Of a DNA stretch of 64,000 nt, positions 1-64,000 are shown one piece after another. Both the position numbers and the translations under genes were made by a program. The DNA comes from Terriglobia bacterium. GTDB taxonomy: Bacteria; Acidobacteriota; Terriglobia; Terriglobales; Acidobacteriaceae. The notes beneath the pieces were generated by a model. It did not search any database. It was not told the DNA's origin and saw nothing but the letters and a program-made list of their open reading frames with translations. Numbering within the stretch: position 1 is the stretch's first letter; every line of letters begins with the position of its first letter. The stretch spans positions 62,001 through 126,000 of the forward strand of contig JAIQFD010000004.1 of the NCBI GenBank assembly GCA_020073495.1, in the 5' to 3' direction.

Positions 1-366
1 TTCTGGAAGGGCGCGTCGAAGCGGGTGGACCATATCGCATTCGAACATCGCCACGACCTGCAGCAGTTCGGGTTGGTAGTGCTGCAGATGGCGCCAGACC
101 GCCACCAGCGCGAGATTGACTTCAATCCCGAGATGGTGCTGTCCATGCTCCGCTTCGCGGTGAAACACCGCAAACCCACGCTGCACGTCTGCGAGCGCCG
201 GCCGGACAACCACGAGCGCCTGACGTGGTCCGCTGCCGCACCGGGATTGCAGATGAAGTCCGCGTGCGAAGCCTTCGCCCTGCTGTGCCTCGCCTACAAC
301 GAACTGGTGCAGTGGCATCCGGACGCGCGGCAGGGCACGCTGGTGGGGCTGGGCGAGGCAGCGTAA
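1..366 (+). CDS. Unidentified protein, C-terminal part (5' end outside window)
   Basis: The frame is open from base 1 to a TAA at 364-366, and the first possible internal start is a GTG at 25. The gene therefore probably begins before the window. The visible 121 residues are rich in His, Arg and Leu, with a hydrophobic helix near the C terminus (ACEAFALLCLAYNELVQW). There is no signal peptide or motif that I recognise. It is separated by about 160 bp from the next gene, which has its own promoter, so it is probably unrelated to the exporter operon. Function unknown. Confidence 0.5.
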   Translation, partial: FWKGASKRVDHIAFEHRHDLQQFGLVVLQMAPDRHQREIDFNPEMVLSMLRFAVKHRKPTLHVCERRPDNHERLTWSAAAPGLQMKSACEAFALLCLAYNELVQWHPDARQGTLVGLGEAA

Positions 367-474
367 CCGCGAGCACTCACCCATCAAACCTCACCTCCTG
401 ACCTTTCGCGGGTGAGCGCTGAATGCTGAGGGGTGCTGCGGCAGTCCTGGCTTTCCACGGAAATTCTTGCGTCC

Positions 475-503
475 TTGCACCGTGCCCGTGCATCCTGTAT
501 ATT
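475..503 (+). promoter_or_regulatory. Sigma-70-type promoter of the tetR-exporter operon
   Basis: A -35 box TTGCAC (475-480), a 17-nt spacer and a -10 box TATATT (498-503) precede the tetR start at 528. Transcription would start near 510. The -10 box overlaps the inverted repeat described at 502-521. Confidence 0.6.
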
Positions 504-521
504 AACTAACTAGATAGTTAA
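502..521. promoter_or_regulatory. Probable TetR operator (inverted repeat)
   Basis: TTAACTA-N6-TAGTTAA is a perfect 7-bp inverted repeat that overlaps the -10 box and ends 6 bp before the tetR ATG. Its size and position fit autorepression by a TetR-family dimer. That the adjacent regulator binds it is inferred. Confidence 0.65.
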
Positions 522-527
522 TTACAT

Positions 528-1229
528 ATGCCGACGCAACAACGCAGGAACGGGAAGAGCCGCGACGCCGGGCAGACGCGCGAGGCGATCCTGAAGGCCG
601 CGACCGCCGAGTTCTCACGCGAGGGCGTGGCCGGCGCGCGCACGGACGAGATCGCCCGCGCGGCCGGCGTCAACAAGGCACTCCTCTATTACTACTTCCA
701 CGACAAGGAGTCGCTGTACGGGGCGGTGCTCGACCACGCATTCGGCACCATCTATCCGCGGCTGGCGGGCATCCTCGATTCCGATCTGTCCTGCCGGGAA
801 AAAATCCTGGGATATGCCGGGACGCATTTTGACGCCTTGGCGCAAAACCCCGCGTTCTGCCGCCTGGTGCACAACGAAATGGTGCGCACCGGGCGAGGCG
901 GCTCTCCCCATGTGGCAAGAATGGGCAAGCGTTACCTGGCGCGGCTGGCGACGCGATTGCAGGAAGTATTGCGCAAAGGCGCGGCGGACGGGGCCTTCCG
1001 CTCCGTCGACCCCCTCCAATTCTCGGTGTCCATCGCGGCCCTCAATGTTTTCTATTTCGTGGCCGCACCCATGTTCCGCGCCATCACGGGCGTGGAGCCG
1101 TTCACGCCGGAGCGCATCGCCGCCCGGCGGGCCGCCGTTCTCGACCAGATCGCGCACGCGCTGTTCGTCCCCGTCAAAGGGAGTACCAGGACGCGGCCCC
1201 GTGGCCAGAGGAAAGTGAAGAGTGTATGA
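528..1229 (+). CDS. TetR/AcrR family transcriptional repressor
   Basis: A 233-residue DNA-binding regulator, first gene of an exporter operon. Residues about 15-65 form the TetR HTH (TREAILKAATAEFSREGV, then TDEIARAAGVNKALLYYYF). The rest is a helical ligand-binding domain with the wider CecR/YbiH-like length. It overlaps the next gene by ATGA (1226-1229), which indicates translational coupling. A perfect inverted repeat covers its -10 region, so it most likely represses its own operon until an exported compound binds. In E. coli a TetR-type repressor (CecR) likewise controls the ybhGFSR exporter. The inducer cannot be read from the sequence. Confidence 0.9.
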   Translation: MPTQQRRNGKSRDAGQTREAILKAATAEFSREGVAGARTDEIARAAGVNKALLYYYFHDKESLYGAVLDHAFGTIYPRLAGILDSDLSCREKILGYAGTHFDALAQNPAFCRLVHNEMVRTGRGGSPHVARMGKRYLARLATRLQEVLRKGAADGAFRSVDPLQFSVSIAALNVFYFVAAPMFRAITGVEPFTPERIAARRAAVLDQIAHALFVPVKGSTRTRPRGQRKVKSV

Positions 1230-2320
1230 ACCAACGCAACCGGATCTTCGCGCTGCTGGGCGTCCTGCTGGTGATCGCCGCGCTCTACTACTGGTTCTCG
1301 GCGCCGCACTCCAACGACATCGTGCTCATCGGGACGGTGGACGCCAACCAGGTAGCTGTGAGCTCCAAGATCCTGGGCCGGATCGAGAAGCTGAACGTGG
1401 ACGAAGGCAGCCAGGTGCAGGCCGGCGACGTGATTGCCGTGCTCGACACGGCCGAACTCGAAGCACAGCAGCGAGCCGCCAAGGAGGCGGTCTCGAGCAT
1501 GGAGTCGAAGGTGGCGGAGACGCGCCACAGCGAAGTGCAGACGCAGGGTGAATCGCGCAGCGGCCTGGCGAACGTGCAGGCGCGGCTTCAGGCCGCGCGA
1601 GCGTCCTTGCGCCAGGCGGAAGCGCAACTGGTGAAGGTCGAGACGGACAATCGGCGTACCGTCGCCCTGGCCGAACAGGGCGTCGCCTCGAAGCAGGACC
1701 TCGACCGGTCGAACGCCGACCTGACCGCGCAACGAGCGGCGGTCGCGTCGCTGCGGGACCAGGTGCGCGCGGCGCAGGCCGATGTGGCTACCGCGCAGGC
1801 GCGCCTGCACCTGATCGAAGTGGCGCGGAGCACCGTGGTCTCCACCGAGGCGCAGACCAAGCAGGCCCAGGCGCAACTCAACGAAGCGGAGACGCGGCTG
1901 GGATACACCAGCGTGCTCGCTCCGATCTCCGGCACGGTTTCCGTGCGGGTAGCACGCCAGGGAGAAGTGGTGAACCCCGGCGAGCCCATCGTCACCATCG
2001 TGGACCTGAGCGACACCTGGGTGCGCGCCTACATGCCCGAGACCGAGGCGACCAACATCGGCATCGGCGAGATGGTGCGCGTGAAGCTTCCTTCCGGCGA
2101 CATCGTGAAGGGCAAGGTGATCCTGAAAGGCGCGGAAGCGGATTTCGCCACCCAGCGCGACGTCGGCCGCAGCAAGCGCGACATCAAGACGGTCGGGCTC
2201 AAGATCAGCGTGCCCAACCCGAACCGATCACTGGTGCCCGGAATGACGGCGGATGTGCTCATCTCCCCCGATCAATTGAAGGCCCACACGCGCACGGAAG
2301 CGGAGGCGCAGTCGAAATGA
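1226..2320 (+). CDS. HlyD-family periplasmic adaptor (membrane fusion protein)
   Basis: A 364-residue adaptor that should link the inner-membrane ABC pump to the outer membrane. One N-terminal membrane anchor (about residues 7-25) is followed by the first half of a biotinyl-lipoyl-like domain (VDANQVAVSSKILGRIEKLNVDEGSQVQAGDVIAVLD). A long Gln/Ala/Glu-rich coiled-coil hairpin follows (about 75-215), then the second lipoyl half (LAPISGTVSVRVARQGEVVNPGEP) and a beta-barrel. It overlaps tetR by 4 bp and the ATPase gene by 4 bp. This is YbhG/EmrA-like architecture. Export of a small hydrophobic compound is inferred from the family and the TetR control. Confidence 0.9.
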   Translation: MNQRNRIFALLGVLLVIAALYYWFSAPHSNDIVLIGTVDANQVAVSSKILGRIEKLNVDEGSQVQAGDVIAVLDTAELEAQQRAAKEAVSSMESKVAETRHSEVQTQGESRSGLANVQARLQAARASLRQAEAQLVKVETDNRRTVALAEQGVASKQDLDRSNADLTAQRAAVASLRDQVRAAQADVATAQARLHLIEVARSTVVSTEAQTKQAQAQLNEAETRLGYTSVLAPISGTVSVRVARQGEVVNPGEPIVTIVDLSDTWVRAYMPETEATNIGIGEMVRVKLPSGDIVKGKVILKGAEADFATQRDVGRSKRDIKTVGLKISVPNPNRSLVPGMTADVLISPDQLKAHTRTEAEAQSK

Positions 2321-3354
2321 GCAGCGCTCCCAGGGGACCGATCCAGGCCAGGCCGCTCAACGGCGACCAGCCGGCCATCGAGGTCGAGCACATCGTGAAG
2401 AAGTTCGGCGACTTCACGGCGGTGGACGACGTCTCGTTCCAGGTCGGCGAGGGAGAAGTATTCGGCCTGCTGGGCCCGAACGGAGCCGGCAAGAGCACGC
2501 TGATCCGCATGATGACCACGCTCATCCCCATCACCTCGGGGCGAGCCTGCGTCGGCGGGCACGACGCGGCCCGCGATCCGGACGGCGTGCGGCATTCGAT
2601 CGGCGTCATCCCCCAGGCCATGACCAGCGACCTGGACCTGAGCGTGTACGAGAACCTGTCCATCTTCGCCAAGCTCTACGGCGTGCCCGCGGAGCAGCGG
2701 GCAAGCGTAATCGATGATCTGCTCGCCATGGTGGACCTCACCAAGTGGCGCGACGCCGACGTGAAGACGCTCAGCGGCGGCATGCGGCGGCGGGCGGAGA
2801 TCGCGCGCGGGCTGGTGCACAGCCCCAGCATCTTCGTCCTCGACGAGCCCACGACCGGCCTGGATCCCGTGTCGCGCGTGGCGGTGTGGGAGATGATCAC
2901 CAATCTCCGGAAAAAGCGGAACCTCACCATGCTGATCACGACGCATTACATGGATGAAGCCGACCGGCTGTGCGACCGCATCGCCATCGTGGATCACGGG
3001 AAACTGGTGGCGCTGGACACGCCCATGGCCCTGAAGCAGTCGGTGCCGGGAAGCACCGTGATCGAAGCCCAATTCACGAACGCGCCGCAGGACTGGCCGC
3101 AGCAGCTTCAGCGCCTGCCCGGCGTGCGCGCCGTCCAGCCCGAGGCGGCCGACATGTACCGCGTGCTCACCGACGACGGCTCGAAGACCACCACGGCGAT
3201 GGTGGAGAGCGCCGTGCGCGAGAGCGTCGAGGTGAAGTCGCTCTCCGTGCAGGGCACCACGCTGGACGACGTATTCGTGCACTACACCGGGCGAGCGCTG
3301 CGCGACGAGACGAAGCGCGCCTTCGCCTACATCCCGCCGCCGCTGCAGCGATAG
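2317..3354 (+). CDS. ABC transporter ATP-binding protein (multidrug export type)
   Basis: A 345-residue cytoplasmic ATPase that powers the adjacent ABC-2 permease. Walker A is GPNGAGKST, the signature motif is LSGGMRRRAEIARGL, Walker B is IFVLDEPTTGLD, and the switch His lies in LITTHYMDEADRLCD. A C-terminal extension of about 90 residues (IEAQFTNAPQDWPQQLQRL onward) is typical of DrrA/YbhF/CcmA-like exporters. It starts inside the hlyD stop (ATGA), and the permease follows 9 bp after its stop. Unlike YbhF it carries one ATPase domain, so it must dimerise. Confidence 0.92.
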   Translation: MSSAPRGPIQARPLNGDQPAIEVEHIVKKFGDFTAVDDVSFQVGEGEVFGLLGPNGAGKSTLIRMMTTLIPITSGRACVGGHDAARDPDGVRHSIGVIPQAMTSDLDLSVYENLSIFAKLYGVPAEQRASVIDDLLAMVDLTKWRDADVKTLSGGMRRRAEIARGLVHSPSIFVLDEPTTGLDPVSRVAVWEMITNLRKKRNLTMLITTHYMDEADRLCDRIAIVDHGKLVALDTPMALKQSVPGSTVIEAQFTNAPQDWPQQLQRLPGVRAVQPEAADMYRVLTDDGSKTTTAMVESAVRESVEVKSLSVQGTTLDDVFVHYTGRALRDETKRAFAYIPPPLQR

Positions 3355-3363
3355 GAGATCGTC

Positions 3364-4476
3364 ATGAACCGCATGCTGGCCATCGTGGAGCGCGAACTGC
3401 GGAAATTCTTCCGCTCGCCCGCGCTCATGCTTGTCGCCATGGTCTTTCCCCTGGTGCAGCTGGTGATCCTGGGCAACGCCTTCGGGGGCAAGGTGCGCAA
3501 CACCACGCTGGCGGTGGTGGACCAGGACCACGGCCCGCAGGCGCTGCGCGTCATCGAGATGCTGCGCGCCGTCCACGCCAACGCCAACACTTTCACGCCC
3601 GTGATCTACGACAACCAGCAGCACGCCGTGGAGGACGTGCGCAACGCCAAGGTCGAGGGAGCGATCGTGATCCCCCCGGAGTTCTCCCGCAGGGTGTACG
3701 AGAAGACCCGCCCCCAGATCGGCCTGGTGGTGGACAACACCGACGCCTTCATCAGCTCGGCCTACGTCGAGAAGCTGCAGGGGCTGGTCCAGGCGCTGAA
3801 CACGCCCGACGTGCAGCCCGTGATGGTGCAGCAGGTGGCCCTCAGCGTGGTCGAGCTGTACCCTTACATCGAGTACATGAAGTACCTGCTGCCCGGTTCC
3901 ATCACGCTGGCCATGTTCGTGGCGGTGATGATCGGCGGCGGAATCGTGTACATCGACGACAAGGCGCGCGGTGTGCACGAAGGGTACCTGGTAACGCCCA
4001 TCACCAAACTGGAGTTGGTGATGGGGCTGAACCTGGCCGGAGCGTTGAAGGCGATCGGCTCCGGCATCGTCATCACCGTGATCGGGTCTCTGCTCTCCGG
4101 CATGGGGACGACCTTCCATCCCGTGCGGCTGCTGTGGCTGCTGCTGATGATCGTGCTCACCTCCACCGCCTTCATCTGCATGATGTCCATGATCATGGCG
4201 CGGGTGGACGACCCGCTGGTGCCGCGCGCCATCTTCGGCATCCTGAACACGCTGCTGTTCTTCCCCAGCGGCGCCATCTACCCGGTGGCGGCGTTTCCGG
4301 CATGGCTGCGCGCCATTGCTACCATCGATCCCTTCACCTACGCAGTGCACGGGTTCAAGGCGCTGCTGCTGAAGGAGGCCGGGCTGGCAGCGATCTGGCC
4401 GGACCTGCTGTATCTGTCGGTGTTCACCGCCGTGACCCTGGGGGCAACGACGGCGCTGTTCAAGCGGACGCTGTAA
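3364..4476 (+). CDS. ABC-2 type permease of the exporter
   Basis: A 370-residue inner-membrane protein of the YbhS/YhhJ type. One N-terminal membrane segment (about residues 18-37) is followed by an extracytoplasmic domain of about 140 residues, then five closely spaced membrane segments (from about residue 180). The C terminus carries the NTLLFFPSGAIYPVAAFPAWLRAIATIDPFTY motif region that is typical of ABC-2 permeases. An AGGAG ribosome site lies just upstream of the ATG. It ends the tetR-hlyD-ABC operon. Only one permease gene is present, so a homodimer is expected. Confidence 0.9.
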   Translation: MNRMLAIVERELRKFFRSPALMLVAMVFPLVQLVILGNAFGGKVRNTTLAVVDQDHGPQALRVIEMLRAVHANANTFTPVIYDNQQHAVEDVRNAKVEGAIVIPPEFSRRVYEKTRPQIGLVVDNTDAFISSAYVEKLQGLVQALNTPDVQPVMVQQVALSVVELYPYIEYMKYLLPGSITLAMFVAVMIGGGIVYIDDKARGVHEGYLVTPITKLELVMGLNLAGALKAIGSGIVITVIGSLLSGMGTTFHPVRLLWLLLMIVLTSTAFICMMSMIMARVDDPLVPRAIFGILNTLLFFPSGAIYPVAAFPAWLRAIATIDPFTYAVHGFKALLLKEAGLAAIWPDLLYLSVFTAVTLGATTALFKRTL

Positions 4477-4496
4477 AGATTGGCATGGATGCCGAA

Positions 4497-4513
4497 CCGG
4501 GAACTTGTCCCGG
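4497..4513 (+). terminator. Weak hairpin after the exporter operon
   Basis: CCGGGA-ACTTG-TCCCGG lies 20 bp after the permease stop. There is no U-tract, so it is at best a weak or Rho-assisted terminator. Confidence 0.3.
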
Positions 4514-4634
4514 ATAGGCACATCCACGCTGCCTCCTTTCCCGCAACTCTCGTGTTTGCAACGGGTACGCTGCCCACCGGCTGGTATTCCGCGTGCTTTT
4601 CCAGGGCTGGCGGTACGTCCGCGAGGAGGCAGCC

Positions 4635-5444
4635 ATGAACCTCGACGGCTTGCAATCGGCGCGCACCGAACAACTGCACGGCCAGATCAAGAAGCTGGCG
4701 GGGCGCGACATCCAGCTTTGGTCGGTGGGCATGGTGATCATGCTGATCTTCGCCGCCGGGTTCCTGGTGGTGACGTTGCCTCACCTGGTCTGGACGCCGG
4801 GCGAGCACACCTTCGAGCCGGCGCAGCTGGTACAGCTGGTGATCGGGCTGTTCATGCTGGTGCTGATCTTCTCCGCCTACGTCTTCGATCAGAAGCGCAC
4901 GCAGCACCGCACGCACGAGGAGCTGATCCGGGAGATCGTGTTCAACGAGAGGCTGGAAAGTTTTTCGCTGGTGGACCCGCTGACCCAGAGCTTCAATCGC
5001 CGCTACCTGGACCAGATCCTGCCCAAGGAGATCAACCGCGCGAACCGGCGGGGCACCAGCCTGACCTTCCTGCTGCTGGAGGTGGATGGCTGGTCGCTCA
5101 TCGGGCGCAAGTTCGGGGAGCTGGTCGCAGACCAGTTGCTGATCGACGTCGCGCAGGTGCTGAAGTCCACCTTCCGCGGTTCCGACACCGTGCTCCGCTA
5201 CGACGCCGCCAAGTTCCTGGTGTTACTGCCCGAGACCAACGAGCCGCAGGCCAACTTCGCCCTCACCCGCCTGCTCAACCGCGTGGACACATGGAACGTG
5301 GAGACGCAGGCCCCGTACGAGATGGCGTTCAACGGCGGGATGGCCTCCTACGCCAGCGGCACAGACGTGCCCGCCCTGCTACAGAAGCTGGAGCGCAATG
5401 TGCAGTTCCACAGCCAGGACGAGCCGATGAAAGCCGCGTCCTGA
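4635..5444 (+). CDS. Membrane protein with degenerate GGDEF domain
   Basis: A 269-residue protein with two membrane segments (about residues 28-50 and 68-90) and a C-terminal GGDEF-family domain (about 105-265). The start at 4635 is preferred over an in-frame ATG at 4593 because GAGGAGG lies 5 bp before it. The fold is recognisable from DPLTQSFNRRYLDQIL and the later RYDAAKFLVLLPETN. However, the catalytic GGDEF loop reads DAAKF (residues 190-194), so diguanylate cyclase activity is very unlikely. A role as an inactive sensor or adaptor is inference. It stands alone between two operons. Confidence 0.8.
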   Translation: MNLDGLQSARTEQLHGQIKKLAGRDIQLWSVGMVIMLIFAAGFLVVTLPHLVWTPGEHTFEPAQLVQLVIGLFMLVLIFSAYVFDQKRTQHRTHEELIREIVFNERLESFSLVDPLTQSFNRRYLDQILPKEINRANRRGTSLTFLLLEVDGWSLIGRKFGELVADQLLIDVAQVLKSTFRGSDTVLRYDAAKFLVLLPETNEPQANFALTRLLNRVDTWNVETQAPYEMAFNGGMASYASGTDVPALLQKLERNVQFHSQDEPMKAAS

Positions 5445-5569
5445 ACAGCGCAAAACGCGCAGCGAACGGCGTGTGACGCATGCCGAACGGCGAGTGCGTC
5501 ACGACACATCCTCTTGTGATTACGGTCACAGCACGCCCCTGCCCCACCGTCTAACGTGGATGCCCTCGC

Positions 5570-8500
5570 ATGGGCATCAATATTGGCTTGGACATCGGCG
5601 CAGTAAGTCTGAAGCTTGCGGCCATCGGCGCAGCTTCAGATGCGCCTCTGCTGGGGCCCCTCGGCGGTAACGCCGAGGGGTTTTTCCCAGCTTTGTTCCC
5701 CGGCGACGACCCTCTGTCGGGCCGGCCGGTGGTGCTGTCCCGGTACCGCCGCATCCAGGGCAGTCCCATCCAGTCCACCTTCGACCTGCTCAAGGAGTTC
5801 TACGAGCACGTGCCGGAGCAGAACGTGGAGGGCATCCGCGTCACCGGTTCGGGCAGCCAGCTCATCGCCAAGATCCTCGGCATCTATTTCGAGAACGAGT
5901 TCCGCGCGGTGGCCAAGGGCGTGCGCGTCTTCTACCCGCAGGTGCGCACCGTTTTCGAGATGGGCGGCGAGACCTCGAAGTACATCCGGCTGGAGCCCGC
6001 GGCGAAGTCGAAGTATCTCGGCATCGTGGATTACTCCTCGAGCGGCGACTGCGCCGCCGGGACCGGTTCGTTCATCGACCAGCAGGCGTCGAGGTTGCTG
6101 TACTCGGTGGAAGAAGTCGGCGAGGCGGCATGCCAGGCGAGCTGCGCGGCGCGCATCGCCGGACGCTGCTCGGTCTTCGCCAAGTCGGACATGATCCACG
6201 CCCAGCAGAAGGGATATTCGACCGACCAGATCCTGCGCGGGCTTTGCGACGCGGTGGCGCGGAATTTCAAGTCGGCGATCGTGAAGGGCCGTGAAGTGGC
6301 GCCTCCGGTCGCGTTCATCGGCGCGGTGGGCCTGAACGCCGGCGTGCGCAACGCTCTGCGCGACGCCTTCAAGCTCAACGACGAGCAGTTCTTCGTCCCC
6401 GAGCTGCATGCATGGCTGGGCGCGCTGGGGGCCGCTCTATTCGAGAGCGAGGAACTACGCAAGCGTTCCTTCAAGCGCATCCACCAGCTCAAGCAGCACG
6501 CGGCCGTGAAGCAGCAGTTCGCCTGCACCGATCCCCTCTCCATGGAACGGGTCGCGCTCCTGCGCCACCGCGTGAGGGACGTGGAACTGCCGGCGCCGGG
6601 GCAAAAGGTCGAAGCCTACCTCGGTATCGACATCGGCTCGGTCAGCACCAATCTGGTGGTCACCGACGCCAACGGAAACTTGCTGAAAGAGATCTACCTG
6701 CGCACCCAGGGCCGCCCCATCGAGGTGGTGAACGCCGGCATGCGCGAGATCGAAGCCGAGCTGGGAGACCGTCTCGACATCCGCGGCGTGGGCACCACGG
6801 GATCCGGCCGCGAGCTGATCGGCGAACTGGTCGGCGCCGATACCGTCAACGACGAGATCACCGCCCACAAGACCGGAGCGGTCCACGTCGCCAAGACGCT
6901 GGGCACGAAGATGGTGGACACGATCTTCGAGATCGGCGGCCAGGACTCCAAGTTCATCCGCATCAACAATGGCATCGTCGTGGATTTCACGATGAACGAG
7001 GCTTGCGCGGCGGGCACAGGCTCGTTCCTGGAAGAGCAGGCGGAGAAGCTAGGCATCTGCATCAAGGACGAGTTCGCGCGGCTGGCGCTCGAGTCAGAGA
7101 GCCCGGCGCGCCTGGGCGAGCGCTGCACCGTTTTCATGGAGCGCGATGTCACCGGGCTGCTGCTGAAAGGCGCTGAGGTCGGTGACCTATGCGCAGGCCT
7201 GGCGTACTCGGTCGCGCTCAACTACCTGAACCGCGTGGTGCGCGAGCGCAAGATCGGGGACGTCATCTTCTTCCAGGGCGGGACGGCCTACAACGACTCG
7301 GTCGCGGCCGCCTTCTCCCAGATCCTGGGCAAAGAGATCATCGTGCCGCCGCACAACGGCGTGATCGGCGCTATCGGCATGGCGCTGATCGCACAGGAAG
7401 TGATGCGCGTGCGCGGCGGCGCCAGCAAGTTCCGCGGCTACAGCCTGCACAAGGTGGATTTCACCAGCCGCGAGTTCGTCTGCCAGGCCTGCTCCAACCT
7501 GTGCGACATGAAGGAATTCACCATCGAGGGGCAGCGCACCTACTGGGGCGACAAGTGCTCCGACAAGTTCCGCAAGCGAGCCAAGACCGACCGTGTCCCT
7601 GTCCTCGAGGACCTGCTGGAGTACCGCGACAAGCTGCTGGAAGAGACGCTTCGTCCGCCCCTGGGACGCGGCAAGAAGATCGGCATCCCGCGCACCATGT
7701 TTTATTACGATCGCTTCCCCTTCTGGAGCACCTACCTCCAGGAGTTGGGATTCGATGTCTTGCTCTCGCCGCCGACCGACAGCCAGATCACGCGCATTGG
7801 CGACGAGCTCTCCATCGCGCAACCCTGCTTCCCCATCAAGGTGGCGCACGGACACGTCCGGGAGCTGCTCGAGAACGGTGTGGACTACGTGTTGGTCCCC
7901 AACGTGGTGAACGCGGAAACGCCGACCTCGGAAGAATCGCACCTGTGCCCGTGGAACCAGACGCTGCCTTTCGTGGTCCGCGTCGTGCCGCAACTGGAGC
8001 AGCACCGCGACAAGCTGCTCGCCCCCACCGTGCACTTCCGCTACGGCCGCAAGCACGCGGGAAAAGAGATCTCCGCCTACTTCAGCGAGCGCCTGGGGGT
8101 CTCGCGGCGGGCCAGCGACCGCGCCGTGACCGCCGCCTTCGCCGCGCAGGGCGCGTTCGACCAAGCGGTGCAGGAGGCCGGTGCGCAGGCCATCGCGCGT
8201 TTGCGCCAGACCGGCGAGCCCGCGCTGGTTCTGCTGGGACGCCCCTACAACATCTACGACCGCAGCGTGAACTGCGACATCCCGCGCAAGCTGCGTGCGC
8301 TCTATGGCGTGAACGTGCTGCCTATGGATTTCCTGCCCGTGGATACGGAAGACATCACCGAAGTGAACCCGAACATGTACTGGAACTCGGGGCGGCGCAT
8401 CCTGGCGGCAGCGAGCATCACGCGGCGGCTGCCGAACCTGCACCTGGTTTACATCTCGAATTTCAAGTGCGGCCCCGATTCGTACATCAAGTCGTTCCTC

Positions 8501-8617
8501 GACAGCGCAGCCGGGAAGCCCTCCCTCGTACTCCAGTTCGACGGGCACTCCAACGACGCCGGCTTCATCACCCGCTGCGAAGCCTATCTCGACAGCAAAG
8601 GATTCCTGCGATGCTAG
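5570..8617 (+). CDS. Acyl-CoA dehydratase activase-like protein, two BadF/BcrA ATPase domains plus DUF2229
   Basis: A 1015-residue cytoplasmic protein related to the ATP-dependent activators of 2-hydroxyacyl-CoA dehydratases and benzoyl-CoA reductases (BcrAD/BadFG/HgdC family). It has two ASKHA ATPase repeats (about residues 3-300 and 340-600). Each keeps the phosphate loop (GLDIGAVSLKL, GIDIGSVSTNL) and the Cys motif CAAGTGSF (Cys161 and Cys479) with a second Cys (GRCSVF, ERCTVF), the usual ligands of a shared [4Fe-4S] cluster. A DUF2229-type region with several Cys (CQACSNLCDMKEF) follows from about residue 640. It overlaps the next gene by 7 bp. The substrate is unknown; members of this large fused form are poorly characterised. 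Confidence 0.88.
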   Translation: MGINIGLDIGAVSLKLAAIGAASDAPLLGPLGGNAEGFFPALFPGDDPLSGRPVVLSRYRRIQGSPIQSTFDLLKEFYEHVPEQNVEGIRVTGSGSQLIAKILGIYFENEFRAVAKGVRVFYPQVRTVFEMGGETSKYIRLEPAAKSKYLGIVDYSSSGDCAAGTGSFIDQQASRLLYSVEEVGEAACQASCAARIAGRCSVFAKSDMIHAQQKGYSTDQILRGLCDAVARNFKSAIVKGREVAPPVAFIGAVGLNAGVRNALRDAFKLNDEQFFVPELHAWLGALGAALFESEELRKRSFKRIHQLKQHAAVKQQFACTDPLSMERVALLRHRVRDVELPAPGQKVEAYLGIDIGSVSTNLVVTDANGNLLKEIYLRTQGRPIEVVNAGMREIEAELGDRLDIRGVGTTGSGRELIGELVGADTVNDEITAHKTGAVHVAKTLGTKMVDTIFEIGGQDSKFIRINNGIVVDFTMNEACAAGTGSFLEEQAEKLGICIKDEFARLALESESPARLGERCTVFMERDVTGLLLKGAEVGDLCAGLAYSVALNYLNRVVRERKIGDVIFFQGGTAYNDSVAAAFSQILGKEIIVPPHNGVIGAIGMALIAQEVMRVRGGASKFRGYSLHKVDFTSREFVCQACSNLCDMKEFTIEGQRTYWGDKCSDKFRKRAKTDRVPVLEDLLEYRDKLLEETLRPPLGRGKKIGIPRTMFYYDRFPFWSTYLQELGFDVLLSPPTDSQITRIGDELSIAQPCFPIKVAHGHVRELLENGVDYVLVPNVVNAETPTSEESHLCPWNQTLPFVVRVVPQLEQHRDKLLAPTVHFRYGRKHAGKEISAYFSERLGVSRRASDRAVTAAFAAQGAFDQAVQEAGAQAIARLRQTGEPALVLLGRPYNIYDRSVNCDIPRKLRALYGVNVLPMDFLPVDTEDITEVNPNMYWNSGRRILAAASITRRLPNLHLVYISNFKCGPDSYIKSFLDSAAGKPSLVLQFDGHSNDAGFITRCEAYLDSKGFLRC

Positions 8618-9927
8618 GCCACCGCCATGTGACCGTGAAGATCAAGCCTGACCACCCGCTGGCGGGCAAGACTGTGTACGTCCCGGCCATGGCGCAGGGG
8701 AGCGTCGACGCATTCTGTGCCGTATTCCGCTGGCTGGGCATCGATGCGCATCCGACTCCGCCCTCGGATGAGCGCACCCGCGAACTGGGCGGCAAGTACA
8801 CGAATGGCGACGAGTGCTACCCCGCCAAGGTGACGATGGGAGACTTCGTGCGCATCATGGAGAAGCCGGCTTTTGACTCGTCGAAGACGGTGTTTTTCAT
8901 GGCCACCGCCACGGGCCCCTGCCGCTTCGGCCAGTACGCGCCCTACCTGCGCAAGATGCTGCGAGACGGCGGACTGGGCGAGATCCAGATCTTCTCTCCC
9001 ACCAGCGAGAACGGCTACGCGGGCATCGGGGAGGTGGCGGGAAAGTTCGTGCGTGGAGCATGGCGGGCACTGGTCGCTGGCGACATCCTGCGCAAGCTGC
9101 TGCTCAAGACCCGGCCCTACGAACTCGTACCCGGCGCCGCCGATGCGGCGTTTGAGGAATCGTTGCAGGACGTCTGCAAGACCATCGAGATAAGCTGCGC
9201 CGATCCCGCCTGCCAATTGGAGCAACTGGTGGCGGCCATGGCGCGAACTCGGGATTGCTTTCGACGTGTCGCAGTGCACCCGGATCCCGACATCCCGCTG
9301 ATCGGCGTGGTGGGCGAGATCTTCTGCCGCCTGAACAACTTCAGCAACGACGACCTGGTGCGCAAGATGGAAGGCTACGGCGCGCAGGCCTGGCTGAGCG
9401 ATATCGCCGAATGGATCGGCTACACCAACTGGGAGGTCGAGCGGAAGCTGAGGCTCCGCGGCAAGGGCTTTTCCAGAGGCATGCTGGCCTCGAAGATCCG
9501 CAAGCACTTTCAGCATGCCGACGAGGAAGCTCTGCTGCATCCGTTCAAGGAAGATTTCGCCGGGTTGGAGGAGCCCAGCACCGATGAGGTGCTGGCGCTC
9601 GCCGAGCCGTACCTGCCGCCCCACGGGGTGCTGGGCGAGATGGTGCTGAGCGTGGGCAAGGCCGCATGGCTGGCGAAAAACGGCGCCGACGGGATCGTCG
9701 ACATCAGCCCGTTCACCTGCATGAACGGCATCGTCAGCGAATCCATCTATCCCAAGCTGAGCAAGGACCACGGCGGGATCCCCATCCGCAACTTCTACTT
9801 CGACGGCACGCAGTCGGACCTCGACCGCGATCTGGGGATCTACATGGAGCTAGTGCGCTCCTACCGCGAGAAGAAGCCGTGGGCGAGGCCGAAGGCCCTG
9901 CAATTCGCGCAGGCCGTCACCGCCTGA
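8611..9927 (+). CDS. Partner of the CoA-dehydratase activase (COG3581-like, 2-hydroxyglutaryl-CoA dehydratase-related)
   Basis: A 438-residue protein. The ATG at 8611 sits inside the end of the activase gene (ATGCTAG), so the two are translationally coupled. The frame stays open far upstream, but only because of the GC-rich shadow of the activase; the coupled start fits the conserved N terminus. Recognisable stretches are GGKYTNGDECYPAKVTMGDF, ATATGPCRFGQYAPYLRKML and DISPFTCMNGIVSESIYP, whose Cys residues probably hold an Fe-S cluster. It belongs to the HgdB/HgdA-like dehydratase superfamily that accompanies the fused activase. No CoA-substrate enzymes are nearby, so the reaction is unknown. 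Confidence 0.85.
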   Translation: MLGHRHVTVKIKPDHPLAGKTVYVPAMAQGSVDAFCAVFRWLGIDAHPTPPSDERTRELGGKYTNGDECYPAKVTMGDFVRIMEKPAFDSSKTVFFMATATGPCRFGQYAPYLRKMLRDGGLGEIQIFSPTSENGYAGIGEVAGKFVRGAWRALVAGDILRKLLLKTRPYELVPGAADAAFEESLQDVCKTIEISCADPACQLEQLVAAMARTRDCFRRVAVHPDPDIPLIGVVGEIFCRLNNFSNDDLVRKMEGYGAQAWLSDIAEWIGYTNWEVERKLRLRGKGFSRGMLASKIRKHFQHADEEALLHPFKEDFAGLEEPSTDEVLALAEPYLPPHGVLGEMVLSVGKAAWLAKNGADGIVDISPFTCMNGIVSESIYPKLSKDHGGIPIRNFYFDGTQSDLDRDLGIYMELVRSYREKKPWARPKALQFAQAVTA

Positions 9928-9934
9928 AGCCCGC

Positions 9935-11431
9935 CTAAGCCTGAGCGACCAGCAGCGTGCGCCGCAGCCGAGTGGCGATCGCGCCCAGCAGCACCGCGAT
10001 CACCGCGCCCTGGGTCGCGACCCCGGTCATCATCCCGGCCGCCGCCGCCGCCCGTTCCTTGTCCTCGAACAGGAACAATGGCGTGAGCACCCGCGCCGCG
10101 AACATGCCTTCTTTCTGTGAGACGCTGAATGCGACCGTCAACACGATGGCCGCTGCGAAATAATAGAGCATCAGCAGCAGCACGCCTTTGGTGACCGGGC
10201 TCTTCATGCGCGTCAGCTTGCACCACTGGAGGAAGAGCACGTCGCGCATGGCGAAGGCGAGAAGCAGCAGCGCGCCGACCGCGGCATGCGGCAGATCGAA
10301 CCCCGAGGCGGATCCTGCGCCTCCGACGGCCACCGCCTGCACCACCAGCATGGCGAATCCCATGGCGGCTGTGACCACCATCCAGGGCCAGGGCAGACCG
10401 TCTTCCGAGAGGTAGCCTTCCGTTCCGGCCACACGTTGCCGCTCCCAGATCTTCAGCCGCTCCGGCGGCGAGAGCGTCGCCAGCCCGACCAGCGCGGTCG
10501 TGGACCCGGTGAGCAGCAGTCCCATGACCGTGATCATGGACGCCCCGTCGCTTTGGCGCAGCACCTGGTGAAGATCGAGGAAGGCGTAGAAGAGGATGTT
10601 GATGTAGAACGCGAAGCCGATCGCCTGCCAGCGCGAAAGCAGGCGGATCTCTTCGATGTCCCTTTTGAAGTTGCGGACGATCATCAGGACGAACCAGGCG
10701 CCCAGAGAAAAATAAAGCGCGAGCGTCACGATGGCATAGGGTAACTGCACACCGAAGACCGGCACAGCGCCGGTACGAGTGAACGACGTTCGCTCACCAA
10801 GGGCCCAGAGGATCGCGGGGAACGGACTCAAGCAAGCGAAACCGGGAAAAGCGCCTCCGTTGTCATAAACCATGCCCATCACTACGAATGGGTAGAGGAT
10901 GAACAGCAGGAGCACGCCGGCGCCGCGGTTCATCTTTTCCACCAGCATGGAGAGCCAGATGCCGAAGAGTCCGACCAGCAACGCCAGGCAGACGACCAGC
11001 AGGGTGGTCAACAGGAGACCTTCCATTGAAAATCCAGCCGCCACACCGACTGGAATGATCACGACCAGCGCGCAGGCGTAGATGACATAAGCGAGTACCG
11101 GCGAGCCCAGGAGCTTGCCGACGAGCAATTCACCCGCGCTCAGGCGGGTGGTCCGCAGGAAATCGAAGGTCTTCAGCTCGCGCTCTCCGGCGACCGCCTG
11201 GCTTCCGACGGAGAGGCACCAGAGCACAAGCAGCCCTGAGGCGATCGAGACGATGAAGCCGAAGAACCCGCGATACAGCTCGCGTGCGGGATCGCTCCGG
11301 TTGAAGATCCCCATGCCGATGAGGGCGATGACGATGTAGGTGATGACGACAGCCGAAAGCACGCGGGCCGGGCGCAGCTCCGCGCGCACATGGCGGATGA
11401 ACTCCGGATTTTGCCAGAAGCGCAGCATCAC
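9935..11431 (-). CDS. ABC-2 type transporter permease
   Basis: A 498-residue integral membrane protein with about twelve hydrophobic segments. The N-terminal cytoplasmic stretch (FWQNPEFIRHVRAELRPARVL) leads into the first membrane helix. The motif TFDFLRTTRLSAGELLVGKLLGSPVL is typical of ABC-2 permeases of the gliding/NosY-like group. It overlaps the ATPase gene by 4 bp (ATGA, 11428-11431), so the two form a coupled pair. It converges with the dehydratase-like gene, only 7 bp apart. Substrate unknown. Confidence 0.85.
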   Translation of the reverse strand: MMLRFWQNPEFIRHVRAELRPARVLSAVVITYIVIALIGMGIFNRSDPARELYRGFFGFIVSIASGLLVLWCLSVGSQAVAGERELKTFDFLRTTRLSAGELLVGKLLGSPVLAYVIYACALVVIIPVGVAAGFSMEGLLLTTLLVVCLALLVGLFGIWLSMLVEKMNRGAGVLLLFILYPFVVMGMVYDNGGAFPGFACLSPFPAILWALGERTSFTRTGAVPVFGVQLPYAIVTLALYFSLGAWFVLMIVRNFKRDIEEIRLLSRWQAIGFAFYINILFYAFLDLHQVLRQSDGASMITVMGLLLTGSTTALVGLATLSPPERLKIWERQRVAGTEGYLSEDGLPWPWMVVTAAMGFAMLVVQAVAVGGAGSASGFDLPHAAVGALLLLAFAMRDVLFLQWCKLTRMKSPVTKGVLLLMLYYFAAAIVLTVAFSVSQKEGMFAARVLTPLFLFEDKERAAAAAGMMTGVATQGAVIAVLLGAIATRLRRTLLVAQA

Positions 11432-12357
11432 ATCACCTCGTTGTGCGAGAGCTTCACGTACAGGTCCTCGACCGTCTGCTTGACCTCACCGAAAGAGGTC
11501 ACGCGCACTCCGGCGCCGACCAGGGCCGCCAGCACGTCCGAGAGTTCTTCCTCCGCACCGGAATACTTGAAGACGCCGTCGTACTCGCGCACCAGAACGT
11601 CGGAGACGTTGGGCAGCGACCGGAGCTTCGCTTCAGCGTTCGAGCGGCCGTCGCGCGCCCAGGCCAGCCGCACCACGCGCACCGGGCTGGCGGCGGCGAC
11701 GATCTCGTCGATGCGCCCGCTGCGCACCATGTTCCCTTTCTCCATCAGGCCGATGGAGGTGCAGAAGCCCTCGAGCTCGGTCAGGATGTGCGACGAGATG
11801 AGGATCGTGGCGCCGGCGTCGCGCAGCGAAAGCAGCACGTTCCGCAGGTCGAGGCGCGCCTTGGGGTCGAGACCGGAGGCGGGCTCGTCCAGCAAGAGGA
11901 CCTTCGGCCGGTGGATGATGGCGCGCCCGATGCCCAGGCGTTGTTTCATGCCGCGCGACAGGCCCTTGATGAACGTGTCGCGTTTCACTTCCAGGCCGAC
12001 CTGCGCGATCACTTCGTCGATTCGTCCGGGGATCACCTCGGCCGGCAGCTTGTAGGCGTGCGCGAAATAGTCGAGGTACTCCCAGACCTTCAAGTCCTCG
12101 TACACGGAGAAGAAATCCGAGAGGTAGCCGATGAAGGCCTGCGCTTGCTCGGGCGCGCTGTGCACGTCGATGCCGTTGACGAACACCTTGCCGCTGGTGG
12201 GAGAAAGCAGCCCGCAGGCCATGCGGATGGTGGTGGTCTTGCCCGCGCCGTTGGGCCCGATCAGGCCGTAGACCTCGCCCTCCGGGATCTCGACCTCGAG
12301 ATCGTGCACGGCGACCAGCGTGTCGTACTCCTTGCGGAGTTTCGCAAAACGGATCAT
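11428..12357 (-). CDS. ABC transporter ATP-binding protein
   Basis: A 309-residue ATPase paired with the downstream permease. The start at 12357 (MIRFAKLRKEYD) is chosen over an upstream in-frame ATG at 12432 because AGGAGA lies 8 nt before it and the family begins there. Walker A is GPNGAGKTTT, the signature is LSRGMKQRLGIGRAI, Walker B is VLLLDEPASGLD and the H-loop is ILISSHIL. The C-terminal 80 residues form a regulatory extension (VRVVRLAWARDGRSNAEAKL). This is an ABC-2 exporter ATPase (CcmA/NosF-like); substrate unknown. Confidence 0.9.
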   Translation of the reverse strand: MIRFAKLRKEYDTLVAVHDLEVEIPEGEVYGLIGPNGAGKTTTIRMACGLLSPTSGKVFVNGIDVHSAPEQAQAFIGYLSDFFSVYEDLKVWEYLDYFAHAYKLPAEVIPGRIDEVIAQVGLEVKRDTFIKGLSRGMKQRLGIGRAIIHRPKVLLLDEPASGLDPKARLDLRNVLLSLRDAGATILISSHILTELEGFCTSIGLMEKGNMVRSGRIDEIVAAASPVRVVRLAWARDGRSNAEAKLRSLPNVSDVLVREYDGVFKYSGAEEELSDVLAALVGAGVRVTSFGEVKQTVEDLYVKLSHNEVM

Positions 12358-12432
12358 GCGTCCGCTCTCCTGGTGTGCAAAGCCCGGATGTATCGTGAAT
12401 AGATACGCAAGTAAAGGGAAATCAGTTCCCAC

Positions 12433-13149
12433 TCACCGTAAGCTCAAGGCCGCCTTCCTCTCGCGATGATAGTCGGCGAGCTTCTGGTTGGCGCTGGCGA
12501 TGGTCTGGAGTTCGTCGGCGACCCGCTCCAGGTGTTTCCCAGGGATGGCCAGGTATAGCTCGTCCTCACCGAGATCGGTGTACACGCGGTTGCCGATGCA
12601 GGCCGAGCTGACCACCGCTCCCTGCGCCAGCGCAGCGGGCAGCGAGGCGCACGTGGGTCGGCCCAGCATTGACGTGCCCGTGCCCACGCCGGCGCGCAGG
12701 GCCGCTTCCTGCAGCAGCATCAGCCGCCCGGGCCGTCCGACGAAGAGTACGACGTCGGGCGCGACCGGAGCGTCTCCCAGTGGCGCGTAGATCACCGCGC
12801 CCGGCGCCTGCGCCAGGCGCTGGATACCGGCAACCTCCTCCGGCTTGATGTAGCCGATGGAGGCCATCAGGTTGATGGTGTCGGGCAGTTCCTGCGCGCG
12901 CTCCGGCGGCAGCGGGATGCTGTGCGTGTGGCAGCCGACGGCGCAGTTGTAGTGGTGCGCGTGCTCGGTGTAGAAGGTGCGTCCCTCGGCGGCGAACTTC
13001 CAAAAGGTGCAGCCCGACGGGGCCATGGCCTCGTAGCGCGGCACGCCTGCCGGCGGCTTCGCGGCGAAGGTGATCGCCACCGGCCGCTTTTCAAGTTGGA
13101 CAACACTCGTGATCCGGCTCTCGATCGTGCGGTAATCCATGGGGCTCAT
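12433..13149 (-). CDS. DUF169 family protein (COG2043)
   Basis: A 238-residue cytoplasmic protein of the uncharacterised DUF169 family. Diagnostic features are the start (LEKRPVAITF), a Cys-rich region (PSGCTFWKFA, then HHYNCAVGCHTHSIPL) and the C-terminal half GRPTCASLPAALAQGAVVSSACIGNRVYTDLGEDELYLAIPG. The conserved Cys and His residues suggest a metal or cofactor site; no member has a firm function. An ATG at 13140 with GAGG 9 nt upstream is an equally plausible start. It lies upstream of the ABC pair with a 75-bp gap. Confidence 0.8.
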   Translation of the reverse strand: MSPMDYRTIESRITSVVQLEKRPVAITFAAKPPAGVPRYEAMAPSGCTFWKFAAEGRTFYTEHAHHYNCAVGCHTHSIPLPPERAQELPDTINLMASIGYIKPEEVAGIQRLAQAPGAVIYAPLGDAPVAPDVVLFVGRPGRLMLLQEAALRAGVGTGTSMLGRPTCASLPAALAQGAVVSSACIGNRVYTDLGEDELYLAIPGKHLERVADELQTIASANQKLADYHRERKAALSLR

Positions 13150-13192
13150 CCTCGGAAGTGATGATACGGAGATGCATCGCGGTGCAGCAAAT

Positions 13193-14188
13193 CTACAGCT
13201 TCAGGACTGCCGCGCCTCTGACCCGGCTGTGTTTCATGGCGGCAATGGCCTGGTTGGCGTCATCCAGGGGGAAGAGCTCGATCTCCGTGCGCACGGGGAC
13301 TTCAGCGGCGAGCGTGAGGAACTCGCGGGCGTCCTGGCGGGTGCTGTTGGCGACGGAGCGCAGGACGCGCTCGTGGTAAAGGTCGGCGTAATCGATTTGC
13401 GGGATTGCCGACATGGTGATGCCGGCGCAGGCTACGGTCCCGCCCTTGCGCACCGCGCGCAGCGCCAGCGGCACAATCGGTCCTGCGGGCGCGAAGACGA
13501 TGGCACAGTCGAGCTTCACCGGCGGCTGCTCTTCGGCGCTGCCCGTCCACGCCGCGCCCAACCGTTTCGCCAACTCGGCGTGTGCCGGCGTTCGCGTGAA
13601 GACGTAGCACTCGTTGCCCAGGTGCCGCGCGAATTGGAGCACGATGTGCGCCGAGGCCCCGAAACCATATAGCCCGAGCCGCTCGCCCCTTTTCGCATCG
13701 CTCAAGCGGTAGGAGCGGTATCCGATGATCCCGGCGCAGAGCAGCGGCGCAGCGTGCTCATCGGAGAACGAGGCCGGGAGCGGGTACGCGTAATCCTCGG
13801 GCGCTACCACGTATTCCGCGTAGCCGCCGTCCACGTCCCATCCCGTGAACTTGGCGCGCTCGCATAGATTCTCGTGATTCCGGCGGCAATAGCCGCACTC
13901 CCCGCAGGTCCAGTGCAGCCAGGGGATACCGACGCGTTCGCCCGCCTTGAACGTCTTCGCGCCCTGCCCCAGCGCGTCCACTACGCCTACGATCTGATGT
14001 CCAGGGATTACGGGCTGTTTGTGCAGCGGCAGGTCGCCTTCGACGATGTGCAGGTCCGTGTGACAGACGGCGCAGACTGACACACGGACGCGGACCTCCC
14101 CACGCCCAGGCGTGGGGACGGGAACGTCGCGCAGCGAGAGCGGCCCCTGCTCCGGCTCCCCCTGCCGCTCCAGCACCATTGCGCGCAT
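13193..14188 (-). CDS. Zinc-dependent alcohol dehydrogenase (MDR family, AdhP-like)
   Basis: A 331-residue NAD(P)-dependent oxidoreductase. Catalytic zinc ligands are visible in VCAVCHTDLHIVEG and PVIPGHQIVG, and the structural zinc site is CGECGYCRRNHENLC. The nucleotide-binding loop is GLYGFGASAHIVLQFA, slightly unlike the usual GxGxxG. The length is normal for the AdhP/CAD-like branch (COG1064). It appears to be a single gene. The substrate is probably a primary alcohol or aldehyde, by family only. Confidence 0.9.
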   Translation of the reverse strand: MRAMVLERQGEPEQGPLSLRDVPVPTPGRGEVRVRVSVCAVCHTDLHIVEGDLPLHKQPVIPGHQIVGVVDALGQGAKTFKAGERVGIPWLHWTCGECGYCRRNHENLCERAKFTGWDVDGGYAEYVVAPEDYAYPLPASFSDEHAAPLLCAGIIGYRSYRLSDAKRGERLGLYGFGASAHIVLQFARHLGNECYVFTRTPAHAELAKRLGAAWTGSAEEQPPVKLDCAIVFAPAGPIVPLALRAVRKGGTVACAGITMSAIPQIDYADLYHERVLRSVANSTRQDAREFLTLAAEVPVRTEIELFPLDDANQAIAAMKHSRVRGAAVLKL

Positions 14189-14244
14189 GTCAGCTATTTA
14201 AGCCCTGACAACCGCTGACCGACAACTGATAACTCACACAAGAG

Positions 14245-14344
14245 TGGCCCTGGCGCGTGGAAGCGGGCCTCCTCCGCCGCTTCCAACCTTTCGGGCTCTT
14301 TCGCCAGGGCCAAGCTTGTGCGGGACAGCCGAGGCGGCTGTCCC
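14245..14344 (-). terminator. Nested hairpins downstream of gltA
   Basis: Three perfect inverted repeats fill the gap between the ADH and gltA genes. GGGACAGCC/GGCTGTCCC (14322-14330 with 14336-14344) lies 12 bp past the gltA stop. A second arm pair TGGCCCTGGCG/CGCCAGGGCCA (14245-14255 with 14302-14312) encloses a third, GGAAGCGG/CCGCTTCC (14259-14266 with 14277-14284). No U-tract follows. The first hairpin probably ends gltA transcription. The nested pair could be a second terminator or a small structured RNA. Confidence 0.5.
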
Positions 14345-14356
14345 ATTCAGTTTTCG

Positions 14357-15661
14357 TTACACTCCGACCGCCGCCTTGATGCCGAATTGCTCCGGCACCT
14401 TGCGCAGGTCGTTTCCCAGGTAGAGCTGCCGCGGACGCGCGATCTTCTGCTCCTTGTCGGTCAGCATCTCCTGCCAGTGGGCGAGCCAGCCCGAGACGCG
14501 CGGGATGGCGAACAGCACGGTGAACATCTCCGGCTTGAAGCCCATGGCTTCGTAGATGATGCCCGAATAGAAGTCCACGTTCGGGTACAGCTTGCGCTTG
14601 ATGAAGTACTCGTCCTCAAGGGCGATCTTCTCCAGCTCGAGCGCGATCTCCAGCTTCGGGTTCTTGCCGGTGACCTCGAAGACCTGCTCGGCGATCTGCT
14701 TGATGATGCGGGCGCGCGGATCGTAGTTCTTGTAGACCCTGTGCCCGAAGCCCATCAGCAGGCCGTGGCCTTCCTTCACCTTCTTGATGTAATCGGGGAT
14801 GTTGGCCTTGGTGCCGATCACGTCCAGCATCTTAAGGACTTCCTCGTTGGCGCCGCCGTGGAGCGGGCCGGCGAGAGCGGCGGCGGCGCCGGCGGTCGCA
14901 AGGTAAGGATCAGGATGCGAGCTGCCGACGGCGCGCATGGCGTTGGCAGAACAGTTCTGCTCGTGGTCCGCGTGCAGGATGAACAGGATGTCCAGCGCCC
15001 TTGCCAGCACCGGGTTGGCAACGTACTTCGGCTCCACCATCTTCCACAACATGTTCATGAAGTTCTCGGTGTAGCTGAGGTCGTTGTCCGGGTAGACGTA
15101 GGGAAAGCCGAGACTGTGGCGGTACGCGTAGGCCGCCATGGTTGGGACCTTGGCGATCAGGCGGACGATCTGATGGCGCCGGATCTCGGGATCGGCGATG
15201 TTCTTGGCCTCGGGATAAACGGTCGAGAGCGCCGCCAGGGTGCTGACCAGGATCTCCATGGGATGGGCGTCGTGGCGGAACCGGCCCATGAACTCCTTGG
15301 TGGTCTCGTGGACCATGGTGTGGTGCTTGATCTCGTCCACCCAGGCGCGCTTCTGCTGTTCGGTGGGCAGTTCGCCGTGGATCAGCAGGTAGGCGACCTC
15401 CAGGAAAGTGCAGTGCTCCGCCAGTTGCTCGATGGGATACCCGCGGTAGCGCAGGATGCCCTTGTCCCCGTCGATGAAGGTGATGGAGCTCTTGCAGGAG
15501 GCGGTGTTCATGAAAGCGGGGTCATAACTCATCAGCCCGAAGTCGTCCGGACTGGTCTTGATCTGGCGCAGATCCATGGCTTTGATCGCGCCGTGCTCGA
15601 CCGGGACCTTGTAGGTCTGGTTGGTCCGGTTATCAACAATGGTGAGGGTGTTCTCTGGCAT
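14357..15661 (-). CDS. gltA: Citrate synthase
   Basis: A 434-residue enzyme that condenses acetyl-CoA and oxaloacetate to citrate in the TCA cycle. It is the larger, NADH-sensitive bacterial type. Recognisable blocks are FIDGDKGILRYRGYPIEQLAE, FILHADHEQNCSANAMRAVGSS (catalytic His), GPLHGGANEEVLKML (catalytic His) and MGFGHRVYKNYDPRA. The ATG at 15661 is chosen because GGAGGA lies 7 nt upstream; the frame stays open for about 320 bp further but does not match the family. It is monocistronic, divergent from the old yellow enzyme gene, and followed by hairpins. Confidence 0.96.
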   Translation of the reverse strand: MPENTLTIVDNRTNQTYKVPVEHGAIKAMDLRQIKTSPDDFGLMSYDPAFMNTASCKSSITFIDGDKGILRYRGYPIEQLAEHCTFLEVAYLLIHGELPTEQQKRAWVDEIKHHTMVHETTKEFMGRFRHDAHPMEILVSTLAALSTVYPEAKNIADPEIRRHQIVRLIAKVPTMAAYAYRHSLGFPYVYPDNDLSYTENFMNMLWKMVEPKYVANPVLARALDILFILHADHEQNCSANAMRAVGSSHPDPYLATAGAAAALAGPLHGGANEEVLKMLDVIGTKANIPDYIKKVKEGHGLLMGFGHRVYKNYDPRARIIKQIAEQVFEVTGKNPKLEIALELEKIALEDEYFIKRKLYPNVDFYSGIIYEAMGFKPEMFTVLFAIPRVSGWLAHWQEMLTDKEQKIARPRQLYLGNDLRKVPEQFGIKAAVGV

Positions 15662-16006
15662 AGGTGATTCCTCCGGGAGGGCGGCGCCTCCGTCGCAAAA
15701 TAGAAAGGCAGAAGGACCCGTAAGAAAGAAGACGTCCGGCTCAAGCGCCGGTAGAAGACGACCGGAATGCCGGGACCGCCCGCAGAGGCGGCCTCGGCCA
15801 TGCTGCCCGCAAAGGAGGCGCCGGCGCACAGGACGCCGGTGGGGCAGCAAAGGGCCATACTGCTTAGCGGGCGCATCGTACGGCGGCAAGGGGAACGAGT
15901 CGGTGAGCCCGGTCACAGCACCATGTGCGCTGCCCGCCCGAGGGTGTATGGTGGGGCGAATCATTTTCGGCCCCCGCCACATCCAACAGGACTTCTAGCG
16001 AGAACG
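15662..16006. other. Divergent intergenic region gltA / old yellow enzyme
   Basis: This 345-bp region should hold both divergent promoters. It is GC-rich with many short inverted repeats (for example GGCGCCGGCGC within 15819-15832). I see no convincing -10/-35 pair, conserved operator or small gene in it. Confidence 0.4.
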
Positions 16007-17080
16007 ATGGCGCACCTCTTCGAAGCTCTTCGCATCCGCGACGTGCAATTCCGCAACCGAATATTCGTGTCTCCCATGTGCGAGTACTCCAGCCAGGACG
16101 GCTTCGCCAACGATTGGCACTTTGTCCACCTGGGCAGCCGGGCCGTCGGTGGCGCCGCCCTGGTCATGACTGAGGCTTCGGCGGTCACGCCAGAGGGACG
16201 CATCAGCCCCGCGGACCTCGGGATCTGGAAGGATGCACACGTCGATTTCCTGGCCCGCATCTTCCGCTTCATCGCGCAGCAGGGGGCCGTGCCGGGCATG
16301 CAACTGGCCCACGCCGGCTGGAAAGCCTCGACCGCCGAGCCCTGGAAGGGCGGGGGGACGGTTTCCCCGGCCGAAGGAGGATGGAGGCCGATCTTCAGCG
16401 CCAGCGCGGTGCCGTTCACCGAGGGCTACCAGGTGCCGGTCGCACTTGACGAAAGCGGCATCGCCCGCATCGCCCGTGCATTCGGCGACGCCGCGCGCCG
16501 CGCACTGGCTGCGGGGGCACGGGTGCTGGAGATCCACTCCGCCCACGGATATCTGCTGCACAGCTTCCTCTCCCCCATCTCCAACCGCCGGAATGACGGC
16601 TACGGCGGCTCGTTCGAAAACCGCATCCGATTCCTGCTCGAAACTGTTACGTGTGTCCGTGAAGCCTGGCCGGAGAAGTACCCGCTGTTCGTGCGCATCT
16701 CCGCCAGCGACTGGTCGGAGCGCGGCTGGACCATCGACGAATCCGTTGCCCTCGCCCGCCGCCTCAAAGGACTGGCCGTGGACCTGATCGACTGCTCCAG
16801 CGGCGGAGTGCTGGCCAAAGCCGCGATCCCGGTGGGCGCCGGATACCAGGTGCCATTCGCCGAGCGTATCCGCCGCGATGCGGGCATCATGACCGGTGCG
16901 GTAGGCATGATCACCACGGCGCAGCAGGCGGACGCGATCGTCCGCGGCGGCCAGGCTGACGCCGTCTTCCTCGCGCGCGAACTGCTGCGCGATCCCTATT
17001 TCCCGTTGCGCGCCGCAGCCGAACTGCACCAGGACATCACCTGGCCCAACCAGTATTTGCGTGCCAAACGCACCCATTAA
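16007..17080 (+). CDS. NADH:flavin oxidoreductase, old yellow enzyme family (YqjM-like)
   Basis: A 357-residue FMN enzyme that reduces activated C=C bonds, using NAD(P)H. It has the N-terminal SPMCEYSSQDG with the YqjM-type redox Cys, the flavin and substrate His pair in QLAHAGWK and IHSAHGYLLHSFLSPISNRR, and the DGYGGSFENR signature. The C terminus contains the phosphate site GAVGMITTAQQADAIV. The start at 16007 (MAHLFEALRIRDVQFRNR) fits the family; no strong ribosome site is visible. It is followed after 12 bp by an aldo/keto reductase, so the two probably form a redox or detoxification operon. Confidence 0.92.
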   Translation: MAHLFEALRIRDVQFRNRIFVSPMCEYSSQDGFANDWHFVHLGSRAVGGAALVMTEASAVTPEGRISPADLGIWKDAHVDFLARIFRFIAQQGAVPGMQLAHAGWKASTAEPWKGGGTVSPAEGGWRPIFSASAVPFTEGYQVPVALDESGIARIARAFGDAARRALAAGARVLEIHSAHGYLLHSFLSPISNRRNDGYGGSFENRIRFLLETVTCVREAWPEKYPLFVRISASDWSERGWTIDESVALARRLKGLAVDLIDCSSGGVLAKAAIPVGAGYQVPFAERIRRDAGIMTGAVGMITTAQQADAIVRGGQADAVFLARELLRDPYFPLRAAAELHQDITWPNQYLRAKRTH

Positions 17081-17092
17081 GGAGGTCTATTC

Positions 17093-18100
17093 ATGCTTCC
17101 AGCCAGCTTCAAACTTCCACGCCGCGCTCTGGGGAAAACGGGCGCAACGGTCTCTGCCCTCGGCCTCGGATGCATGGGGATGTCGGAGTTCTACGGCGCC
17201 CGCAACGACGAGGAGTCCGTCGCCACCATCCACCGCGCGCTCGACCTGGGCATGGACTTCCTCGACACCGCCGACGTCTACGGCATGGGCCACAACGAGG
17301 AGCTGGTCGGCCGCGCCCTCAAGGGCCGCCGCGAGAGGGCAATCCTCGCCACCAAGTTTGGCAATGTCCGCAGCGCGGACGGCGGCTGGGTCGGGGTGGA
17401 TGGCAGCCCCGAGTACGTCAAGAAGCAATGCGACTCGTCGCTGAAGCGGCTGCAGGTGGAAGTCATCGACCTTTATTACCAGCACCGGGTAGACGACAAG
17501 GTCCCCATCGAGGAGACGGTAGGAGCGATGGCCGACCTGGTAAACGCCGGCAAGGTGCGCTTCCTCGGCCTCTCCGAGGCTGCCGCCGGCACCGTCCGCC
17601 GTGCCCACAAGGTCCATCCCATCGCCGCGCTCCAGACCGAATACTCGCTGTGGACGCGCGATCCCGAGGGCGAGATCCTCGACACTTGCCGCGAGCTGGG
17701 CATCACCTTCGTCGCCTATAGTCCCCTGGGCCGGGGCTTTCTTACGGCCAAGTTCAAGGCGCAGTCGGACCTGCCGGAAAATGATTACCGCCGCAACGCT
17801 CCCCGCTTCCAGGACGAGAACTTGCGCCGCAACGTGGAATTGGCGAACCGGGTGGAAGAGATCGCCCGCGAAGCCCGCTGCACGCCGGCGCAACTTGCTC
17901 TGGCGTGGCTGCACTCTCGCGGCGACGATATTGTGCCCATCCCGGGCACCAAGCGACGCGAGCGTCTGGAAGAAAACGCCGCCGCTGTGAACATCACGCT
18001 GGATAGGAAGTTGATGGTCCGTCTGGAACAGGCATTCCCGCGGGGTGCTGCCGCGGGCGAACGCTATCCGGAGCCGGCTATGAGGCGGGTGAATCTGTAA
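17093..18100 (+). CDS. Aldo/keto reductase
   Basis: A 335-residue NADPH-dependent carbonyl reductase with a TIM-barrel fold, of the AKR13/YajO-like group. The catalytic tetrad is visible: Asp and Tyr in [19 protein letters not shown], Lys in ILATKFGN and His in DLYYQHRVD. The C terminus carries the NADP-binding [22 protein letters not shown] site lies before the ATG, and the gene starts 12 bp after the old yellow enzyme gene. Substrate unknown. Confidence 0.93.
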
Positions 18101-18109
18101 GCGGAACGC

Positions 18110-18766
18110 TCACTTTTGTGCTTTCAGGGTCGCCAGCACTTCCGGGTGGCCGTTTTCCGTTGCTAGATCGGCGGCAAGCTTGCCGTTTTCGGCCTTCTTC
18201 GTGATGTCGGCGCCTCTGCTCACCAGGTACTCGACCAGATCGCGGTTGCCCTGTCTCGCCGCTTCGTGCAGGGCGGTCCAGCCGCCCTGCTGGGAGGCAT
18301 TGACGTCGGCGCCGTACTCCACCAGCCACTCGACGGTGCGCTGCTTGCGCGCTGCGACCGCGCTGTGCAGCGGCATCACCGACATGGCGTTGCGCGAGCG
18401 CGCGTTCGCATCGGCGCCATACCGCAGCAGCATTTCCGCGATGTTCGGGTGCCCGAAGAAACAGGCCAGGTGCAGCGCCGTGAACCCGTCTACGGAGTAG
18501 GCCTTGGCTTGCTCCGGATCCACAGACACCAGCTCTGCCACCCGGTTGCGCTTATTCAGCGCCGCAGCCTCGAAGATGTCGAGTTGCGGGTTCAGCTTCA
18601 GCAACTCGTCCACCATCTCCTGGCGGTTGCAGTAGCGTGCGAACAGCAGTGCCGAGCCGCACGGTTCGCTGCGCGCACGGACCAGCCCCGGCTCCTCGCG
18701 CAGCAGCGCAAGAAATCGTTGCCCATCGCCCTTCTGGATGGCCTCGAAGAATTCCCCGGTCTTCAT
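18110..18766 (-). CDS. Ankyrin repeat protein
   Basis: A 218-residue protein composed of about five ankyrin repeats, for example DGFTALHLACFFGHPNIAEMLLRYGADANA, MSVMPLHSAVAARKQRTVEWLVEYGADVNA and GGWTALHEAARQGNRDLVEYLVSRGADI. The start at 18766 (MKTGEFFEAI) is favoured by an AGAGG site; an ATG at 18814 in frame is less likely. There is no signal peptide, so it is probably cytoplasmic and mediates protein contacts. It converges with the aldo/keto reductase gene. Confidence 0.85.
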   Translation of the reverse strand: MKTGEFFEAIQKGDGQRFLALLREEPGLVRARSEPCGSALLFARYCNRQEMVDELLKLNPQLDIFEAAALNKRNRVAELVSVDPEQAKAYSVDGFTALHLACFFGHPNIAEMLLRYGADANARSRNAMSVMPLHSAVAARKQRTVEWLVEYGADVNASQQGGWTALHEAARQGNRDLVEYLVSRGADITKKAENGKLAADLATENGHPEVLATLKAQK

Positions 18767-19045
18767 GGTCGCCTCTCGGCGACCCGATTGTACCAATCCG
18801 GCGGCCATATGCATCGCCTACGATTCCCAGAGTGTTCTATCCCGCAATCGTCCGATCTGTCTTAAATCCCACTTTTTCAATCACTTACTGGCAGCCTGGC
18901 GAGCTGTGATGCCCACGTCTCACACGCGCCCGTGATTGCGGTCACCGCTTCAACGGACGCGGTCGCCCATAATCGCGATGGTAAATGCGTGCACTCTCGC
19001 GGTGTGCCTCGCTTCCGTGAGGAGCTGCCCGTCTGGAGGTGGCCG

Positions 19046-19729
19046 ATGTTCGAGGACGAGATCAAGATGGAAGAGAGGTCTTCCAACGTTGTCCCTCTGC
19101 TGATGGCCCTGGGGCTGATCGTGGCCATTGTCGGCGGGATCGGGTACTACATCATGGAGAGCAAGCGCACCCTGAGTCAGGAACAGGCGACGCAGGTCGT
19201 CTCCGGCATACTCAAGACCCAGGGGCCGGCCAAGGTGCACTTCCACGTCGGGGCCAGGATCGAGCCCAGCATGGATGAGAGGCCCTTCGACCCCCACTAT
19301 CGCCTCCTGGAAAAGGTCGGCGTGGTCAAACTGGGCAAGCCCACCTACAAAGGCCTGGAGGTCAAGATCACGCCTGAGGGCCTGGCCGAACTGAAGCAAT
19401 GCGGCGCGATCGAAGAAAAGAACGCCGACGGCACTGACGCCTATACCGTGCCTCTGGCTAACCGCAAGCTGATTGCGGTGAACAAGATCGACATGCCGCG
19501 CCCCGGCTTCGCCAAGGTCGAGTACACATGGAACTGGGAGACAACGAAGCTCGGCCAGGACTTCGACGCCAACAGCCCAGCCATGGCTTCCCTGACGGTC
19601 TGGGACCGCACCGTGCTGATTCAGAAGTACGGCGCAGACTTCTACAATAACGCAGAGCCCAAGAAAGTCGCCATCACTCTGAGCTGGGACAACAAGACCA
19701 AGGCCTGGAAGCCCTACACCGAGTACTGA
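19046..19729 (+). CDS. Membrane-anchored protein of unknown function
   Basis: A 227-residue protein. The ATG at 19046 (MFEDEIKMEERSS) is preferred because GGAGGT lies 5 nt upstream; the frame is open from 18932. One membrane segment (about residues 13-34, VVPLLMALGLIVAIVGGIGYYIM) is followed by an extracytoplasmic domain of about 190 residues. That domain is rich in Lys, Asp and Trp and contains VEYTWNWETTKLGQDFDANSP. I recognise no family. It is followed by a strong terminator, so it is likely monocistronic. Confidence 0.75.
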   Translation: MFEDEIKMEERSSNVVPLLMALGLIVAIVGGIGYYIMESKRTLSQEQATQVVSGILKTQGPAKVHFHVGARIEPSMDERPFDPHYRLLEKVGVVKLGKPTYKGLEVKITPEGLAELKQCGAIEEKNADGTDAYTVPLANRKLIAVNKIDMPRPGFAKVEYTWNWETTKLGQDFDANSPAMASLTVWDRTVLIQKYGADFYNNAEPKKVAITLSWDNKTKAWKPYTEY

Positions 19730-19737
19730 TCGAGAGG

Positions 19738-19780
19738 AGCGCAGCACGGCATCGCTCGATACCTGTGCTGCGCTTTTATT
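19738..19780 (+). terminator. Intrinsic terminator
   Basis: A perfect 10-bp stem AGCGCAGCAC/GTGCTGCGCT (19738-19747 with 19765-19774) is followed directly by TTTATT, 8 bp after the stop of the upstream gene. Confidence 0.8.
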
Positions 19781-19799
19781 GTGTACCGAGAAAGGCGGC

Positions 19800-21044
19800 C
19801 TAGCGCTGCGCCACCGCCGGGTGAGAAACCCGTCCCCGGCTCTCCGGAGAAGGACTGGCGACCTCGACGCGGTTCCGCCCCGCCGCCTTGGCCGCGTAGA
19901 GCGCTTGGTCGGCTGATTCCATCACCTTGTGCAGCTCGCCGTCTTTAGCGCCTTCGGCCACGCCGATGCTGATCGTCACCCACGCCTCCTGCGCGCGCAC
20001 GCTCGCGTGCCCGCGGTCATCGGCGGTGCGCTTGCGCCGGTCGTGGCCGCGGATGAGGAAGCTAGAGGCTTCCACCAGCTCACGCAGCAGCTCCAGATGC
20101 TCCAGCGCGTCACCTCCGGTCTTGCCAGGGAAGAGGATGACGAACTCTTCCCCGCCCCAGCGGAAGGCTTTGCCGCCGCCGGTGACGCGCGCCATCCGCG
20201 CCGCCACCATCCGCAACACCTGGTCGCCGGTTTCGTGCCCGAAGGTGTCGTTGAACTTCTTGAAGTGGTCCACGTCGGCCATGGCGACGACGTATCTCTC
20301 CGGCAGCATCGCCGCCAGGCGGTAGAACGCACGCCGCGCCGGAAGTCCGGTGAGCTGGTCGTGGAAGGCCATCAGGTACGAGTTCTCGACCACCGCCACT
20401 GCCAGCACCAGCCCTGCCGTCATCAGGTACACACCTGGCTTGGCGGATGAGAACGCGGCGAAGCATGTCAGCAGCGCCCAGAAGAATCCGCTCTCCACCG
20501 GGTTGCGCAGCAGCACGAAGCGGGTCAGCAAGAACATCGCGCCGGCAGCGAAGATCAGCACCGCAACCTGTGGCGCGGCGGCCCACCTCATCGCCTCCGT
20601 CGGCAGGAAGCTTAGCTCCAGCATGCTCGCCGCTTGCATCTCCGGACGGCAGAGCAGCGTCGCTACCGCCACCTGCGCCGCCAGCGCGCCGGCGGCGATC
20701 GCCGTATTGAGCGACAGGATGCCGCGCTCTTCCATGAAGGCCACCGCGATCAGGTTCGCCGGCAGCAGGATGGCCGCCAGGTCCCTCACCACCGCCGCAG
20801 TGGTGGGATCCCCCGCGCTGTAGCGCAGTCCGGCGTCGGCGATGGCCAGCGCCGCCGCTCCGAACAGGATGCGCGTCGAATGGAAGCGCCACGCCAGCAA
20901 CGCCGTGGCCGCGTAGATCAGGATGGCGAAGCCGTGCAGCGCGAGCAGCAAGGGCGCCGCCTCGGAGTGCAGCACGAGTGCCGCTGCCGCGGCGATCACC
21001 CCGGCGGGGAAGAAAAACGAAACGATGGTCCTGCTGAGCGGCAC
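19800..21044 (-). CDS. Membrane diguanylate cyclase (GGDEF)
   Basis: A 414-residue inner-membrane enzyme expected to make cyclic di-GMP from two GTP. The N-terminal half (residues 1 to about 225) holds seven or eight hydrophobic segments and no known sensor motif. The C-terminal GGDEF domain has DQLTGLPARRAFYRL, DVDHFKKFNDTFGHETGDQVLRMVA and an intact GGEEF loop (residues 297-301). No RxxD inhibitory site is seen before it, so product inhibition may be lacking. It contrasts with the inactive GGDEF protein at 4635. Monocistronic. Confidence 0.92.
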   Translation of the reverse strand: MPLSRTIVSFFFPAGVIAAAAALVLHSEAAPLLLALHGFAILIYAATALLAWRFHSTRILFGAAALAIADAGLRYSAGDPTTAAVVRDLAAILLPANLIAVAFMEERGILSLNTAIAAGALAAQVAVATLLCRPEMQAASMLELSFLPTEAMRWAAAPQVAVLIFAAGAMFLLTRFVLLRNPVESGFFWALLTCFAAFSSAKPGVYLMTAGLVLAVAVVENSYLMAFHDQLTGLPARRAFYRLAAMLPERYVVAMADVDHFKKFNDTFGHETGDQVLRMVAARMARVTGGGKAFRWGGEEFVILFPGKTGGDALEHLELLRELVEASSFLIRGHDRRKRTADDRGHASVRAQEAWVTISIGVAEGAKDGELHKVMESADQALYAAKAAGRNRVEVASPSPESRGRVSHPAVAQR

Positions 21045-21111
21045 CGCCGGATGCTCCAGCCTTCATTATCGGCGGGCCGCCGTCCACGTGGGATTGGCGT
21101 GCGAGGTTCTC

Positions 21112-21702
<591 letters not shown>

Positions 21703-21786
21703 CGTAGCCTCCTCGGGATGAGTGCTTCTCAATCTTAAATGGTGAGCAGTGATTTTGGGCCGCAGGATGTACCGCAGTGGTCCGGG

Positions 21787-22626
21787 CTACAGCGCCGGCG
21801 CCCGGAACTCGCCCGGCGTCTTGCCGACCATTCTCTTGAAGACCGAGGTGAAGTGGCTCTGGTCGCAGAAGCCACAGCGCTGGGCGACCTCCGCCAGGCT
21901 CAGTTTGCTCTCCAGGAGAAGGCTGCATGCATGCTCCACGCGCAGGCAGCGCAGGTGCTCGCCGATCGTGCGCCCCTCCTGCTTGCGGAATTCCCGGCAC
22001 AGATGGACGGGATGGACGCCTGCTGCTTCCGCGATCCGCTCGATGGTCAGCCGGGTCGCAAATTGGTCGCGCAGCAATTCCTTGGCGGTGCGCATCCAGG
22101 CGGGGCCGCTGCTCCGGACGCCGCGTTCCGCGCGCGCCGCTTCCACCAGGATCTCATAGACGATCGCCTCGATGGCCAGTTCCGCGCAGGGATCGCTGAT
22201 CTTGAATTCACGGTACAGCCTCGTTCCGAGTAGTGGTACCGCCGGGCTACTGATCTCACCCGGCCGGTCGATGACCACCGCATGCTGCCGTGCCCGCTCC
22301 AGGATGCGCAGATCGATCCGGGCCACGAGGCAGGCGGCGCGCTCGGGGAATTCGTCGCTGTGGGGTTCGTCGGCCGGCAGGTAACGGACCGTGCGGGCCC
22401 GGCATTCCTCCACCCGGCCGGAGAGGCGCTCCCGATACCCACCTTCCAGTACGACGGTCAGGACCGACTCGCCATGGGTGTGCCTGGGAAAATGCGCTCC
22501 GCCCGAGTATACGTGCTCCGTCAGCGTAACCCCGCCGGCATGCTTGCTGGCGATGATGGTCCCTGCTACGTCTTTCCGCGGTGCATCCGAGCGCATGGCT
22601 CTGCCTTGGGTATTGGATGTCTCCAT
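21787..22626 (-). CDS. AraC-family transcriptional regulator
   Basis: A 279-residue DNA-binding protein. The N-terminal half is a cupin-like sensor domain (FPRHTHGESVLTVVLEGGYRERL). The C-terminal 100 residues form the double HTH of AraC/XylS proteins, with RLTIERIAEAAGVHPVHLCREFRKQ and the signature LAEVAQRCGFCDQSHFTSVFKRMVGKTPGEFR. It is likely to regulate a neighbour or itself, but no operator was identified. It is divergent from the DinB gene (109-bp gap). Confidence 0.9.
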   Translation of the reverse strand: METSNTQGRAMRSDAPRKDVAGTIIASKHAGGVTLTEHVYSGGAHFPRHTHGESVLTVVLEGGYRERLSGRVEECRARTVRYLPADEPHSDEFPERAACLVARIDLRILERARQHAVVIDRPGEISSPAVPLLGTRLYREFKISDPCAELAIEAIVYEILVEAARAERGVRSSGPAWMRTAKELLRDQFATRLTIERIAEAAGVHPVHLCREFRKQEGRTIGEHLRCLRVEHACSLLLESKLSLAEVAQRCGFCDQSHFTSVFKRMVGKTPGEFRAPAL

Positions 22627-22735
22627 CCCCTGTTCTGGATTAGCGGGGCGCTTTCCGGGTTACAACCCGATCGAGAAAAATATCCTGGGAAGGAGCGCAG
22701 TATAATCCCGCGACTCGGATCGAGGAGGGCCCCCG

Positions 22736-23221
22736 ATGGAGTCCCGTTACAGCTTTCTCCTGGATACCTACGAGACGGAGATCCTGAAGATCGTCACTGT
22801 CTGGAGCGCATTTCCGGAGTCGAAGATGGACTTCCGCCCCGCGCCCAAGTCGCGCAGCGTGGTCGAGCAGTTCGAGCACCAGGTGCAATCGGAAGGGCGT
22901 TGGATGAAGATGATGCTTGGCCTCGACACCGGCGATCCCAACCCGGCCCACCGCACGAAACAGGCGTTCCTCGAGAAGTACCGGGGGGACGCGCAGAAAC
23001 GGCTGGCGATGATGCGAGAAAAGCCCGAATCCTGGTGGCAGGAGACGACCGCCTTCTTCGATGTCACGCGCTCGCGCGCCTGGGTGATGACTCGCCGCAT
23101 GACGCACTCCTCGCACCACCGCGGTCAGCTCATCGTGTACCTGCGGCTGCTCGACATCCAAGTGCCTTCCGTCTATGGACCCACCGCGGACACCGACGGC
23201 AAGGTCATCTACTCTTTTTGA
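22736..23221 (+). CDS. DinB family protein
   Basis: A 161-residue four-helix-bundle protein of the DinB/YfiT superfamily. The putative metal-binding His residues are visible as VEQFEHQVQSE near residue 45 and THSSHHRGQLIVYLRLLD near residue 122. Such proteins often act as thiol-dependent transferases; the substrate cannot be inferred here. A GGAGGG element precedes the ATG. It is followed by a bidirectional hairpin. Confidence 0.88.
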   Translation: MESRYSFLLDTYETEILKIVTVWSAFPESKMDFRPAPKSRSVVEQFEHQVQSEGRWMKMMLGLDTGDPNPAHRTKQAFLEKYRGDAQKRLAMMREKPESWWQETTAFFDVTRSRAWVMTRRMTHSSHHRGQLIVYLRLLDIQVPSVYGPTADTDGKVIYSF

Positions 23222-23232
23222 AGCCACAAAGA

Positions 23233-23258
23233 AAGGGGCAGGCCGAAGCCTGCCCCTT
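23233..23258. terminator. Bidirectional terminator between dinB-like gene and fdnI
   Basis: AAGGGGCAGGC-CGAA-GCCTGCCCCTT is a perfect 11-bp stem with a 4-nt loop. It has A-rich sequence on one side and T-rich sequence on the other, and it sits between two convergent genes. Confidence 0.75.
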
Positions 23259-23274
23259 GGTGTTCCGATCCGAT

Positions 23275-24048
23275 CTAGGGTTTGTCGCGGTCGCGCAGAT
23301 CGAGGATGCGCTCGCGCTCCCGCTCGCGTTTGACTGCCTCTTCGTATGCAGCCTGCGCCTCGCGCCCGGTCACTTCCTTGTACCACTTCGGATGGTGCGT
23401 CCAGGCCCAGCGCTCGGTGACCGTGCCGCGGGTCATGGACTGCACCGTGCCCGGCTGGCCGACCGTGCTCAGGTACACGTGGAAGAAGATCCCGAAGAGC
23501 ATGATCAGCGCCGAAATATCGTGCAGCGGGTAGCTGATGGCCACTGCGGTCCGCCCGAAGATCTCGGGGAACCACATCATCAGGCCGGTGATCAGGTACA
23601 CGACGCAGCCGCCCGTGATCTCCCAGAACTGGAGCTTCTGGCCGCCGTTGTAGAAACCGGTCTCGGGCTCCTCAAGCGGCCTTTCATTGCCGATGTACTG
23701 CCGGATGTTCTTCAGCCACCGGCTGTCGGCGTCGGTCCAGCGCATAGGCTCCAGCCAGTTGAAGAACTGGAGCGCGAAGAAAACGACGAAGCCGAGGCCG
23801 AACCAGGGATGGAGCATCCGGGTCAGGGCCCCGCCGCCGAATAGCGGCGTGAACCAGCGGAAGATCCACGGCATGTAGATGCCGAACCCCGACAACAGCG
23901 CCAGGAAGAAGAAGACCCCGATCGCCCAGTGCAGGAACCGCGAATAGACGCGGTGGCGCAGCATCTCGCCCTCGTAGACGACGGTGTGACCGAGCTGGTC
24001 TATGGCATTCGGCGGACGTTGGTCAAAGCGTTCCACGGAAGTCGCCAT
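23275..24048 (-). CDS. fdnI: Formate dehydrogenase gamma subunit (cytochrome b556)
   Basis: A 257-residue di-heme membrane subunit that passes electrons from the beta subunit to quinone. Four hydrophobic helices carry the expected heme His residues: HRVYSRFLHWAIG, MLHPWFGLGF, YPLHDISALIML and FFHVYLSTVG. The C-terminal tail (EAVKRERERERILDLRDRDKP) is a charged extension that makes it longer than E. coli FdnI (about 217). It is the last gene of the fdnGHI operon, 1 bp after fdnH. Confidence 0.93.
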   Translation of the reverse strand: MATSVERFDQRPPNAIDQLGHTVVYEGEMLRHRVYSRFLHWAIGVFFFLALLSGFGIYMPWIFRWFTPLFGGGALTRMLHPWFGLGFVVFFALQFFNWLEPMRWTDADSRWLKNIRQYIGNERPLEEPETGFYNGGQKLQFWEITGGCVVYLITGLMMWFPEIFGRTAVAISYPLHDISALIMLFGIFFHVYLSTVGQPGTVQSMTRGTVTERWAWTHHPKWYKEVTGREAQAAYEEAVKRERERERILDLRDRDKP

Positions 24049-24049
24049 G

Positions 24050-24961
24050 CTATGCCCCCTTCCTTGCCGGCGGTTCCATGCGCTTGACCGGCGGTTGCGG
24101 CTGTGGACGATGCGGTCCCTCGAACACGTAGTGGAACAGCGCGCCCAGGAAGCCGGTCATGGCCAGCAACAGCCCGACCGGTTTGAAGAATTCCTTCCAA
24201 ATGGTGAAGCTCGCGGGGATTTGCGGGTCCCTGGGAAGGTTGCCGTAAGCCTCCGGATTACTGGCATCGTGCAGCACGTAGATCACGTGCGTGCCGCCGA
24301 TGCTCGCCGGATCGTACACGCCGGCGTTGGCGAACCCAGAGTTGTCCTTGAGCTGCTTGGCGCGCTTGTTGGCCAGGAAGCTCATGTCCTCCTTTGTGCC
24401 GAAGTGCAGGCACCCCGTCGGACACGCCTTGATGCAGGCCGGTTCCAGTCCTTGCCCCACCCGGTCGGAGCACAGCGTGCACTTGTAGACCTTCTTGGTC
24501 TCCTGGTTGAACTTGGGGATGTTGAACGGACATCCGGAGATGCAGAACTGGCAGCCGATGCAGTTCTCCTGCTGGAAGTCGACGATGCCATTGGCGTACT
24601 GCACGATGGCTCCGTCGGCCGGGCAGGCGCGCAAACAGCCTGGATCGGCGCAGTGCATGCACTGGTCCTTGCGCATCAGCCACATCAGGGTGCCGTCTTC
24701 GCGCTGGTGCTCGTTGAACTTGATCAAGTTCCAGAAGTTCCAGCCCGTCTCCGGCATGGTCTGGTACGTGTTGTCGAAGGTCGTCGTCTGGAACGGCATG
24801 TCGTTCCATTCGACGCACGCCACCTCGCAGGCCTTGCAGCCGATGCAGGTGGTGGTGTCCACCAGCTTGCAGAGCTGATCGGTCCGCTGGGTCCCGGCGC
24901 CGGGCACCGGTCCGGGGTGGCCCGAGATCTGCTGGATCTGAAGTGTTCTACGATCGCTCAT
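24050..24961 (-). CDS. fdnH: Formate dehydrogenase beta subunit (iron-sulfur)
   Basis: A 303-residue electron-transfer subunit with four [4Fe-4S] clusters on the periplasmic face. The Cys sets are CIGCKACEVAC, CMHCADPGCLRACP, CIGCQFCISGCPF and CTLCSDRVGQGLEPACIKACP. A single C-terminal membrane helix (about residues 245-270, FFKPVGLLLAMTGFLGALFHY) anchors it beside the gamma subunit. It lies 16 bp after fdnG in the same operon. The length matches E. coli FdnH. Confidence 0.95.
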   Translation of the reverse strand: MSDRRTLQIQQISGHPGPVPGAGTQRTDQLCKLVDTTTCIGCKACEVACVEWNDMPFQTTTFDNTYQTMPETGWNFWNLIKFNEHQREDGTLMWLMRKDQCMHCADPGCLRACPADGAIVQYANGIVDFQQENCIGCQFCISGCPFNIPKFNQETKKVYKCTLCSDRVGQGLEPACIKACPTGCLHFGTKEDMSFLANKRAKQLKDNSGFANAGVYDPASIGGTHVIYVLHDASNPEAYGNLPRDPQIPASFTIWKEFFKPVGLLLAMTGFLGALFHYVFEGPHRPQPQPPVKRMEPPARKGA

Positions 24962-24977
24962 CTTCGTGCCCCCCTTT

Positions 24978-27900
24978 CTAGGCTCTCTCGATTTTCACGA
25001 GAAAGGCTTTGAATTCCGGCGTGAACGCGCTGACATCAACGGCCGCAGGCGACAGCTGATTGACGGGGGTCAGGCCGGTCCTGCCCTCGTCCTCAGAGAT
25101 CCCGCGGTAGCCCCAGTGGATGGGTATCCCGATCTGATAGGTCTTCTTGCCGTCGATGGTCATCGGCTTGATCCGCTTGGTGACCATCGCCTTGCCGATG
25201 TAGAAGCTGCGAGCGCTCGAAACCTTGAGCTTTTCGCCTCCCCTCAGACCCATCTCGTTGGCCAGCTCGGCCGGGATCTCGACGAACGGCTCCGGCACGA
25301 GTTGGACGTTCATTGGATTGTTCTTGGTCCAGTAGTGGTAGTGCTCCGTCAGCCGATAGGTGGTCGCCACCACGTTGAAGCCGTCCTTGACCGTGCCGTA
25401 CTTGTCCATATCGGACTTGAAGCGCTTGGCTACCGGGTTGCTGGACTGCTGCGGATGCAGCGGATTGGCTACTGGGCTCTCCACCGGCTCGTAGTGCTCG
25501 GGGAAAGGACCGTCCCCCAGCCACACGAACAGCCGGCTTACACCCTCCTGGTTCATGATGAAAGGACCCATGTGGTCCTTGGGATCGGAGTCGGGCTTGA
25601 AGTCGGGGACATCGTTGCCCACCCACTTCCCGGCAGCCGCGTTCCACCACACCTGCTTGCGGGTTGGATCCCACGGCTTGCCTTCCAGGTTGCAGGAGGC
25701 CCGGTTGTACATCACGCGCCGGTTCATGGGCCACGACCAGCCCCAGTTGGGATAGATGCCCAGTCCCGACGGGTCTTCCGTGCCGCGGCGCTGCATCAGA
25801 GGCCCGGCCTCGGTCCACGAGCCGCAGTACAGCCAATTGCCGGACGAGGTGCTGCCGTCGTCGCGCAGGAACGCAAATCCGGGCAGTTGCTGGCCGGCCT
25901 TGATGGTGGTCTGTGTTTTTTCGTCGGTGACGTCCGCGATCGCCTTGCCGTTGATCTCCTTCGCACACTCGGCCAGCGAAGGATTCTTCGGATTGGTGTA
26001 CGCCCACGAGAGATCGCGGATCGGATCGGGGAACTTGCCCCCTTCCTTCGCGTAGAGCTCGCGGATCTTGAGGTAGATCTGCGCCAGGATATCCTGATCG
26101 AGGCGACAGTCCCCCGGCGGGGGCAAGGCGACATTCTTCCATTGCAGCCAGCGCGCCGAGTTGACGAAGGTACCGTCTTTCTCGGCGAATCCGGCCCCAG
26201 GCAGCCGATAGACGGTCGTGTTGATCTTCTTCATTTCCTCGTTGCTGATGCCGGGCGCGCGCCAGAACTCGCTGGTCTCGTCCGGATAGATCTCGCATAC
26301 CACCAGCCAGTCCGCCTTCTTCAGCGCCTCGATGTTCTTTCTCGTGTTCGGGCCGATCATCACGCCGTTCATGCCGAAGGCGAAAAGGCCTTTGACCTTT
26401 CCGGCGTACATCCCGTCCCAGATCTCGGCCCAGCCATAGTTGCGATCGATCTTGGGCAGATAGTGGAACGCCCAATCGTTCTCCTTCTTGGCCGCGTCCC
26501 CATACATGGCCTTCAGCAACGAAACCATGAAGCGAGGGGTATTCGACCAATAGTTGAACGAATCCCAGCCCGCGGGCTTGACGGTCTTCGGAGTCGTGCG
26601 CTCCAGGAACGCCTTCAGGTCGGCGTCGGTCGGGGCCGGCACCTTCAGGTACCCGGGAAGGATGTCGAAGATCCCCGCCATATCCGTGGCGCCCTGGATG
26701 TTGGAGTGGCCGCGCAGCGCGTTCATGCCGCCGCCGGCGCGTCCGATGTTGCCCATGAGCAGCTGGATCATCGCCGCGGTGCGGATGTTCTGGGTGCCTA
26801 CTGTGTGCTGCGTCCAGCCCAGCGCATAGATGACGGTCGCGACCTTCTTCGTGTCCCCGCCCTTGCGGATGGAGGTGAACAGGTCGTAGGCCTTCAGCTG
26901 TTGCTCCTTGGAGATGCCGGTGATGCGCTCGACCATTTCCGGCGTGTAGCGCGAGTACTGTTGCTTGAGGAGCTGGTAGACGCAGCGCGGATGCTGCATG
27001 GTGAGGTCGTAAGCGACCTTTTCGGGCATCACGGGCACCAGAACCGGCGCGGGAGTCGGCGTCCCCACAGCCTGATACCCGGGACTCAGCTTGGTGGTGG
27101 CCGGACCGCCCTTGTGTGACGCAGGAACGGCGGTGGCTCCGGTCTTGCCCGCCATGTCGCCACCTTCGTCGTAGTTCCAGGTGGTCTTGTCGTAGATGCG
27201 CTTGTCCGCGATGTAGCCGGAATACAGGCCATCTTCGGGCAGCTTGAACCCCTCTTTGATCAGCAGAGGGGCGTTGGTGTAGTTAGCCAGGTATTCCTGG
27301 TTCACCCGGCCGTTGGAGAGCATGTAGTTGATCATCCCGCCGAGGAACGCGATGTCAGTGCCGGGGCGGATCTGGACAAACATGTCCGACACAGCGGCGG
27401 TACGGGTGAACCGCGGGTCCACCACGAGCAGCTTGGCATTGCGATTGCGCTTTGCCTCGATGGCCCACTTGAAGCCGCAGGGATGGTTCTCAGCAGGATT
27501 GCCGCCCATGACCAGGATCATGTCGGCATTCTTGATATCAACCCAGCCATTGGTCATGGCCCCGCGTCCGAACGTTGGTCCCAAACTTGAGACCGTGGGG
27601 CCGTGTCAAACTCTGGCCTGGTTTTCCATGTAGACGACGCCCATACTTCGCATCGTCTTCACCACGAGCCAATTGAACTCGTTGGTGTCGGTGCAGCCGC
27701 CAGTGAAGGCGAAGCCTTCGCAGCGGTTCACGGTCTTGCCGTTGGCGTCGGTTTCGACGAAGGTGGCATCGCGGGTCTTCTTGACCAGGTGCGCGATCTC
27801 GTCGATGGCCTGGTCCCACCCGATGTCTTCCCACTTGTCGGAGCCAGGACGCCGCACCTGCGGCTTCAGCAACCGCCGCTCGTTGACGATGTCCTGTTGC

Positions 27901-28187
27901 AGGGAAGATCCCTTCGGGCACAGGGTGCCGCGGTTGATGGGATGGTCGGGATCGCCTTCGACGTGTACCACTTGCGGGGTCACGTTCTTGGCGCCGTCGC
28001 CGATGGTGTGGATGATCACTCCGCAGCTCACCGCGCAGTACGGGCACGTGCTCCGCGTTTCCTTGGTGCGAGAGATCTTCAGAGACTGGATCTGGGCGTG
28101 CAGCGGGGTGGCGTCGAAGCCAAGCATGGTGACGCCCACGCCGCCGATGACCCCTGTCTTGAGGAACGTCCGCCGGGAAGATTCCAT
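24978..28187 (-). CDS. fdnG: Formate dehydrogenase-N alpha subunit, selenocysteine-containing, Tat-exported
   Basis: A 1069-residue molybdenum/tungsten enzyme oxidising formate to CO2 in the periplasm. It is one gene: two frame-sharing ORFs (28187-27606 and up to 24978) are joined by a TGA at 27606-27608. The context is ENQARV-Sec-HGPTV, exactly where E. coli FdnG has its catalytic Sec. Here Sec is residue 194. A bacterial SECIS-like hairpin follows the TGA. The N terminus has a twin-arginine signal (SRRTFLK, residues 4-10). A [4Fe-4S] site uses Cys48, Cys51, Cys55 and Cys90. The bis-MGD domains continue to the C terminus (VAEIP-type motifs such as EPFVEIPAELANEMG). An automatic caller would split it or call it a pseudogene. 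Confidence 0.95.
27577..27608 (-). promoter_or_regulatory. Sec codon (TGA) and predicted bSECIS hairpin of fdnG
   Basis: Reading the minus strand, the TGA (27608-27606) is followed after 11 nt by GGUCUC-AAGUUU-GGGACC (27594-27577). This is a 6-bp stem with one G-U pair and a GU-containing apical loop, as required for SelB binding. Position and loop resemble the E. coli fdnG/fdhF elements. It lies inside the coding sequence. Confidence 0.85.
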
Positions 28188-28415
28188 TTGCGTCCTCCGC
28201 TACGGTCTGTGGCCTGCAGGGGATGGAATGACACGTCTATCGCGGAGGCCCGGGAGACAAGCCAAGAGACGAAGACGTGCCGCTATCTTTCGAACTCTGC
28301 CCTGGTCGAGCATCGCTACCCCCTTTTGCGATGGATCCAAACGGGCTGCCAGAAAAGCGCAAAAAAGTTACTCCCAGACGCCGCCGAAGTCAACGGTTTC
28401 TCGAGAGTTATCAGC

Positions 28416-29219
28416 TCATAACCCCAGCAGGTTGGGAGCAATCTTCTGGTAACCCTTCTCTCCCGCCCAAAGATCCAGCGGTGCGGCCGCAATCTCGTCC
28501 ACCAAGGGAACCGCAAACCCGTTTCGTGACATGTCCACGCTGAGCAGGTAATGGCGACAACTGTCGCAGCTCTCCACGCGGATGTGCGGCAGCCCCTCGG
28601 TCGTGTACACGGGCAGGTTGCGCTCACTCTCCTCGCCGCAGGCCGGGCAGAGGAGGCGCCGGAAGTCCCACTCCGTCAGGCAAAACGAGCACACCAGGCT
28701 GCGCCGCGCCCCTTCCCCCTCGGGCCGGAGCACTCCCAACATCGGCTTGCCGGTGCACACCGGGCAGGTCCCGGCGGTCTGGCTATGCCGGGTAGCGATC
28801 TGTGAGCCCAGGTGCTCGGCATAGGGCTCGACGCAGGCGCGGGCGAAGAACTCATCCATTCCGCTCGCCGGTTCCAGGCCGGCAATGTGGTCCATCAGCT
28901 TCTCCCGCCACTTGCTCTCGCCGGCGGTGCGCAACGCCCGCGCGGATTCGACAAGTTGTGCCGGGCCATGCTCCTCCACCAGGCGCAGCAGTTCGGGAAA
29001 AAATGGCGCCAGCAGCTCCTGGTTGAGCTGCCCCCGCAAAGGACGCTGCACATCAGCCTTGGCCTGTTGCAAGACCTGCTCATAGACGGTGCGCTGGAAC
29101 CCCGCCACGTTGCGGTAAAAGAGCAGCAATTGCGCGGCGGCGGGATAGTGTTCGATCAGCTCTGTCGCCCGCGAAATCCGGGCATCCCAGTCGACGCGCG
29201 CGCTCGTGATCGGCTGCAT
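28416..29219 (-). CDS. fdhE: Formate dehydrogenase accessory protein FdhE
   Basis: A 267-residue cytoplasmic maturation factor needed for assembly of respiratory formate dehydrogenase. Four zinc/iron-binding CxxC pairs of the rubredoxin-like C-terminal domain are visible: CPVCTGKP, CSFCLTEW, CPACGEES and CDSCRHYL. It lies upstream of fdnG on the same strand, with a 228-bp gap that may hold a separate fdn promoter. The gap has no recognised gene. The presence of fdhE supports the three-subunit enzyme being functional. Confidence 0.93.
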   Translation of the reverse strand: MQPITSARVDWDARISRATELIEHYPAAAQLLLFYRNVAGFQRTVYEQVLQQAKADVQRPLRGQLNQELLAPFFPELLRLVEEHGPAQLVESARALRTAGESKWREKLMDHIAGLEPASGMDEFFARACVEPYAEHLGSQIATRHSQTAGTCPVCTGKPMLGVLRPEGEGARRSLVCSFCLTEWDFRRLLCPACGEESERNLPVYTTEGLPHIRVESCDSCRHYLLSVDMSRNGFAVPLVDEIAAAPLDLWAGEKGYQKIAPNLLGL

Positions 29220-29264
29220 GGTATTTCTCTCCTGACTCGAACCGTCCTTCTCCCTGGCGCGACC

Positions 29265-30923
29265 CTAGCGAGCAACGGAAAGCGGCGGCGCTGGATAATG
29301 CGGCAACTTGTCCTTGGTAGAGCTGGTGCGCTTCACCACCAGTTCGTCCATCAAAACGGACGGGCTTGCGACTGCGTGGGGTACGGGCTCGAGGGAATTC
29401 CTCACACGGACATCATCGCCTAGGTCCAGGATGCCGTGGCGGATGGCGCGGATATCGAGTTCGCTGAATTCGGCGCCGCGGACGATCTCCTCGTGACCAT
29501 CGTTTGCCCAGACCCGGTAAATGAGCTGCGGTGTGGAACCGGGCCCGAAACTCTCGACGTAGTAGCCGTAACGCAGCTCACGCTTTCGGCACAAGTCCAG
29601 CAGTTCCTGCTTTAGAAACTCCGGCGGGTGGGTCTTCGCCGAGCTGACGATCAGATTGCCGACCCGTGGCCCGGCGGGTTGCGCCGCTGCTCCCCGCCCG
29701 TGCCCGTTGGATTTCGGGAAATCCCGGATCGGCTGCCGGCCGACTAGGTAATTGGCGAGGATACCGGCGTCCACGACTGGCACCGCCTGCGGCACGACTC
29801 CTTCATCATCGATCGAGTAACTGCCCAGCAGGCGCCGCCCTTGGATCTCCTTGCGTGTCGGATCATCGACGATGGAAACGAAATCGGGCAGGACGAGGGC
29901 CTTGTAGCTGTTGGCGTATGCGCCGGTGGTGCGCGACGGCACCCCCGGACGGGGACGACGACCCAGCGCATTCTCCCCGACGAGGTTGTAGAAGGCGGTG
30001 GCAGCCGCGTCCGGCCCCAGCAATACCGGTCCTCGATATTCGTCATCGACCAGGGGAGCGCCGCGAAGGGCCTTCACGGTGGCCAGCAGATCGAGTGCAT
30101 CCGCTCGGATCTGATCGTCCGACGGGAGGTCGGTCACGCGGTCTGCGGTATACACGCGGGAGCGCCAAACCCTCATTCCGTCCGGCGCCTGACCCGAGCC
30201 GGAGATCCGCAACTGGTAGGTCGACTGGCCGGTCCGCGCGATCGTCCCTTCGCTATTCACCATGTACCGGTTCACGTGGGCGAATTTCAGCTCGGCCTCA
30301 AAGGACTGCGTCTCCGGATCCTGGCGGTAAAGACCCGAGACCATGTTCAGCACCTCCGGCCATTTGCGGGCGCCCAGTTCCAGGCCGGACAACAGCTCGA
30401 GCACGTCAGTGGGAGCTTCGTGGGAAAAATCGTCCAGTTGCTTCTGTTGCTGATCGACCTCGAACTGCTTCAGGGCCGCCTGCTTTGCGGAGAGAGCCTC
30501 CACCGCACTCTTGTAAGCTTTGTCGGTCGCCCCCCAGAGCTGGTGGCGTAACGCAATCGTATCGTTCTCGATGGGCAGCAACTGGACTGTCCCTTCGCCC
30601 TCCCCGAAATAACTGTCCTGCTTGTAATCCCCGACCCGGACCACCACGCGCACCATGCGGACGCGCACACGTTGCTCGTTGCGAAGAATCCCGAAGGCCG
30701 ACTCCGCGCCATAGCCGTCGATGTCGGTCACGTTGTACTGGATGAAATAAGGCGGCTGCACTCCGTCCAGCTTCAGCTCCTTGGAACGCCGGAGTTCTGC
30801 GTCCATTGCCGTGAGAACGATGTCGCTTTCCCACCCTGCTTTGGCCTGTTGTGCAGCCGCGCCGCCCACAAGAGATACCGCGGCCAGAAGGACTGCAGCC
30901 AGGCGCGCCGCCCGAGTCCTCAT
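29265..30923 (-). CDS. Exported TldD/PmbA-family protein lacking the metal motif (TldE-like)
   Basis: A 552-residue protein with a signal peptide (RAARLAAVLLAAVSLVGGAAAQQ). It follows the TldD/PmbA fold, with the later block YSIDDEGVVPQAVPVVDAGILANYLVGRQPI and SNGHGRGAAAQPAGPRVGNLIVSS. At the position of the HExxxH zinc motif it reads NLVGEN, so it should not bind the catalytic metal. It overlaps its upstream paralogue by ATGA (30920-30923). In the TldD/TldE protease only TldD holds the metal, so this gene is best seen as the TldE-like half of a heterodimer. That a pair like this is exported is unusual. Confidence 0.82.
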   Translation of the reverse strand: MRTRAARLAAVLLAAVSLVGGAAAQQAKAGWESDIVLTAMDAELRRSKELKLDGVQPPYFIQYNVTDIDGYGAESAFGILRNEQRVRVRMVRVVVRVGDYKQDSYFGEGEGTVQLLPIENDTIALRHQLWGATDKAYKSAVEALSAKQAALKQFEVDQQQKQLDDFSHEAPTDVLELLSGLELGARKWPEVLNMVSGLYRQDPETQSFEAELKFAHVNRYMVNSEGTIARTGQSTYQLRISGSGQAPDGMRVWRSRVYTADRVTDLPSDDQIRADALDLLATVKALRGAPLVDDEYRGPVLLGPDAAATAFYNLVGENALGRRPRPGVPSRTTGAYANSYKALVLPDFVSIVDDPTRKEIQGRRLLGSYSIDDEGVVPQAVPVVDAGILANYLVGRQPIRDFPKSNGHGRGAAAQPAGPRVGNLIVSSAKTHPPEFLKQELLDLCRKRELRYGYYVESFGPGSTPQLIYRVWANDGHEEIVRGAEFSELDIRAIRHGILDLGDDVRVRNSLEPVPHAVASPSVLMDELVVKRTSSTKDKLPHYPAPPLSVAR

Positions 30924-32653
30924 TTGTCACCTGCGGTCTTGGTGGTCGGTTCCTTGCCCTCATCGAACGCGGGCGGGGCAAGAATGGGCGGCCGGTTCTT
31001 CGACTTGGGCCGCTTCTGCACTTCCAACTCCGAAAGCAGCATGGCCGGGGCGGCTGCTGACACGGGCACGGAACCCGACTCAGCTCCACATACGCCATTG
31101 AACACGCTCATGCTCGAACCCGTCACCGCGATGCGGGTGAGAGCTGCGAGGGGCGTTCCCACGATATCGACGCCGCGGACCAGTTCGTCGGGACGCCCAT
31201 CGGCGTACACGCGCCACACCTTGACGGGCAGCACCTGGAAGGCTTGTGGCAGGCTGCGCTGGGTAAAAGTGAAGCCGCCCTCGATATCCTCGAAGTACAA
31301 GCCGTAAGGCTTGCCCTGTTTTTTCGCCTCCTCGACCAGGCGGGTCCGCAACTCGGCATCCGGGATTTGGAGCGAGGAAGTCACGATCAGGTTTCCCTGC
31401 CGGCCGACCGGCATGTGGCCCTCTTCGGCGCGGCCGTGCCCGTTCGATTCTGCGAAATTCTTCACCGGCATTCGCGACATCAGGAAACTCTTCAGAATTC
31501 CGCCGTGGATGACCTCGACGCGCTGTGCCGGCACCCCTTCGTCGTCGTACTGGTAGGCGCCGGAAAGCTCGGTGCCGCCCAATTGCCGCTGAAGCGGGTC
31601 ATCCACCACGTCGAGGAATCCCGGTAGCACCGCCTGGTTGATCTTCTTGGTGAAGGTCTGGCCTTCCTTCTCGCCGCGCTGTCGCTGCCCCTCCAGGCGA
31701 TGTCCCAGGACTTCGTGGAAGAAGACGGCAGCCGCGCGGCCCGACAGCAGCGCCGGACCGTCAAAGGGTTCCGCAGGGGCCGCGGCGCGCAATTGCTTCA
31801 GATCCTGAATGATTTTCTGCGCCGCCGCGACCATTTCCGCCTCGCCCGGCAGTTTGTCGAACGACGAGCTCTGGAATGTCTGCACCGACAGCAGGTCCAT
31901 ACCGTCTTCGGTGCGCGTGTCGCCTTGCAGCATCGCCCGCCAGAGCCGTTCACGGGTGACCACTTGAGTGCCTTCGCTCGAAACCAGGTAGTGCGTTGTG
32001 TCCTGGACGATCAGGACCACCAGGCTGTTGTACACGTCGCGCTGCTTGCGGAATTCGGCGGAAACGGCGCGCAGGCGCGATTCCAGGGCGGCACGATCGA
32101 TCTGCGAGGGCGGCAGAGGCGGCGCGATGTAGGTGTGCGCGGCTTGCTTGGAAAAGTCCGGCGAGTCGTCCTCTTCCTTGGCATGCACGGCGCTGCCGGT
32201 TTTGACCTTCAGGTAAGCCTGCGCCGCCTTCTTGTATTCGCCGTCGGTCGTCAGCCAGAGGACCCGGCGCATTGCGTCCGGGTCGTCCACCAGGGGCAGG
32301 ACGGCCGTCGAAAGCGCGGACGCGCGGCTCTCCTCATGGGTGTTGTCCAAGGCCGGGCTGCCCAGGCGCATGCCCACGTCAAGGCTGCGGCGGTGGCCGT
32401 CCAGCGAGGTCAGTATGGCCCCTTCGGAGGCCATCACGATCATCGTCTTCTTGTCGGTGACGGAGTAGCTGAGAAAATACGGCGCCGGGTCTGCTTTCGA
32501 CAACCCCGCCATGGACCTGTCGAGCTCCGCTTGGAGGATCGCCACGACCGCGTCGGTGCGCGCAGGATGCCGCGCCTCGCCTGCCAATACGGGCATGACG
32601 AGCAACACCGCTACGAGAACCGAGCGGGAACCGCAACCGGCTACGGTGGGCAT
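30920..32653 (-). CDS. Exported TldD-like metalloprotease with HExxxH motif
   Basis: A 577-residue protein. The N terminus is hydrophobic (SVLVAVLLVMPVLAGEA), a likely signal peptide. It carries the TldD zinc motif FFHEVLGHRLEGQRQ, followed by YQYDDEGVPAQRVEVIHGGILKSFLMSRMPVKNFAESNGHGR and the C-terminal Cys-containing VFNGVCGAESGSVPVSAAAPAMLLSELEVQKR. Cytoplasmic TldD/E processes peptides and modified proteins; this pair appears to act outside the cytoplasm. It is the first gene of a coupled pair with the metal-less paralogue. Confidence 0.85.
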   Translation of the reverse strand: MPTVAGCGSRSVLVAVLLVMPVLAGEARHPARTDAVVAILQAELDRSMAGLSKADPAPYFLSYSVTDKKTMIVMASEGAILTSLDGHRRSLDVGMRLGSPALDNTHEESRASALSTAVLPLVDDPDAMRRVLWLTTDGEYKKAAQAYLKVKTGSAVHAKEEDDSPDFSKQAAHTYIAPPLPPSQIDRAALESRLRAVSAEFRKQRDVYNSLVVLIVQDTTHYLVSSEGTQVVTRERLWRAMLQGDTRTEDGMDLLSVQTFQSSSFDKLPGEAEMVAAAQKIIQDLKQLRAAAPAEPFDGPALLSGRAAAVFFHEVLGHRLEGQRQRGEKEGQTFTKKINQAVLPGFLDVVDDPLQRQLGGTELSGAYQYDDEGVPAQRVEVIHGGILKSFLMSRMPVKNFAESNGHGRAEEGHMPVGRQGNLIVTSSLQIPDAELRTRLVEEAKKQGKPYGLYFEDIEGGFTFTQRSLPQAFQVLPVKVWRVYADGRPDELVRGVDIVGTPLAALTRIAVTGSSMSVFNGVCGAESGSVPVSAAAPAMLLSELEVQKRPKSKNRPPILAPPAFDEGKEPTTKTAGDK

Positions 32654-32730
32654 TGGGGAACTGAGAATCTACCCTAAGTAGGGCGCCCCGTCACTGGGAA
32701 ACGTGGCGGTGCAGGTTCGTCATCGGGCCC

Positions 32731-33786
32731 TCAGTTCGCCCGGTGAAGGGTGGGACGATCGTCGTCCTGGCTGCCGGAGTCGGACGGCTTGCGCTCCGTC
32801 TGTTGCGTGCGCCGGAGTTCGGGCTTCTCGTGGGTTTCGTCTTTCGGAACGCGCTTGTTCTCGATGGCGGCCAAGCGCCCCTTGATCTGCTGGAACTCCG
32901 AAGTGTCCACCACATATTCCGGCTTGGGAGGGAGGATGGTCGCGATCTCGCGCTGCGTCCGTTCGACCCGCTCCGGGGTCTGCGGATGCGAGGCAAATGT
33001 CTTGGCTAGAAAACCGTGCTTCTTTTTCTCCATCGCCTCGATCTTTTCGAAGAAGGTGATGAGTCCGTTTGGGTCGTAGCCGCTCTTGTAGAGGTATTCC
33101 ACCCCCAGGTAGTCGGCCTCGGACTCAAAGTTGCGTGAGAACTTCATGAAAGTGACAGGCAGCGCCAGGCTGGCGGCCTGCTGGATGCCGTATCCGGCCC
33201 AACCCCCGATGAAGATAAGCGGGAGAGAGGCCAGATTCGCCAGCTCCGAGCGCGTCATCTCGCGGGCGGCGTGGCAGGCGGAGACATGGGCGATCTCGTG
33301 CGCCATGACCCCGGCCAGCTCGGATTCGCTGTCGGCGGCCTGGATGACGCCCGAGTTGACATAGAAGAAGCCGCCCGGCAAGGCGAAGGCGTTGGCCGAG
33401 TCGTCGTCCACGACTTTGATGGTGAACGGGACCTTGGAGTCGGAGTTGCGCACCAGGTTCTGCCCCAGCCGATTGACGTACTCCGTGATGACCGGGTCGG
33501 TGACGAGCTTGGCAGATTTCTCGACCTGGGCCGCGTACTGCCTGCCCATGGCGGTCTGCTTTTCCAGCGAGATCCAGTTGCCCAGGCCGCGGTCGCATCC
33601 CACGTTGCGGCTTCCGATCGCCTCCAGGTTATTCAGCGTGGACACGGGAACGGTCGGCTTGTCTTCCTTCTCTTCGGTCGGCTTGTCAGCAGCCCAGCCG
33701 CTTACCGCGAAGGTAATGAAGAGAACAGAGCAGCACAGTCCTTGAACGGCTTTCACGCGAGCCACCGACAGCCTCCCTGATTTCAC
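32731..33786 (-). CDS. M48-family metalloprotease, exported
   Basis: A 351-residue periplasmic zinc protease. The signal peptide is CCSVLFITFAVSGWAAD. The catalytic HExxH is in GVMAHEIAHVSACHAAREMTRSEL and the third zinc ligand is Glu in NFESEADYLGVEYLY. A hydrophobic stretch (LASLPLIFIGGWAGYGIQQAASLALPV) lies between them. Related BepA/YcaL/LoiP proteins control outer-membrane protein quality. Unlike BepA it has no TPR tail; the C terminus is a charged disordered stretch. It lies upstream of the TldD-like pair on the same strand (77-bp gap). Confidence 0.9.
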   Translation of the reverse strand: MKSGRLSVARVKAVQGLCCSVLFITFAVSGWAADKPTEEKEDKPTVPVSTLNNLEAIGSRNVGCDRGLGNWISLEKQTAMGRQYAAQVEKSAKLVTDPVITEYVNRLGQNLVRNSDSKVPFTIKVVDDDSANAFALPGGFFYVNSGVIQAADSESELAGVMAHEIAHVSACHAAREMTRSELANLASLPLIFIGGWAGYGIQQAASLALPVTFMKFSRNFESEADYLGVEYLYKSGYDPNGLITFFEKIEAMEKKKHGFLAKTFASHPQTPERVERTQREIATILPPKPEYVVDTSEFQQIKGRLAAIENKRVPKDETHEKPELRRTQQTERKPSDSGSQDDDRPTLHRAN

Positions 33787-33871
33787 TTAGATGTAAGATG
33801 CTAGTTCTCACGCTACGGTTACCAAAATCTCTGCAACAGGGGTACCTCCCGGGCAAAGGCGGGAAGAGCGG

Positions 33872-34840
33872 ATGGTTCACTACCTAAGCTGTCTTGTGCT
33901 GGCACTGATCGCCGCGCAGCCTGCCTTCGGCTGGGGCTGCACGGGACATCAGACGGTCGCACTGATCGCACGCGCCCAGCTCAATCCCCAAGCGCGCCAG
34001 ATGGTGGACAGCTTGCTCTCCGGGACCCCGATCGACCCCGGCCTGCATCGCTTCTGTGCTCCGACGCAACTCGACGTGATGGCCGATGTTGCGACCTGGG
34101 CCGACGACGAGCGCGAGATGAACCCCAGGACCGCGGCCTGGCATTTCCTCGACATGCCCCTCGGCGCCACTCGCGCTCAACTCGACCGATTCTGCGAGCC
34201 GGGCGCCGGGTGCGTGACCCAGGCCATCCAGAAGCAGCTCGATGTCCTCAAGTCCACCAGCGCCGCCCGAGCCGATAAAGTACAGGCGCTGATGTTCCTT
34301 ATCCATTTTGTCGGCGACTTGCACCAGCCGCTCCACATCGCCACCAACAACGACCGCGGCGCCAATTGCCTGCCCGTCGCCTTTCTCGGCAGGCAAACGC
34401 ACTTGGCCGACGCGGCCAGGGGAATTTACAAGCCGGAGCTGCACGGCGTTTGGGATACCGAGCTGCCGGAACACGCCGGCAACATCCGCCACTCCAGCCA
34501 CGATGCGGACGTGAAGGCATTCACCAAGGCTCTGGGGCGGGAGTTTTCGAGCCAGATGGCGATGTGGCGGCGCGAGCCCGTGGACTTGCACGCCTGGGCG
34601 TGGGAAAGCCACCAGCGCGCAGTGAGCGACGCCTACGGGCGCCTGGCGACACGCGTCGCCGTCGAGATGCCGGTCGCGGTCCGGGAATGCTCCGATGACG
34701 ACCGCGTTTCCGACCGGCTGGCGAAACTGCACGAGAGCATCCAGGCACCCTACATCACGGCGGTCACGCCTGTGGTCCGGGAGCAGTTGGCGAAGGCCGG
34801 CACGCGCCTGGCGATCCTTCTGAATCAGCTCTGGAAATAG
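33872..34840 (+). CDS. S1/P1 nuclease family protein, exported
   Basis: A 322-residue secreted zinc nuclease that cleaves single-stranded nucleic acid and 3'-nucleotides. The signal peptide ends before WGCTGHQTVALIA, so the mature chain begins with the Trp that is a zinc ligand in this family. Other ligands are in TWADDEREMNPRTAAWHFLDMP, LIHFVGDLHQPLHIATNNDRG and LHGVWDTELPEH. It is divergent from the M48 protease gene (85-bp gap). A role in nutrient phosphate or nucleotide scavenging is inferred from the family. Confidence 0.92.
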   Translation: MVHYLSCLVLALIAAQPAFGWGCTGHQTVALIARAQLNPQARQMVDSLLSGTPIDPGLHRFCAPTQLDVMADVATWADDEREMNPRTAAWHFLDMPLGATRAQLDRFCEPGAGCVTQAIQKQLDVLKSTSAARADKVQALMFLIHFVGDLHQPLHIATNNDRGANCLPVAFLGRQTHLADAARGIYKPELHGVWDTELPEHAGNIRHSSHDADVKAFTKALGREFSSQMAMWRREPVDLHAWAWESHQRAVSDAYGRLATRVAVEMPVAVRECSDDDRVSDRLAKLHESIQAPYITAVTPVVREQLAKAGTRLAILLNQLWK

Positions 34841-34844
34841 AAGA

Positions 34845-34908
34845 CGCCCGAGAACACGGGCGCGGAAAGAACCAGCAAGGGCACGAGGGAACATCGGCCC
34901 TCATGCCC
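34845..34908 (+). terminator. Tandem hairpins after the nuclease gene
   Basis: CGCCCG-AGAACA-CGGGCG (34845-34862) is followed by GGGCACGAGGG with CCCTCATGCCC (34879-34889 with 34898-34908, one mismatch). Neither has a U-tract. They separate the nuclease gene from the convergent zinc-ribbon gene. Confidence 0.45.
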
Positions 34909-34965
34909 CCGGGTTCGCTCTGCTGTGATGGCATTGCGCTCCCAGATCGTGAGGACTTTCCGAGA

Positions 34966-35130
34966 TCATTCTTCGAGTGCTTCTTCCAACTCCTCGGTGA
35001 CCAGATGGTTGAATTCCTTCACCGGCATGTGCTGGACCGTGAATTCGGTCTGGCACGCGATGCAGCGCACCCCGGTCTCAAAGATCTCCCAGGTCTGGTT
35101 CCCGCAATTGCAGGTGTAAAGATTGGCCAT
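34966..35130 (-). CDS. Small zinc-ribbon protein
   Basis: A 54-residue protein with two CxC/CxxC knuckles, CNCGNQTWEIFETGVRCIAC, and an acidic C-terminal helix (TEELEEALEE). The start at 35130 (MANLYTCNCG) is set by GGGAGG 5 nt upstream. A rubredoxin-like or zinc-ribbon fold is likely. Function unknown. It is too short for a confident family assignment, but codon use and ribosome site look genuine. Confidence 0.7.
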   Translation of the reverse strand: MANLYTCNCGNQTWEIFETGVRCIACQTEFTVQHMPVKEFNHLVTEELEEALEE

Positions 35131-35540
35131 AGATGCCTCCCTTGGCACAGTGCCGCCCATTCGGGCCGCTACCTTCGAGTGGAGGATGAGTGCCGGCCAG
35201 TGACGGCGCGGACGATGCGCTGGACCACCGCGCCCGGCACGTAGCTGGCGAAGCTCGACGCATGATGCGCCCTACAGGATTGGCAGGCCTCTCGAACAGC
35301 AGCGTCTCTTGGCTGCTGCACTACAGGCGAGGCAGTATCTTTTCGCTGCTCTGCTCGCTCCACTATTCCGCACATCTGGGCTCCTGGCAGTGACGCCAAT
35401 CACCCCTTGGAGTGAGGCCGCGTTGCCGCGACCTCCGTTCATTCGGCCCTTCCCAAAACGGGTCACCGGCCTAACGGAAGAGGGCGATTCGGCCGCAGCG
35501 CCGGCCCGATTGCGATTGTTTCATCCAGCCTTGATGGGCT
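35131..35540. other. Intergenic region without recognised gene
   Basis: This stretch of 410 bp lies between the divergent zinc-ribbon and DUF2306 genes. It holds an imperfect inverted repeat CAGCAG-N11-CTGCTG (35297-35319). There are short open frames on both strands but none with a ribosome site or a recognisable protein. It probably holds promoters for both flanking genes. Confidence 0.4.
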
Positions 35541-36269
35541 ATGCTGCGACAACTTTTCCGGGCGCTGCGCAGGGGTGACAGCGCCGGATGGAGGCTCTGG
35601 TCTTTGGCTACCAACGCCGCTGCTCCCACTTCCCGCACCAAGTTCTTTCAAGGCAAACATGTTCTGTTCGTCGTCTTCGGTCTGATGACGCTCTTCGTCT
35701 TCATCACCCGGGACCGAATGCTGCTCGATGCTGGTTCGTTCCTGCGGCAGCGCTACGCCCAAATCCCCTGGCTGATGGTCTTCCATGGAGTGCCCGGCGC
35801 CATCGCGCTGTTCCTGGGCGTGTTCCAGTTCTCCACCCGGCTGCGCCAGCGACATCTGCAGGTGCATCGCATCATGGGCCGGATCTATGTCGCGAGCGTG
35901 ATCATTTCCGCGCCCGTGGCGGTCAAGGTCGCCAGCATTCTTGTCATACCGACGCTGTTCATGGCTTCGGTCATCCAAGCTTTGGGATGGGTTGTTACCA
36001 CTTTCACCGCCCTGTACTGCGTCCGTACGGGAAAGATCCAGCAGCACCGCGAATGGATGATGCGCAGCTATCCGTTTGCCATGGTCTTTGTCGTGGTTCG
36101 CGCCATCCTTCCCATCCCGGCGATCGCTCGCATGGGAGAACTGGGCGTCGCCGAGGTGGTCTGGAGCGTGATCGCCACGGCGTGCTTTCTGCCTTCCTTC
36201 TTGATCGCCTGGAAGGGCCTGTCCACGACCAAGGCTTCAGTCAAGGTAAGCACGGCGGCGGCGGATTGA
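35541..36269 (+). CDS. DUF2306 family membrane protein
   Basis: A 242-residue integral membrane protein with six or seven hydrophobic helices (for example VLFVVFGLMTLFVFI, MVFHGVPGAIALFLGVFQFS, VVTTFTALYCVRTG). The conserved blocks RHLQVHRIMGRIYVASVIIS and QQHREWMMRSYPFAMVFV, with their His residues, match DUF2306, a family related to heme- or cytochrome-b-like membrane proteins. Function unknown. It is a single gene at the edge of the RHS locus. Confidence 0.85.
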   Translation: MLRQLFRALRRGDSAGWRLWSLATNAAAPTSRTKFFQGKHVLFVVFGLMTLFVFITRDRMLLDAGSFLRQRYAQIPWLMVFHGVPGAIALFLGVFQFSTRLRQRHLQVHRIMGRIYVASVIISAPVAVKVASILVIPTLFMASVIQALGWVVTTFTALYCVRTGKIQQHREWMMRSYPFAMVFVVVRAILPIPAIARMGELGVAEVVWSVIATACFLPSFLIAWKGLSTTKASVKVSTAAAD

Positions 36270-36358
36270 AAGCCGCGCACCCACCCTTTCGAGGGCGGGA
36301 GAGACAGTCTTGCATAAGCGGCTGAGCGCTAATGGCTGATCGCTGACAGCTGGAAATG

Positions 36359-36386
36359 GTCGGCCCTAGAGGACGATTTTAGAACT
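36359..36386 (+). repeat. 28-bp repeat, copy 1 (tRNA-relic-like)
   Basis: This copy is GTCGGCCCTAGAGGACGATT followed by TTAGAACT, and matches copy 2 at 37687-37714 in 27 of 28 bases. The layout resembles a decayed reverse-complement tRNA 3' end (TGGTCGG..., GGATT, AGAAC). Both copies lie beside RHS pieces and are followed by GGGCCACCCG-rich sequence. Confidence 0.6.
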
Positions 36387-36480
36387 TTCTTCGGTGCGGC
36401 AGCCTAATCCCGTCCCCAGACGAGCAAAAGCGGCTCGTCTGGGCCACCCGATTCACCTAGGCCACCCCCCCTGCTTACCT

Positions 36481-36632
36481 GGGCCACCCGCCCGAGCCCG
36501 AGACCTTTTTCACCCGCCAGTTGTGGGCGTCGAAGCTGTATGTGGTAGCGCCGTTGCCGAAATCCACAGCCGGTTCTCGGCGTCGTATTTGTACTGGAAG
36601 GTGGCCGAGCGCCCGGTTTCGCGGATTTTTTT
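36481..36632 (-). pseudogene. RHS/YD-repeat remnant with a frameshift
   Basis: The minus strand reads KIRETGRSATFQYKYDAENRL in one frame, then after a one-base shift near 36568 VDFGNGATTYSFDAHNWRVKKVSGS in another. YKYDAENRL and TYSFDAHNWRV are typical RHS/YD repeats. No start, stop or ribosome site is associated with it. It is a decayed fragment of an RHS gene. Confidence 0.75.
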
Positions 36633-36644
36633 CAATATACCATC

Positions 36645-37076
36645 TCAAAAATTAGTCGACTTATATTTCTCCATCGTGCGTTGATCGATGTGATGCGCTC
36701 GACGCAGAATCTTCTGGATTCCGGCAAGTTCCCGTGAAGCAACCATCTCCAAAGTCACGGCATTCCAGACATCAGCTGTATGTTTGTTGACCGCAAAGTG
36801 TCCAATGGTTGCGTTAGCGGCATTCGGCCGTTTGGCGTTGTACAAAAAGAAATAGTAGAAATCTTTTCGATTGTCTTTCGGAGAGCTGTCTTCTTCCCAC
36901 CCAATGTCCATCCCTTCGGCTCTCACCTGCATCGCCTGTGGCACGAAATATACCAGTATCTCCGCTTCTGTCAGAGTGACAAGACTTGGCGCAGTTTCTG
37001 CAGCAGTCGAGGATCTTGGAATACTAGCGCTCGCCACAAGAAGAATTAACAAGGCCCACATTGTCATCGGACGCAT
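36645..37076 (-). CDS. Exported protein of unknown function, candidate immunity protein
   Basis: A 143-residue protein with a signal peptide (MRPMTMWALLILLVASASIPRSSTAAE). The ATG at 37076 has GTGAGG 6 nt upstream; a TTG start 24 bp earlier is possible. The mature part contains EILVYFVPQAMQVRAEGMDIGWEEDSSPKDNRKDFYYFFLYN. I recognise no family. It begins 14 bp after a fragment with a glucosaminidase-like motif that looks like an RHS toxin tip. The tandem toxin-tip then small-gene order, with export to the compartment where peptidoglycan is found, makes an immunity role plausible. That is inference. Confidence 0.65.
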   Translation of the reverse strand: MRPMTMWALLILLVASASIPRSSTAAETAPSLVTLTEAEILVYFVPQAMQVRAEGMDIGWEEDSSPKDNRKDFYYFFLYNAKRPNAANATIGHFAVNKHTADVWNAVTLEMVASRELAGIQKILRRAHHIDQRTMEKYKSTNF

Positions 37077-37090
37077 AGGGGACCTCACTT

Positions 37091-37474
37091 TCAGAAGCAA
37101 GGCAGCAAACGGATGACCAGATTGATTGCATTCACCAGATTCTGCGCGTAGCCCGGCTCGCTGTTGAACGGCTGCACTTCATTGCGAGGTCGAGGCTGGG
37201 TAAGTCCTCTTGCATAATCCGTAGGTGTCTGTGTATTCGCCACTCGCTGGCCGTGAATGCTGCCCGCCAGGGAGCGGCCTGAAGCTCCAATGCCGGGACG
37301 ACCCCGGTAGGTGCCAAACACCCGGCCATCCCTTGTTGTGTAACGTCCAGTGGCGCCGCCAAATTGACGTCCCGCACCAAGCCCAAAATAGTTGTTGCGG
37401 GTTCTAGCAATGTTACTTTGACCGTACCGACTCTCTAACGCCGCGTGGCGGGTGGCCCAGACGACGCCAGAATG
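37091..37474 (-). pseudogene. Orphan C-terminal fragment with glucosaminidase-like motif (RHS-CT-like)
   Basis: An open frame of 127 codons follows a TAA at 37475-37477 and has no ATG; the first possible start is a GTG at 37321. It begins ATRHAALESRYGQSNIARTRNNYFGLGAG. AALESxYGxS...NNYFG is the signature of the GH73/FlgJ-type N-acetylglucosaminidase fold, with the catalytic Glu in ALES. The rest is Arg/Gly-rich. The likely origin is the detached toxin tip of an RHS or similar protein. It could be an N-terminally truncated pseudogene or an orphan cassette waiting for recombination. Confidence 0.6.
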
Positions 37475-37499
37475 TTACACCTCTCCATGATGGGGGTGC

Positions 37500-37528
37500 C
37501 CCACCCAACGCGGTTTTCGTTGGGTGGG
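37500..37528. repeat. Perfect hairpin repeat
   Basis: CCCACCCAACG-CGGTTTT-CGTTGGGTGGG is an 11-bp stem with a 7-nt loop. It is followed by T-rich sequence on neither side, so it looks like a REP-type element rather than a terminator. Confidence 0.6.
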
Positions 37529-37575
37529 CGTGATTCTGCCTCTGCGCATCGGCGGTTGATTTCTAAAGAAATAAG

Positions 37576-37599
37576 TGGTCGGGGCGACAGGATTTGAAC
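37576..37599 (-). tRNA. tRNA 3'-end relic (T-arm and acceptor end, tRNA-Pro-like), not a functional gene
   Basis: The reverse complement of 37576-37599 reads GTTCAAATCCTGTCGCCCCG followed by ACCA. This is the T-loop, acceptor strand and CCA-like end of a tRNA resembling tRNA-Pro. No anticodon or D arm is found next to it; the adjacent bases belong to a hairpin-rich repeat. Such 3' fragments are typical remains of integration into tRNA genes. Confidence 0.55.
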
Positions 37600-37610
37600 T
37601 CGAGGCGCTT

Positions 37611-37677
37611 AGCGGGCGTGAGCGAAGCGGGAGCCCGCTGCCGAGATCCTGAGGAGCGCAGCGACGAAGGACCTCAG
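37611..37677. repeat. REP-like double hairpin
   Basis: Two inverted repeats lie next to the tRNA relic: AGCGGGC/GCCCGCT (37611-37617 with 37633-37639) and CTGAGG/CCTCAG (37649-37654 with 37672-37677). GAGCGAAGCGGGAGC-type sequence of this kind is common in repetitive extragenic elements. Confidence 0.5.
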
Positions 37678-37686
37678 AAAACAGTG

Positions 37687-37714
37687 GTCGGCCCTAGCGG
37701 ACGATTTTAGAACT
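37687..37714 (+). repeat. 28-bp repeat, copy 2
   Basis: This copy differs from copy 1 (36359-36386) by one base (GCGG for GAGG). The two copies bracket the glucosaminidase-like fragment, its exported neighbour and the RHS remnant, a span of about 1.3 kb that could have moved or been duplicated as a unit. Confidence 0.6.
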
Positions 37715-37855
37715 CTCGATTGGGCTGCAGCCTAGGCTTACCCACCCTTTGTGGCCAAAAACCGGGCCGCAAAGGATGGGGCACCCTCAGAATTGTCCTA
37801 GAAACGAGCAGGTGTGCTCGATGCGAACTGTGGGCCACCCGCCCCGGTCTCCCCG

Positions 37856-38599
37856 TCACTTGGCCACCTTGATACCATACTGCGAAAGTAGTTGGCCCTC
37901 GTCGAGTTCACCCACCACTTTCTTGCTCCGTACGTCAATCATGTATCCGAGGTACCAGTCCCTGACCCGCAAGTCTTGAATCTTCTGATCGAGGGGGGTA
38001 GCCAGGGATGTTCTCGCGTTCAGCCCTACCAATAGCTGGTCGTCCCCCACCCACTGGAGAGCCTTGACGTAGATCAAGTCGATTTCATAAGCATTAGCCA
38101 CATAGAACTTCTGTGCGCGTGTCTCGAAGTTCTTCCGGATCACGGGGGTAACATCGGTGATCGGGATACCCAAACCCTCGCCGTTCTCTCCCATGTGGAA
38201 CTGAGTCCCGAACACGAGAGCATAGGAGGCGTTAGCGTATCGGTTATCCGTCAATGCGAATGCCTCGCTATCTGACCTCCAGAGCACGGCGCAGTTCCTC
38301 TGGATGGGCCACACTTGAATGGCTCCATTGGGGAAGTCCGAAGGGTCAATCGTTACCCAAGCTCCGTACGATTCCTTCGGGCCGGTCACGGTGACTGCGA
38401 GCTTTCCGTCAGGCGACTTCACGACTGGCCGACTATCGAAGGCGTCCATGTACGTGGGCTGGATTGCGCCAGGCTCAAACAGAAACGGGCCCGCAGGCAG
38501 GAAGTCCGCGTCTGTGGGTTGGGTTCCCGGCTTCTGTGCACCAGGAGTCAGGATTGCGAAAACCAATAAGATTGCTATCAATACAGCTGGATAACGCAT
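37856..38599 (-). CDS. Exported protein of unknown function downstream of the RHS gene
   Basis: A 247-residue protein with a signal peptide (MRYPAVLIAILLVFAILTPGAQ). The mature part has beta-rich stretches such as SRPVVKSPDGKLAVTVTGPKES and AIQVWPIQRNCAVLWRSDSEAFALTDNRYAN, resembling a short beta-propeller or NHL-like repeat set. GGAGG lies just before the ATG. It starts 15 bp after the RHS stop, the standard place for an immunity gene of a polymorphic toxin. The family is not recognised and the immunity role is inferred from position. Confidence 0.7.
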   Translation of the reverse strand: MRYPAVLIAILLVFAILTPGAQKPGTQPTDADFLPAGPFLFEPGAIQPTYMDAFDSRPVVKSPDGKLAVTVTGPKESYGAWVTIDPSDFPNGAIQVWPIQRNCAVLWRSDSEAFALTDNRYANASYALVFGTQFHMGENGEGLGIPITDVTPVIRKNFETRAQKFYVANAYEIDLIYVKALQWVGDDQLLVGLNARTSLATPLDQKIQDLRVRDWYLGYMIDVRSKKVVGELDEGQLLSQYGIKVAK

Positions 38600-38614
38600 G
38601 TGCCTCCACAGTTC

Positions 38615-40951
38615 TCAGGAAATGCCCTGAGGGGGGAGTACGGGATCCGCAATTGGCCCCCCGCAAGTAATGGGAAGTGATGACGGGTACGTGACGGTTA
38701 CCTGTACGTTTCTTGACGCCGCATTAGCGGCCGCGTCGCTGGGAAACCTATAAATGTCGAAGGCGTAACGGCCGTTGTATTTGGGACCGCCAACTCGCGA
38801 TACCGGGGTGAGGATGTCCCCCAATATGTACGTGGTGGGAAGTCCTGGTGGGAGCTTCGGCGTCGGGCTAAAGCTAAACGTGATCTGTGACGCGTATGGG
38901 CCCAGCAGAGCGTTTGTCTTGCCACCGGGGAATAGGCCCAGGGCCATGGGATCAATCGCCAAGCTGCCCAGAGGAGGGGGGTAGCCAAAAGCACCCTTGC
39001 CCGTCGCTTGATGCGGCCCGACCCCGGTTGTTCTCCCGTACCTCACCGTGCAGGTTGAGGTTGTTCCGTTGTTTGCGGGATTGTTGTCCCCGCCGCTGGT
39101 TTTCTCGGGATCCTTCGGCGGCTCGGTTGGGGGTCCGCAGTAGGAGTGCATACATATGATGAACTGGAGGAATGCCAGCGGGATTCCAGCGGGCCCGCCA
39201 TCGCTGCAACCGCCGTCCTTTACAGGCTCGCCGTTGGGACAAGTTCCTGGGGCGAAGAACAGGCCCAGAGGGTCTATGAAGCTAAGAGGATTGTTGGCGA
39301 CGTAGGCGTAGCGATTGAGCGATTGCGGCGTCCCGATGTTGGCCGCGCTCAATCCCGCTGGGTCGGGGGAAATCCATCTTCCGTAGAGGGCGTACTCGCG
39401 GTAGAGGAAATCGTAGAGGCCGGCCGCGTTGCCGGGAACGGTGTCTTGGTTCTGACCGGTGAAGGATGGATCGATGGCCGTGGCGGACGGGTACGGTTCT
39501 CCGAACGGGGCGTAGGAGGCGTCGGAGTACATCGTTCTGCCCGTGGTTGAAGTGAAGCGGGCACTGCCCAGCCAATCCGGATGGCGATAGTAGGTCAGGG
39601 TCGTGCCCACGTACACTGCCTGCGCCCCTCCCGGCAGCGGCACAAACGCTTTCGACACCGTCTGCCCGTTCATCAAGGCGAATTTCTGTCCGGTTGGTGA
39701 GTAGACGATCTGGGTGGTCGCGCTCTGCTCCACCATGCGACCCAGCGCGTCGTAGGTTGCCGTGACCGAGCCGACCGTCGTGGCGTGCCCTTCCGCGTCC
39801 CACGCGTAGGTGCGGAAGGTGTCGTTCAGGGTGTTGCCATTCGCGTCGTAACTGAATGACTGCCCTCCGACCGTGGTCACCCGATTGGTGGTGGTGTTGT
39901 ACGTCGGCTGGAAAGACACGCTGCCGCTCTTGCTCAGGTTGCCGAAGGGATCGTAGCCGAAAGTCTGAGACCAAACGCTTCCGCAGGTGACGCTGCCGAC
40001 GCGCACGAGATCGTCGTAGCCATAGGTGCAGGTTTGGGTATTGGCGGAGTTGAGCTGATCGGTGATGGCGAGCTGGCCCAGCGTGCCGTTGGCATTCCAG
40101 GTCAATGCGCCGGTCACGGTCTGCGGCGTCGTCCCGATGCTGTACTGGTACTGCGACATGCGCCCGGTGTTGGAGTCGAAGGTAAAGCCGTCGGAATCGC
40201 CCGAGCCGAAGGTCAGCCCGGTCACCTGCCCGAAGACATTGTAGGACACCGGGGTGCCGCTGGGAATCGGACTGGTGCCGCTGCTGGCGGTGACCGCGTT
40301 CGCACGGCCCTCTCCGTCCACGCCATAGGTGAACGTGGGCAGCCCCAGCCCGGCCAGCGTGTACACCGCTCCGTTGGCCCAATAGCTGGCGGTGAGGTGA
40401 TAGTAGCCGCCGGAATTGGGCGTGGACTGGTAGGCGTCGGTGACTTCGCCACGAGCCGAGTAGCTGAAGACCAGGTCGGTGATCTTGTTGTTGCTCGGCC
40501 CGGTGTAGGCCTCGGCCAGCCGCCCCTTGGTGTTGGACAGGCTGAAGCCGCTGGCCGTGCTCACGTCGTACACAAAGGTCTTAGTGGGCGTGTTGCTGGC
40601 GTAGGGACCGGAGTACGTGATGCTGGTCACCCGGTGCAGCGCGTCGTAGGCGTAGCAGGTGGTGTTGCCCACGGCATCCACCCGCTTGACCAGGTCGCCG
40701 GGCTTGAATTTGGTGACAGCGGAGCCGACCTTGGTCACGCGGCCGACAATCTCATGGCCCGGAACAATCGGGTACACAGTGGGCATGAATTCGCTCCACT
40801 CATTGCGCACCGAGTGAAGATCAGAGTGGCAAATGCCGCAGAACAGGATTTCGATCTGTACGTCGTGTTCGGTTGGTTCGCGCCTCGGGATCGTGGTAAA
40901 GGAAAGCAGCGATGTCGCGCTGGCAGCGGAGTAAGCTTTGGCGTTTTGCAT
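38615..40951 (-). CDS. RHS-repeat protein with an alcohol-dehydrogenase N terminus (chimera)
   Basis: A 778-residue in-frame chimera. Residues 1 to about 88 are the start of a zinc alcohol dehydrogenase (YahK-type): [43 protein letters not shown]. The protein then changes within [26 protein letters not shown] into RHS/YD repeats that run to the RHS core ([38 protein letters not shown], about residues 525-575). The last 200 residues after DPLGL are a Pro/Gly/Ser-rich variable tail with no recognised toxin domain. The ADH part lacks everything after the catalytic zinc site, so it is inactive. No signal peptide or secretion module is present. Either a real recombination product or a local assembly error. 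Confidence 0.85.
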
Positions 40952-41542
40952 GTATTTAATTTAGATGTTTGCCGAGTCTTACGATATGCAAAACATGCCA
41001 TTGTGCATGCAAAATACGCCAGCAATCTGCGCGACGCATCAGTGGATTACTGGCGGATTACGGGCCATCCGGAAACTACCCGCCGACCGCCTTCACGGGT
41101 TCCCATCCCTCGAGAGTCTAAGCACCCGACCCGAATGACCGGCCTTCGCGCTCCTGGTGCAACACCAGGGGGCTGGCCTGCTGAGCGCACCGCAAGGGCT
41201 GTGCTTTGCAACGACTTGCGATCGCCACGTTTGATTCTTGAGCGGGACTGTAGATGGAATTGAGCTCGAAGGATCCTCAGGATTCCACAGGGCGGCGCCT
41301 CTCGGATCTCCTAAGTGCTTGATTTGACGGATCTTTCACGGGCGACCCAGGTGGTCGAGCACCTGGTCCCGAACCAGATTCCAAGACCTATTGAAATCTA
41401 TTGAAACTTGTGGAACGCAACTGGTTTTGATTGAACCTGTTGCGGGCTGCTTGTTGACCGCTGTTGAAGTCTGTTGTTTCTGGATGCTTTCACCGACACA
41501 AAATCGACTACATCGGCGGCGCATACCGTTGGTTAGTCGCCG
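40952..41542. other. Intergenic region with ATGCAAAA repeats
   Basis: In 591 bp I find no credible gene. Three copies of the octamer TTTTGCAT/ATGCAAAA occur at 40944-40951, 40986-40993 and 41007-41014; the first covers the start codon of the chimera. They may be an operator of the original ADH gene. A short hairpin CCTGGTG-CAA-CACCAGG lies at 41153-41169. Around 41390-41480 the motif TTGAA recurs several times without a clear unit. Confidence 0.4.
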
Positions 41543-43240
41543 TCAGCCAATGGAGAGGGCGGCAGCGCGCCCAGTCTGCGTCAGGTACCGCGAAACGGCA
41601 ATTTCCAGATTAAAATGCATTCCTTCACGTTGCAGCATCTGCCCCAACGGTGATCGTTGTACGATCGCCAGAACTCCGGGATTCATGCCGACCAGCCACA
41701 GTTGAACGCCATGCTGACTTTGGCTCTTCGCGATCTGTGCGAACATCTTCAGGGCGGTGTACTCCAGGTCCAGGACTCCGCTTGCGTCCACCGCGACTAC
41801 CTTTGGTTGCGCTTCCCTGATCAGCGGCTCGATCTTGTGTGCGATCTGTGCCGCATTTGCAAAGAAAATCGGGCCTTCCGGCCTCAGCAGCAAAAGCCCG
41901 GGAAAACTCTCATCCTCGGGATGTTCCGGCGATTGCGGGCGGAATACGTTGCTCCCGGGCTTGCGCCGCAGCACATACACTGGAGGATCGGCTACCTGGT
42001 AAGCCAGTGTGACCAGCGAGACGACAATGGCGACGATGATTCCCTTCAGGGTGCCGACGAGTACGACACCTGCGAACGCCACGATCGCCCAGGAGAATTC
42101 GGTCCTGCGGATCCTAAGGACGTCATGAAACTCGATCGGCTTAATAAGTCCGAAAGAATAAACGATCACCATCGCTGCCAATGCAGATTGCGGCAACATC
42201 GCGACCAGAGGTGCGAGGAACAACATGGTCACCAGTGCCATGGCCGCAGTGACCATCTCCGCCAATTGGGTGCGGGCTCCCGCGCGGAAATTGACCGCCG
42301 TCTGGGATGTCCCGCCGCCGCCCGGCATCGCACCGAGCAGCCCGCCTCCGACATTGGCGAGTCCTGTCGCAAGCAGCTCTCTGTCTGCTCGCGGCGGCGG
42401 CTCGTCCTCTCGCGCGAAGGCTCGGCCCGCCGCAAGCGTCTCCGTGAAGCTCATCAACGCGATTCCCAGTGCTCCGGGCCACAGCACGCTTACCAGTGAA
42501 AGGTCTGGCATCGCTAGCGAAGGCAGTCCTTGCGGTATGTGGCCCACCAGTTCGACACCGCGATCTCGCAGATTCAAGAAGTACACGCCGGCCGTCGCAG
42601 CAGCTGCCGCCAGCAGCGGCGCTGGTGCTTTGGGTATGAACCGCCGCATGCCCAGCAGAAACACGATCGCGGTGAGTCCAACGGCCAGGGTTGCTGATGA
42701 CGTTCTTGGAAGGTTGTGAACCGTTGAGAGGACGTTCTGAACGAATGTTCCTCTTGGGAAGTGGATGCCAAGGATTTTCGGGACTTGGTCCACCACAATA
42801 ACCAGCCCGATACCGGCTCTAAAACCAACAAGTACCGGCTCGGAGATAAAGTTTGCCACGAAACCCAGGCGCAGGAGGCAGGCCAGCCCAAGTGCCGCCC
42901 CAACCAGCAACGTCAAAGTCGCTGAGGCTCTCAACAGGGCTGCGGGGTCGCCATTGGGCACGACTTGGCCCAACTGAGCGGCGGTCAGGATAGCCAAAGT
43001 CGTAGTCGTGCTGACGCTGAGTACGCGCGAGGTCCCGAGCACCGCGTAGATGACCATCGGCACTAAGGCGGTGCAGAGCCCTACCTGCACCGGCAGCCCG
43101 GCCATCATGGCATACGCCATCGCCTTGGGAATGATGACTGCGCCAGTGGTCAGCCCCGCGACGATGTCGGCCCGCAGCCAATCCCCACGGTACGAGACAA
43201 GCCACTCTGGTAACAGACGTAATCTCCGATGCTTCGACAT
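41543..43240 (-). CDS. SulP-family inorganic anion transporter with STAS domain
   Basis: A 565-residue permease. The N-terminal part holds 10-14 membrane helices (WLRADIVAGLTTGAVIIPKAMAYAMMAGLPVQVGLCTALVPMVIYAVLGTS is the family signature). The cytoplasmic STAS domain is about residues 435-555 (FPGLLLLRPEGPIFFANAAQIAHKI...VDASGVLDLEYTALKMF). Substrates in the family include sulfate, bicarbonate and other anions; this one cannot be specified. It is the last gene of a run that begins with the sigma-54 promoter at 46736. Confidence 0.93.
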   Translation of the reverse strand: MSKHRRLRLLPEWLVSYRGDWLRADIVAGLTTGAVIIPKAMAYAMMAGLPVQVGLCTALVPMVIYAVLGTSRVLSVSTTTTLAILTAAQLGQVVPNGDPAALLRASATLTLLVGAALGLACLLRLGFVANFISEPVLVGFRAGIGLVIVVDQVPKILGIHFPRGTFVQNVLSTVHNLPRTSSATLAVGLTAIVFLLGMRRFIPKAPAPLLAAAAATAGVYFLNLRDRGVELVGHIPQGLPSLAMPDLSLVSVLWPGALGIALMSFTETLAAGRAFAREDEPPPRADRELLATGLANVGGGLLGAMPGGGGTSQTAVNFRAGARTQLAEMVTAAMALVTMLFLAPLVAMLPQSALAAMVIVYSFGLIKPIEFHDVLRIRRTEFSWAIVAFAGVVLVGTLKGIIVAIVVSLVTLAYQVADPPVYVLRRKPGSNVFRPQSPEHPEDESFPGLLLLRPEGPIFFANAAQIAHKIEPLIREAQPKVVAVDASGVLDLEYTALKMFAQIAKSQSQHGVQLWLVGMNPGVLAIVQRSPLGQMLQREGMHFNLEIAVSRYLTQTGRAAALSIG

Positions 43241-43248
43241 GTGCAGGC

Positions 43249-43371
43249 CTACCAGAGCTGCGGGATCGTTCGGTGCTGTTGCTTCGGCTCTTTGTTGTTG
43301 ACGCCGGACCGTTGAGTGGTGCTGTCCAGCCTTGATTCTTGTTTCTCTTGTTTCTTCGATTTTCGCGCCAT
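43249..43371 (-). CDS. Possible small basic protein
   Basis: A 40-residue frame, MARKSKKQEKQESRLDSTTQ then RSGVNNKEPKQQHRTIPQLW, strongly basic and hydrophilic. It ends 8 bp before the SulP start on the same strand. The ribosome site is weak (AGAAAAG). It may be a real small protein or chance; no family is recognised. Confidence 0.3.
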   Translation of the reverse strand: MARKSKKQEKQESRLDSTTQRSGVNNKEPKQQHRTIPQLW

Positions 43372-43451
43372 AGTTCTTTTCTGACTTTCTGCGAGCAAGC
43401 CCGCATGGCTAGAGGCCCGCTCGTCTCCGCGGGAATGGTTCGAAATGCCCG

Positions 43452-45995
43452 CTAGTCCGTCTTCACTGGCACTGGACACGGTTGCACCTTCCAGATCTCG
43501 GCTGCGTATTCGGCGATGGTTCGGTCGCTGGAAAACTTTCCCGCCCCCGCTACATTCAGCACAGCCTTGCGCGCCCATTCGTCGGGGTCCGCATACAAGG
43601 CGCGCAGCCGCTCGTCGGCGGCCATATAAGACTTCAAGTCAGCGAGGTGCATATAGTGATCGCCCTGCGCCAGCAGCATGTCGCGCAGTGGGTCGAAGAC
43701 GCCCGGTTCGTTGCGGCTGAAGAAGTCCGAGAACATCAGGTCCAGGGCCTCGCGGGTTTCGGGCTCGTTTTCGTAGTGCCAGTGCGGGTCGTACCACACG
43801 CGACTGCCGGACACCTGCTCCGCCGTCAGGCCGAAGAGGAAGAAGTTCTCCTCGCCCGCCTCCTCAGCCATCTCGATGGTTGCGCCGTCGCGTGTGCCGA
43901 TCGTCAAGGCGCCGTTCATCATGAATTTCATGTTGCTTGTGCCGCTGGCTTCGTAGCCTGCGGTCGAAATCTGGTTGGAGACGTCACTGGCGGGGATCAA
44001 GTGCTCTGCAACCGAGACGCAGTAGTCGGGCAGGAACACCACCTTAAGCCGCCCGCGTAGTGCGGGATCACCGTCGATGGTGCCCGCCAGATTGTTGATG
44101 AACTTGATGATCAGCTTGGCGAGCCGGTATGCAGGGGCAGCCTTGCCGGCAAAGAAAAACGTCCGCGGATGCATCTCTAGACTCGGGCTATTCCGAAGGC
44201 GGTTGTAAAGCACAACGATCCGCAGTGCATTCAATAGCTGGCGTTTGTACTCGTGGATACGTTTGACCTGGCAGTCGAAGATCGCATCCGGATCAAGGAC
44301 CTGCCCTGTTGACCACTTGAACCAATCGCAGAATTGTTGCTTGGCGTTACGCTTTGCCTTCCGGAAGTCGTTCCGGAAGCCGCTATCCGACGTGAATCTT
44401 TTCAGGTCCCTTAACTGGCTGAGGTCGCAAATCCAGCCGTCTCCAATCGCATCAGTGATCAGTCGCGAAAGCTCAGGATTGGACAGTAGCAACCACCGCC
44501 GAGGCGTTACTCCGTTCGTCTTGTTGTTGAAGCGGTCAGGAAAGATCTCTGCCAGGTCTCGGAGGGTCGTGTCGCGCAGCAGGTTGGAGTGGATCGCAGC
44601 CACTCCATTTGTGCTGTGGGAACCTAAGACCGCTAGATTCGCCATGCGGACCTTCTTGCCGGACCCCTCCTCGATAAGGCTCACGCGCTGAACACGGCCA
44701 TCATCTCCCGGAAACTGGCGGCGAAAATCGCCCAGAAAACGGCGATTGATCTCGTAGATGATCTCAAGCTGCCTGGGAAGCATCTCTTCGAACCACTTCA
44801 CCGGCCACTTCTCGAGCGCTTCGGACAACAACGTATGATTCGTGTAGGCGAGCGTCCTCTGCGTGATGTCCCACGCTTCGTCCCATCCAAGGTGCACCTG
44901 GTCAACGAAGATTCGCATGAGCTCCGGGACCGCCAGGGCCGGATGCGTATCGTTCATCTGCACTGCGACTTTGTCCGGGAACAAGCGCCAATCCGAGTTA
45001 CCGCGCTGGAAGCGGCGCACCGCATCCGCCAGTGAGCAGGCAACCAGAAAGTATTCCTGAATAAGTCGTAGCCCCTGTCCCTGGAATTTCGAATCATTCG
45101 GGTAAAGGACCCGGGTCAGGGTTTCCGCCGCCAGGGTCTGCGTAAAAGCCTCTACGAAATCGCCTTGCGAGAACTCTTCAAAATTGAAGTAGTCGGGAGC
45201 GGCGGCGGCCCAGAGACGGAGTGTGTTGATCGTGGAACCGCCGTACCCGATCACAGGCCGGTCAAATGGGATGCCGATCAGAGTGGACGGACGGCCAGGT
45301 ACGGGACGCAAGCTGCCTTCGCTAAGTTCGAACGAGCAACCTAGGCTGACCTCCACCTTCTCGTTAGGGCGAGCAATCTCCCACGGATCGGGAGAACGGA
45401 GCCAGTTGTCGGGCATCTCCTCTTGCCATCCGTTCCGGATAGATTGCTTGAAGATGCCGTACTCATATCGAAGTCCGTACCCCATCGCCGGCAGCTGCAT
45501 GGTCGCGGCGGACTCCATGAAGCACGCTGCCAAACGCCCGAGCCCGCCGTTTCCCAAGCCGGCGTCGGGCTCCTGCTCGAACATTTCGACGAGGTCGAGT
45601 TTCTTCTCCTCGATCACCTGCTTCGCTATATCGGAGAGCAGAAGATTCATGACGTTGTTCGCGAGCGAGCGCCCGATGAGGAACTCCATCGAGAGGTAGT
45701 AGAGCCGCTTAGGATTCCTTTTTTCGTACGTCTTCTCTGTTAAGAGCCACCGCTGGGACAAGACGTCGCGCACTGACCGCGCCAGCGCCTCGAACCGGTC
45801 GCGCGCCGTCGCGGCCGCCAGGTCGACGCCACTGTCAAATAACAGGTGGCGTTCATAAAGTGCTTCGTCCGTCCCGGCGAACTGCACTGGACCGCACCCG
45901 TACTGCTTAACGAGCCTGGCAACATCCGGCCCATTCAGGCCAGGTGCATCGCCTTGTCCAGTCTTGATCGCCACTCTTCGTCCTGTGGTTTTCAT
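43452..45995 (-). CDS. glgP: Glycogen/alpha-glucan phosphorylase
   Basis: An 847-residue pyridoxal-phosphate enzyme releasing glucose-1-phosphate from glycogen or maltodextrin. Family blocks are RLYYLSMEFLIGRSLANNVMNL, GLGNGGLGRLAACFMES, QMNDTHPALAVPELMRIFVDQ and the PLP-binding region GYEASGTSNMKFMMNGALTIGTRDGATIEM. The length matches E. coli GlgP (815) and MalP (797) with a short N-terminal extension. It follows the exported zinc-motif protein gene by 2 bp, so it is probably translated from the sigma-54-driven transcript. Confidence 0.96.
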   Translation of the reverse strand: MKTTGRRVAIKTGQGDAPGLNGPDVARLVKQYGCGPVQFAGTDEALYERHLLFDSGVDLAAATARDRFEALARSVRDVLSQRWLLTEKTYEKRNPKRLYYLSMEFLIGRSLANNVMNLLLSDIAKQVIEEKKLDLVEMFEQEPDAGLGNGGLGRLAACFMESAATMQLPAMGYGLRYEYGIFKQSIRNGWQEEMPDNWLRSPDPWEIARPNEKVEVSLGCSFELSEGSLRPVPGRPSTLIGIPFDRPVIGYGGSTINTLRLWAAAAPDYFNFEEFSQGDFVEAFTQTLAAETLTRVLYPNDSKFQGQGLRLIQEYFLVACSLADAVRRFQRGNSDWRLFPDKVAVQMNDTHPALAVPELMRIFVDQVHLGWDEAWDITQRTLAYTNHTLLSEALEKWPVKWFEEMLPRQLEIIYEINRRFLGDFRRQFPGDDGRVQRVSLIEEGSGKKVRMANLAVLGSHSTNGVAAIHSNLLRDTTLRDLAEIFPDRFNNKTNGVTPRRWLLLSNPELSRLITDAIGDGWICDLSQLRDLKRFTSDSGFRNDFRKAKRNAKQQFCDWFKWSTGQVLDPDAIFDCQVKRIHEYKRQLLNALRIVVLYNRLRNSPSLEMHPRTFFFAGKAAPAYRLAKLIIKFINNLAGTIDGDPALRGRLKVVFLPDYCVSVAEHLIPASDVSNQISTAGYEASGTSNMKFMMNGALTIGTRDGATIEMAEEAGEENFFLFGLTAEQVSGSRVWYDPHWHYENEPETREALDLMFSDFFSRNEPGVFDPLRDMLLAQGDHYMHLADLKSYMAADERLRALYADPDEWARKAVLNVAGAGKFSSDRTIAEYAAEIWKVQPCPVPVKTD

Positions 45996-45997
45996 CG

Positions 45998-46702
45998 CTA
46001 TTGCCTCTTCTCGTGCCCGGCTGAACTCCGATCAGCCGTTTCTTCACGTTCTTGGCCCAGGTACTTGAGCGTGACCTCCTTACGGACATCTCCCTCCTTC
46101 CGCGAGATCCCGTACAAGCCAGTCACACGCTGAAAGCCATGCGAATCGACGATTCCCACCAGGTAATTCTTTCCGTCTCGTTCGACGAAAACGAGTTTGG
46201 AGCTCTTGTCGTCAACCGGGAATCCTGGATCCGGGATCGTGAAGATCTCGGCGGCTACACGCTCTTTTTCGTTGCGGATGAGGAGGTGGGTGGGACCGAC
46301 GGTAGCGACAGAGTAATGCCCCGCGGGACATCTGGTATCGAGAGTGAGGAACTCAAAAGGGATCTCGGCTGTCGCTCTCGTATCCTGTATGGCTCTTTCT
46401 GACTGGGCGCGGACGGGAGCGGGTAGAGCACATGCCGTGAGCAGGATGGCGACCATAGCAATCGCGATCTTCGCAGGCGTGGTCAGAAACCATCTGCCGC
46501 CGCTAACCAGGTGCAGAACAGCTCTTCCTTGCCCTACCGGCTCACGACGGGTCTTGAGAGACATCGTCTGCAGCGAGTAGTCGAGCTCTGCGCCGCAGTC
46601 CATGCATACCTTGTATGTTCTGGTGCGGATCGTGAAAACGCGGCTGAGATTGTGGTGATGGCATCCGAAGAGAAACTCGAATGCGGCTGTGAAAATCTGC
46701 AT
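45998..46702 (-). CDS. Zinc-motif / membrane / exported-domain fusion protein
   Basis: A 234-residue protein. The start at 46702 (MQIFTAAFEFLFGCHHHNLSR) is set by GGAGGT 5 nt upstream; an upstream ATG at 46840 lies before the predicted transcription start. Residues 1-47 hold a Cys/His motif (FGCHHHNLSR...YKVCMDCGAELDY) that I associate with Acidobacteriota. A membrane segment follows (about 73-92, IAIAMVAILLTACALPAPVRA), then an exported beta-rich domain (ATAEIPFEFLTLDTRCPAGHYSVATVG). The two halves look like normally separate proteins fused together. First gene of the operon with glgP and SulP. Function unknown. Confidence 0.78.
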   Translation of the reverse strand: MQIFTAAFEFLFGCHHHNLSRVFTIRTRTYKVCMDCGAELDYSLQTMSLKTRREPVGQGRAVLHLVSGGRWFLTTPAKIAIAMVAILLTACALPAPVRAQSERAIQDTRATAEIPFEFLTLDTRCPAGHYSVATVGPTHLLIRNEKERVAAEIFTIPDPGFPVDDKSSKLVFVERDGKNYLVGIVDSHGFQRVTGLYGISRKEGDVRKEVTLKYLGQEREETADRSSAGHEKRQ

Positions 46703-46735
46703 AAGAACCTCCGGTGCTTCTACAACCTGTCCTAG

Positions 46736-46751
46736 TGCAGGTTTGTTGCCG
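46736..46751 (-). promoter_or_regulatory. Sigma-54 promoter of the 46702-glgP-SulP operon
   Basis: The minus strand reads CGGCAACAAACCTGCA. It has GG and GC separated by exactly 10 nt and an AAAC spacer. Transcription should start near 46724, 22 bp before the ATG, with the ribosome site inside the leader. Confidence 0.7.
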
Positions 46752-46814
46752 AATATGGGCGTCGCTAAGCTGCTGGTAATGAACGGGTTGACTCTGCCGC
46801 CGCACATAGCGAAA

Positions 46815-46830
46815 CGCCCACATATGGGCA
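46815..46830 (-). promoter_or_regulatory. Activator-site candidate, UAS 1
   Basis: The minus strand reads TGCCCATATGTGGGCG, matching TGCCC-N6-GGGCA in 9 of 10 arm bases. Its centre is about 99 bp upstream of the predicted transcription start. Confidence 0.65.
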
Positions 46831-46899
46831 GCGCCAGCACCAGGTCACTGTATTCACGTGTCTTTGGCCGCCCTTCGTCATCGAGGGTCTACTGATTCG

Positions 46900-47364
46900 C
46901 TACAAGCGGTTCCACAAAGACTCGAGCTCACGACGACAAATGCTGCTGAAGTCGCGGAGCGGATCGGGGCGCTCGCTAACCAGGGCGTGAAACTCCTCGG
47001 GCGTCAGGTTGGGCTTCGAGTACGTGGCGATGATGGTGTCCAGGACCCGTTGTGCGCTTTCGACCACGTTCATCGAGGAACTCAAACGCATACGACTCAG
47101 AAGTGCATAACTCCCTATGAGCCTGCCGGGGTCGTGGAAAGTGTGCTGGACGGCATCGGCGTACGCGCGCGCGGTTTCGCTGATGAAATCTGAATAAAGC
47201 TGCTCGCGGTGGAAGACTTTCTTAGCAATAAGGTCCCGCTGATTCTGATGTCGCTGGGCGATCCAGGCGCTGACACTCGACCCCAGTGCGCCCACGATCG
47301 AACCACAGAGCGCCGCCAATGCTGAAACGGAGGCTGGACTCCAAGACTGCGTGATCAAGCTCAT
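46900..47364 (-). CDS. Small membrane-anchored protein, unknown
   Basis: A 154-residue protein with one N-terminal hydrophobic helix (VSALAALCGSIVGALGSSVSAWIA, about residues 13-36) and a helical cytoplasmic domain rich in Arg and Glu. No motif recognised. It follows the RND permease gene by 51 bp on the same strand and is probably the last gene of that operon. No separate -24/-12 promoter is visible before it. Confidence 0.65.
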   Translation of the reverse strand: MSLITQSWSPASVSALAALCGSIVGALGSSVSAWIAQRHQNQRDLIAKKVFHREQLYSDFISETARAYADAVQHTFHDPGRLIGSYALLSRMRLSSSMNVVESAQRVLDTIIATYSKPNLTPEEFHALVSERPDPLRDFSSICRRELESLWNRL

Positions 47365-47415
47365 TATCCTTCACCTCCGTTTAACGGCATCGACTCATTG
47401 GTTCCTCGCCGGTGT

Positions 47416-50400
47416 CTAGCTTGCCTGAGCACGGTCGGCCAAGCCGGACCCCGCTGCGGCCCCGGCCTGCGGCTCTGCATCTTCTTCTTTCAACTCCCAC
47501 TTGATCAGCTTCAGATCCAGCACGAAGATCGAATACAGCACCGGCACGAGCAGCAGCGTGATGAACGTGGCGATGGTCAGCCCACCGATCTGGGCATAGC
47601 AGAGTGGCTCCCACAGCGGTCCGCCGTGCATGGCCAGCGGTACAAGGCCCAGAACGGTTGCGCCGACCGTGATCATCACCGGACGCAGACGCACGATGCC
47701 GGCATCGAGCAGCGCTTCGCGCAACGGCTTGCCCTCGTGGTGCGCTTCTTCAATGAAGTCGAAGAGCACAATGACGTGACTGACGATCACACCTACCAGG
47801 CTTGCGACTCCGAGGAACGCCATGAATCCGAAGGGTTGACCCATGATGACCAAGCCGGCCAGAGCTCCCGTCATCCCATACGGGATGGCCGCGAACACCA
47901 GAAATGGCTTGATCGCGTTCCTGAACTGCAGAACGAGGGCTATGTAGATCAGCAGGACGGAGATGGCCATCACTACGCTGAGTTCCTTGAAGCCTTTCAC
48001 CTGCTCGTCGTATTCGCCCCCGATCTCGAGGAAATATCCGGGCGGAAGGTTCTTCTGGAACTCCTTGATCTTCGGTAGCAGCGGCGTAAGCACCTCGGAA
48101 GGCAGGACGCCGGGGATGGGGAAGGCCGACACGGTGACCGTGCGGAACTGGTTGCGGCGCTTGAACTTCGGTATTGCCATTTCAGTCGACACGGTCGAGA
48201 CCTGCCGTAGAGGGACGCGCTGAGTGCTGGTCTGGGAATATACGTACGTGTTTTGCACGTCGGAGAGGCCGGCGCGCTCCTCCATGCGCAAGCGAGCGGC
48301 TATGGGGATCTGTTTGTCGCGCTCCCTGTAGATCGACACAGGCAATCCGGTCATCGCCGCCGCCGATGAAAGCGCTACATCCAGGTTGGTGACACCTGAA
48401 AGATTGGCGCGGTCCGGGTCCACCTTCAGGCGGACCGTCATGGCAGGCTCTCCCCAGTCATCGCGCACTCGAGCGGAGTTGGGTTGCGCGCGCATGATCG
48501 CTTGCAACTGGCTGGAAAGTTGGTGCAGAACGCCGATGTCCGCGCCTGAGATACGGATTGAGACGGGGATACCGACCGGTTTGCCGGTCTCCAGTTGCCG
48601 GACATCGATCCGGGCCCCCGGCACGTCGCGGCTCAGCGCCGTCTGCAATGGCCCGACGAACTCGTTCGTAAAGTGCTTGTCGGTGACCTCGACGAGGATC
48701 TGCGCATAGTTGAGCTGTTGCCGCTCAGGATCCACCGAGAACCAGAACCTGGGACCGCCACCACCGACGAAGCTGGTAAGCGATTTCAGGATGCCCTTGT
48801 GGTGATGTTCGTTTCCAAACCGCTCAGCCTCTTCCCGAATGACAGCTTCGGCTTTTTGAGTGACCGCATCGGTCGCGCCAAGCGGAGCATCCGGCGGGAG
48901 CCAAACGTCCACGTACGAGAGGTACGATAGGTCCTTTGGGAAGAATTGCGGCTTCAGCCTGGTGAACAACACGCCGCCTAAGACGAGAATCACGAGCGAG
49001 CCGGCGAACACGCCCCAACGGTGCCCGAGCGCGAAGTCACCGATCTTGTAGTACACGCCAGCGAAACCATGGGTCCGCCGCGTCGACATTGGTTCCTCGG
49101 CCTGCTTGGGCGGCTTGATCAGGTAATAGGCGATCAACGGCATGAACGTGAAGGAAACAATGACCGACGCCACCAGCGTGCAGGTCATCACGACCGGAAG
49201 ACTGTAGAGGAAAAAGCCGGTGTCGCCGGTCAGCATGAGGAACGGCAGGTAGGCAACGATATTGGTGATGGTCGCGAAGATGATCGCCTTCGCCAGTTTC
49301 GTCGGGCCCATCCAAGATGCCAGATCCTTCGGTGAACCGGACGCCAACTCGCGTTTGATCGCGTCGCCCGCCACCACGGGCATGTCCACGAGCAACCCGA
49401 GAGCGATGATCAAGGTCGCGATGGAGACCTGCTGAATGTCGATGTTAAGGACGTGGACGATACCGAAGGTCATCGCTAACGTAAGGGGGATCGACGCGGC
49501 CATCAGCGCAGCCGCTCGCCAATCCCAGAACCCGATGAGGGCGACGATGACGACGAGGACGATGGCCTCATACAAGCTCGACATCAACAAGCTGACAAGT
49601 TCGTGCACCTGCCGCGGCTGGTCTGACGTGCGGGCAACGATCAGGTCCGCAGGCAGGGTCGGCCGGACGGTAGCAAGCGCTTTGTCCACTTGCTCGCCGA
49701 ACTTTCCGATCTGCTCGCCCGAGCGCATCTGCACGGCGAGGGTGATCGCACGGTTCCGATGCCACTCCCCGTTGGCCTCGCGAGAGACCATGTAGTTCAA
49801 GTACCGTCTCGGAGACTCGTACGCGCGCGATGTTTCTACCAAGTCGCGCAGATACACCGGCACTCCTGTCGGTGACGCTCCGACCAGCACGTTGCCGATC
49901 TCTCCCGTGCTCTTGAACTCGGCGGTCGCATCGATCAGTACATTGCGCGATGGGCTCTGGACGATGCCGCCGGGGGCGGTCACATTGCGTGCGCTCAGGA
50001 TGTCCTTGATCTTGGTCGGCTGCAGATTGTAGGCGGCGAGCCGGTCGGTCGAGTATTCCAGATAGAACTCTTCCGGCAGAACGCCCACCCGCTGGACTTT
50101 CGCTACTTCGGGTACGCGTTGCAGCGTGCGCTGGACCAGATCGGTGAAGTCGTCAAGCTGCCGATAGGAATACCGGTCGCTGGCGACTTCCGCGATGCGT
50201 TCCTTGGTAGATTGCGCGTCGCGAATGATGATCGGACCCCACGCGTCGGGATGGAAATCGTATTCCTGGAGCCGCTTCTCCACGAACTGCCGGCCATAGG
50301 CGCGGAGCTCGGCATCTGACTTTGTAGTTGCAAAATCGACGCCGGAGCAGCTTCCCACGGACACCGGCCGAACATCGCGCGCCATGCCGTCGTGCTGTGC

Positions 50401-51024
50401 CTGTCCAGCCAGGATGGCAAATGAGCGCTCGAATGCCGCAGGTGCGACGGATGCTGGGTAGCAATAAAGAACGGTTGCTCGTCCCGTCGCGTCTCCTCGC
50501 GCTTTTTCGATTGCCTCACGTACACCGCGGGCACGCAGCCCGATCTCGATGTCGGGAACGGGCGGGCTGGCCACCGTCAACATCAGCGCTGCGGTGTCGC
50601 CGAAGTCGCTGATCCAGGTGATCGGCCCGGCACCCTGAGGCAGGTCCGTAATCTGGTTCAGCCTCTGGCCGATGTCCTGGAATTCCTGTTGCGTGTTCGC
50701 AATGCTGTCGAGCAATCTGACTTGCACGACCGAGATGTTGTCCATGGTCGTTGATTCCACGCGGTCCACCTTGCTGTTGCCGGTGGCTGCTTGCTCGACC
50801 TTTCGGGTTACCAGTTGCTCGACCTTTTCGGCCGAAATACCGGGCCAGGGGGTGATCGCCAGGGCGATGCGCACGGGAATATCAGGGTCCTTGCGCTTGG
50901 GCATGTTCATGTACCCGAAGATCCCCCAGGCCATCGTTGCCAGCAAAGCGACCCACGCGATCTGACGGTTATGCGTAAAGAACCGCGCGACATTGTTGCT
51001 GCTTTTCTGCTCGTCGGCTTTCAC
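47416..51024 (-). CDS. RND efflux permease (inner-membrane pump)
   Basis: A 1202-residue proton-driven pump of the AcrB/CusA superfamily. Twelve membrane helices are arranged as two halves with large periplasmic loops. TM4 has GLLVDMPVVAGD, a single Asp where AcrB has Asp-Asp, as in CusA-type pumps. It overlaps the adaptor gene by ATGA (51021-51024), so it is made as a TolC-adaptor-pump set. The length is greater than AcrB (1049) because of an insertion in the first periplasmic domain that includes two Cys (LYCYPASV and VGSCSGVDF). Substrate not inferable. Confidence 0.93.
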   Translation of the reverse strand: MKADEQKSSNNVARFFTHNRQIAWVALLATMAWGIFGYMNMPKRKDPDIPVRIALAITPWPGISAEKVEQLVTRKVEQAATGNSKVDRVESTTMDNISVVQVRLLDSIANTQQEFQDIGQRLNQITDLPQGAGPITWISDFGDTAALMLTVASPPVPDIEIGLRARGVREAIEKARGDATGRATVLYCYPASVAPAAFERSFAILAGQAQHDGMARDVRPVSVGSCSGVDFATTKSDAELRAYGRQFVEKRLQEYDFHPDAWGPIIIRDAQSTKERIAEVASDRYSYRQLDDFTDLVQRTLQRVPEVAKVQRVGVLPEEFYLEYSTDRLAAYNLQPTKIKDILSARNVTAPGGIVQSPSRNVLIDATAEFKSTGEIGNVLVGASPTGVPVYLRDLVETSRAYESPRRYLNYMVSREANGEWHRNRAITLAVQMRSGEQIGKFGEQVDKALATVRPTLPADLIVARTSDQPRQVHELVSLLMSSLYEAIVLVVIVALIGFWDWRAAALMAASIPLTLAMTFGIVHVLNIDIQQVSIATLIIALGLLVDMPVVAGDAIKRELASGSPKDLASWMGPTKLAKAIIFATITNIVAYLPFLMLTGDTGFFLYSLPVVMTCTLVASVIVSFTFMPLIAYYLIKPPKQAEEPMSTRRTHGFAGVYYKIGDFALGHRWGVFAGSLVILVLGGVLFTRLKPQFFPKDLSYLSYVDVWLPPDAPLGATDAVTQKAEAVIREEAERFGNEHHHKGILKSLTSFVGGGGPRFWFSVDPERQQLNYAQILVEVTDKHFTNEFVGPLQTALSRDVPGARIDVRQLETGKPVGIPVSIRISGADIGVLHQLSSQLQAIMRAQPNSARVRDDWGEPAMTVRLKVDPDRANLSGVTNLDVALSSAAAMTGLPVSIYRERDKQIPIAARLRMEERAGLSDVQNTYVYSQTSTQRVPLRQVSTVSTEMAIPKFKRRNQFRTVTVSAFPIPGVLPSEVLTPLLPKIKEFQKNLPPGYFLEIGGEYDEQVKGFKELSVVMAISVLLIYIALVLQFRNAIKPFLVFAAIPYGMTGALAGLVIMGQPFGFMAFLGVASLVGVIVSHVIVLFDFIEEAHHEGKPLREALLDAGIVRLRPVMITVGATVLGLVPLAMHGGPLWEPLCYAQIGGLTIATFITLLLVPVLYSIFVLDLKLIKWELKEEDAEPQAGAAAGSGLADRAQAS

Positions 51025-52145
51025 TGGATCACCTCCACCCGCTGCCCATCCTTGAGCAGGTTTGCGCCCGTGGTGATGACTTCGTCGCCAGTGGCAAGGC
51101 CACGGGTAACACCTATGTCGGACCCGATCACGCGTCCGACCTCGATGGGGCGCAGCATGGCAACTTGTCCACCGTTCGAGGCGGAGACCACGAACACGCC
51201 ATACTTTCCCTCCTTCCCCTGGACGATAGCGGAGAGGGGGACCTGCAATGCAGACCGCTGTGTCTCGCCTTCGGCCGCAGGTAGCTGCAAGGAGCCGATC
51301 ATCCCGACCTTCAGCAGGTGGTCGCGATTGGGGATAGCGACCTCGACCTCAAAGTTGCGGGTGGTCGCGTCGGCTGCCGATGCCATGCGGCTGATCCGCG
51401 CCTGGAAAGTACGCGTGGGGAATGCGTCCACAGCCACTTCGACCGGCTGGCCGAGCTTGATCAATCGCAGCGACGTGTCCGGCACGCCGATGACGATTTT
51501 CACGACATCGGTCTTGGCCATGGCGAACACGGGAATTCCGGGGCCGACGAACGAGCCAAGTTCCACCGCCTTCTTCACGATGTCGCCGTCGAAGGGAGCT
51601 ACCACCGAGGTATCACGAAGGGCGACCTCGGCCTCGCTGGTTGCTGCCCGAGCGGCCCGCACTTCGCTCTGCGTGGCGTCATATTGCGCGCGCGCCGCGT
51701 CGAAGTCGGGCTTCGTGATGCTCTGGGTGTCGAACAGGCGAGTAGCGCGATCGAAATCAAGCTTCGCCTTCTGCGCGATCGCTTCGGCGGCCGCGGCCTG
51801 CGAGGACGCCTGGCGCACCTTGTCCTGGTATTCCGACGCCCTGATCTGGACGAGGGCGGCGCCCTTGCCGACGCGGTCGCCTTCGGCGAGGTCGCGCATC
51901 CTGCCGTCCTGGCCCCGGACCTGCTTCAATGAAACGACATATCCGGGGATCCGGAAGGACAGCGGAACCTGCGCATCGGGGGTTACCACGGCGGAGAAGC
52001 GCAGCCCGCCGGTGGTGGGGGTTCCATCGGACTGCAGCCGTTGTGTTTGGACTGCCTGCGGTGCTTGCTGGAGCGGCTTCTTTGAGCCACAGCCGGCCAA
52101 CACCAATGCGAGCAACAGAACTGTGTATGTCTTAAGCGTCTTCAT
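51021..52145 (-). CDS. RND efflux periplasmic adaptor, lipoprotein
   Basis: A 374-residue membrane fusion protein. The start at 52145 gives a lipoprotein signal (MKTLKTYTVLLLALVLAGCGS, lipobox LAGC), with AGAGGA upstream. A coiled-coil hairpin occupies about residues 90-160 (EYQDKVRQASSQAAAAEAIAQKAKLDFDRATRLF). The lipoyl-like half SVVAPFDGDIVKKAVELGSFVGPG and a beta-barrel follow. It lies 1 bp after the TolC gene and overlaps the permease gene by 4 bp, linking the pump to the outer-membrane channel. Confidence 0.92.
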   Translation of the reverse strand: MKTLKTYTVLLLALVLAGCGSKKPLQQAPQAVQTQRLQSDGTPTTGGLRFSAVVTPDAQVPLSFRIPGYVVSLKQVRGQDGRMRDLAEGDRVGKGAALVQIRASEYQDKVRQASSQAAAAEAIAQKAKLDFDRATRLFDTQSITKPDFDAARAQYDATQSEVRAARAATSEAEVALRDTSVVAPFDGDIVKKAVELGSFVGPGIPVFAMAKTDVVKIVIGVPDTSLRLIKLGQPVEVAVDAFPTRTFQARISRMASAADATTRNFEVEVAIPNRDHLLKVGMIGSLQLPAAEGETQRSALQVPLSAIVQGKEGKYGVFVVSASNGGQVAMLRPIEVGRVIGSDIGVTRGLATGDEVITTGANLLKDGQRVEVIQ

Positions 52146-52146
52146 C

Positions 52147-53508
52147 TCATTCCTCTCCCATTGCCCGACGCAATTCAGCCAGGGCACCCCAATACGACGA
52201 CAGCGCCTGTTGGTAATGGAATTCCGTCTCGGTGCTTCGAGCCTGCGCCTGGAGTAAGTCTTTTATGAGGGCGGCCTGTTCCTTGTACTTGTTGCCGGTG
52301 ACCCGGAATTGCTCCGCGGCCGCTTCGTGTCCGGTGCGCGCGGCCTTGAGAAGCAGGGCCGCCTCTTGCCACTTGCGGTACTTGGCTCCGACTTCGACCA
52401 CGATCTTTGTTTCTGTCTCTTGTATGCCGTTGCGGGCCTGCTCGACCGTCTTGGCTTTTTCCGCCACATTGTTGCGGCGACGTCCCCAGTCGAACGGCTC
52501 CCAGCTCAGGAAAAAGCCCGCCGTGCCAACGTTCGTCGGAAGCACTTTGATGTTGTTGAGCCCCTGGTATCTCACCGACAGGCTCAGGTCCGGGATGTAG
52601 TCGGCTTTGGCGATGCGCCGGTCGTATTCCGCCTGTTTTTCCTTGAGCCGCGCTTGCTGGATTTCCGGACGGTTTTGCGACGCTCTCGCGCGCGCGGTAT
52701 CGAGCGGCAGATCGCTTGCGTCGGCTTCGAGCATCGGATCGACGCGAAACCGCACGCCCAGATCGCGGCCCAGTAGTTGATTCAAGTTCTCGCGCTGGGT
52801 GGCGAGCCCGTCCTGTGCGACCGACAGGTCATACCGCGCCTGCGCGAGACGCGCATCGACCTCCAGTGAATCTCCGCGGAGCACGGTCTTCTCGGCGACG
52901 TATCGCAGCGTGAGGCGCTGCGCCTCTTCGAGCGTGGTGACCACCTGGCGGGCGGCTTCTACACCAGCCTGGGTCGCAACCAGGTTGAAATATGCGTTTC
53001 GGACCTCGGCGGCGATCTTCTGGCGCTCGGCACGCACGTCTTCCTTGGCGATCTGCCGGCCAAGTTCGGTCGCGCGGATCGCCAGGCCGATCCTGTACTG
53101 TTGCGTGAGCGGTTGGTCGAAAGCACCCGTCACATAGGTGGTGAATCGCGCAGGTTGGCGAATCTTCGTTTGGGTTCCTGGTATCGGCCCGACGCCGGGA
53201 TACGTGCCGAACGCGCCCTGGTCGAATGTGAAGTCGAACGAGTGCATCAACTCGCCGCCCAGCACATTGAACTGGAACTGAGGCAGCCGCCTGGTCTGGG
53301 CCGTGCTTAGCCGGAAGTCAAACTTCTGCGCCTCGAGCGCCGAGTTCTTCACCAGCCGGTTGTTGCTGAGCGCGATCGATACCGCGTCTTCCAGCGTGAG
53401 CAGTGGCGCCTCGGCCGCGGCCGGCGACGCTGGCTGCTGGGCCAGCAACAGGACGGGGCATGCAAGCACGAACATGAAGAGAATCGATAAAAGATGCTTT
53501 CTTGTCAT
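52147..53508 (-). CDS. TolC-family outer-membrane efflux protein
   Basis: A 453-residue outer-membrane channel. The signal peptide is LLSILFMFVLACPVLLLAQQ. Two OEP repeats are visible, with long coiled-coil helices (EVRNAYFNLVATQAGVEAARQVVTTLEEAQRLTLRYVAEKTVLRGDSLEV and a second set near AEQFRVTGNKYKEQAALIKDLLQ). GAGGTT lies before the ATG. First gene of the efflux operon, transcribed from the sigma-54 promoter at 53558. Confidence 0.93.
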   Translation of the reverse strand: MTRKHLLSILFMFVLACPVLLLAQQPASPAAAEAPLLTLEDAVSIALSNNRLVKNSALEAQKFDFRLSTAQTRRLPQFQFNVLGGELMHSFDFTFDQGAFGTYPGVGPIPGTQTKIRQPARFTTYVTGAFDQPLTQQYRIGLAIRATELGRQIAKEDVRAERQKIAAEVRNAYFNLVATQAGVEAARQVVTTLEEAQRLTLRYVAEKTVLRGDSLEVDARLAQARYDLSVAQDGLATQRENLNQLLGRDLGVRFRVDPMLEADASDLPLDTARARASQNRPEIQQARLKEKQAEYDRRIAKADYIPDLSLSVRYQGLNNIKVLPTNVGTAGFFLSWEPFDWGRRRNNVAEKAKTVEQARNGIQETETKIVVEVGAKYRKWQEAALLLKAARTGHEAAAEQFRVTGNKYKEQAALIKDLLQAQARSTETEFHYQQALSSYWGALAELRRAMGEE

Positions 53509-53557
53509 CGTGGAACCTCAGCGTTGATCAACCCGATGATCTGTCGTCAGCCACTAG

Positions 53558-53573
53558 TGCAGACCGCATGCCA
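53558..53573 (-). promoter_or_regulatory. Sigma-54 promoter of the efflux operon
   Basis: The minus strand reads TGGCATGCGGTCTGCA, close to the consensus TGGCAC-N5-TTGCA with GG-N10-GC. The predicted start is near 53546, 38 bp before the TolC ATG. The surrounding region 53509-54015 has no gene and holds two divergent promoters. Confidence 0.85.
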
Positions 53574-53637
53574 AAGCAGGGCAGCACCTAAGTTGTTGAA
53601 AATGACGGACGACCGCGAGCACTGAGGATCCGCAGGC

Positions 53638-53653
53638 TGCCCGCATTCGGGCA
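53638..53653. promoter_or_regulatory. Activator-site candidate, UAS 2
   Basis: TGCCCGCATTCGGGCA is a perfect inverted repeat (6-bp arms, 4-bp centre). It is about 100 bp upstream of the efflux start. A further GTGCCCA half-site adjoins it. Confidence 0.8.
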
Positions 53654-53888
53654 GTGCCCACGGCGACACATGCCCCCGAGGTCTTCTTTCTTTGGTCAAC
53701 GTGCTTTGCCGACCGCTGTGGTCACCGGAGCGGCAGCTGTCGTTTACGGGATGTCACACGGCGTCCTCCGTGCTCAAGTGACAGGTGCGCAGGGTCTTAT
53801 GGGTAGTTGGGGTCACGGACAAAGCTTCGGGGCGAGCAACAGGCTAGCCATGCCGATGTGCCGATTCTGATGGCACGCACTGCTTCAT

Positions 53889-53904
53889 TGCCCCTATTTC
53901 GGCA
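53889..53904 (+). promoter_or_regulatory. Activator-site candidate, UAS 3
   Basis: TGCCCCTATTTCGGCA has one arm mismatch against TGCCC-N6-GGGCA. It lies about 107 bp before the predicted start of the 54016 gene. Confidence 0.6.
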
Positions 53905-53976
53905 GCGTCTCCTACCGCCCGTCGGCACTCGCGGTAAGGCCCTCAGTGTTTTCAGCAACTTGCAAGTTCGCCAGTT

Positions 53977-53992
53977 TGGCATCGATGTTGCC
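53977..53992 (+). promoter_or_regulatory. Sigma-54 promoter of the 54016 gene and the activator
   Basis: TGGCATCGATGTTGCC has GG-N10-GC and a near-consensus TGGCA...TTGC. The predicted start is near 54004, only 12 bp before the ATG at 54016. Confidence 0.85.
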
Positions 53993-54015
53993 TACACGCA
54001 GGTCGAGGTGCGGAG

Positions 54016-54585
54016 ATGGCAGCTATAACGATCAGCCGAAGCATTGCAGCCAGTTCAGAGATCGCAAGTGCGGCAGAGATCCGCGCGGCTTTCGCCGAGC
54101 ACAAGCAGGAACTGACGTGGCTGGCCGAATTCCTGAGCGACGATGAGCTCATGGCATCCGCGTGTGTCACCGACGCTCGCGACCTGATGGAGAACAATAA
54201 TGATGAGATCTGTCAGGAATGCCTCCAGATGTGGACGCGGGAAGCCACCATCCGTTCCGTCCTCGACTTCAAGCGCATGCGGATCGCCGAGCTTTCTTCG
54301 ATGTACGAGCACGACGATTTAGTCGGCCAGGAGCACCCGCCGATGTCCCTTCAAACGATGGAGTTCGTGGTGAGGGAATCCGACAATGTCCGGTCTCGGC
54401 TTGACTGTCTCTGCCGGTTTGTCCTTGTCTTGTGCGGATTTGCACAGCACTCCGCGAACCAAGCTGCCCTGCTGCTGGGTATCAGCACGCATGCTGTCGA
54501 AGCCGCATACAGCAGTGCGCTTGAATCATTGGAAATCATCTACTGCCAGGTGCTTGTCGAGGCGGCCGGCTGTGCTGCCGCATAG
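54016..54585 (+). CDS. Sigma-region-4-like HTH protein, paralogue 1
   Basis: A 189-residue cytoplasmic protein. The N-terminal half is helical (FAEHKQELTWLAEFLSDDELMASACVTDA). The C-terminal 60 residues (RLDCLCRFVLVLCGFAQHSANQAALLLGISTHAVEAAYSSALESL) resemble the HTH of sigma-70 region 4. It is homologous to the protein at 61340 (shared WLAxFLxDE, RATIR, ESDxxxxRLDxLCRFVLV, AAxLLGxSxxAVExAY). It lacks a visible region 2, so it is not a complete sigma factor. Function unknown. It is the first gene after a sigma-54 promoter and is followed after 69 bp by the activator gene. Confidence 0.75.
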   Translation: MAAITISRSIAASSEIASAAEIRAAFAEHKQELTWLAEFLSDDELMASACVTDARDLMENNNDEICQECLQMWTREATIRSVLDFKRMRIAELSSMYEHDDLVGQEHPPMSLQTMEFVVRESDNVRSRLDCLCRFVLVLCGFAQHSANQAALLLGISTHAVEAAYSSALESLEIIYCQVLVEAAGCAAA

Positions 54586-54654
54586 GACCGAAGTCGGCGG
54601 AGACAAATTGAGGGAGAAATGGGATTGTAACCGTCGTCCCAAGGGGTTATACCA

Positions 54655-56793
54655 GTGCAATCAAAATCGCCGGGGCTGAGGATCCAGATACTGCATTCCT
54701 CTGCGGGAATGGCCAGGGTCGCCATGACGAGCGCCGAAGATCGATATCGAACTTTGCTGGACGCGTCCAGCGCCGTGGCGGATCAGCCCACGATAAAAGC
54801 CATCCTGCAGAGCCTGCGTGGCATTCTGTCCGGCACTTGCAGCTTCAATGGAGCCGAACTCTATGTCCTCGCCGATGACGGAGACAGTCTGCACGTCTTC
54901 GACTTCGATCGAGCCGCGGACGCGCCGCCGATCAAGGTTGGGGCCAAGATCTTGCGCATTGGCGCCGCCGCGCAGGTGCTCGAGGAACAGAAACCAGTTT
55001 TCCTCCCGGACGCATCGCAGGAAATGTTGAAGCATCCTGAACTGGCTCCGTTTGCACCCGCGTCTGTCGGACATAGCACCTATTTGTTTCCCGTGTCTAC
55101 GTCTCAGAAACGGTATGGGTGTCTTGCAGTGACAAAGTTGCCGGGGCAGGGATTTCTCCCCGACGACGTCGAGCTGCTCCGTTCCCTGGCGTCGCACGTT
55201 GCGGTCGCGCTCGAGTCCGCGCTGGCAAGGGATCGTGCAGAGCTTTACCAGCGACAGGTGGCCAAAGAGCGGGATCGTCTCAGGGTCCTGCTCGAGATCA
55301 ACAACCACGTCGTCACCAAGCTGGACATCGTGGAATTGTTCCGCTCGGCGTCGACTTCCCTCCGCAGCTATTTCGACAACGATTTCACTGGATTCTGGCT
55401 GATCGGCAAAGAGTCGAACCAGCTCGAGCTTGCGGTCCTGGATTTCCCAGGCAGTAAAGGCTTCCTGACCGATGTCGCAGTTCATGATCTCAGCCCCACT
55501 GAGCACGAGAAGCTGCATGCACACAAGCCTGAATTGTGGTCGGTCACCGAAATTGAGAAGATCACAGGCCCGATTGGCGCGAATTTGAAAGCTGAGTCAA
55601 TCGCGTCCGTGGCGCTGGCGCCACTCACAACCGCAACTGGCACATTGGGAGTCCTGACACTGGGCAGCCGCCAGCCGAACAGCTTTAGCCAAGAGGACTT
55701 GGATGTCCTATCGCAGATCAGCACTCAGATAGCGCTGGCGGTCGACAACGCGATTGCTTATGGCCGTGTCACGGCAGCGAGGGATCGCCTCGAAGACGAG
55801 CGCCTGTATCTCGAATCCGAGATCCGTTCGGAATACAGCTTCGAGGACATCGTCGGGAACAGCTCGGCACTGCGGGCGGTCCTGGAACAGGTCTCCATCG
55901 TCGCCCCGACCGGTTCGACCGTGCTGCTGCATGGGGAAACGGGCACTGGCAAAGAGTTGATCGCCCGCGCCATCCACAGCAATAGCCCCCGGCGGGAGCG
56001 CACATTCGTGAAAGTGAATTGCGCCGCAATACCCTCCGGCCTTCTCGAGAGTGAGCTTTTCGGACACGAGAGAGGCGCGTTCACCGGGGCGTTGATGCAG
56101 AAGAAGGGCCGCTTCGAACTGGCCGATCACGGGACATTGTTCTTGGACGAGATCGGAGACATCAGTCTCGAGCTGCAACCGAAGTTGCTTCGGGCCCTTC
56201 AGGAACAGGAGTTCGAGCGTCTGGGCAGCACGAAGACCACGCACGTGGACGTCCGCCTTATCGCCGCCACACATCGCGATATCGCCACAATGATCGGTAA
56301 CGGACAGTTTCGCGAGGACCTGTTCTACCGGCTGAACGTCTTCCCGATCGAAATTCCCCCACTCCGCGAGCGATCAGGCGACATCCCGCTTCTGGTTCAT
56401 TATTTTGTTTCGCGCCTGGCCCGGCGGATGCAAAAGCAGATCAAAACCATCCCGAAGAGCGCGATGGACGCTCTGGTGAACGCGTCATGGCCCGGCAACA
56501 TCCGCGAACTGGAGAACCTCATCGAGCGCGCCGTCATCCTGACCCAGGGCACTGAATTGAATGTGCCGCTCTCGGAACTTAAGAAGTCGAGCAGTCGGGC
56601 GGCGGCGGTCGGCTCCAAGTTCCATGATGTGGAACGGAACGCGATCATCGATGCGCTCAAGGCGGCTTCGGGAAAGATTGCCGGACCAGGCGGCGCCGCA
56701 GAGCGTCTAGGCCTGAAGCGTACGACTCTTCAGAACAAGATGCGGCGACTTCGGATCTCAAAGCCCGACTACACGTCCGGCCCCCGTTCCTGA
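54655..56793 (+). CDS. Sigma-54-dependent transcriptional activator, FhlA type (GAF-GAF-AAA+-HTH)
   Basis: A 712-residue enhancer-binding protein. Two GAF-like sensor domains (about residues 30-190 and 205-375) precede the AAA+ domain: EDIVGNSSALRAVLEQV, Walker A GETGTGKE (427-434), GAFTGA (474-479), Walker B FLDEIGD (near 496-502) and a RFREDLFYRLNVFPI-like sensor segment. A Fis-type HTH ends the protein (GGAAERLGLKRTTLQNKMRRL). GAFTGA is the loop that contacts sigma-54. There is no receiver domain, so it senses a small ligand through GAF, as FhlA does with formate. A GTG start at 54655 has AAGGGG 8 nt upstream; ATGs at 54709 and 54727 are alternatives. Probable master regulator of the surrounding promoters. 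Confidence 0.93.
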   Translation: MQSKSPGLRIQILHSSAGMARVAMTSAEDRYRTLLDASSAVADQPTIKAILQSLRGILSGTCSFNGAELYVLADDGDSLHVFDFDRAADAPPIKVGAKILRIGAAAQVLEEQKPVFLPDASQEMLKHPELAPFAPASVGHSTYLFPVSTSQKRYGCLAVTKLPGQGFLPDDVELLRSLASHVAVALESALARDRAELYQRQVAKERDRLRVLLEINNHVVTKLDIVELFRSASTSLRSYFDNDFTGFWLIGKESNQLELAVLDFPGSKGFLTDVAVHDLSPTEHEKLHAHKPELWSVTEIEKITGPIGANLKAESIASVALAPLTTATGTLGVLTLGSRQPNSFSQEDLDVLSQISTQIALAVDNAIAYGRVTAARDRLEDERLYLESEIRSEYSFEDIVGNSSALRAVLEQVSIVAPTGSTVLLHGETGTGKELIARAIHSNSPRRERTFVKVNCAAIPSGLLESELFGHERGAFTGALMQKKGRFELADHGTLFLDEIGDISLELQPKLLRALQEQEFERLGSTKTTHVDVRLIAATHRDIATMIGNGQFREDLFYRLNVFPIEIPPLRERSGDIPLLVHYFVSRLARRMQKQIKTIPKSAMDALVNASWPGNIRELENLIERAVILTQGTELNVPLSELKKSSSRAAAVGSKFHDVERNAIIDALKAASGKIAGPGGAAERLGLKRTTLQNKMRRLRISKPDYTSGPRS

Positions 56794-56810
56794 CGCGATT
56801 TGGTCACCGC

Positions 56811-56826
56811 TGCCTTCTGATGGGCG
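56811..56826 (+). promoter_or_regulatory. Activator-site candidate, UAS 4
   Basis: TGCCTTCTGATGGGCG matches 8 of 10 arm bases of TGCCC-N6-GGGCA, the weakest of the six. It lies about 107 bp upstream of the predicted start at 56926, just after the activator stop. Confidence 0.5.
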
Positions 56827-56898
56827 GCCCATTCGTTTCTCCCCTTCTACCGATTCCCGAAGTCCCAAGTCCCGCAATGACTTAGCGCAATCAGCGTT

Positions 56899-56914
56899 TG
56901 GCCAGACGCGTGCC
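56899..56914 (+). promoter_or_regulatory. Sigma-54 promoter of the beta-barrel operon
   Basis: TGGCCAGACGCGTGCC has GG-N10-GC with exact spacing. The predicted start is near 56926, and the ribosome site AGGAGG (56937-56942) lies inside the leader. Confidence 0.7.
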
Positions 56915-56952
56915 TTCCTCCTTTTGTAGTCACTTTAGGAGGTAGTCCAACG

Positions 56953-57540
56953 ATGAAACGAATACTGCTCTTTTTCAGCGTGGTTGCGCTGGCAGCGACG
57001 TCTTGCTGGGCACAGGAAGAGGCACGGCACGAAATCACGGTCCAGGGAAGCGGCTTCTTCGGCAAAACGACAACCGGATCCGGAGTCCAAAACGAACCGA
57101 CGAACTCCGGCGGATTGATGGCTGGATACCGCTTCAACATCAACAAGTGGCTCGCTGTCGAAGGAGATTACGACTTCTTCAGCAATTCGCAGAAGTATGT
57201 GACCTCAGCCGGAAACTTCGGGACGCAAACGTATGTCCACGGGGTCACCGGAACGGGTGTCGTTAAGCTGCCGGCGCTTCGTAACCTGAAGCCATTCGTC
57301 CTTGCTGGTGGCGGGGCGCTCGTGTTCGATCCGCGCAACACCACGTCGATCGAACGACAGACCCGCGGAACCTTCGTGTACGGCGGCGGCGCTGATGTGC
57401 GGGTGATAAAGCATGTCGGCGTGCGGGTGCAGTATCGCGGGTTTGTTTACAAGACACCCGACTTCAGTCTCACGCAGCTCAAAACGGACAAGTTCACACA
57501 CGCCGCAGTTCCGTCGGCGGGCCTGGTGTTGACGTTCTGA
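56953..57540 (+). CDS. Outer-membrane beta-barrel protein
   Basis: A 195-residue exported protein. The signal peptide is MKRILLFFSVVALAATSCWAQ. The mature chain alternates short amphipathic beta-strands (GGLMAGYRFNINKWLAVEGDYDFFSNSQ, VGVRVQYRGFVYKTPDF) and ends in Phe (AGLVLTF), the usual BAM signal. This is the small OmpA/OmpW-like eight-strand barrel class. It heads an operon with two small membrane proteins. Role unknown, perhaps an envelope-stress porin. Confidence 0.85.
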   Translation: MKRILLFFSVVALAATSCWAQEEARHEITVQGSGFFGKTTTGSGVQNEPTNSGGLMAGYRFNINKWLAVEGDYDFFSNSQKYVTSAGNFGTQTYVHGVTGTGVVKLPALRNLKPFVLAGGGALVFDPRNTTSIERQTRGTFVYGGGADVRVIKHVGVRVQYRGFVYKTPDFSLTQLKTDKFTHAAVPSAGLVLTF

Positions 57541-57560
57541 GGCGCAATCGCAAGGAGTAC

Positions 57561-57583
57561 AGGCGACCTGTTCCAGGTCGCCT
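57561..57583 (+). terminator. Hairpin after the beta-barrel gene
   Basis: AGGCGACCTG-TTC-CAGGTCGCCT is a perfect 10-bp stem with a 3-nt loop, 20 bp after the stop. No U-tract follows, so it may attenuate rather than end transcription into the small genes. Confidence 0.5.
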
Positions 57584-57623
57584 CGACCTCCTGGCGAAGG
57601 CGGCAAGATTTTCGGGAGGAGTT

Positions 57624-57863
57624 ATGAAGCATACGGTCGTGAAAACCCCGGAGACGATCGTTCCGGACAGCGTGGTGAGAAGGGCTATCGATTGCCTGGA
57701 TTCGTCCACGGATTATCGTGAATGTCTGCCGGACCAGCACCGGACGCAAACGATACCGCGTCGCGGACGTCACAAGCGCACAAATGATGTCGAAGACTTC
57801 CTGCTGGTGTTCATGCCCATTCTCCTCGTCGGCATCGCGATTCTGGCGATCGTCTACAACTGA
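57624..57863 (+). CDS. Small membrane protein, unknown
   Basis: A 79-residue protein. A hydrophilic N terminus with several Arg/Lys (residues 1-53) is followed by one C-terminal membrane helix (FLLVFMPILLVGIAILAIVYN). A GGGAGGAG ribosome site lies directly before the ATG. It is followed after 9 bp by another small membrane protein gene. No family recognised. Confidence 0.65.
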   Translation: MKHTVVKTPETIVPDSVVRRAIDCLDSSTDYRECLPDQHRTQTIPRRGRHKRTNDVEDFLLVFMPILLVGIAILAIVYN

Positions 57864-57872
57864 GGGTCCGTC

Positions 57873-58073
57873 ATGCAGAAGAAGAGCTCAAAGACTCGCT
57901 TTTGGTTGATCCTCGTGATTCTCAATATCCTCGCCTTCATCTATCCGGCCGGGGTTCTGCTCGGCAGCGAGGACGACGCTAGCCGGCTGTTCGCCATCGT
58001 TGTCCTGATGGGCGGTTTCATCTTCGTCGCGGTCGCCGACGCGGTGAGCATCGTACTCGCCTACTGGGTGTAG
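57873..58073 (+). CDS. Small membrane protein with two helices
   Basis: A 66-residue protein with a basic N terminus (MQKKSSKTR) and two hydrophobic segments (FWLILVILNILAFIYPAGVLL and LFAIVVLMGGFIFVAVADAVSIVLAYW). The 9-bp gap to the upstream gene suggests coupling. No family recognised. Together with the 57624 gene it resembles small inner-membrane stress proteins. Confidence 0.65.
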   Translation: MQKKSSKTRFWLILVILNILAFIYPAGVLLGSEDDASRLFAIVVLMGGFIFVAVADAVSIVLAYWV

Positions 58074-58123
58074 AGCTCCCGAATCCCTCCCGCCACACGC
58101 CCTCCCAGACCCCATGTCGGCAG

Positions 58124-58139
58124 TGCCCAAATCCGGGCA
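58124..58139 (+). promoter_or_regulatory. Activator-site candidate, UAS 5
   Basis: TGCCCAAATCCGGGCA has perfect TGCCC/GGGCA arms. It is preceded by GGCAG as in UAS 6, and its centre is about 99 bp upstream of the predicted start at 58230. Confidence 0.75.
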
Positions 58140-58202
58140 AACAGCTCCACAGCTCGAGTTCCTGATGTCATTGCGAATGAAGCACTTAGCCGCAGTCAGG
58201 TT

Positions 58203-58218
58203 CGGTACAACGCGTGCA
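58203..58218 (+). promoter_or_regulatory. Sigma-54 promoter of the DedA operon
   Basis: CGGTACAACGCGTGCA has GG-N10-GC; the -24 box is weaker than in the other promoters. The predicted start near 58230 excludes an upstream start codon at 58214. Confidence 0.6.
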
Positions 58219-58246
58219 CTTTCTCGTAGTGCGAGCGGTAAACCGC

Positions 58247-59017
58247 ATGAACACGGTCTTCCAATTCGTTCTGAAGCATGGCTACTCAATCCTGTTCGCC
58301 GCGTTATTCGCGCACCAGGTTGGCCTGCCGCTGCCGGGGCCCCTGTTTCTCCTTGCGGCTGGGGCATTGGCCGCCGGCGGGAAGTTGGGCCTCGTCACGT
58401 CGTTCGGTCTGGCGGTCATTGCCTGTGTCCTGGCTGATTGGGTGTGGTACGAGGCGGGTCGGCGCCGGGGAGACAAGGTCCTGCACTTCATTCACCGGCT
58501 CACACCAGACCCTGACTTCCACGATCGCCGGGCGAAAGAAACCTTTGCTCGGTACGGCCTGGCGCTGCTCGTCGTGGCCAAGTTCATTCCAGGGCTGGAC
58601 GCGGTAACGCCTCCTCTGGCGGGCACATCCCGCACTGGCCGGCTCCGTTTCTTCGCGTTTGATGCACTTGGCGCCAGCCTCTATTCAGGCGTGTATTCCG
58701 CACTCGGCTTTGTCTTCAGCCATGACCTGGACCGTGCCGTTGCCTACGCCGGCAGAGTGGGAGCGGTGTTAGCGGGCGTGACCATCGCTGCGCTGTTCAT
58801 CTACGTCGTTCGCAAGTTGGTTCTGCGCCACCGCTTGGCGAGCGACCTGCGGCGCGGCCGGGCCCTCCTGCAGGCAGGGATCGCGACCGTGAAGCGGCAA
58901 GTCGCGTCGACGATGACGGGGGACTGGCCGTCGCTGGCTTATTTCCCAGTCCCGTGGCCGGCGATGCACATGACCTGCGCTAGACACGGAACGAGAACTA
59001 ATCGTTGGGGAGATTGA
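58247..59017 (+). CDS. DedA/SNARE-associated (VTT) membrane protein
   Basis: A 256-residue inner-membrane protein of the DedA family, thought to move lipids or support envelope integrity. The start at 58247 (MNTVFQFVLKHGY) is downstream of the predicted transcription start. Family blocks are FAHQVGLPLPGPLFLLAAGALAAGGK, VLADWVWYEAGRRRGDKVL and FARYGLALLVVAKFIPGLDAVTPPLAGTSRTGRLRFFAFDALGASLYSGVYSALGFVF. The C-terminal tail is long and cytoplasmic. First gene of an operon; the STAS-like gene follows after 2 bp. Confidence 0.9.
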   Translation: MNTVFQFVLKHGYSILFAALFAHQVGLPLPGPLFLLAAGALAAGGKLGLVTSFGLAVIACVLADWVWYEAGRRRGDKVLHFIHRLTPDPDFHDRRAKETFARYGLALLVVAKFIPGLDAVTPPLAGTSRTGRLRFFAFDALGASLYSGVYSALGFVFSHDLDRAVAYAGRVGAVLAGVTIAALFIYVVRKLVLRHRLASDLRRGRALLQAGIATVKRQVASTMTGDWPSLAYFPVPWPAMHMTCARHGTRTNRWGD

Positions 59018-59019
59018 CG

Positions 59020-59340
59020 ATGCTGCGTGTTGAATTCGATCACGATGGGAATGGCTCGTTGACCGTGCGGCTGCAGGGTCGGCTGGTCGGTCCTTACGCC
59101 GAGGACGCAAGGGTCACGTTGGCCCGCTACCAAGCTCCAGCTTCGATCATGGTGGATCTGGCGGAAGTGACGTTCGTCGATCCGTTCGGCGAACGAGTGT
59201 TGTTGTGGCTCGGACGGGTTGGCGCGAAGTTTGTCGCGGTGAATATGTATACGCGCTCCATCTGCGAGCGCCTCCATTTGGAAGTGTCCGAGCAACGGTC
59301 CGGCTCTGCGTCGGGACCAGATACGCAAGTGCTTTCATGA
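59020..59340 (+). CDS. STAS-like domain protein without the phosphorylatable Ser
   Basis: A 106-residue cytoplasmic protein of the anti-sigma-factor antagonist fold (TVRLQGRLVGPYAEDARVTLARYQAPASIMVDLAEVTFVDPFGERVLLWLG). In classic members the loop after the FxD strand is D-S/T-x-G; here it is DPFGE, so it cannot be phosphorylated there. The start at 59020 has GGGGAG 7 nt upstream. It follows the DedA gene by 2 bp. Confidence 0.7.
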   Translation: MLRVEFDHDGNGSLTVRLQGRLVGPYAEDARVTLARYQAPASIMVDLAEVTFVDPFGERVLLWLGRVGAKFVAVNMYTRSICERLHLEVSEQRSGSASGPDTQVLS

Positions 59341-59372
59341 AACCACACGACAGAGTGGCCCCGCCTATAACA

Positions 59373-59412
59373 AGGGGTGCGGTTGCTGGGACCGAGGTTC
59401 AGCCGCACCCCT
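59373..59412 (+). terminator. Strong hairpin after the STAS-like gene
   Basis: AGGGGTGCGGTTG (59373-59385) pairs with CAGCCGCACCCCT (59400-59412) with one G-U pair, a 13-bp stem. No U-tract follows. It may separate DedA-STAS from the downstream exported proteins or act as a partial attenuator. Confidence 0.5.
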
Positions 59413-59497
59413 CCCGCCCTTATGTGGCTTCTTCGCGGGACCACATCGTTGCAGGCTTCTCTTTGACGACGGCGCATCTCTTAAAGGAGTTGAGGCA

Positions 59498-60022
59498 ATG
59501 ATTCACAAATCTGTGCTGCTCACGATCGCATTCGCACTAGTCACCCTGCCAGGTGTCTGTCGCGCCCAAACTCAGGAGGCCAGCATTGGCTCAACTATCG
59601 AGTTGGTTAGGGCCGACATGCAGGCGGACAGGGCCAAGATCATCACCGCCGCCATGAACTTCAGCGAGAAGGACGGCGCGGCGTTCTGGCCGATCTACCG
59701 AAAATACGAGTACGAGCGGTCCACGCTGGACGACCGCCGCGTCGCCGTCATCAAGGAGTACGCCGCCAAGCACTCGACGCTGACCGATGCCGACGCCAAA
59801 GCCATGGCGGAGCGGATGTTCGATTGCGACGCTGCCCTGGCAGCGTTGAAGAAGAAATATTTCAAGAAGTTCAACGCCGTGCTCCCGGCGCTCACCGTCA
59901 CGAAGTTCTTTCAGTTGGAGCATCGGATCGACTTGCTGATGGACATGAAAGTGGAGTCTTCTCTGCCTCCGCTCTTCGGCCCTCCACAGTCGAATCCGCA
60001 GGCGGATCCGCAGGTGAACTAG
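59498..60022 (+). CDS. Exported helical protein, unknown
   Basis: A 174-residue protein with a signal peptide (MIHKSVLLTIAFALVTLPGVCRAQ). The mature part is almost entirely helical and rich in Lys, Glu and Ala (RADMQADRAKIITAAMNFSEKDGAAFWPIYRKYEYERSTLDDRRVAVIKEYA). This is a length and charge pattern like periplasmic CpxP/Spy-type chaperones, but the LTxxQ motif is not seen. A TAAAGGAG ribosome site precedes the ATG. The next gene follows after 25 bp. Confidence 0.7.
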   Translation: MIHKSVLLTIAFALVTLPGVCRAQTQEASIGSTIELVRADMQADRAKIITAAMNFSEKDGAAFWPIYRKYEYERSTLDDRRVAVIKEYAAKHSTLTDADAKAMAERMFDCDAALAALKKKYFKKFNAVLPALTVTKFFQLEHRIDLLMDMKVESSLPPLFGPPQSNPQADPQVN

Positions 60023-60047
60023 CCGGGCGAGATAGAGGAGGCAACAG

Positions 60048-60734
60048 ATGGCTAACGTAACAAAGCGCAACGTGGTCCTTCTTGGGGTGCTGCTGATGAT
60101 GGTGGTCGCGGCGCCGGCGCAAACACGGCGCGAGCGAGAAGTCCTGTCGATCGAGGGCTATCCCGGAGAAGCGACCGTCATTCAATTCCAGGGCCACGCG
60201 TATGTAGACGTGCAGGAGCTGGCCCGCATTACCAACGGCTCGCTCCGCTTCGAAAGGGGGCGAATCATCCTGACACTGGCGTGTTGTGACGCTTCGGCAC
60301 TGGCCGGCGAGAAACCCGGCTTTTCTCGTTCCTTCAGGAGCGCGGCGATCGAAGCGATGGCGTCGATACGGGAGTGGGGCGGAATGCTGATGATCACCGT
60401 CCAGAATGGCTATCCCGTTGGAAATAACATGGCAGGAAACACCATCACAGCGTTTCAGGGACGGGCTGCCGACAGCGTCGCAATAGCCGCGGCGGCGGCC
60501 TCGACGGACTCAGACTACCGCGGACTCGAGTTGCTGAGGAACGAGTTCAACAACGTGAAGGCCTGGTCTGACAGATTCGTCCAAGCCCGGAGCTCGCTAA
60601 GTGCGGCAAACCTGACCATCACCGAAAACGCGCTCCAAAATGATGAGGACGCTCAGAAGGTACTCCGTTGCGGTCAGTTCCTGGCGCAGATGTTCGCCAG
60701 CGGTACCTTCCAGGATGATGCCTCCTGCCATTAA
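60048..60734 (+). CDS. Exported protein with copper-amine-oxidase-N-like domain, unknown
   Basis: A 228-residue protein with a signal peptide (VVLLGVLLMMVVAAPAQT). Residues about 35-75 (IEGYPGEATVIQFQGHAYVDVQELARITNGSLRFERGRIILTL) resemble the small beta-domain found at the N terminus of copper amine oxidases and in many secreted proteins. Two adjacent Cys follow (LACCDASAL). The C-terminal half is helical, with two more Cys (LRCGQFL, DDASCH). GAGGAGG lies before the ATG. Confidence 0.7.
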   Translation: MANVTKRNVVLLGVLLMMVVAAPAQTRREREVLSIEGYPGEATVIQFQGHAYVDVQELARITNGSLRFERGRIILTLACCDASALAGEKPGFSRSFRSAAIEAMASIREWGGMLMITVQNGYPVGNNMAGNTITAFQGRAADSVAIAAAAASTDSDYRGLELLRNEFNNVKAWSDRFVQARSSLSAANLTITENALQNDEDAQKVLRCGQFLAQMFASGTFQDDASCH

Positions 60735-60757
60735 ATCAAACGAATTCTGCAGTCGGT

Positions 60758-60994
60758 GTGATCGTGGAGCAGCAGTCAAAGCACGTATCCGGATCGAGCC
60801 TATGCAGAAACCCTGTGTACCTGTTCGCCTGCCACCTGGAATGGTGCAGCAAGGGAAGGTTAGACGCGTATGAGGAACTGGTTGCGGCGCTCGATGATCC
60901 CGACGCAGAAATCCGCAGTGTTGCAGAAAACCTGCTACATCGCTCGTCGCCGCGTCGTCAACTCAGAAGCGTGGCCCGTTCCGGTGAATGGTAG
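60758..60994 (+). CDS. Small HEAT-like protein, unknown
   Basis: A 78-residue frame starting with GTG at 60758. The central part, LDAYEELVAALDDPDAEIRSVAENLLHRSSPRRQ, resembles one HEAT-repeat helix pair, and it has three Cys near the N terminus (CRNPVYLFACHLEWC). It follows the exported gene at 60048 by 23 bp. The 3' end overlaps an antisense frame. Moderate support only. Confidence 0.45.
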   Translation: MIVEQQSKHVSGSSLCRNPVYLFACHLEWCSKGRLDAYEELVAALDDPDAEIRSVAENLLHRSSPRRQLRSVARSGEW

Positions 60995-61161
60995 GAGATC
61001 GTTGATGTGAGATCGAGGCGGAACAGCGCCTCCGGCCATGGGTCTTCCCCCGCGGGGTACGCCCGATACAGGAGGTAGTACCCCGGCCCGTGGCCGCTTC
61101 GGCTTCGATCCATTCGCAATTTCCACACGCTCGCATTCAGTCCTCCTTCCCCGAAATTCAA
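60958..61161 (-). CDS. Possible small protein on the opposite strand
   Basis: A 67-codon frame with good third-position GC. The readable part is KLRMDRSRSGHGPGYYLLYRAYPAGEDPWPEALFRLD. A TTG at 61161 or a GTG at 61128 could start it; a strong GGAGG with perfect spacing points instead to an ATG in another frame, so a frameshift is possible. Its end overlaps the 60758 gene antisense. The rest of 60995-61339 holds UAS 6 and a promoter. Confidence 0.3.
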   Translation of the reverse strand: MNFGEGGLNASVWKLRMDRSRSGHGPGYYLLYRAYPAGEDPWPEALFRLDLTSTISYHSPERATLLS

Positions 61162-61200
61162 CTAGCTGCCCTAATGCAGCGCTGTCATCCGTCGCGGCAG

Positions 61201-61216
61201 TGCCCGCATGTGGGCA
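61201..61216 (+). promoter_or_regulatory. Activator-site candidate, UAS 6
   Basis: TGCCCGCATGTGGGCA has perfect TGCCC/GGGCA arms and is preceded by GGCAG. Its centre is about 109 bp upstream of the predicted start at 61318. Confidence 0.75.
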
Positions 61217-61290
61217 GTGTCGACTCGGCAGCGGCCCGCGGTCGACCGTGAATAGTCGAATGAACTCAGTAACTTGCCGGAGATTGATTT

Positions 61291-61306
61291 TGGCATCGCA
61301 CTTGCT
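61291..61306 (+). promoter_or_regulatory. Sigma-54 promoter of the 61340 operon
   Basis: TGGCATCGCACTTGCT matches the consensus at nearly every conserved base, with GG-N10-GC. The predicted start near 61318 leaves the ATG at 61340 as the first usable start. Confidence 0.88.
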
Positions 61307-61339
61307 CTCCCACAGGTGTTCGGAAGGAGCGATATAGCG

Positions 61340-61897
61340 ATGAAATGGACTCACCTCTTGCAGGGCCACCGCTACGCGACCGTGGAAGACGTCCGCAAGA
61401 TCTTCGCCGATTACCATGACGCGCTGCACTGGCTGGCTGGTTTCCTGATCGATGAGAAGCGCGCCCCGGCATGCGTCATTGACGCTTGCAACATTGCCGA
61501 GCGCCAAGGCCCGGTATTCCATGAATGGCTCGCGCACTGGGCGGCGCGGGCCACGCTTCGGTGCGCGCTCCTGACACAGCGGGCAGAGATCGCCGAGCTT
61601 GCTCCCGCATACCAGAGATTCGAACGCGTTCACGCGGCGCGATCGCCACTTTCGCCTGAAGATCTTCAGCTCCTGGTCGAAGAATCCGACGTTCTGCCGG
61701 CTCGATTGGACGTCCTTTGCCGGTTCGTCCTCGTCATGCACGGCATTGCCAAGGAGTCCTACGAAGATGTTGCCGCGCAGCTCGGGGTCAGCCGGAAGGC
61801 TGTCGAGCGAGCCTATTGCGTTGCCTTCGACACGCTCCATCTCGTCTGTAACGAGATGCGCTGCAGCGCGGAGAATCCGGCCTGCGTGTCGGTTTGA
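61340..61897 (+). CDS. Sigma-region-4-like HTH protein, paralogue 2
   Basis: A 185-residue protein homologous to the one at 54016 (WLAGFLIDEKRAPACVIDA, ARATLR, LLVEESDVLPARLDVLCRFVLVMHG, EDVAAQLGVSRKAVERAYCVAF). The C-terminal HTH is closer to sigma-70 region 4 than in its paralogue. AGGAG lies 10 nt before the ATG. It begins a probable operon with the exported protein at 61952 and the flippase-like gene. Function unknown; a transcription factor or sigma-like adaptor is possible. Confidence 0.75.
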   Translation: MKWTHLLQGHRYATVEDVRKIFADYHDALHWLAGFLIDEKRAPACVIDACNIAERQGPVFHEWLAHWAARATLRCALLTQRAEIAELAPAYQRFERVHAARSPLSPEDLQLLVEESDVLPARLDVLCRFVLVMHGIAKESYEDVAAQLGVSRKAVERAYCVAFDTLHLVCNEMRCSAENPACVSV

Positions 61898-61951
61898 GCA
61901 ACCATCACGAGGTGATCCGGTTGCAGAAAGGTACGGTTCGGGTGAAGGTCC

Positions 61952-62986
61952 ATGAGAAGCATGTGTTCTTACATAACGATTCCATTCTTGGTCCTGCTAT
62001 TGAGTGCACTGGGCCAAGCACAAACGCCCAACGAGCCCTATAAGTTCTTCCGTGCGTTTGCAGGGCTGAGCGAAGATCAGATCGCTGCGATCCGCTCGGG
62101 GAAGGCGGTGGCCAGGGTAGTTGACTCGCACACGCCGGACGAAGTCTTCGTCTTCGGGGCTGTGTATGTGGAGGCCGCTCCCGAGAGCTACGTCGAGCTG
62201 GCGTCTGACCTTGAAGCTCTTCGCAAGCTGCCCAGCTATCTGGCGATCCAGAGCTTCAGCGATCCTCCGCAACTGTCCGATCTTGACGCCTTCACTCTGA
62301 CCCAGCAGGACATAAATGAGTTAAAGAGCTGCAAGGCGGGACACTGCCAATTCCAACTGCCGTCTGAGGCTATTGAAGACTTTCAGCGCACCATCGACTG
62401 GTCCGCTCCTGATGTTGCCGATAGAGCGAACCGCCTGGCCCAGCGGATGGCGCTGCAGGCCCTGCTGGACTACAGGCAGGGAGGCAATAGGGCCTTGGGC
62501 GCCTACCGTGACAAGAATCATCCCGCTGCGGTAGCGGAGACTTTCGCTTCACTCATAGGAGGATGGAGCGCCCTTCCGGTCTACCTCCCAGAACTAAACG
62601 AGTATCTGCTCGAGTACCCGAAGGCGAAATCGGACAATGTGCAGACCGCCTTCTACTGGGAGAAGGTGAACTTCGGCCTGAAGCCGACCTTCAGGATCGT
62701 CCAGAAGATCATCTATCGCCAGACAGATCCCATCGACCCGGTCTACGCTGTGGCTGAGAAACAAGTCTATGCCAGCCACTACTTTCAAACCGCGCTCGAC
62801 CTGACCGTCTGCGTCAAGGACGCGCAACGGCCCGGCTTCTATCTCATCACCCTCAAAGGCTCGAAACAGGCCGGGCTCACAGGGTTGAAAGGCGGCATTG
62901 TACGAAAGGTCGCAGTCGATAAGACGCGTTCCTCATTGGAGCGTGTCCTGGTGACCATCAAGCAGAAACTGGAATCGCCGCAGTAG
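61952..62986 (+). CDS. Exported protein of unknown function
   Basis: A 344-residue protein with a signal peptide (SYITIPFLVLLLSALGQAQT). The mature chain has no motif known to me. Notable stretches are AFAGLSEDQIAAIRSGKAVARVVDSHTPDEVFVFGAVYVEA and LTVCVKDAQRPGFYLITLKGSKQAGLTGLKGGIVRKVA. The second resembles the hydrophobic-ligand cavity of a START/SRPBCC-like fold, which would be consistent with a lipid-handling role. It lies 54 bp after paralogue 2 and 16 bp before the flippase-like gene. Confidence 0.7.
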   Translation: MRSMCSYITIPFLVLLLSALGQAQTPNEPYKFFRAFAGLSEDQIAAIRSGKAVARVVDSHTPDEVFVFGAVYVEAAPESYVELASDLEALRKLPSYLAIQSFSDPPQLSDLDAFTLTQQDINELKSCKAGHCQFQLPSEAIEDFQRTIDWSAPDVADRANRLAQRMALQALLDYRQGGNRALGAYRDKNHPAAVAETFASLIGGWSALPVYLPELNEYLLEYPKAKSDNVQTAFYWEKVNFGLKPTFRIVQKIIYRQTDPIDPVYAVAEKQVYASHYFQTALDLTVCVKDAQRPGFYLITLKGSKQAGLTGLKGGIVRKVAVDKTRSSLERVLVTIKQKLESPQ

Positions 62987-63002
62987 CGAGTGAGAGCAGA
63001 TC

Positions 63003-64000
63003 ATGGAGACCATGGAGACCAGAAGTTGGGCGACTCGAGGGCGGCTCCGGTTGTTAGCTGTCGTCGTGGGCGTCGCCCTGCTGGGTTACCTGATAGCCCG
63101 GGTAGGTGTAGGGACCGTCACTGACAACCTGAGGGCCGTCGGTTGGGGCATAGTCCTGATCCTCGCATTAGGAGGAATGTTCCATCTCGTGCGCGCGTAT
63201 GCATGGCGACTCACGTTCCGCTCCGATGTTCGTGGTCTTTCCATCGCGCGTCTCTTCGGTCTCCGGCTGATCTCGGAGGCTACAGGCACTTTTGGACTTG
63301 CCGGCCAGATGATCGGCGACGGGATGAGAGTATCCCTGCTGGGGCCGACAATCCCGATGCCTGATCGCATCTCATCCGTCGCCCTTGACCGTGCAGCCTA
63401 TATCGTGAGCTCCGGAGCCGTGGGCGTCACCGGCACTGTCGCTGCGGTCTTGCTGCTTTCCTTGAAAGGGCTCTGGCGAGTCTATGCCTTTGCGTTCGCG
63501 GGCACGCTTACGGTAGTGCTCGTGCTGGCGCTAGTCAGCTTCGCGAGAGGGTGGCACATCTGTTCGCATCTGATGCACCCGGTGCAGCGACTGCCTTGGG
63601 CCCGGAAGTGGCTGGCCGAAAGGGCTTCGGTCATCGAAGCCGCTGAAGAGAATCTTCTCAGTTTCCGTTCACGGGCTCCGAAGTCTTTCTGGACGGTGAT
63701 AGCCCTGTACCTCACCTCGCAGATGCTGGCGATCACGGAGGTCTACCTTCTGTTGCGCTTCATGGGCATCGGCATCATGCCTCTCGGAGCTTTCGTCATC
63801 GAAGCCTTCACCAAGCTGGTGAATGTCGTCGGAGCGTTGAATCCGGGGAACATCGGGACGTATGAAGGCGGCAATCTGCTGGTCGCGCGACTCCTTGGTT
63901 TTCCAGCCGCCGCTGGTTTGACCCTGGCACTCTGCCGGCGGGCAAGGATCCTCTTCTGGGCGGCCATCGGTGCGTTGTACCTCGCGGCCTGGTCAGCCTG
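63003..64000 (+). CDS. Flippase-like protein, LPG-synthase transmembrane family (3' end outside window)
   Basis: The frame is open from an ATG at 63003 to the end of the window (332 codons and more). It has many hydrophobic helices (LLAVVVGVALLGYLIARVGV, WGIVLILALGGMFHLVRAYAWRL). The C-terminal block VEAFTKL-like FTKLVNVVGALNPGNIGTYEGGNLLVARLLGFPAAAGLTLALCRRARILFWAAIG is typical of the UPF0104/lysylphosphatidylglycerol-synthase TM family, which moves lipids or their precursors across the membrane. A methionine pair (METMETRS) leaves the exact start open. Confidence 0.85.
   Translation, partial: METMETRSWATRGRLRLLAVVVGVALLGYLIARVGVGTVTDNLRAVGWGIVLILALGGMFHLVRAYAWRLTFRSDVRGLSIARLFGLRLISEATGTFGLAGQMIGDGMRVSLLGPTIPMPDRISSVALDRAAYIVSSGAVGVTGTVAAVLLLSLKGLWRVYAFAFAGTLTVVLVLALVSFARGWHICSHLMHPVQRLPWARKWLAERASVIEAAEENLLSFRSRAPKSFWTVIALYLTSQMLAITEVYLLLRFMGIGIMPLGAFVIEAFTKLVNVVGALNPGNIGTYEGGNLLVARLLGFPAAAGLTLALCRRARILFWAAIGALYLAAWSA

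Follow-up and report, generated by a model that had tools for sequence, protein, structure and literature searches.

An alcohol dehydrogenase start fused in frame to an Rhs remainder in a Terriglobia bacterium, with the likeness of an orphan Rhs-CT/immunity module

The open reading frame at 38615-40951 on the minus strand of the window (the whole stretch of 64,000 nucleotides analyzed here, from a Terriglobia bacterium) is a clean in-frame chimera of a zinc alcohol dehydrogenase (ADH) N terminus and an Rhs remainder. It encodes 778 amino acids and is open over all 778 codons from ATG to TGA. We think it probable, at roughly 0.7, that a recent illegitimate recombination, most simply a deletion, left an ADH start followed by an orphan Rhs-CT/immunity module, with a product that is most likely a non-catalytic, unsecreted remnant. 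The features of the locus are as follows.

40700..40951, minus strand: 5' part of a zinc-dependent ADH gene, residues 1-84 of the frame (PF08240; up to 89-90% identity to relatives)
40690..40699, minus strand: join GGCGACCTGG, fitting both parent families (71 ADH and 6 Rhs relatives compared base by base)
39260..40689, minus strand: Rhs repeats and Rhs-associated core, to the PxxxxDPxGL motif (PF05593, TIGR03696; 45-54% identity to full-length Rhs)
38615..39259, minus strand: variable C-terminal tip, candidate Rhs-CT toxin of an unnamed family, stop TGA at 38617-38615 (profile relatives elsewhere)
38603..38607, minus strand: GGAGG, Shine-Dalgarno-like, of the downstream gene (sequence)
37856..38599, minus strand: candidate immunity gene, 247 aa, whose N terminus looks signal-peptide-like by eye (elsewhere, its homologues follow directly on those of the tip)

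The chimera and its join

Residues 1 to about 85 are the N terminus of a zinc ADH and the remainder is made up of Rhs repeats, core and variable tip. The preliminary description of this DNA had proposed an ADH start fused in frame to an RHS protein, and its coordinates, its strand and three domain matches bear this out. In Pfam, ADH_N (PF08240) matches residues 28-101 with an E of 3.7e-15, a profile match that over-extends beyond the join, and RHS_repeat (PF05593) begins at residue 85. The NCBIfam model Rhs_assc_core (TIGR03696) covers residues 480-564 (E 3.1e-14).

To place the join, we compared the DNA in register with that of its relatives, 71 distinct ones for ADH and 6 for Rhs. Bases -30 to -13 nt before Lys89 are as in the ADH relatives, and from -2 nt onward the sequence is as in the Rhs relatives. 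The T at -2 has a frequency of 0.18 in ADH versus 1.00 in Rhs, and the first two bases of the AAG of Lys89 have frequencies of 0.00 (0/71 relatives) and 0.83, respectively. The AAG is Rhs only. As none of the 71 ADH relatives has its first two bases, the shared stretch is GGCGACCTGG (40699-40690), ten bases compatible with both families, and not GACCTGGTCAAG. The join had been put near 40687, in GACCTGGTCAAG coding DLVK. That coordinate was right within 12 bases and a short match does exist, but its right end lay too far and the relatives place the join at 40699-40690. GDLA is the usual ADH reading (73 of 97 matches counted, duplicate loci included), whereas the six Rhs relatives used have LV or AV and then a Lys, Arg or Glu. 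Of the ADH x Rhs relative pairs, 12.4% have identical in-register runs of at least 8 nt; sampled control registers gave none, with a longest run of 7 (up to 2000 draws). That microhomology recombination is likely, as first suggested, is supported by the position of the join at a short sequence common to both families. The relatives were also to be searched for an intact ADH gene and the same join. Intact ADH genes exist, such as the one of 352 aa at locus L025, but the same join was not seen among the matches listed (61 genomes), all of which are ADH-only or Rhs-only.

The ADH part is up to 89-90% identical to relatives and retains GICHSDLH and GHE, which we take to be the catalytic-zinc region of the enzyme. 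With zinc-dependent medium-chain ADHs, which have PF08240 and a zinc-binding Rossmann domain, the chimera shares these two motifs and the N-terminal ~85 residues, but about 75% of the enzyme is missing, including the structural-zinc lobe and the cofactor-binding domain. Only residues 1-89 of a 352-aa relative match, and the frame does not combine a catalytic with an NAD(P)-binding Rossmann domain as a zinc ADH does. The best NCBIfam match of the ADH part is NF047908 (Ahr), at 62 bits against a cut-off of 470. A distant ADH paralogue lies elsewhere in the window (13217-13897, minus strand, 25-28% identity).

Related ADH N termini 80-89% identical are found across Acidobacteria, cyanobacteria, Verrucomicrobia and Geobacter records (L039-L118), and this similarity across phyla suggests horizontal transfer of the ADH gene. 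The record CALQCC020000001.1 (L078; 241,555 bases), titled as a 'Bordetella parapertussis' MAG, has the same length and match position as G054:C1 (L029). As G054:C1 sits in the class of the window, the organism label of that record looks wrong.

The missing halves of both parents

The genome assembly has 3,697,974 bases (3.70 Mb) in 8 contigs, with a completeness of 100% and a contamination of 0.14. When the intact 352-aa ADH of genome G031 was searched against it, residues 1-89 matched at the chimera with 87% identity. The 3' three quarters of the ADH gene were not found in the assembly, where the only matches elsewhere were distant paralogues of 23-31% identity. The same holds for the 5' ~860-970 codons of the rhs gene, which were not found in the assembly either. 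The chimera aligns with five full-length Rhs frames (1552-1715 aa) from their residue 864-966 on, at 45-54% identity, so about that much N-terminal protein has been lost. In the genome of the chimera, the Rhs query from L010 had matches only at the chimera, beginning at query residue 501, and at C6:186 kb, beginning at residue 849; its residues 1-500 gave no match there. Likewise, the N-terminal 960 aa of the Rhs from L133 matched nowhere in the genome. The L133 protein is not a dead query, since in a control run by a different program from the genome search tblastn aligned it with seven other fetched Rhs loci at 28-44% identity, five of them full-length. Six full-length Rhs relatives have a signal-peptide-like start by eye. 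The chimera is without one, and has neither the export signal nor the complete repeat shell of a full-length Rhs polymorphic toxin.

Judged from these searches, both the parental ADH gene and the parental rhs gene lack their other half in the genome, a pattern fitting deletion-type illegitimate recombination. Deletion fusions by short-homology (illegitimate) recombination are known in bacteria. Like them, the chimera has an abrupt join at a short common sequence, and the lost halves were not found; unlike them, it is seen in one assembly and we infer its parental configuration. The first ~85 ADH codons are joined to the last ~690 rhs codons, and in the deletion reading a recent microhomology-type recombination would have made this fusion. 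In its simplest form it would be a deletion between two genes on one strand, ADH first and rhs downstream of it, a prior order that we infer. The frame may have been kept because GGC-GAC-CT(G/C)-G reads Gly-Asp-Leu in both genes, or by a one-in-three chance.

No shared neighborhood around the join was found when 19.8 kb around the locus were compared with six genomes. In G031 the ADH, glycogen phosphorylase and efflux genes are on three different contigs. An ADH gene and an rhs gene lie side by side in none of the fetched loci, many with flanks of 1.5 to 9 kb, except that of the window. Of the relatives drawn, G001 alone belongs to the same genus, and none of the genes flanking the join had a match in it. 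Two intergenic segments of the window, 37590-37675 and 36347-36470, match many places in G001 (25 rows for 37590-37675) and are dispersed repeats.

Neither half looks decayed. The ADH part has 0 deviations at 44 positions conserved in at least 90% of relatives, as do 13 of 64 sequences in all, chimera included (range 0-6). Against its eleven nearest relatives, dN is 0.05-0.09 and dS 0.7-1.7, which resembles the divergence between intact genes. In the Rhs part 4 of 73 conserved columns deviate, and five relatives span 2/71 to 39/108. Going by these substitution patterns the fusion would be either recent or constrained, and the data cannot separate the two. Undecayed halves would say nothing if the event was recent, and selection on the chimera would fit equally.

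The other Rhs pieces present in the genome are short as well. The RHS_repeat matches outside the chimera all lie within one 912-aa frame at C6:124 kb, and the 75%-identical Rhs piece at C6:186 kb sits in a 412-aa frame. The remnants at G000:C6:184.7-187 kb (L140) and C6:122-126 kb (L138) comprise this 412-aa frame with a signal-peptide-like partner gene, an Rhs core scrap downstream of it, and a separate core-plus-tip frame that has a Peptidase_M91 match below the curated cut-off. A stretch of 67 bases at G000:C1:698027-698093 (L141:4028-4094), 90% identical to the Rhs part of the chimera, is likely another rhs scrap; transposase-like ORFs, named by eye, lie within about 3 kb on both sides of it.

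The variable tip and its downstream gene

The Rhs core fragment (TIGR03696, residues 480-564) ends at a PxxxxDPxGL motif visible in the translation, and the last 214 residues after the motif form the tip. Four of five alignments with Rhs relatives stop at chimera residue 560-575 and one at 627, as for a variable tip. Between the stop of the tip and the start of the 247-aa gene lie 15 nt. Tip and downstream-gene families are adjacent at six places in five other genomes: L152 (twice), L168, L169, L170 and L171. In L171 the tip is spread over two frames, and L170 is close in both the tip (54%) and the partner (57%). The downstream proteins begin with a signal-peptide-like stretch by eye. Their two families align nearly full length (hhalign E 5.9e-5, probability 65%, from few sequences). 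Homologues of the downstream gene at the G041 and G044 loci have no tip match alongside, which counts against a strict pair.

Only chance-level matches to Pfam were obtained with the tip (best E 0.42), and its profile had no match in the PDB at E up to 10. In an alignment of seven members (A5), D95, D115 and Y117 are invariant, which in our own estimation is only reminiscent of a 3D-type peptidoglycan-lytic domain. The idea of a 3D-like peptidoglycan enzyme is unsupported: none of the 7 tips matched the 3D family, their only matches being at chance level (MlaA 0.09, CC 0.89), and there was no PDB match. AlphaFold single-sequence models of the tip and the downstream protein had a mean pLDDT of 37-38 and were useless.

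In its gene order and motif the tail of the chimera resembles an orphan Rhs-CT/immunity module with a candidate toxin and a candidate immunity gene. The parts of PMC3150448 on rhs-CT/rhsI modules, orphans included, describe the same organization and give the PxxxxDPxGL motif, and acidobacteria are among the hosts of polymorphic toxin systems listed in a section of PMC3482391. With the orphan rhs-CT/rhsI and cdiA-CT/cdiI modules, as far as they are outlined in those parts of PMC3150448, the locus shares a 5'-truncated Rhs fragment, a variable tip and an adjacent candidate immunity gene. It differs from the orphan rhs-CT/rhsI modules outlined there in that its ATG is borrowed in frame from an unrelated metabolic gene, and toxicity and immunity are here candidate functions assigned to genes only. 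The earlier account of the tail as RHS was incomplete, as it missed both this likeness and the loss of the other halves of both parents.

With no cofactor-binding domain and no Rhs export part, the product would be expected to be neither an enzyme nor a delivered toxin: it cannot work as a dehydrogenase and is also without the signal-peptide-like start and N-terminal region of Rhs. Such a remnant would most likely be unsecreted and functionless, and the part most likely still useful would be the candidate immunity gene, which has a ribosome-binding site of its own. A still useful immunity gene is described for orphan CDI modules.

An incoming cassette of orphan Rhs core, tip and immunity gene may instead have recombined into the ADH gene, the 3' end of which was lost secondarily. 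We consider this unlikely, though it fares best among the alternatives. Portions of PMC3150448 describe mobility for cdiA-CT/cdiI modules and rearrangement for rhs loci, and the tip/immunity family is patchy, which would suit such an arrival. Counting its own genome, the tip is found in 2 of 397 genomes of the order, with a weak homologue in G165, and the downstream gene in 3 of 397, with homologues in G041 and G044. The tip profile matches 5 of 399 genomes of the class, the own genome and four further ones. However, no ADH 3' piece lies beyond the candidate immunity gene, the only credible match in the window being the paralogue at 13.2-13.9 kb. How much Rhs core remains does not discriminate, since similar lengths are found in other truncated frames.

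Expression and how unusual the fusion is

Expression of the RHS tail from the ADH promoter, as had been put forward, is unsupported by the sequence upstream, which is unconserved and has no promoter-like match and no Shine-Dalgarno (SD)-like 4-mer. The DNA match to the closest ADH gene (G031) sets in only with the ATG (query 11550); by eye, the 60 bases before it are unlike those of eleven ADH relatives. A scan of 37400-41560 for sigma-70-like promoters found none upstream of the chimera and one site inside the gene (1.2 expected by chance). An SD-like 4-mer (GGAG, AGGA or GAGG) is absent at -22..-4 before the ADH ATG. It is present at the same place in 35 of 62 ADH relatives and in 20% of shuffles. 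The absence weighs little, because such a 4-mer is likewise missing from 6 of 10 other genes checked in the window.

To gauge how unusual the fusion is, we surveyed 67 Rhs frames of <900 aa from the own genome and relatives of the family, order and class, using Pfam on the first 220 aa. They were drawn from 98 Rhs frames, 78 of them <900 aa, after removal of 10 that run off the 5' edge of the stretch and of 1 false positive (127 aa, in the window). Only one of these 67, a non-random sample mostly from among the matches listed with those at contig ends left out, has a convincing unrelated N-terminal domain: the window's own ADH_N (8.8e-16). Three non-Rhs, non-toxin families are borderline (E <0.01) with one member each, TCO89 (0.0016), Aromatic_hydrox (0.0033) and RNHCP (0.0038). 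Leader length by BLAST was unreliable, giving 27-38 aa for the window instead of ~85 because alignments over-extend, and Pfam scanning was used instead. Five leaders from the BLAST estimate, scanned alone against Pfam, gave at best Imm32 at 0.13.

Outside the survey sample, a tip of the same family at L169:5834-6649 (G073:C50) has a phage-integrase SAM-like domain (PF14659, E 1.2e-7) fused to it in frame, and the partner gene follows. By its domain matches we regard it as a second chimera, in which the tip has lost the Rhs core and gained a foreign start. Plasmid searches matched 1402 records, but no single place in any of them covered 80% of the query; the best 8 listed are Rhs matches of 28.8-30.2%. 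For the integrase part of L169, no plasmid was matched. No description of an ADH-Rhs fusion was found in a literature search. Deletion fusions and orphan Rhs modules are both known, and their combination here, in which an orphan module carries a borrowed start, is a variant.

The fusion may also have given the orphan Rhs-CT module a translation start, with selection maintaining expression of the tail or, at the minimum, translation that runs on as far as the immunity gene. The open frame of 778 codons, the undecayed halves and the second fused tip in G073 speak for this. We nevertheless regard it as improbable: no SD-like 4-mer or promoter-like site precedes the ADH ATG, a GGAGG in front of the candidate immunity gene makes coupling unneeded, the signal-peptide-like start and the Rhs N-terminal part for delivery are lacking, and in-frame fusion to a recognizable foreign domain is rare (1/67, the window itself). 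Somewhat more doubtful still is the wider idea that orphan Rhs toxin-immunity modules in these bacteria are re-expressed, perhaps re-armed, by in-frame capture of unrelated starts (ADH here, phage integrase in G073), with translation sustaining the immunity gene. Most doubtful of all is an assembly artefact, in which the ADH and rhs parts are not joined in the chromosome: Rhs genes are repeat-rich, but the ~10 nt shared would be short for a k-mer or overlap join, the other DNA matches in the own genome (75%/427 nt, 90%/67 nt, 91%/34 nt) do not lie at the join, the locus sits in a contig of 682 kb, and a false join should have left the orphaned halves on other contigs, whereas a deletion explains their absence there.

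Read as a recent deletion, the chimera would be a clean and probably recent case of a giant polymorphic-toxin gene reduced to an orphan tip/immunity module, and of a metabolic gene lost except for a start that now heads a foreign reading frame. In annotation the frame may be called an alcohol dehydrogenase or an Rhs protein and is probably functionally neither. Should the frame be expressed, it would offer a test of whether orphan immunity genes are kept alive by start capture.
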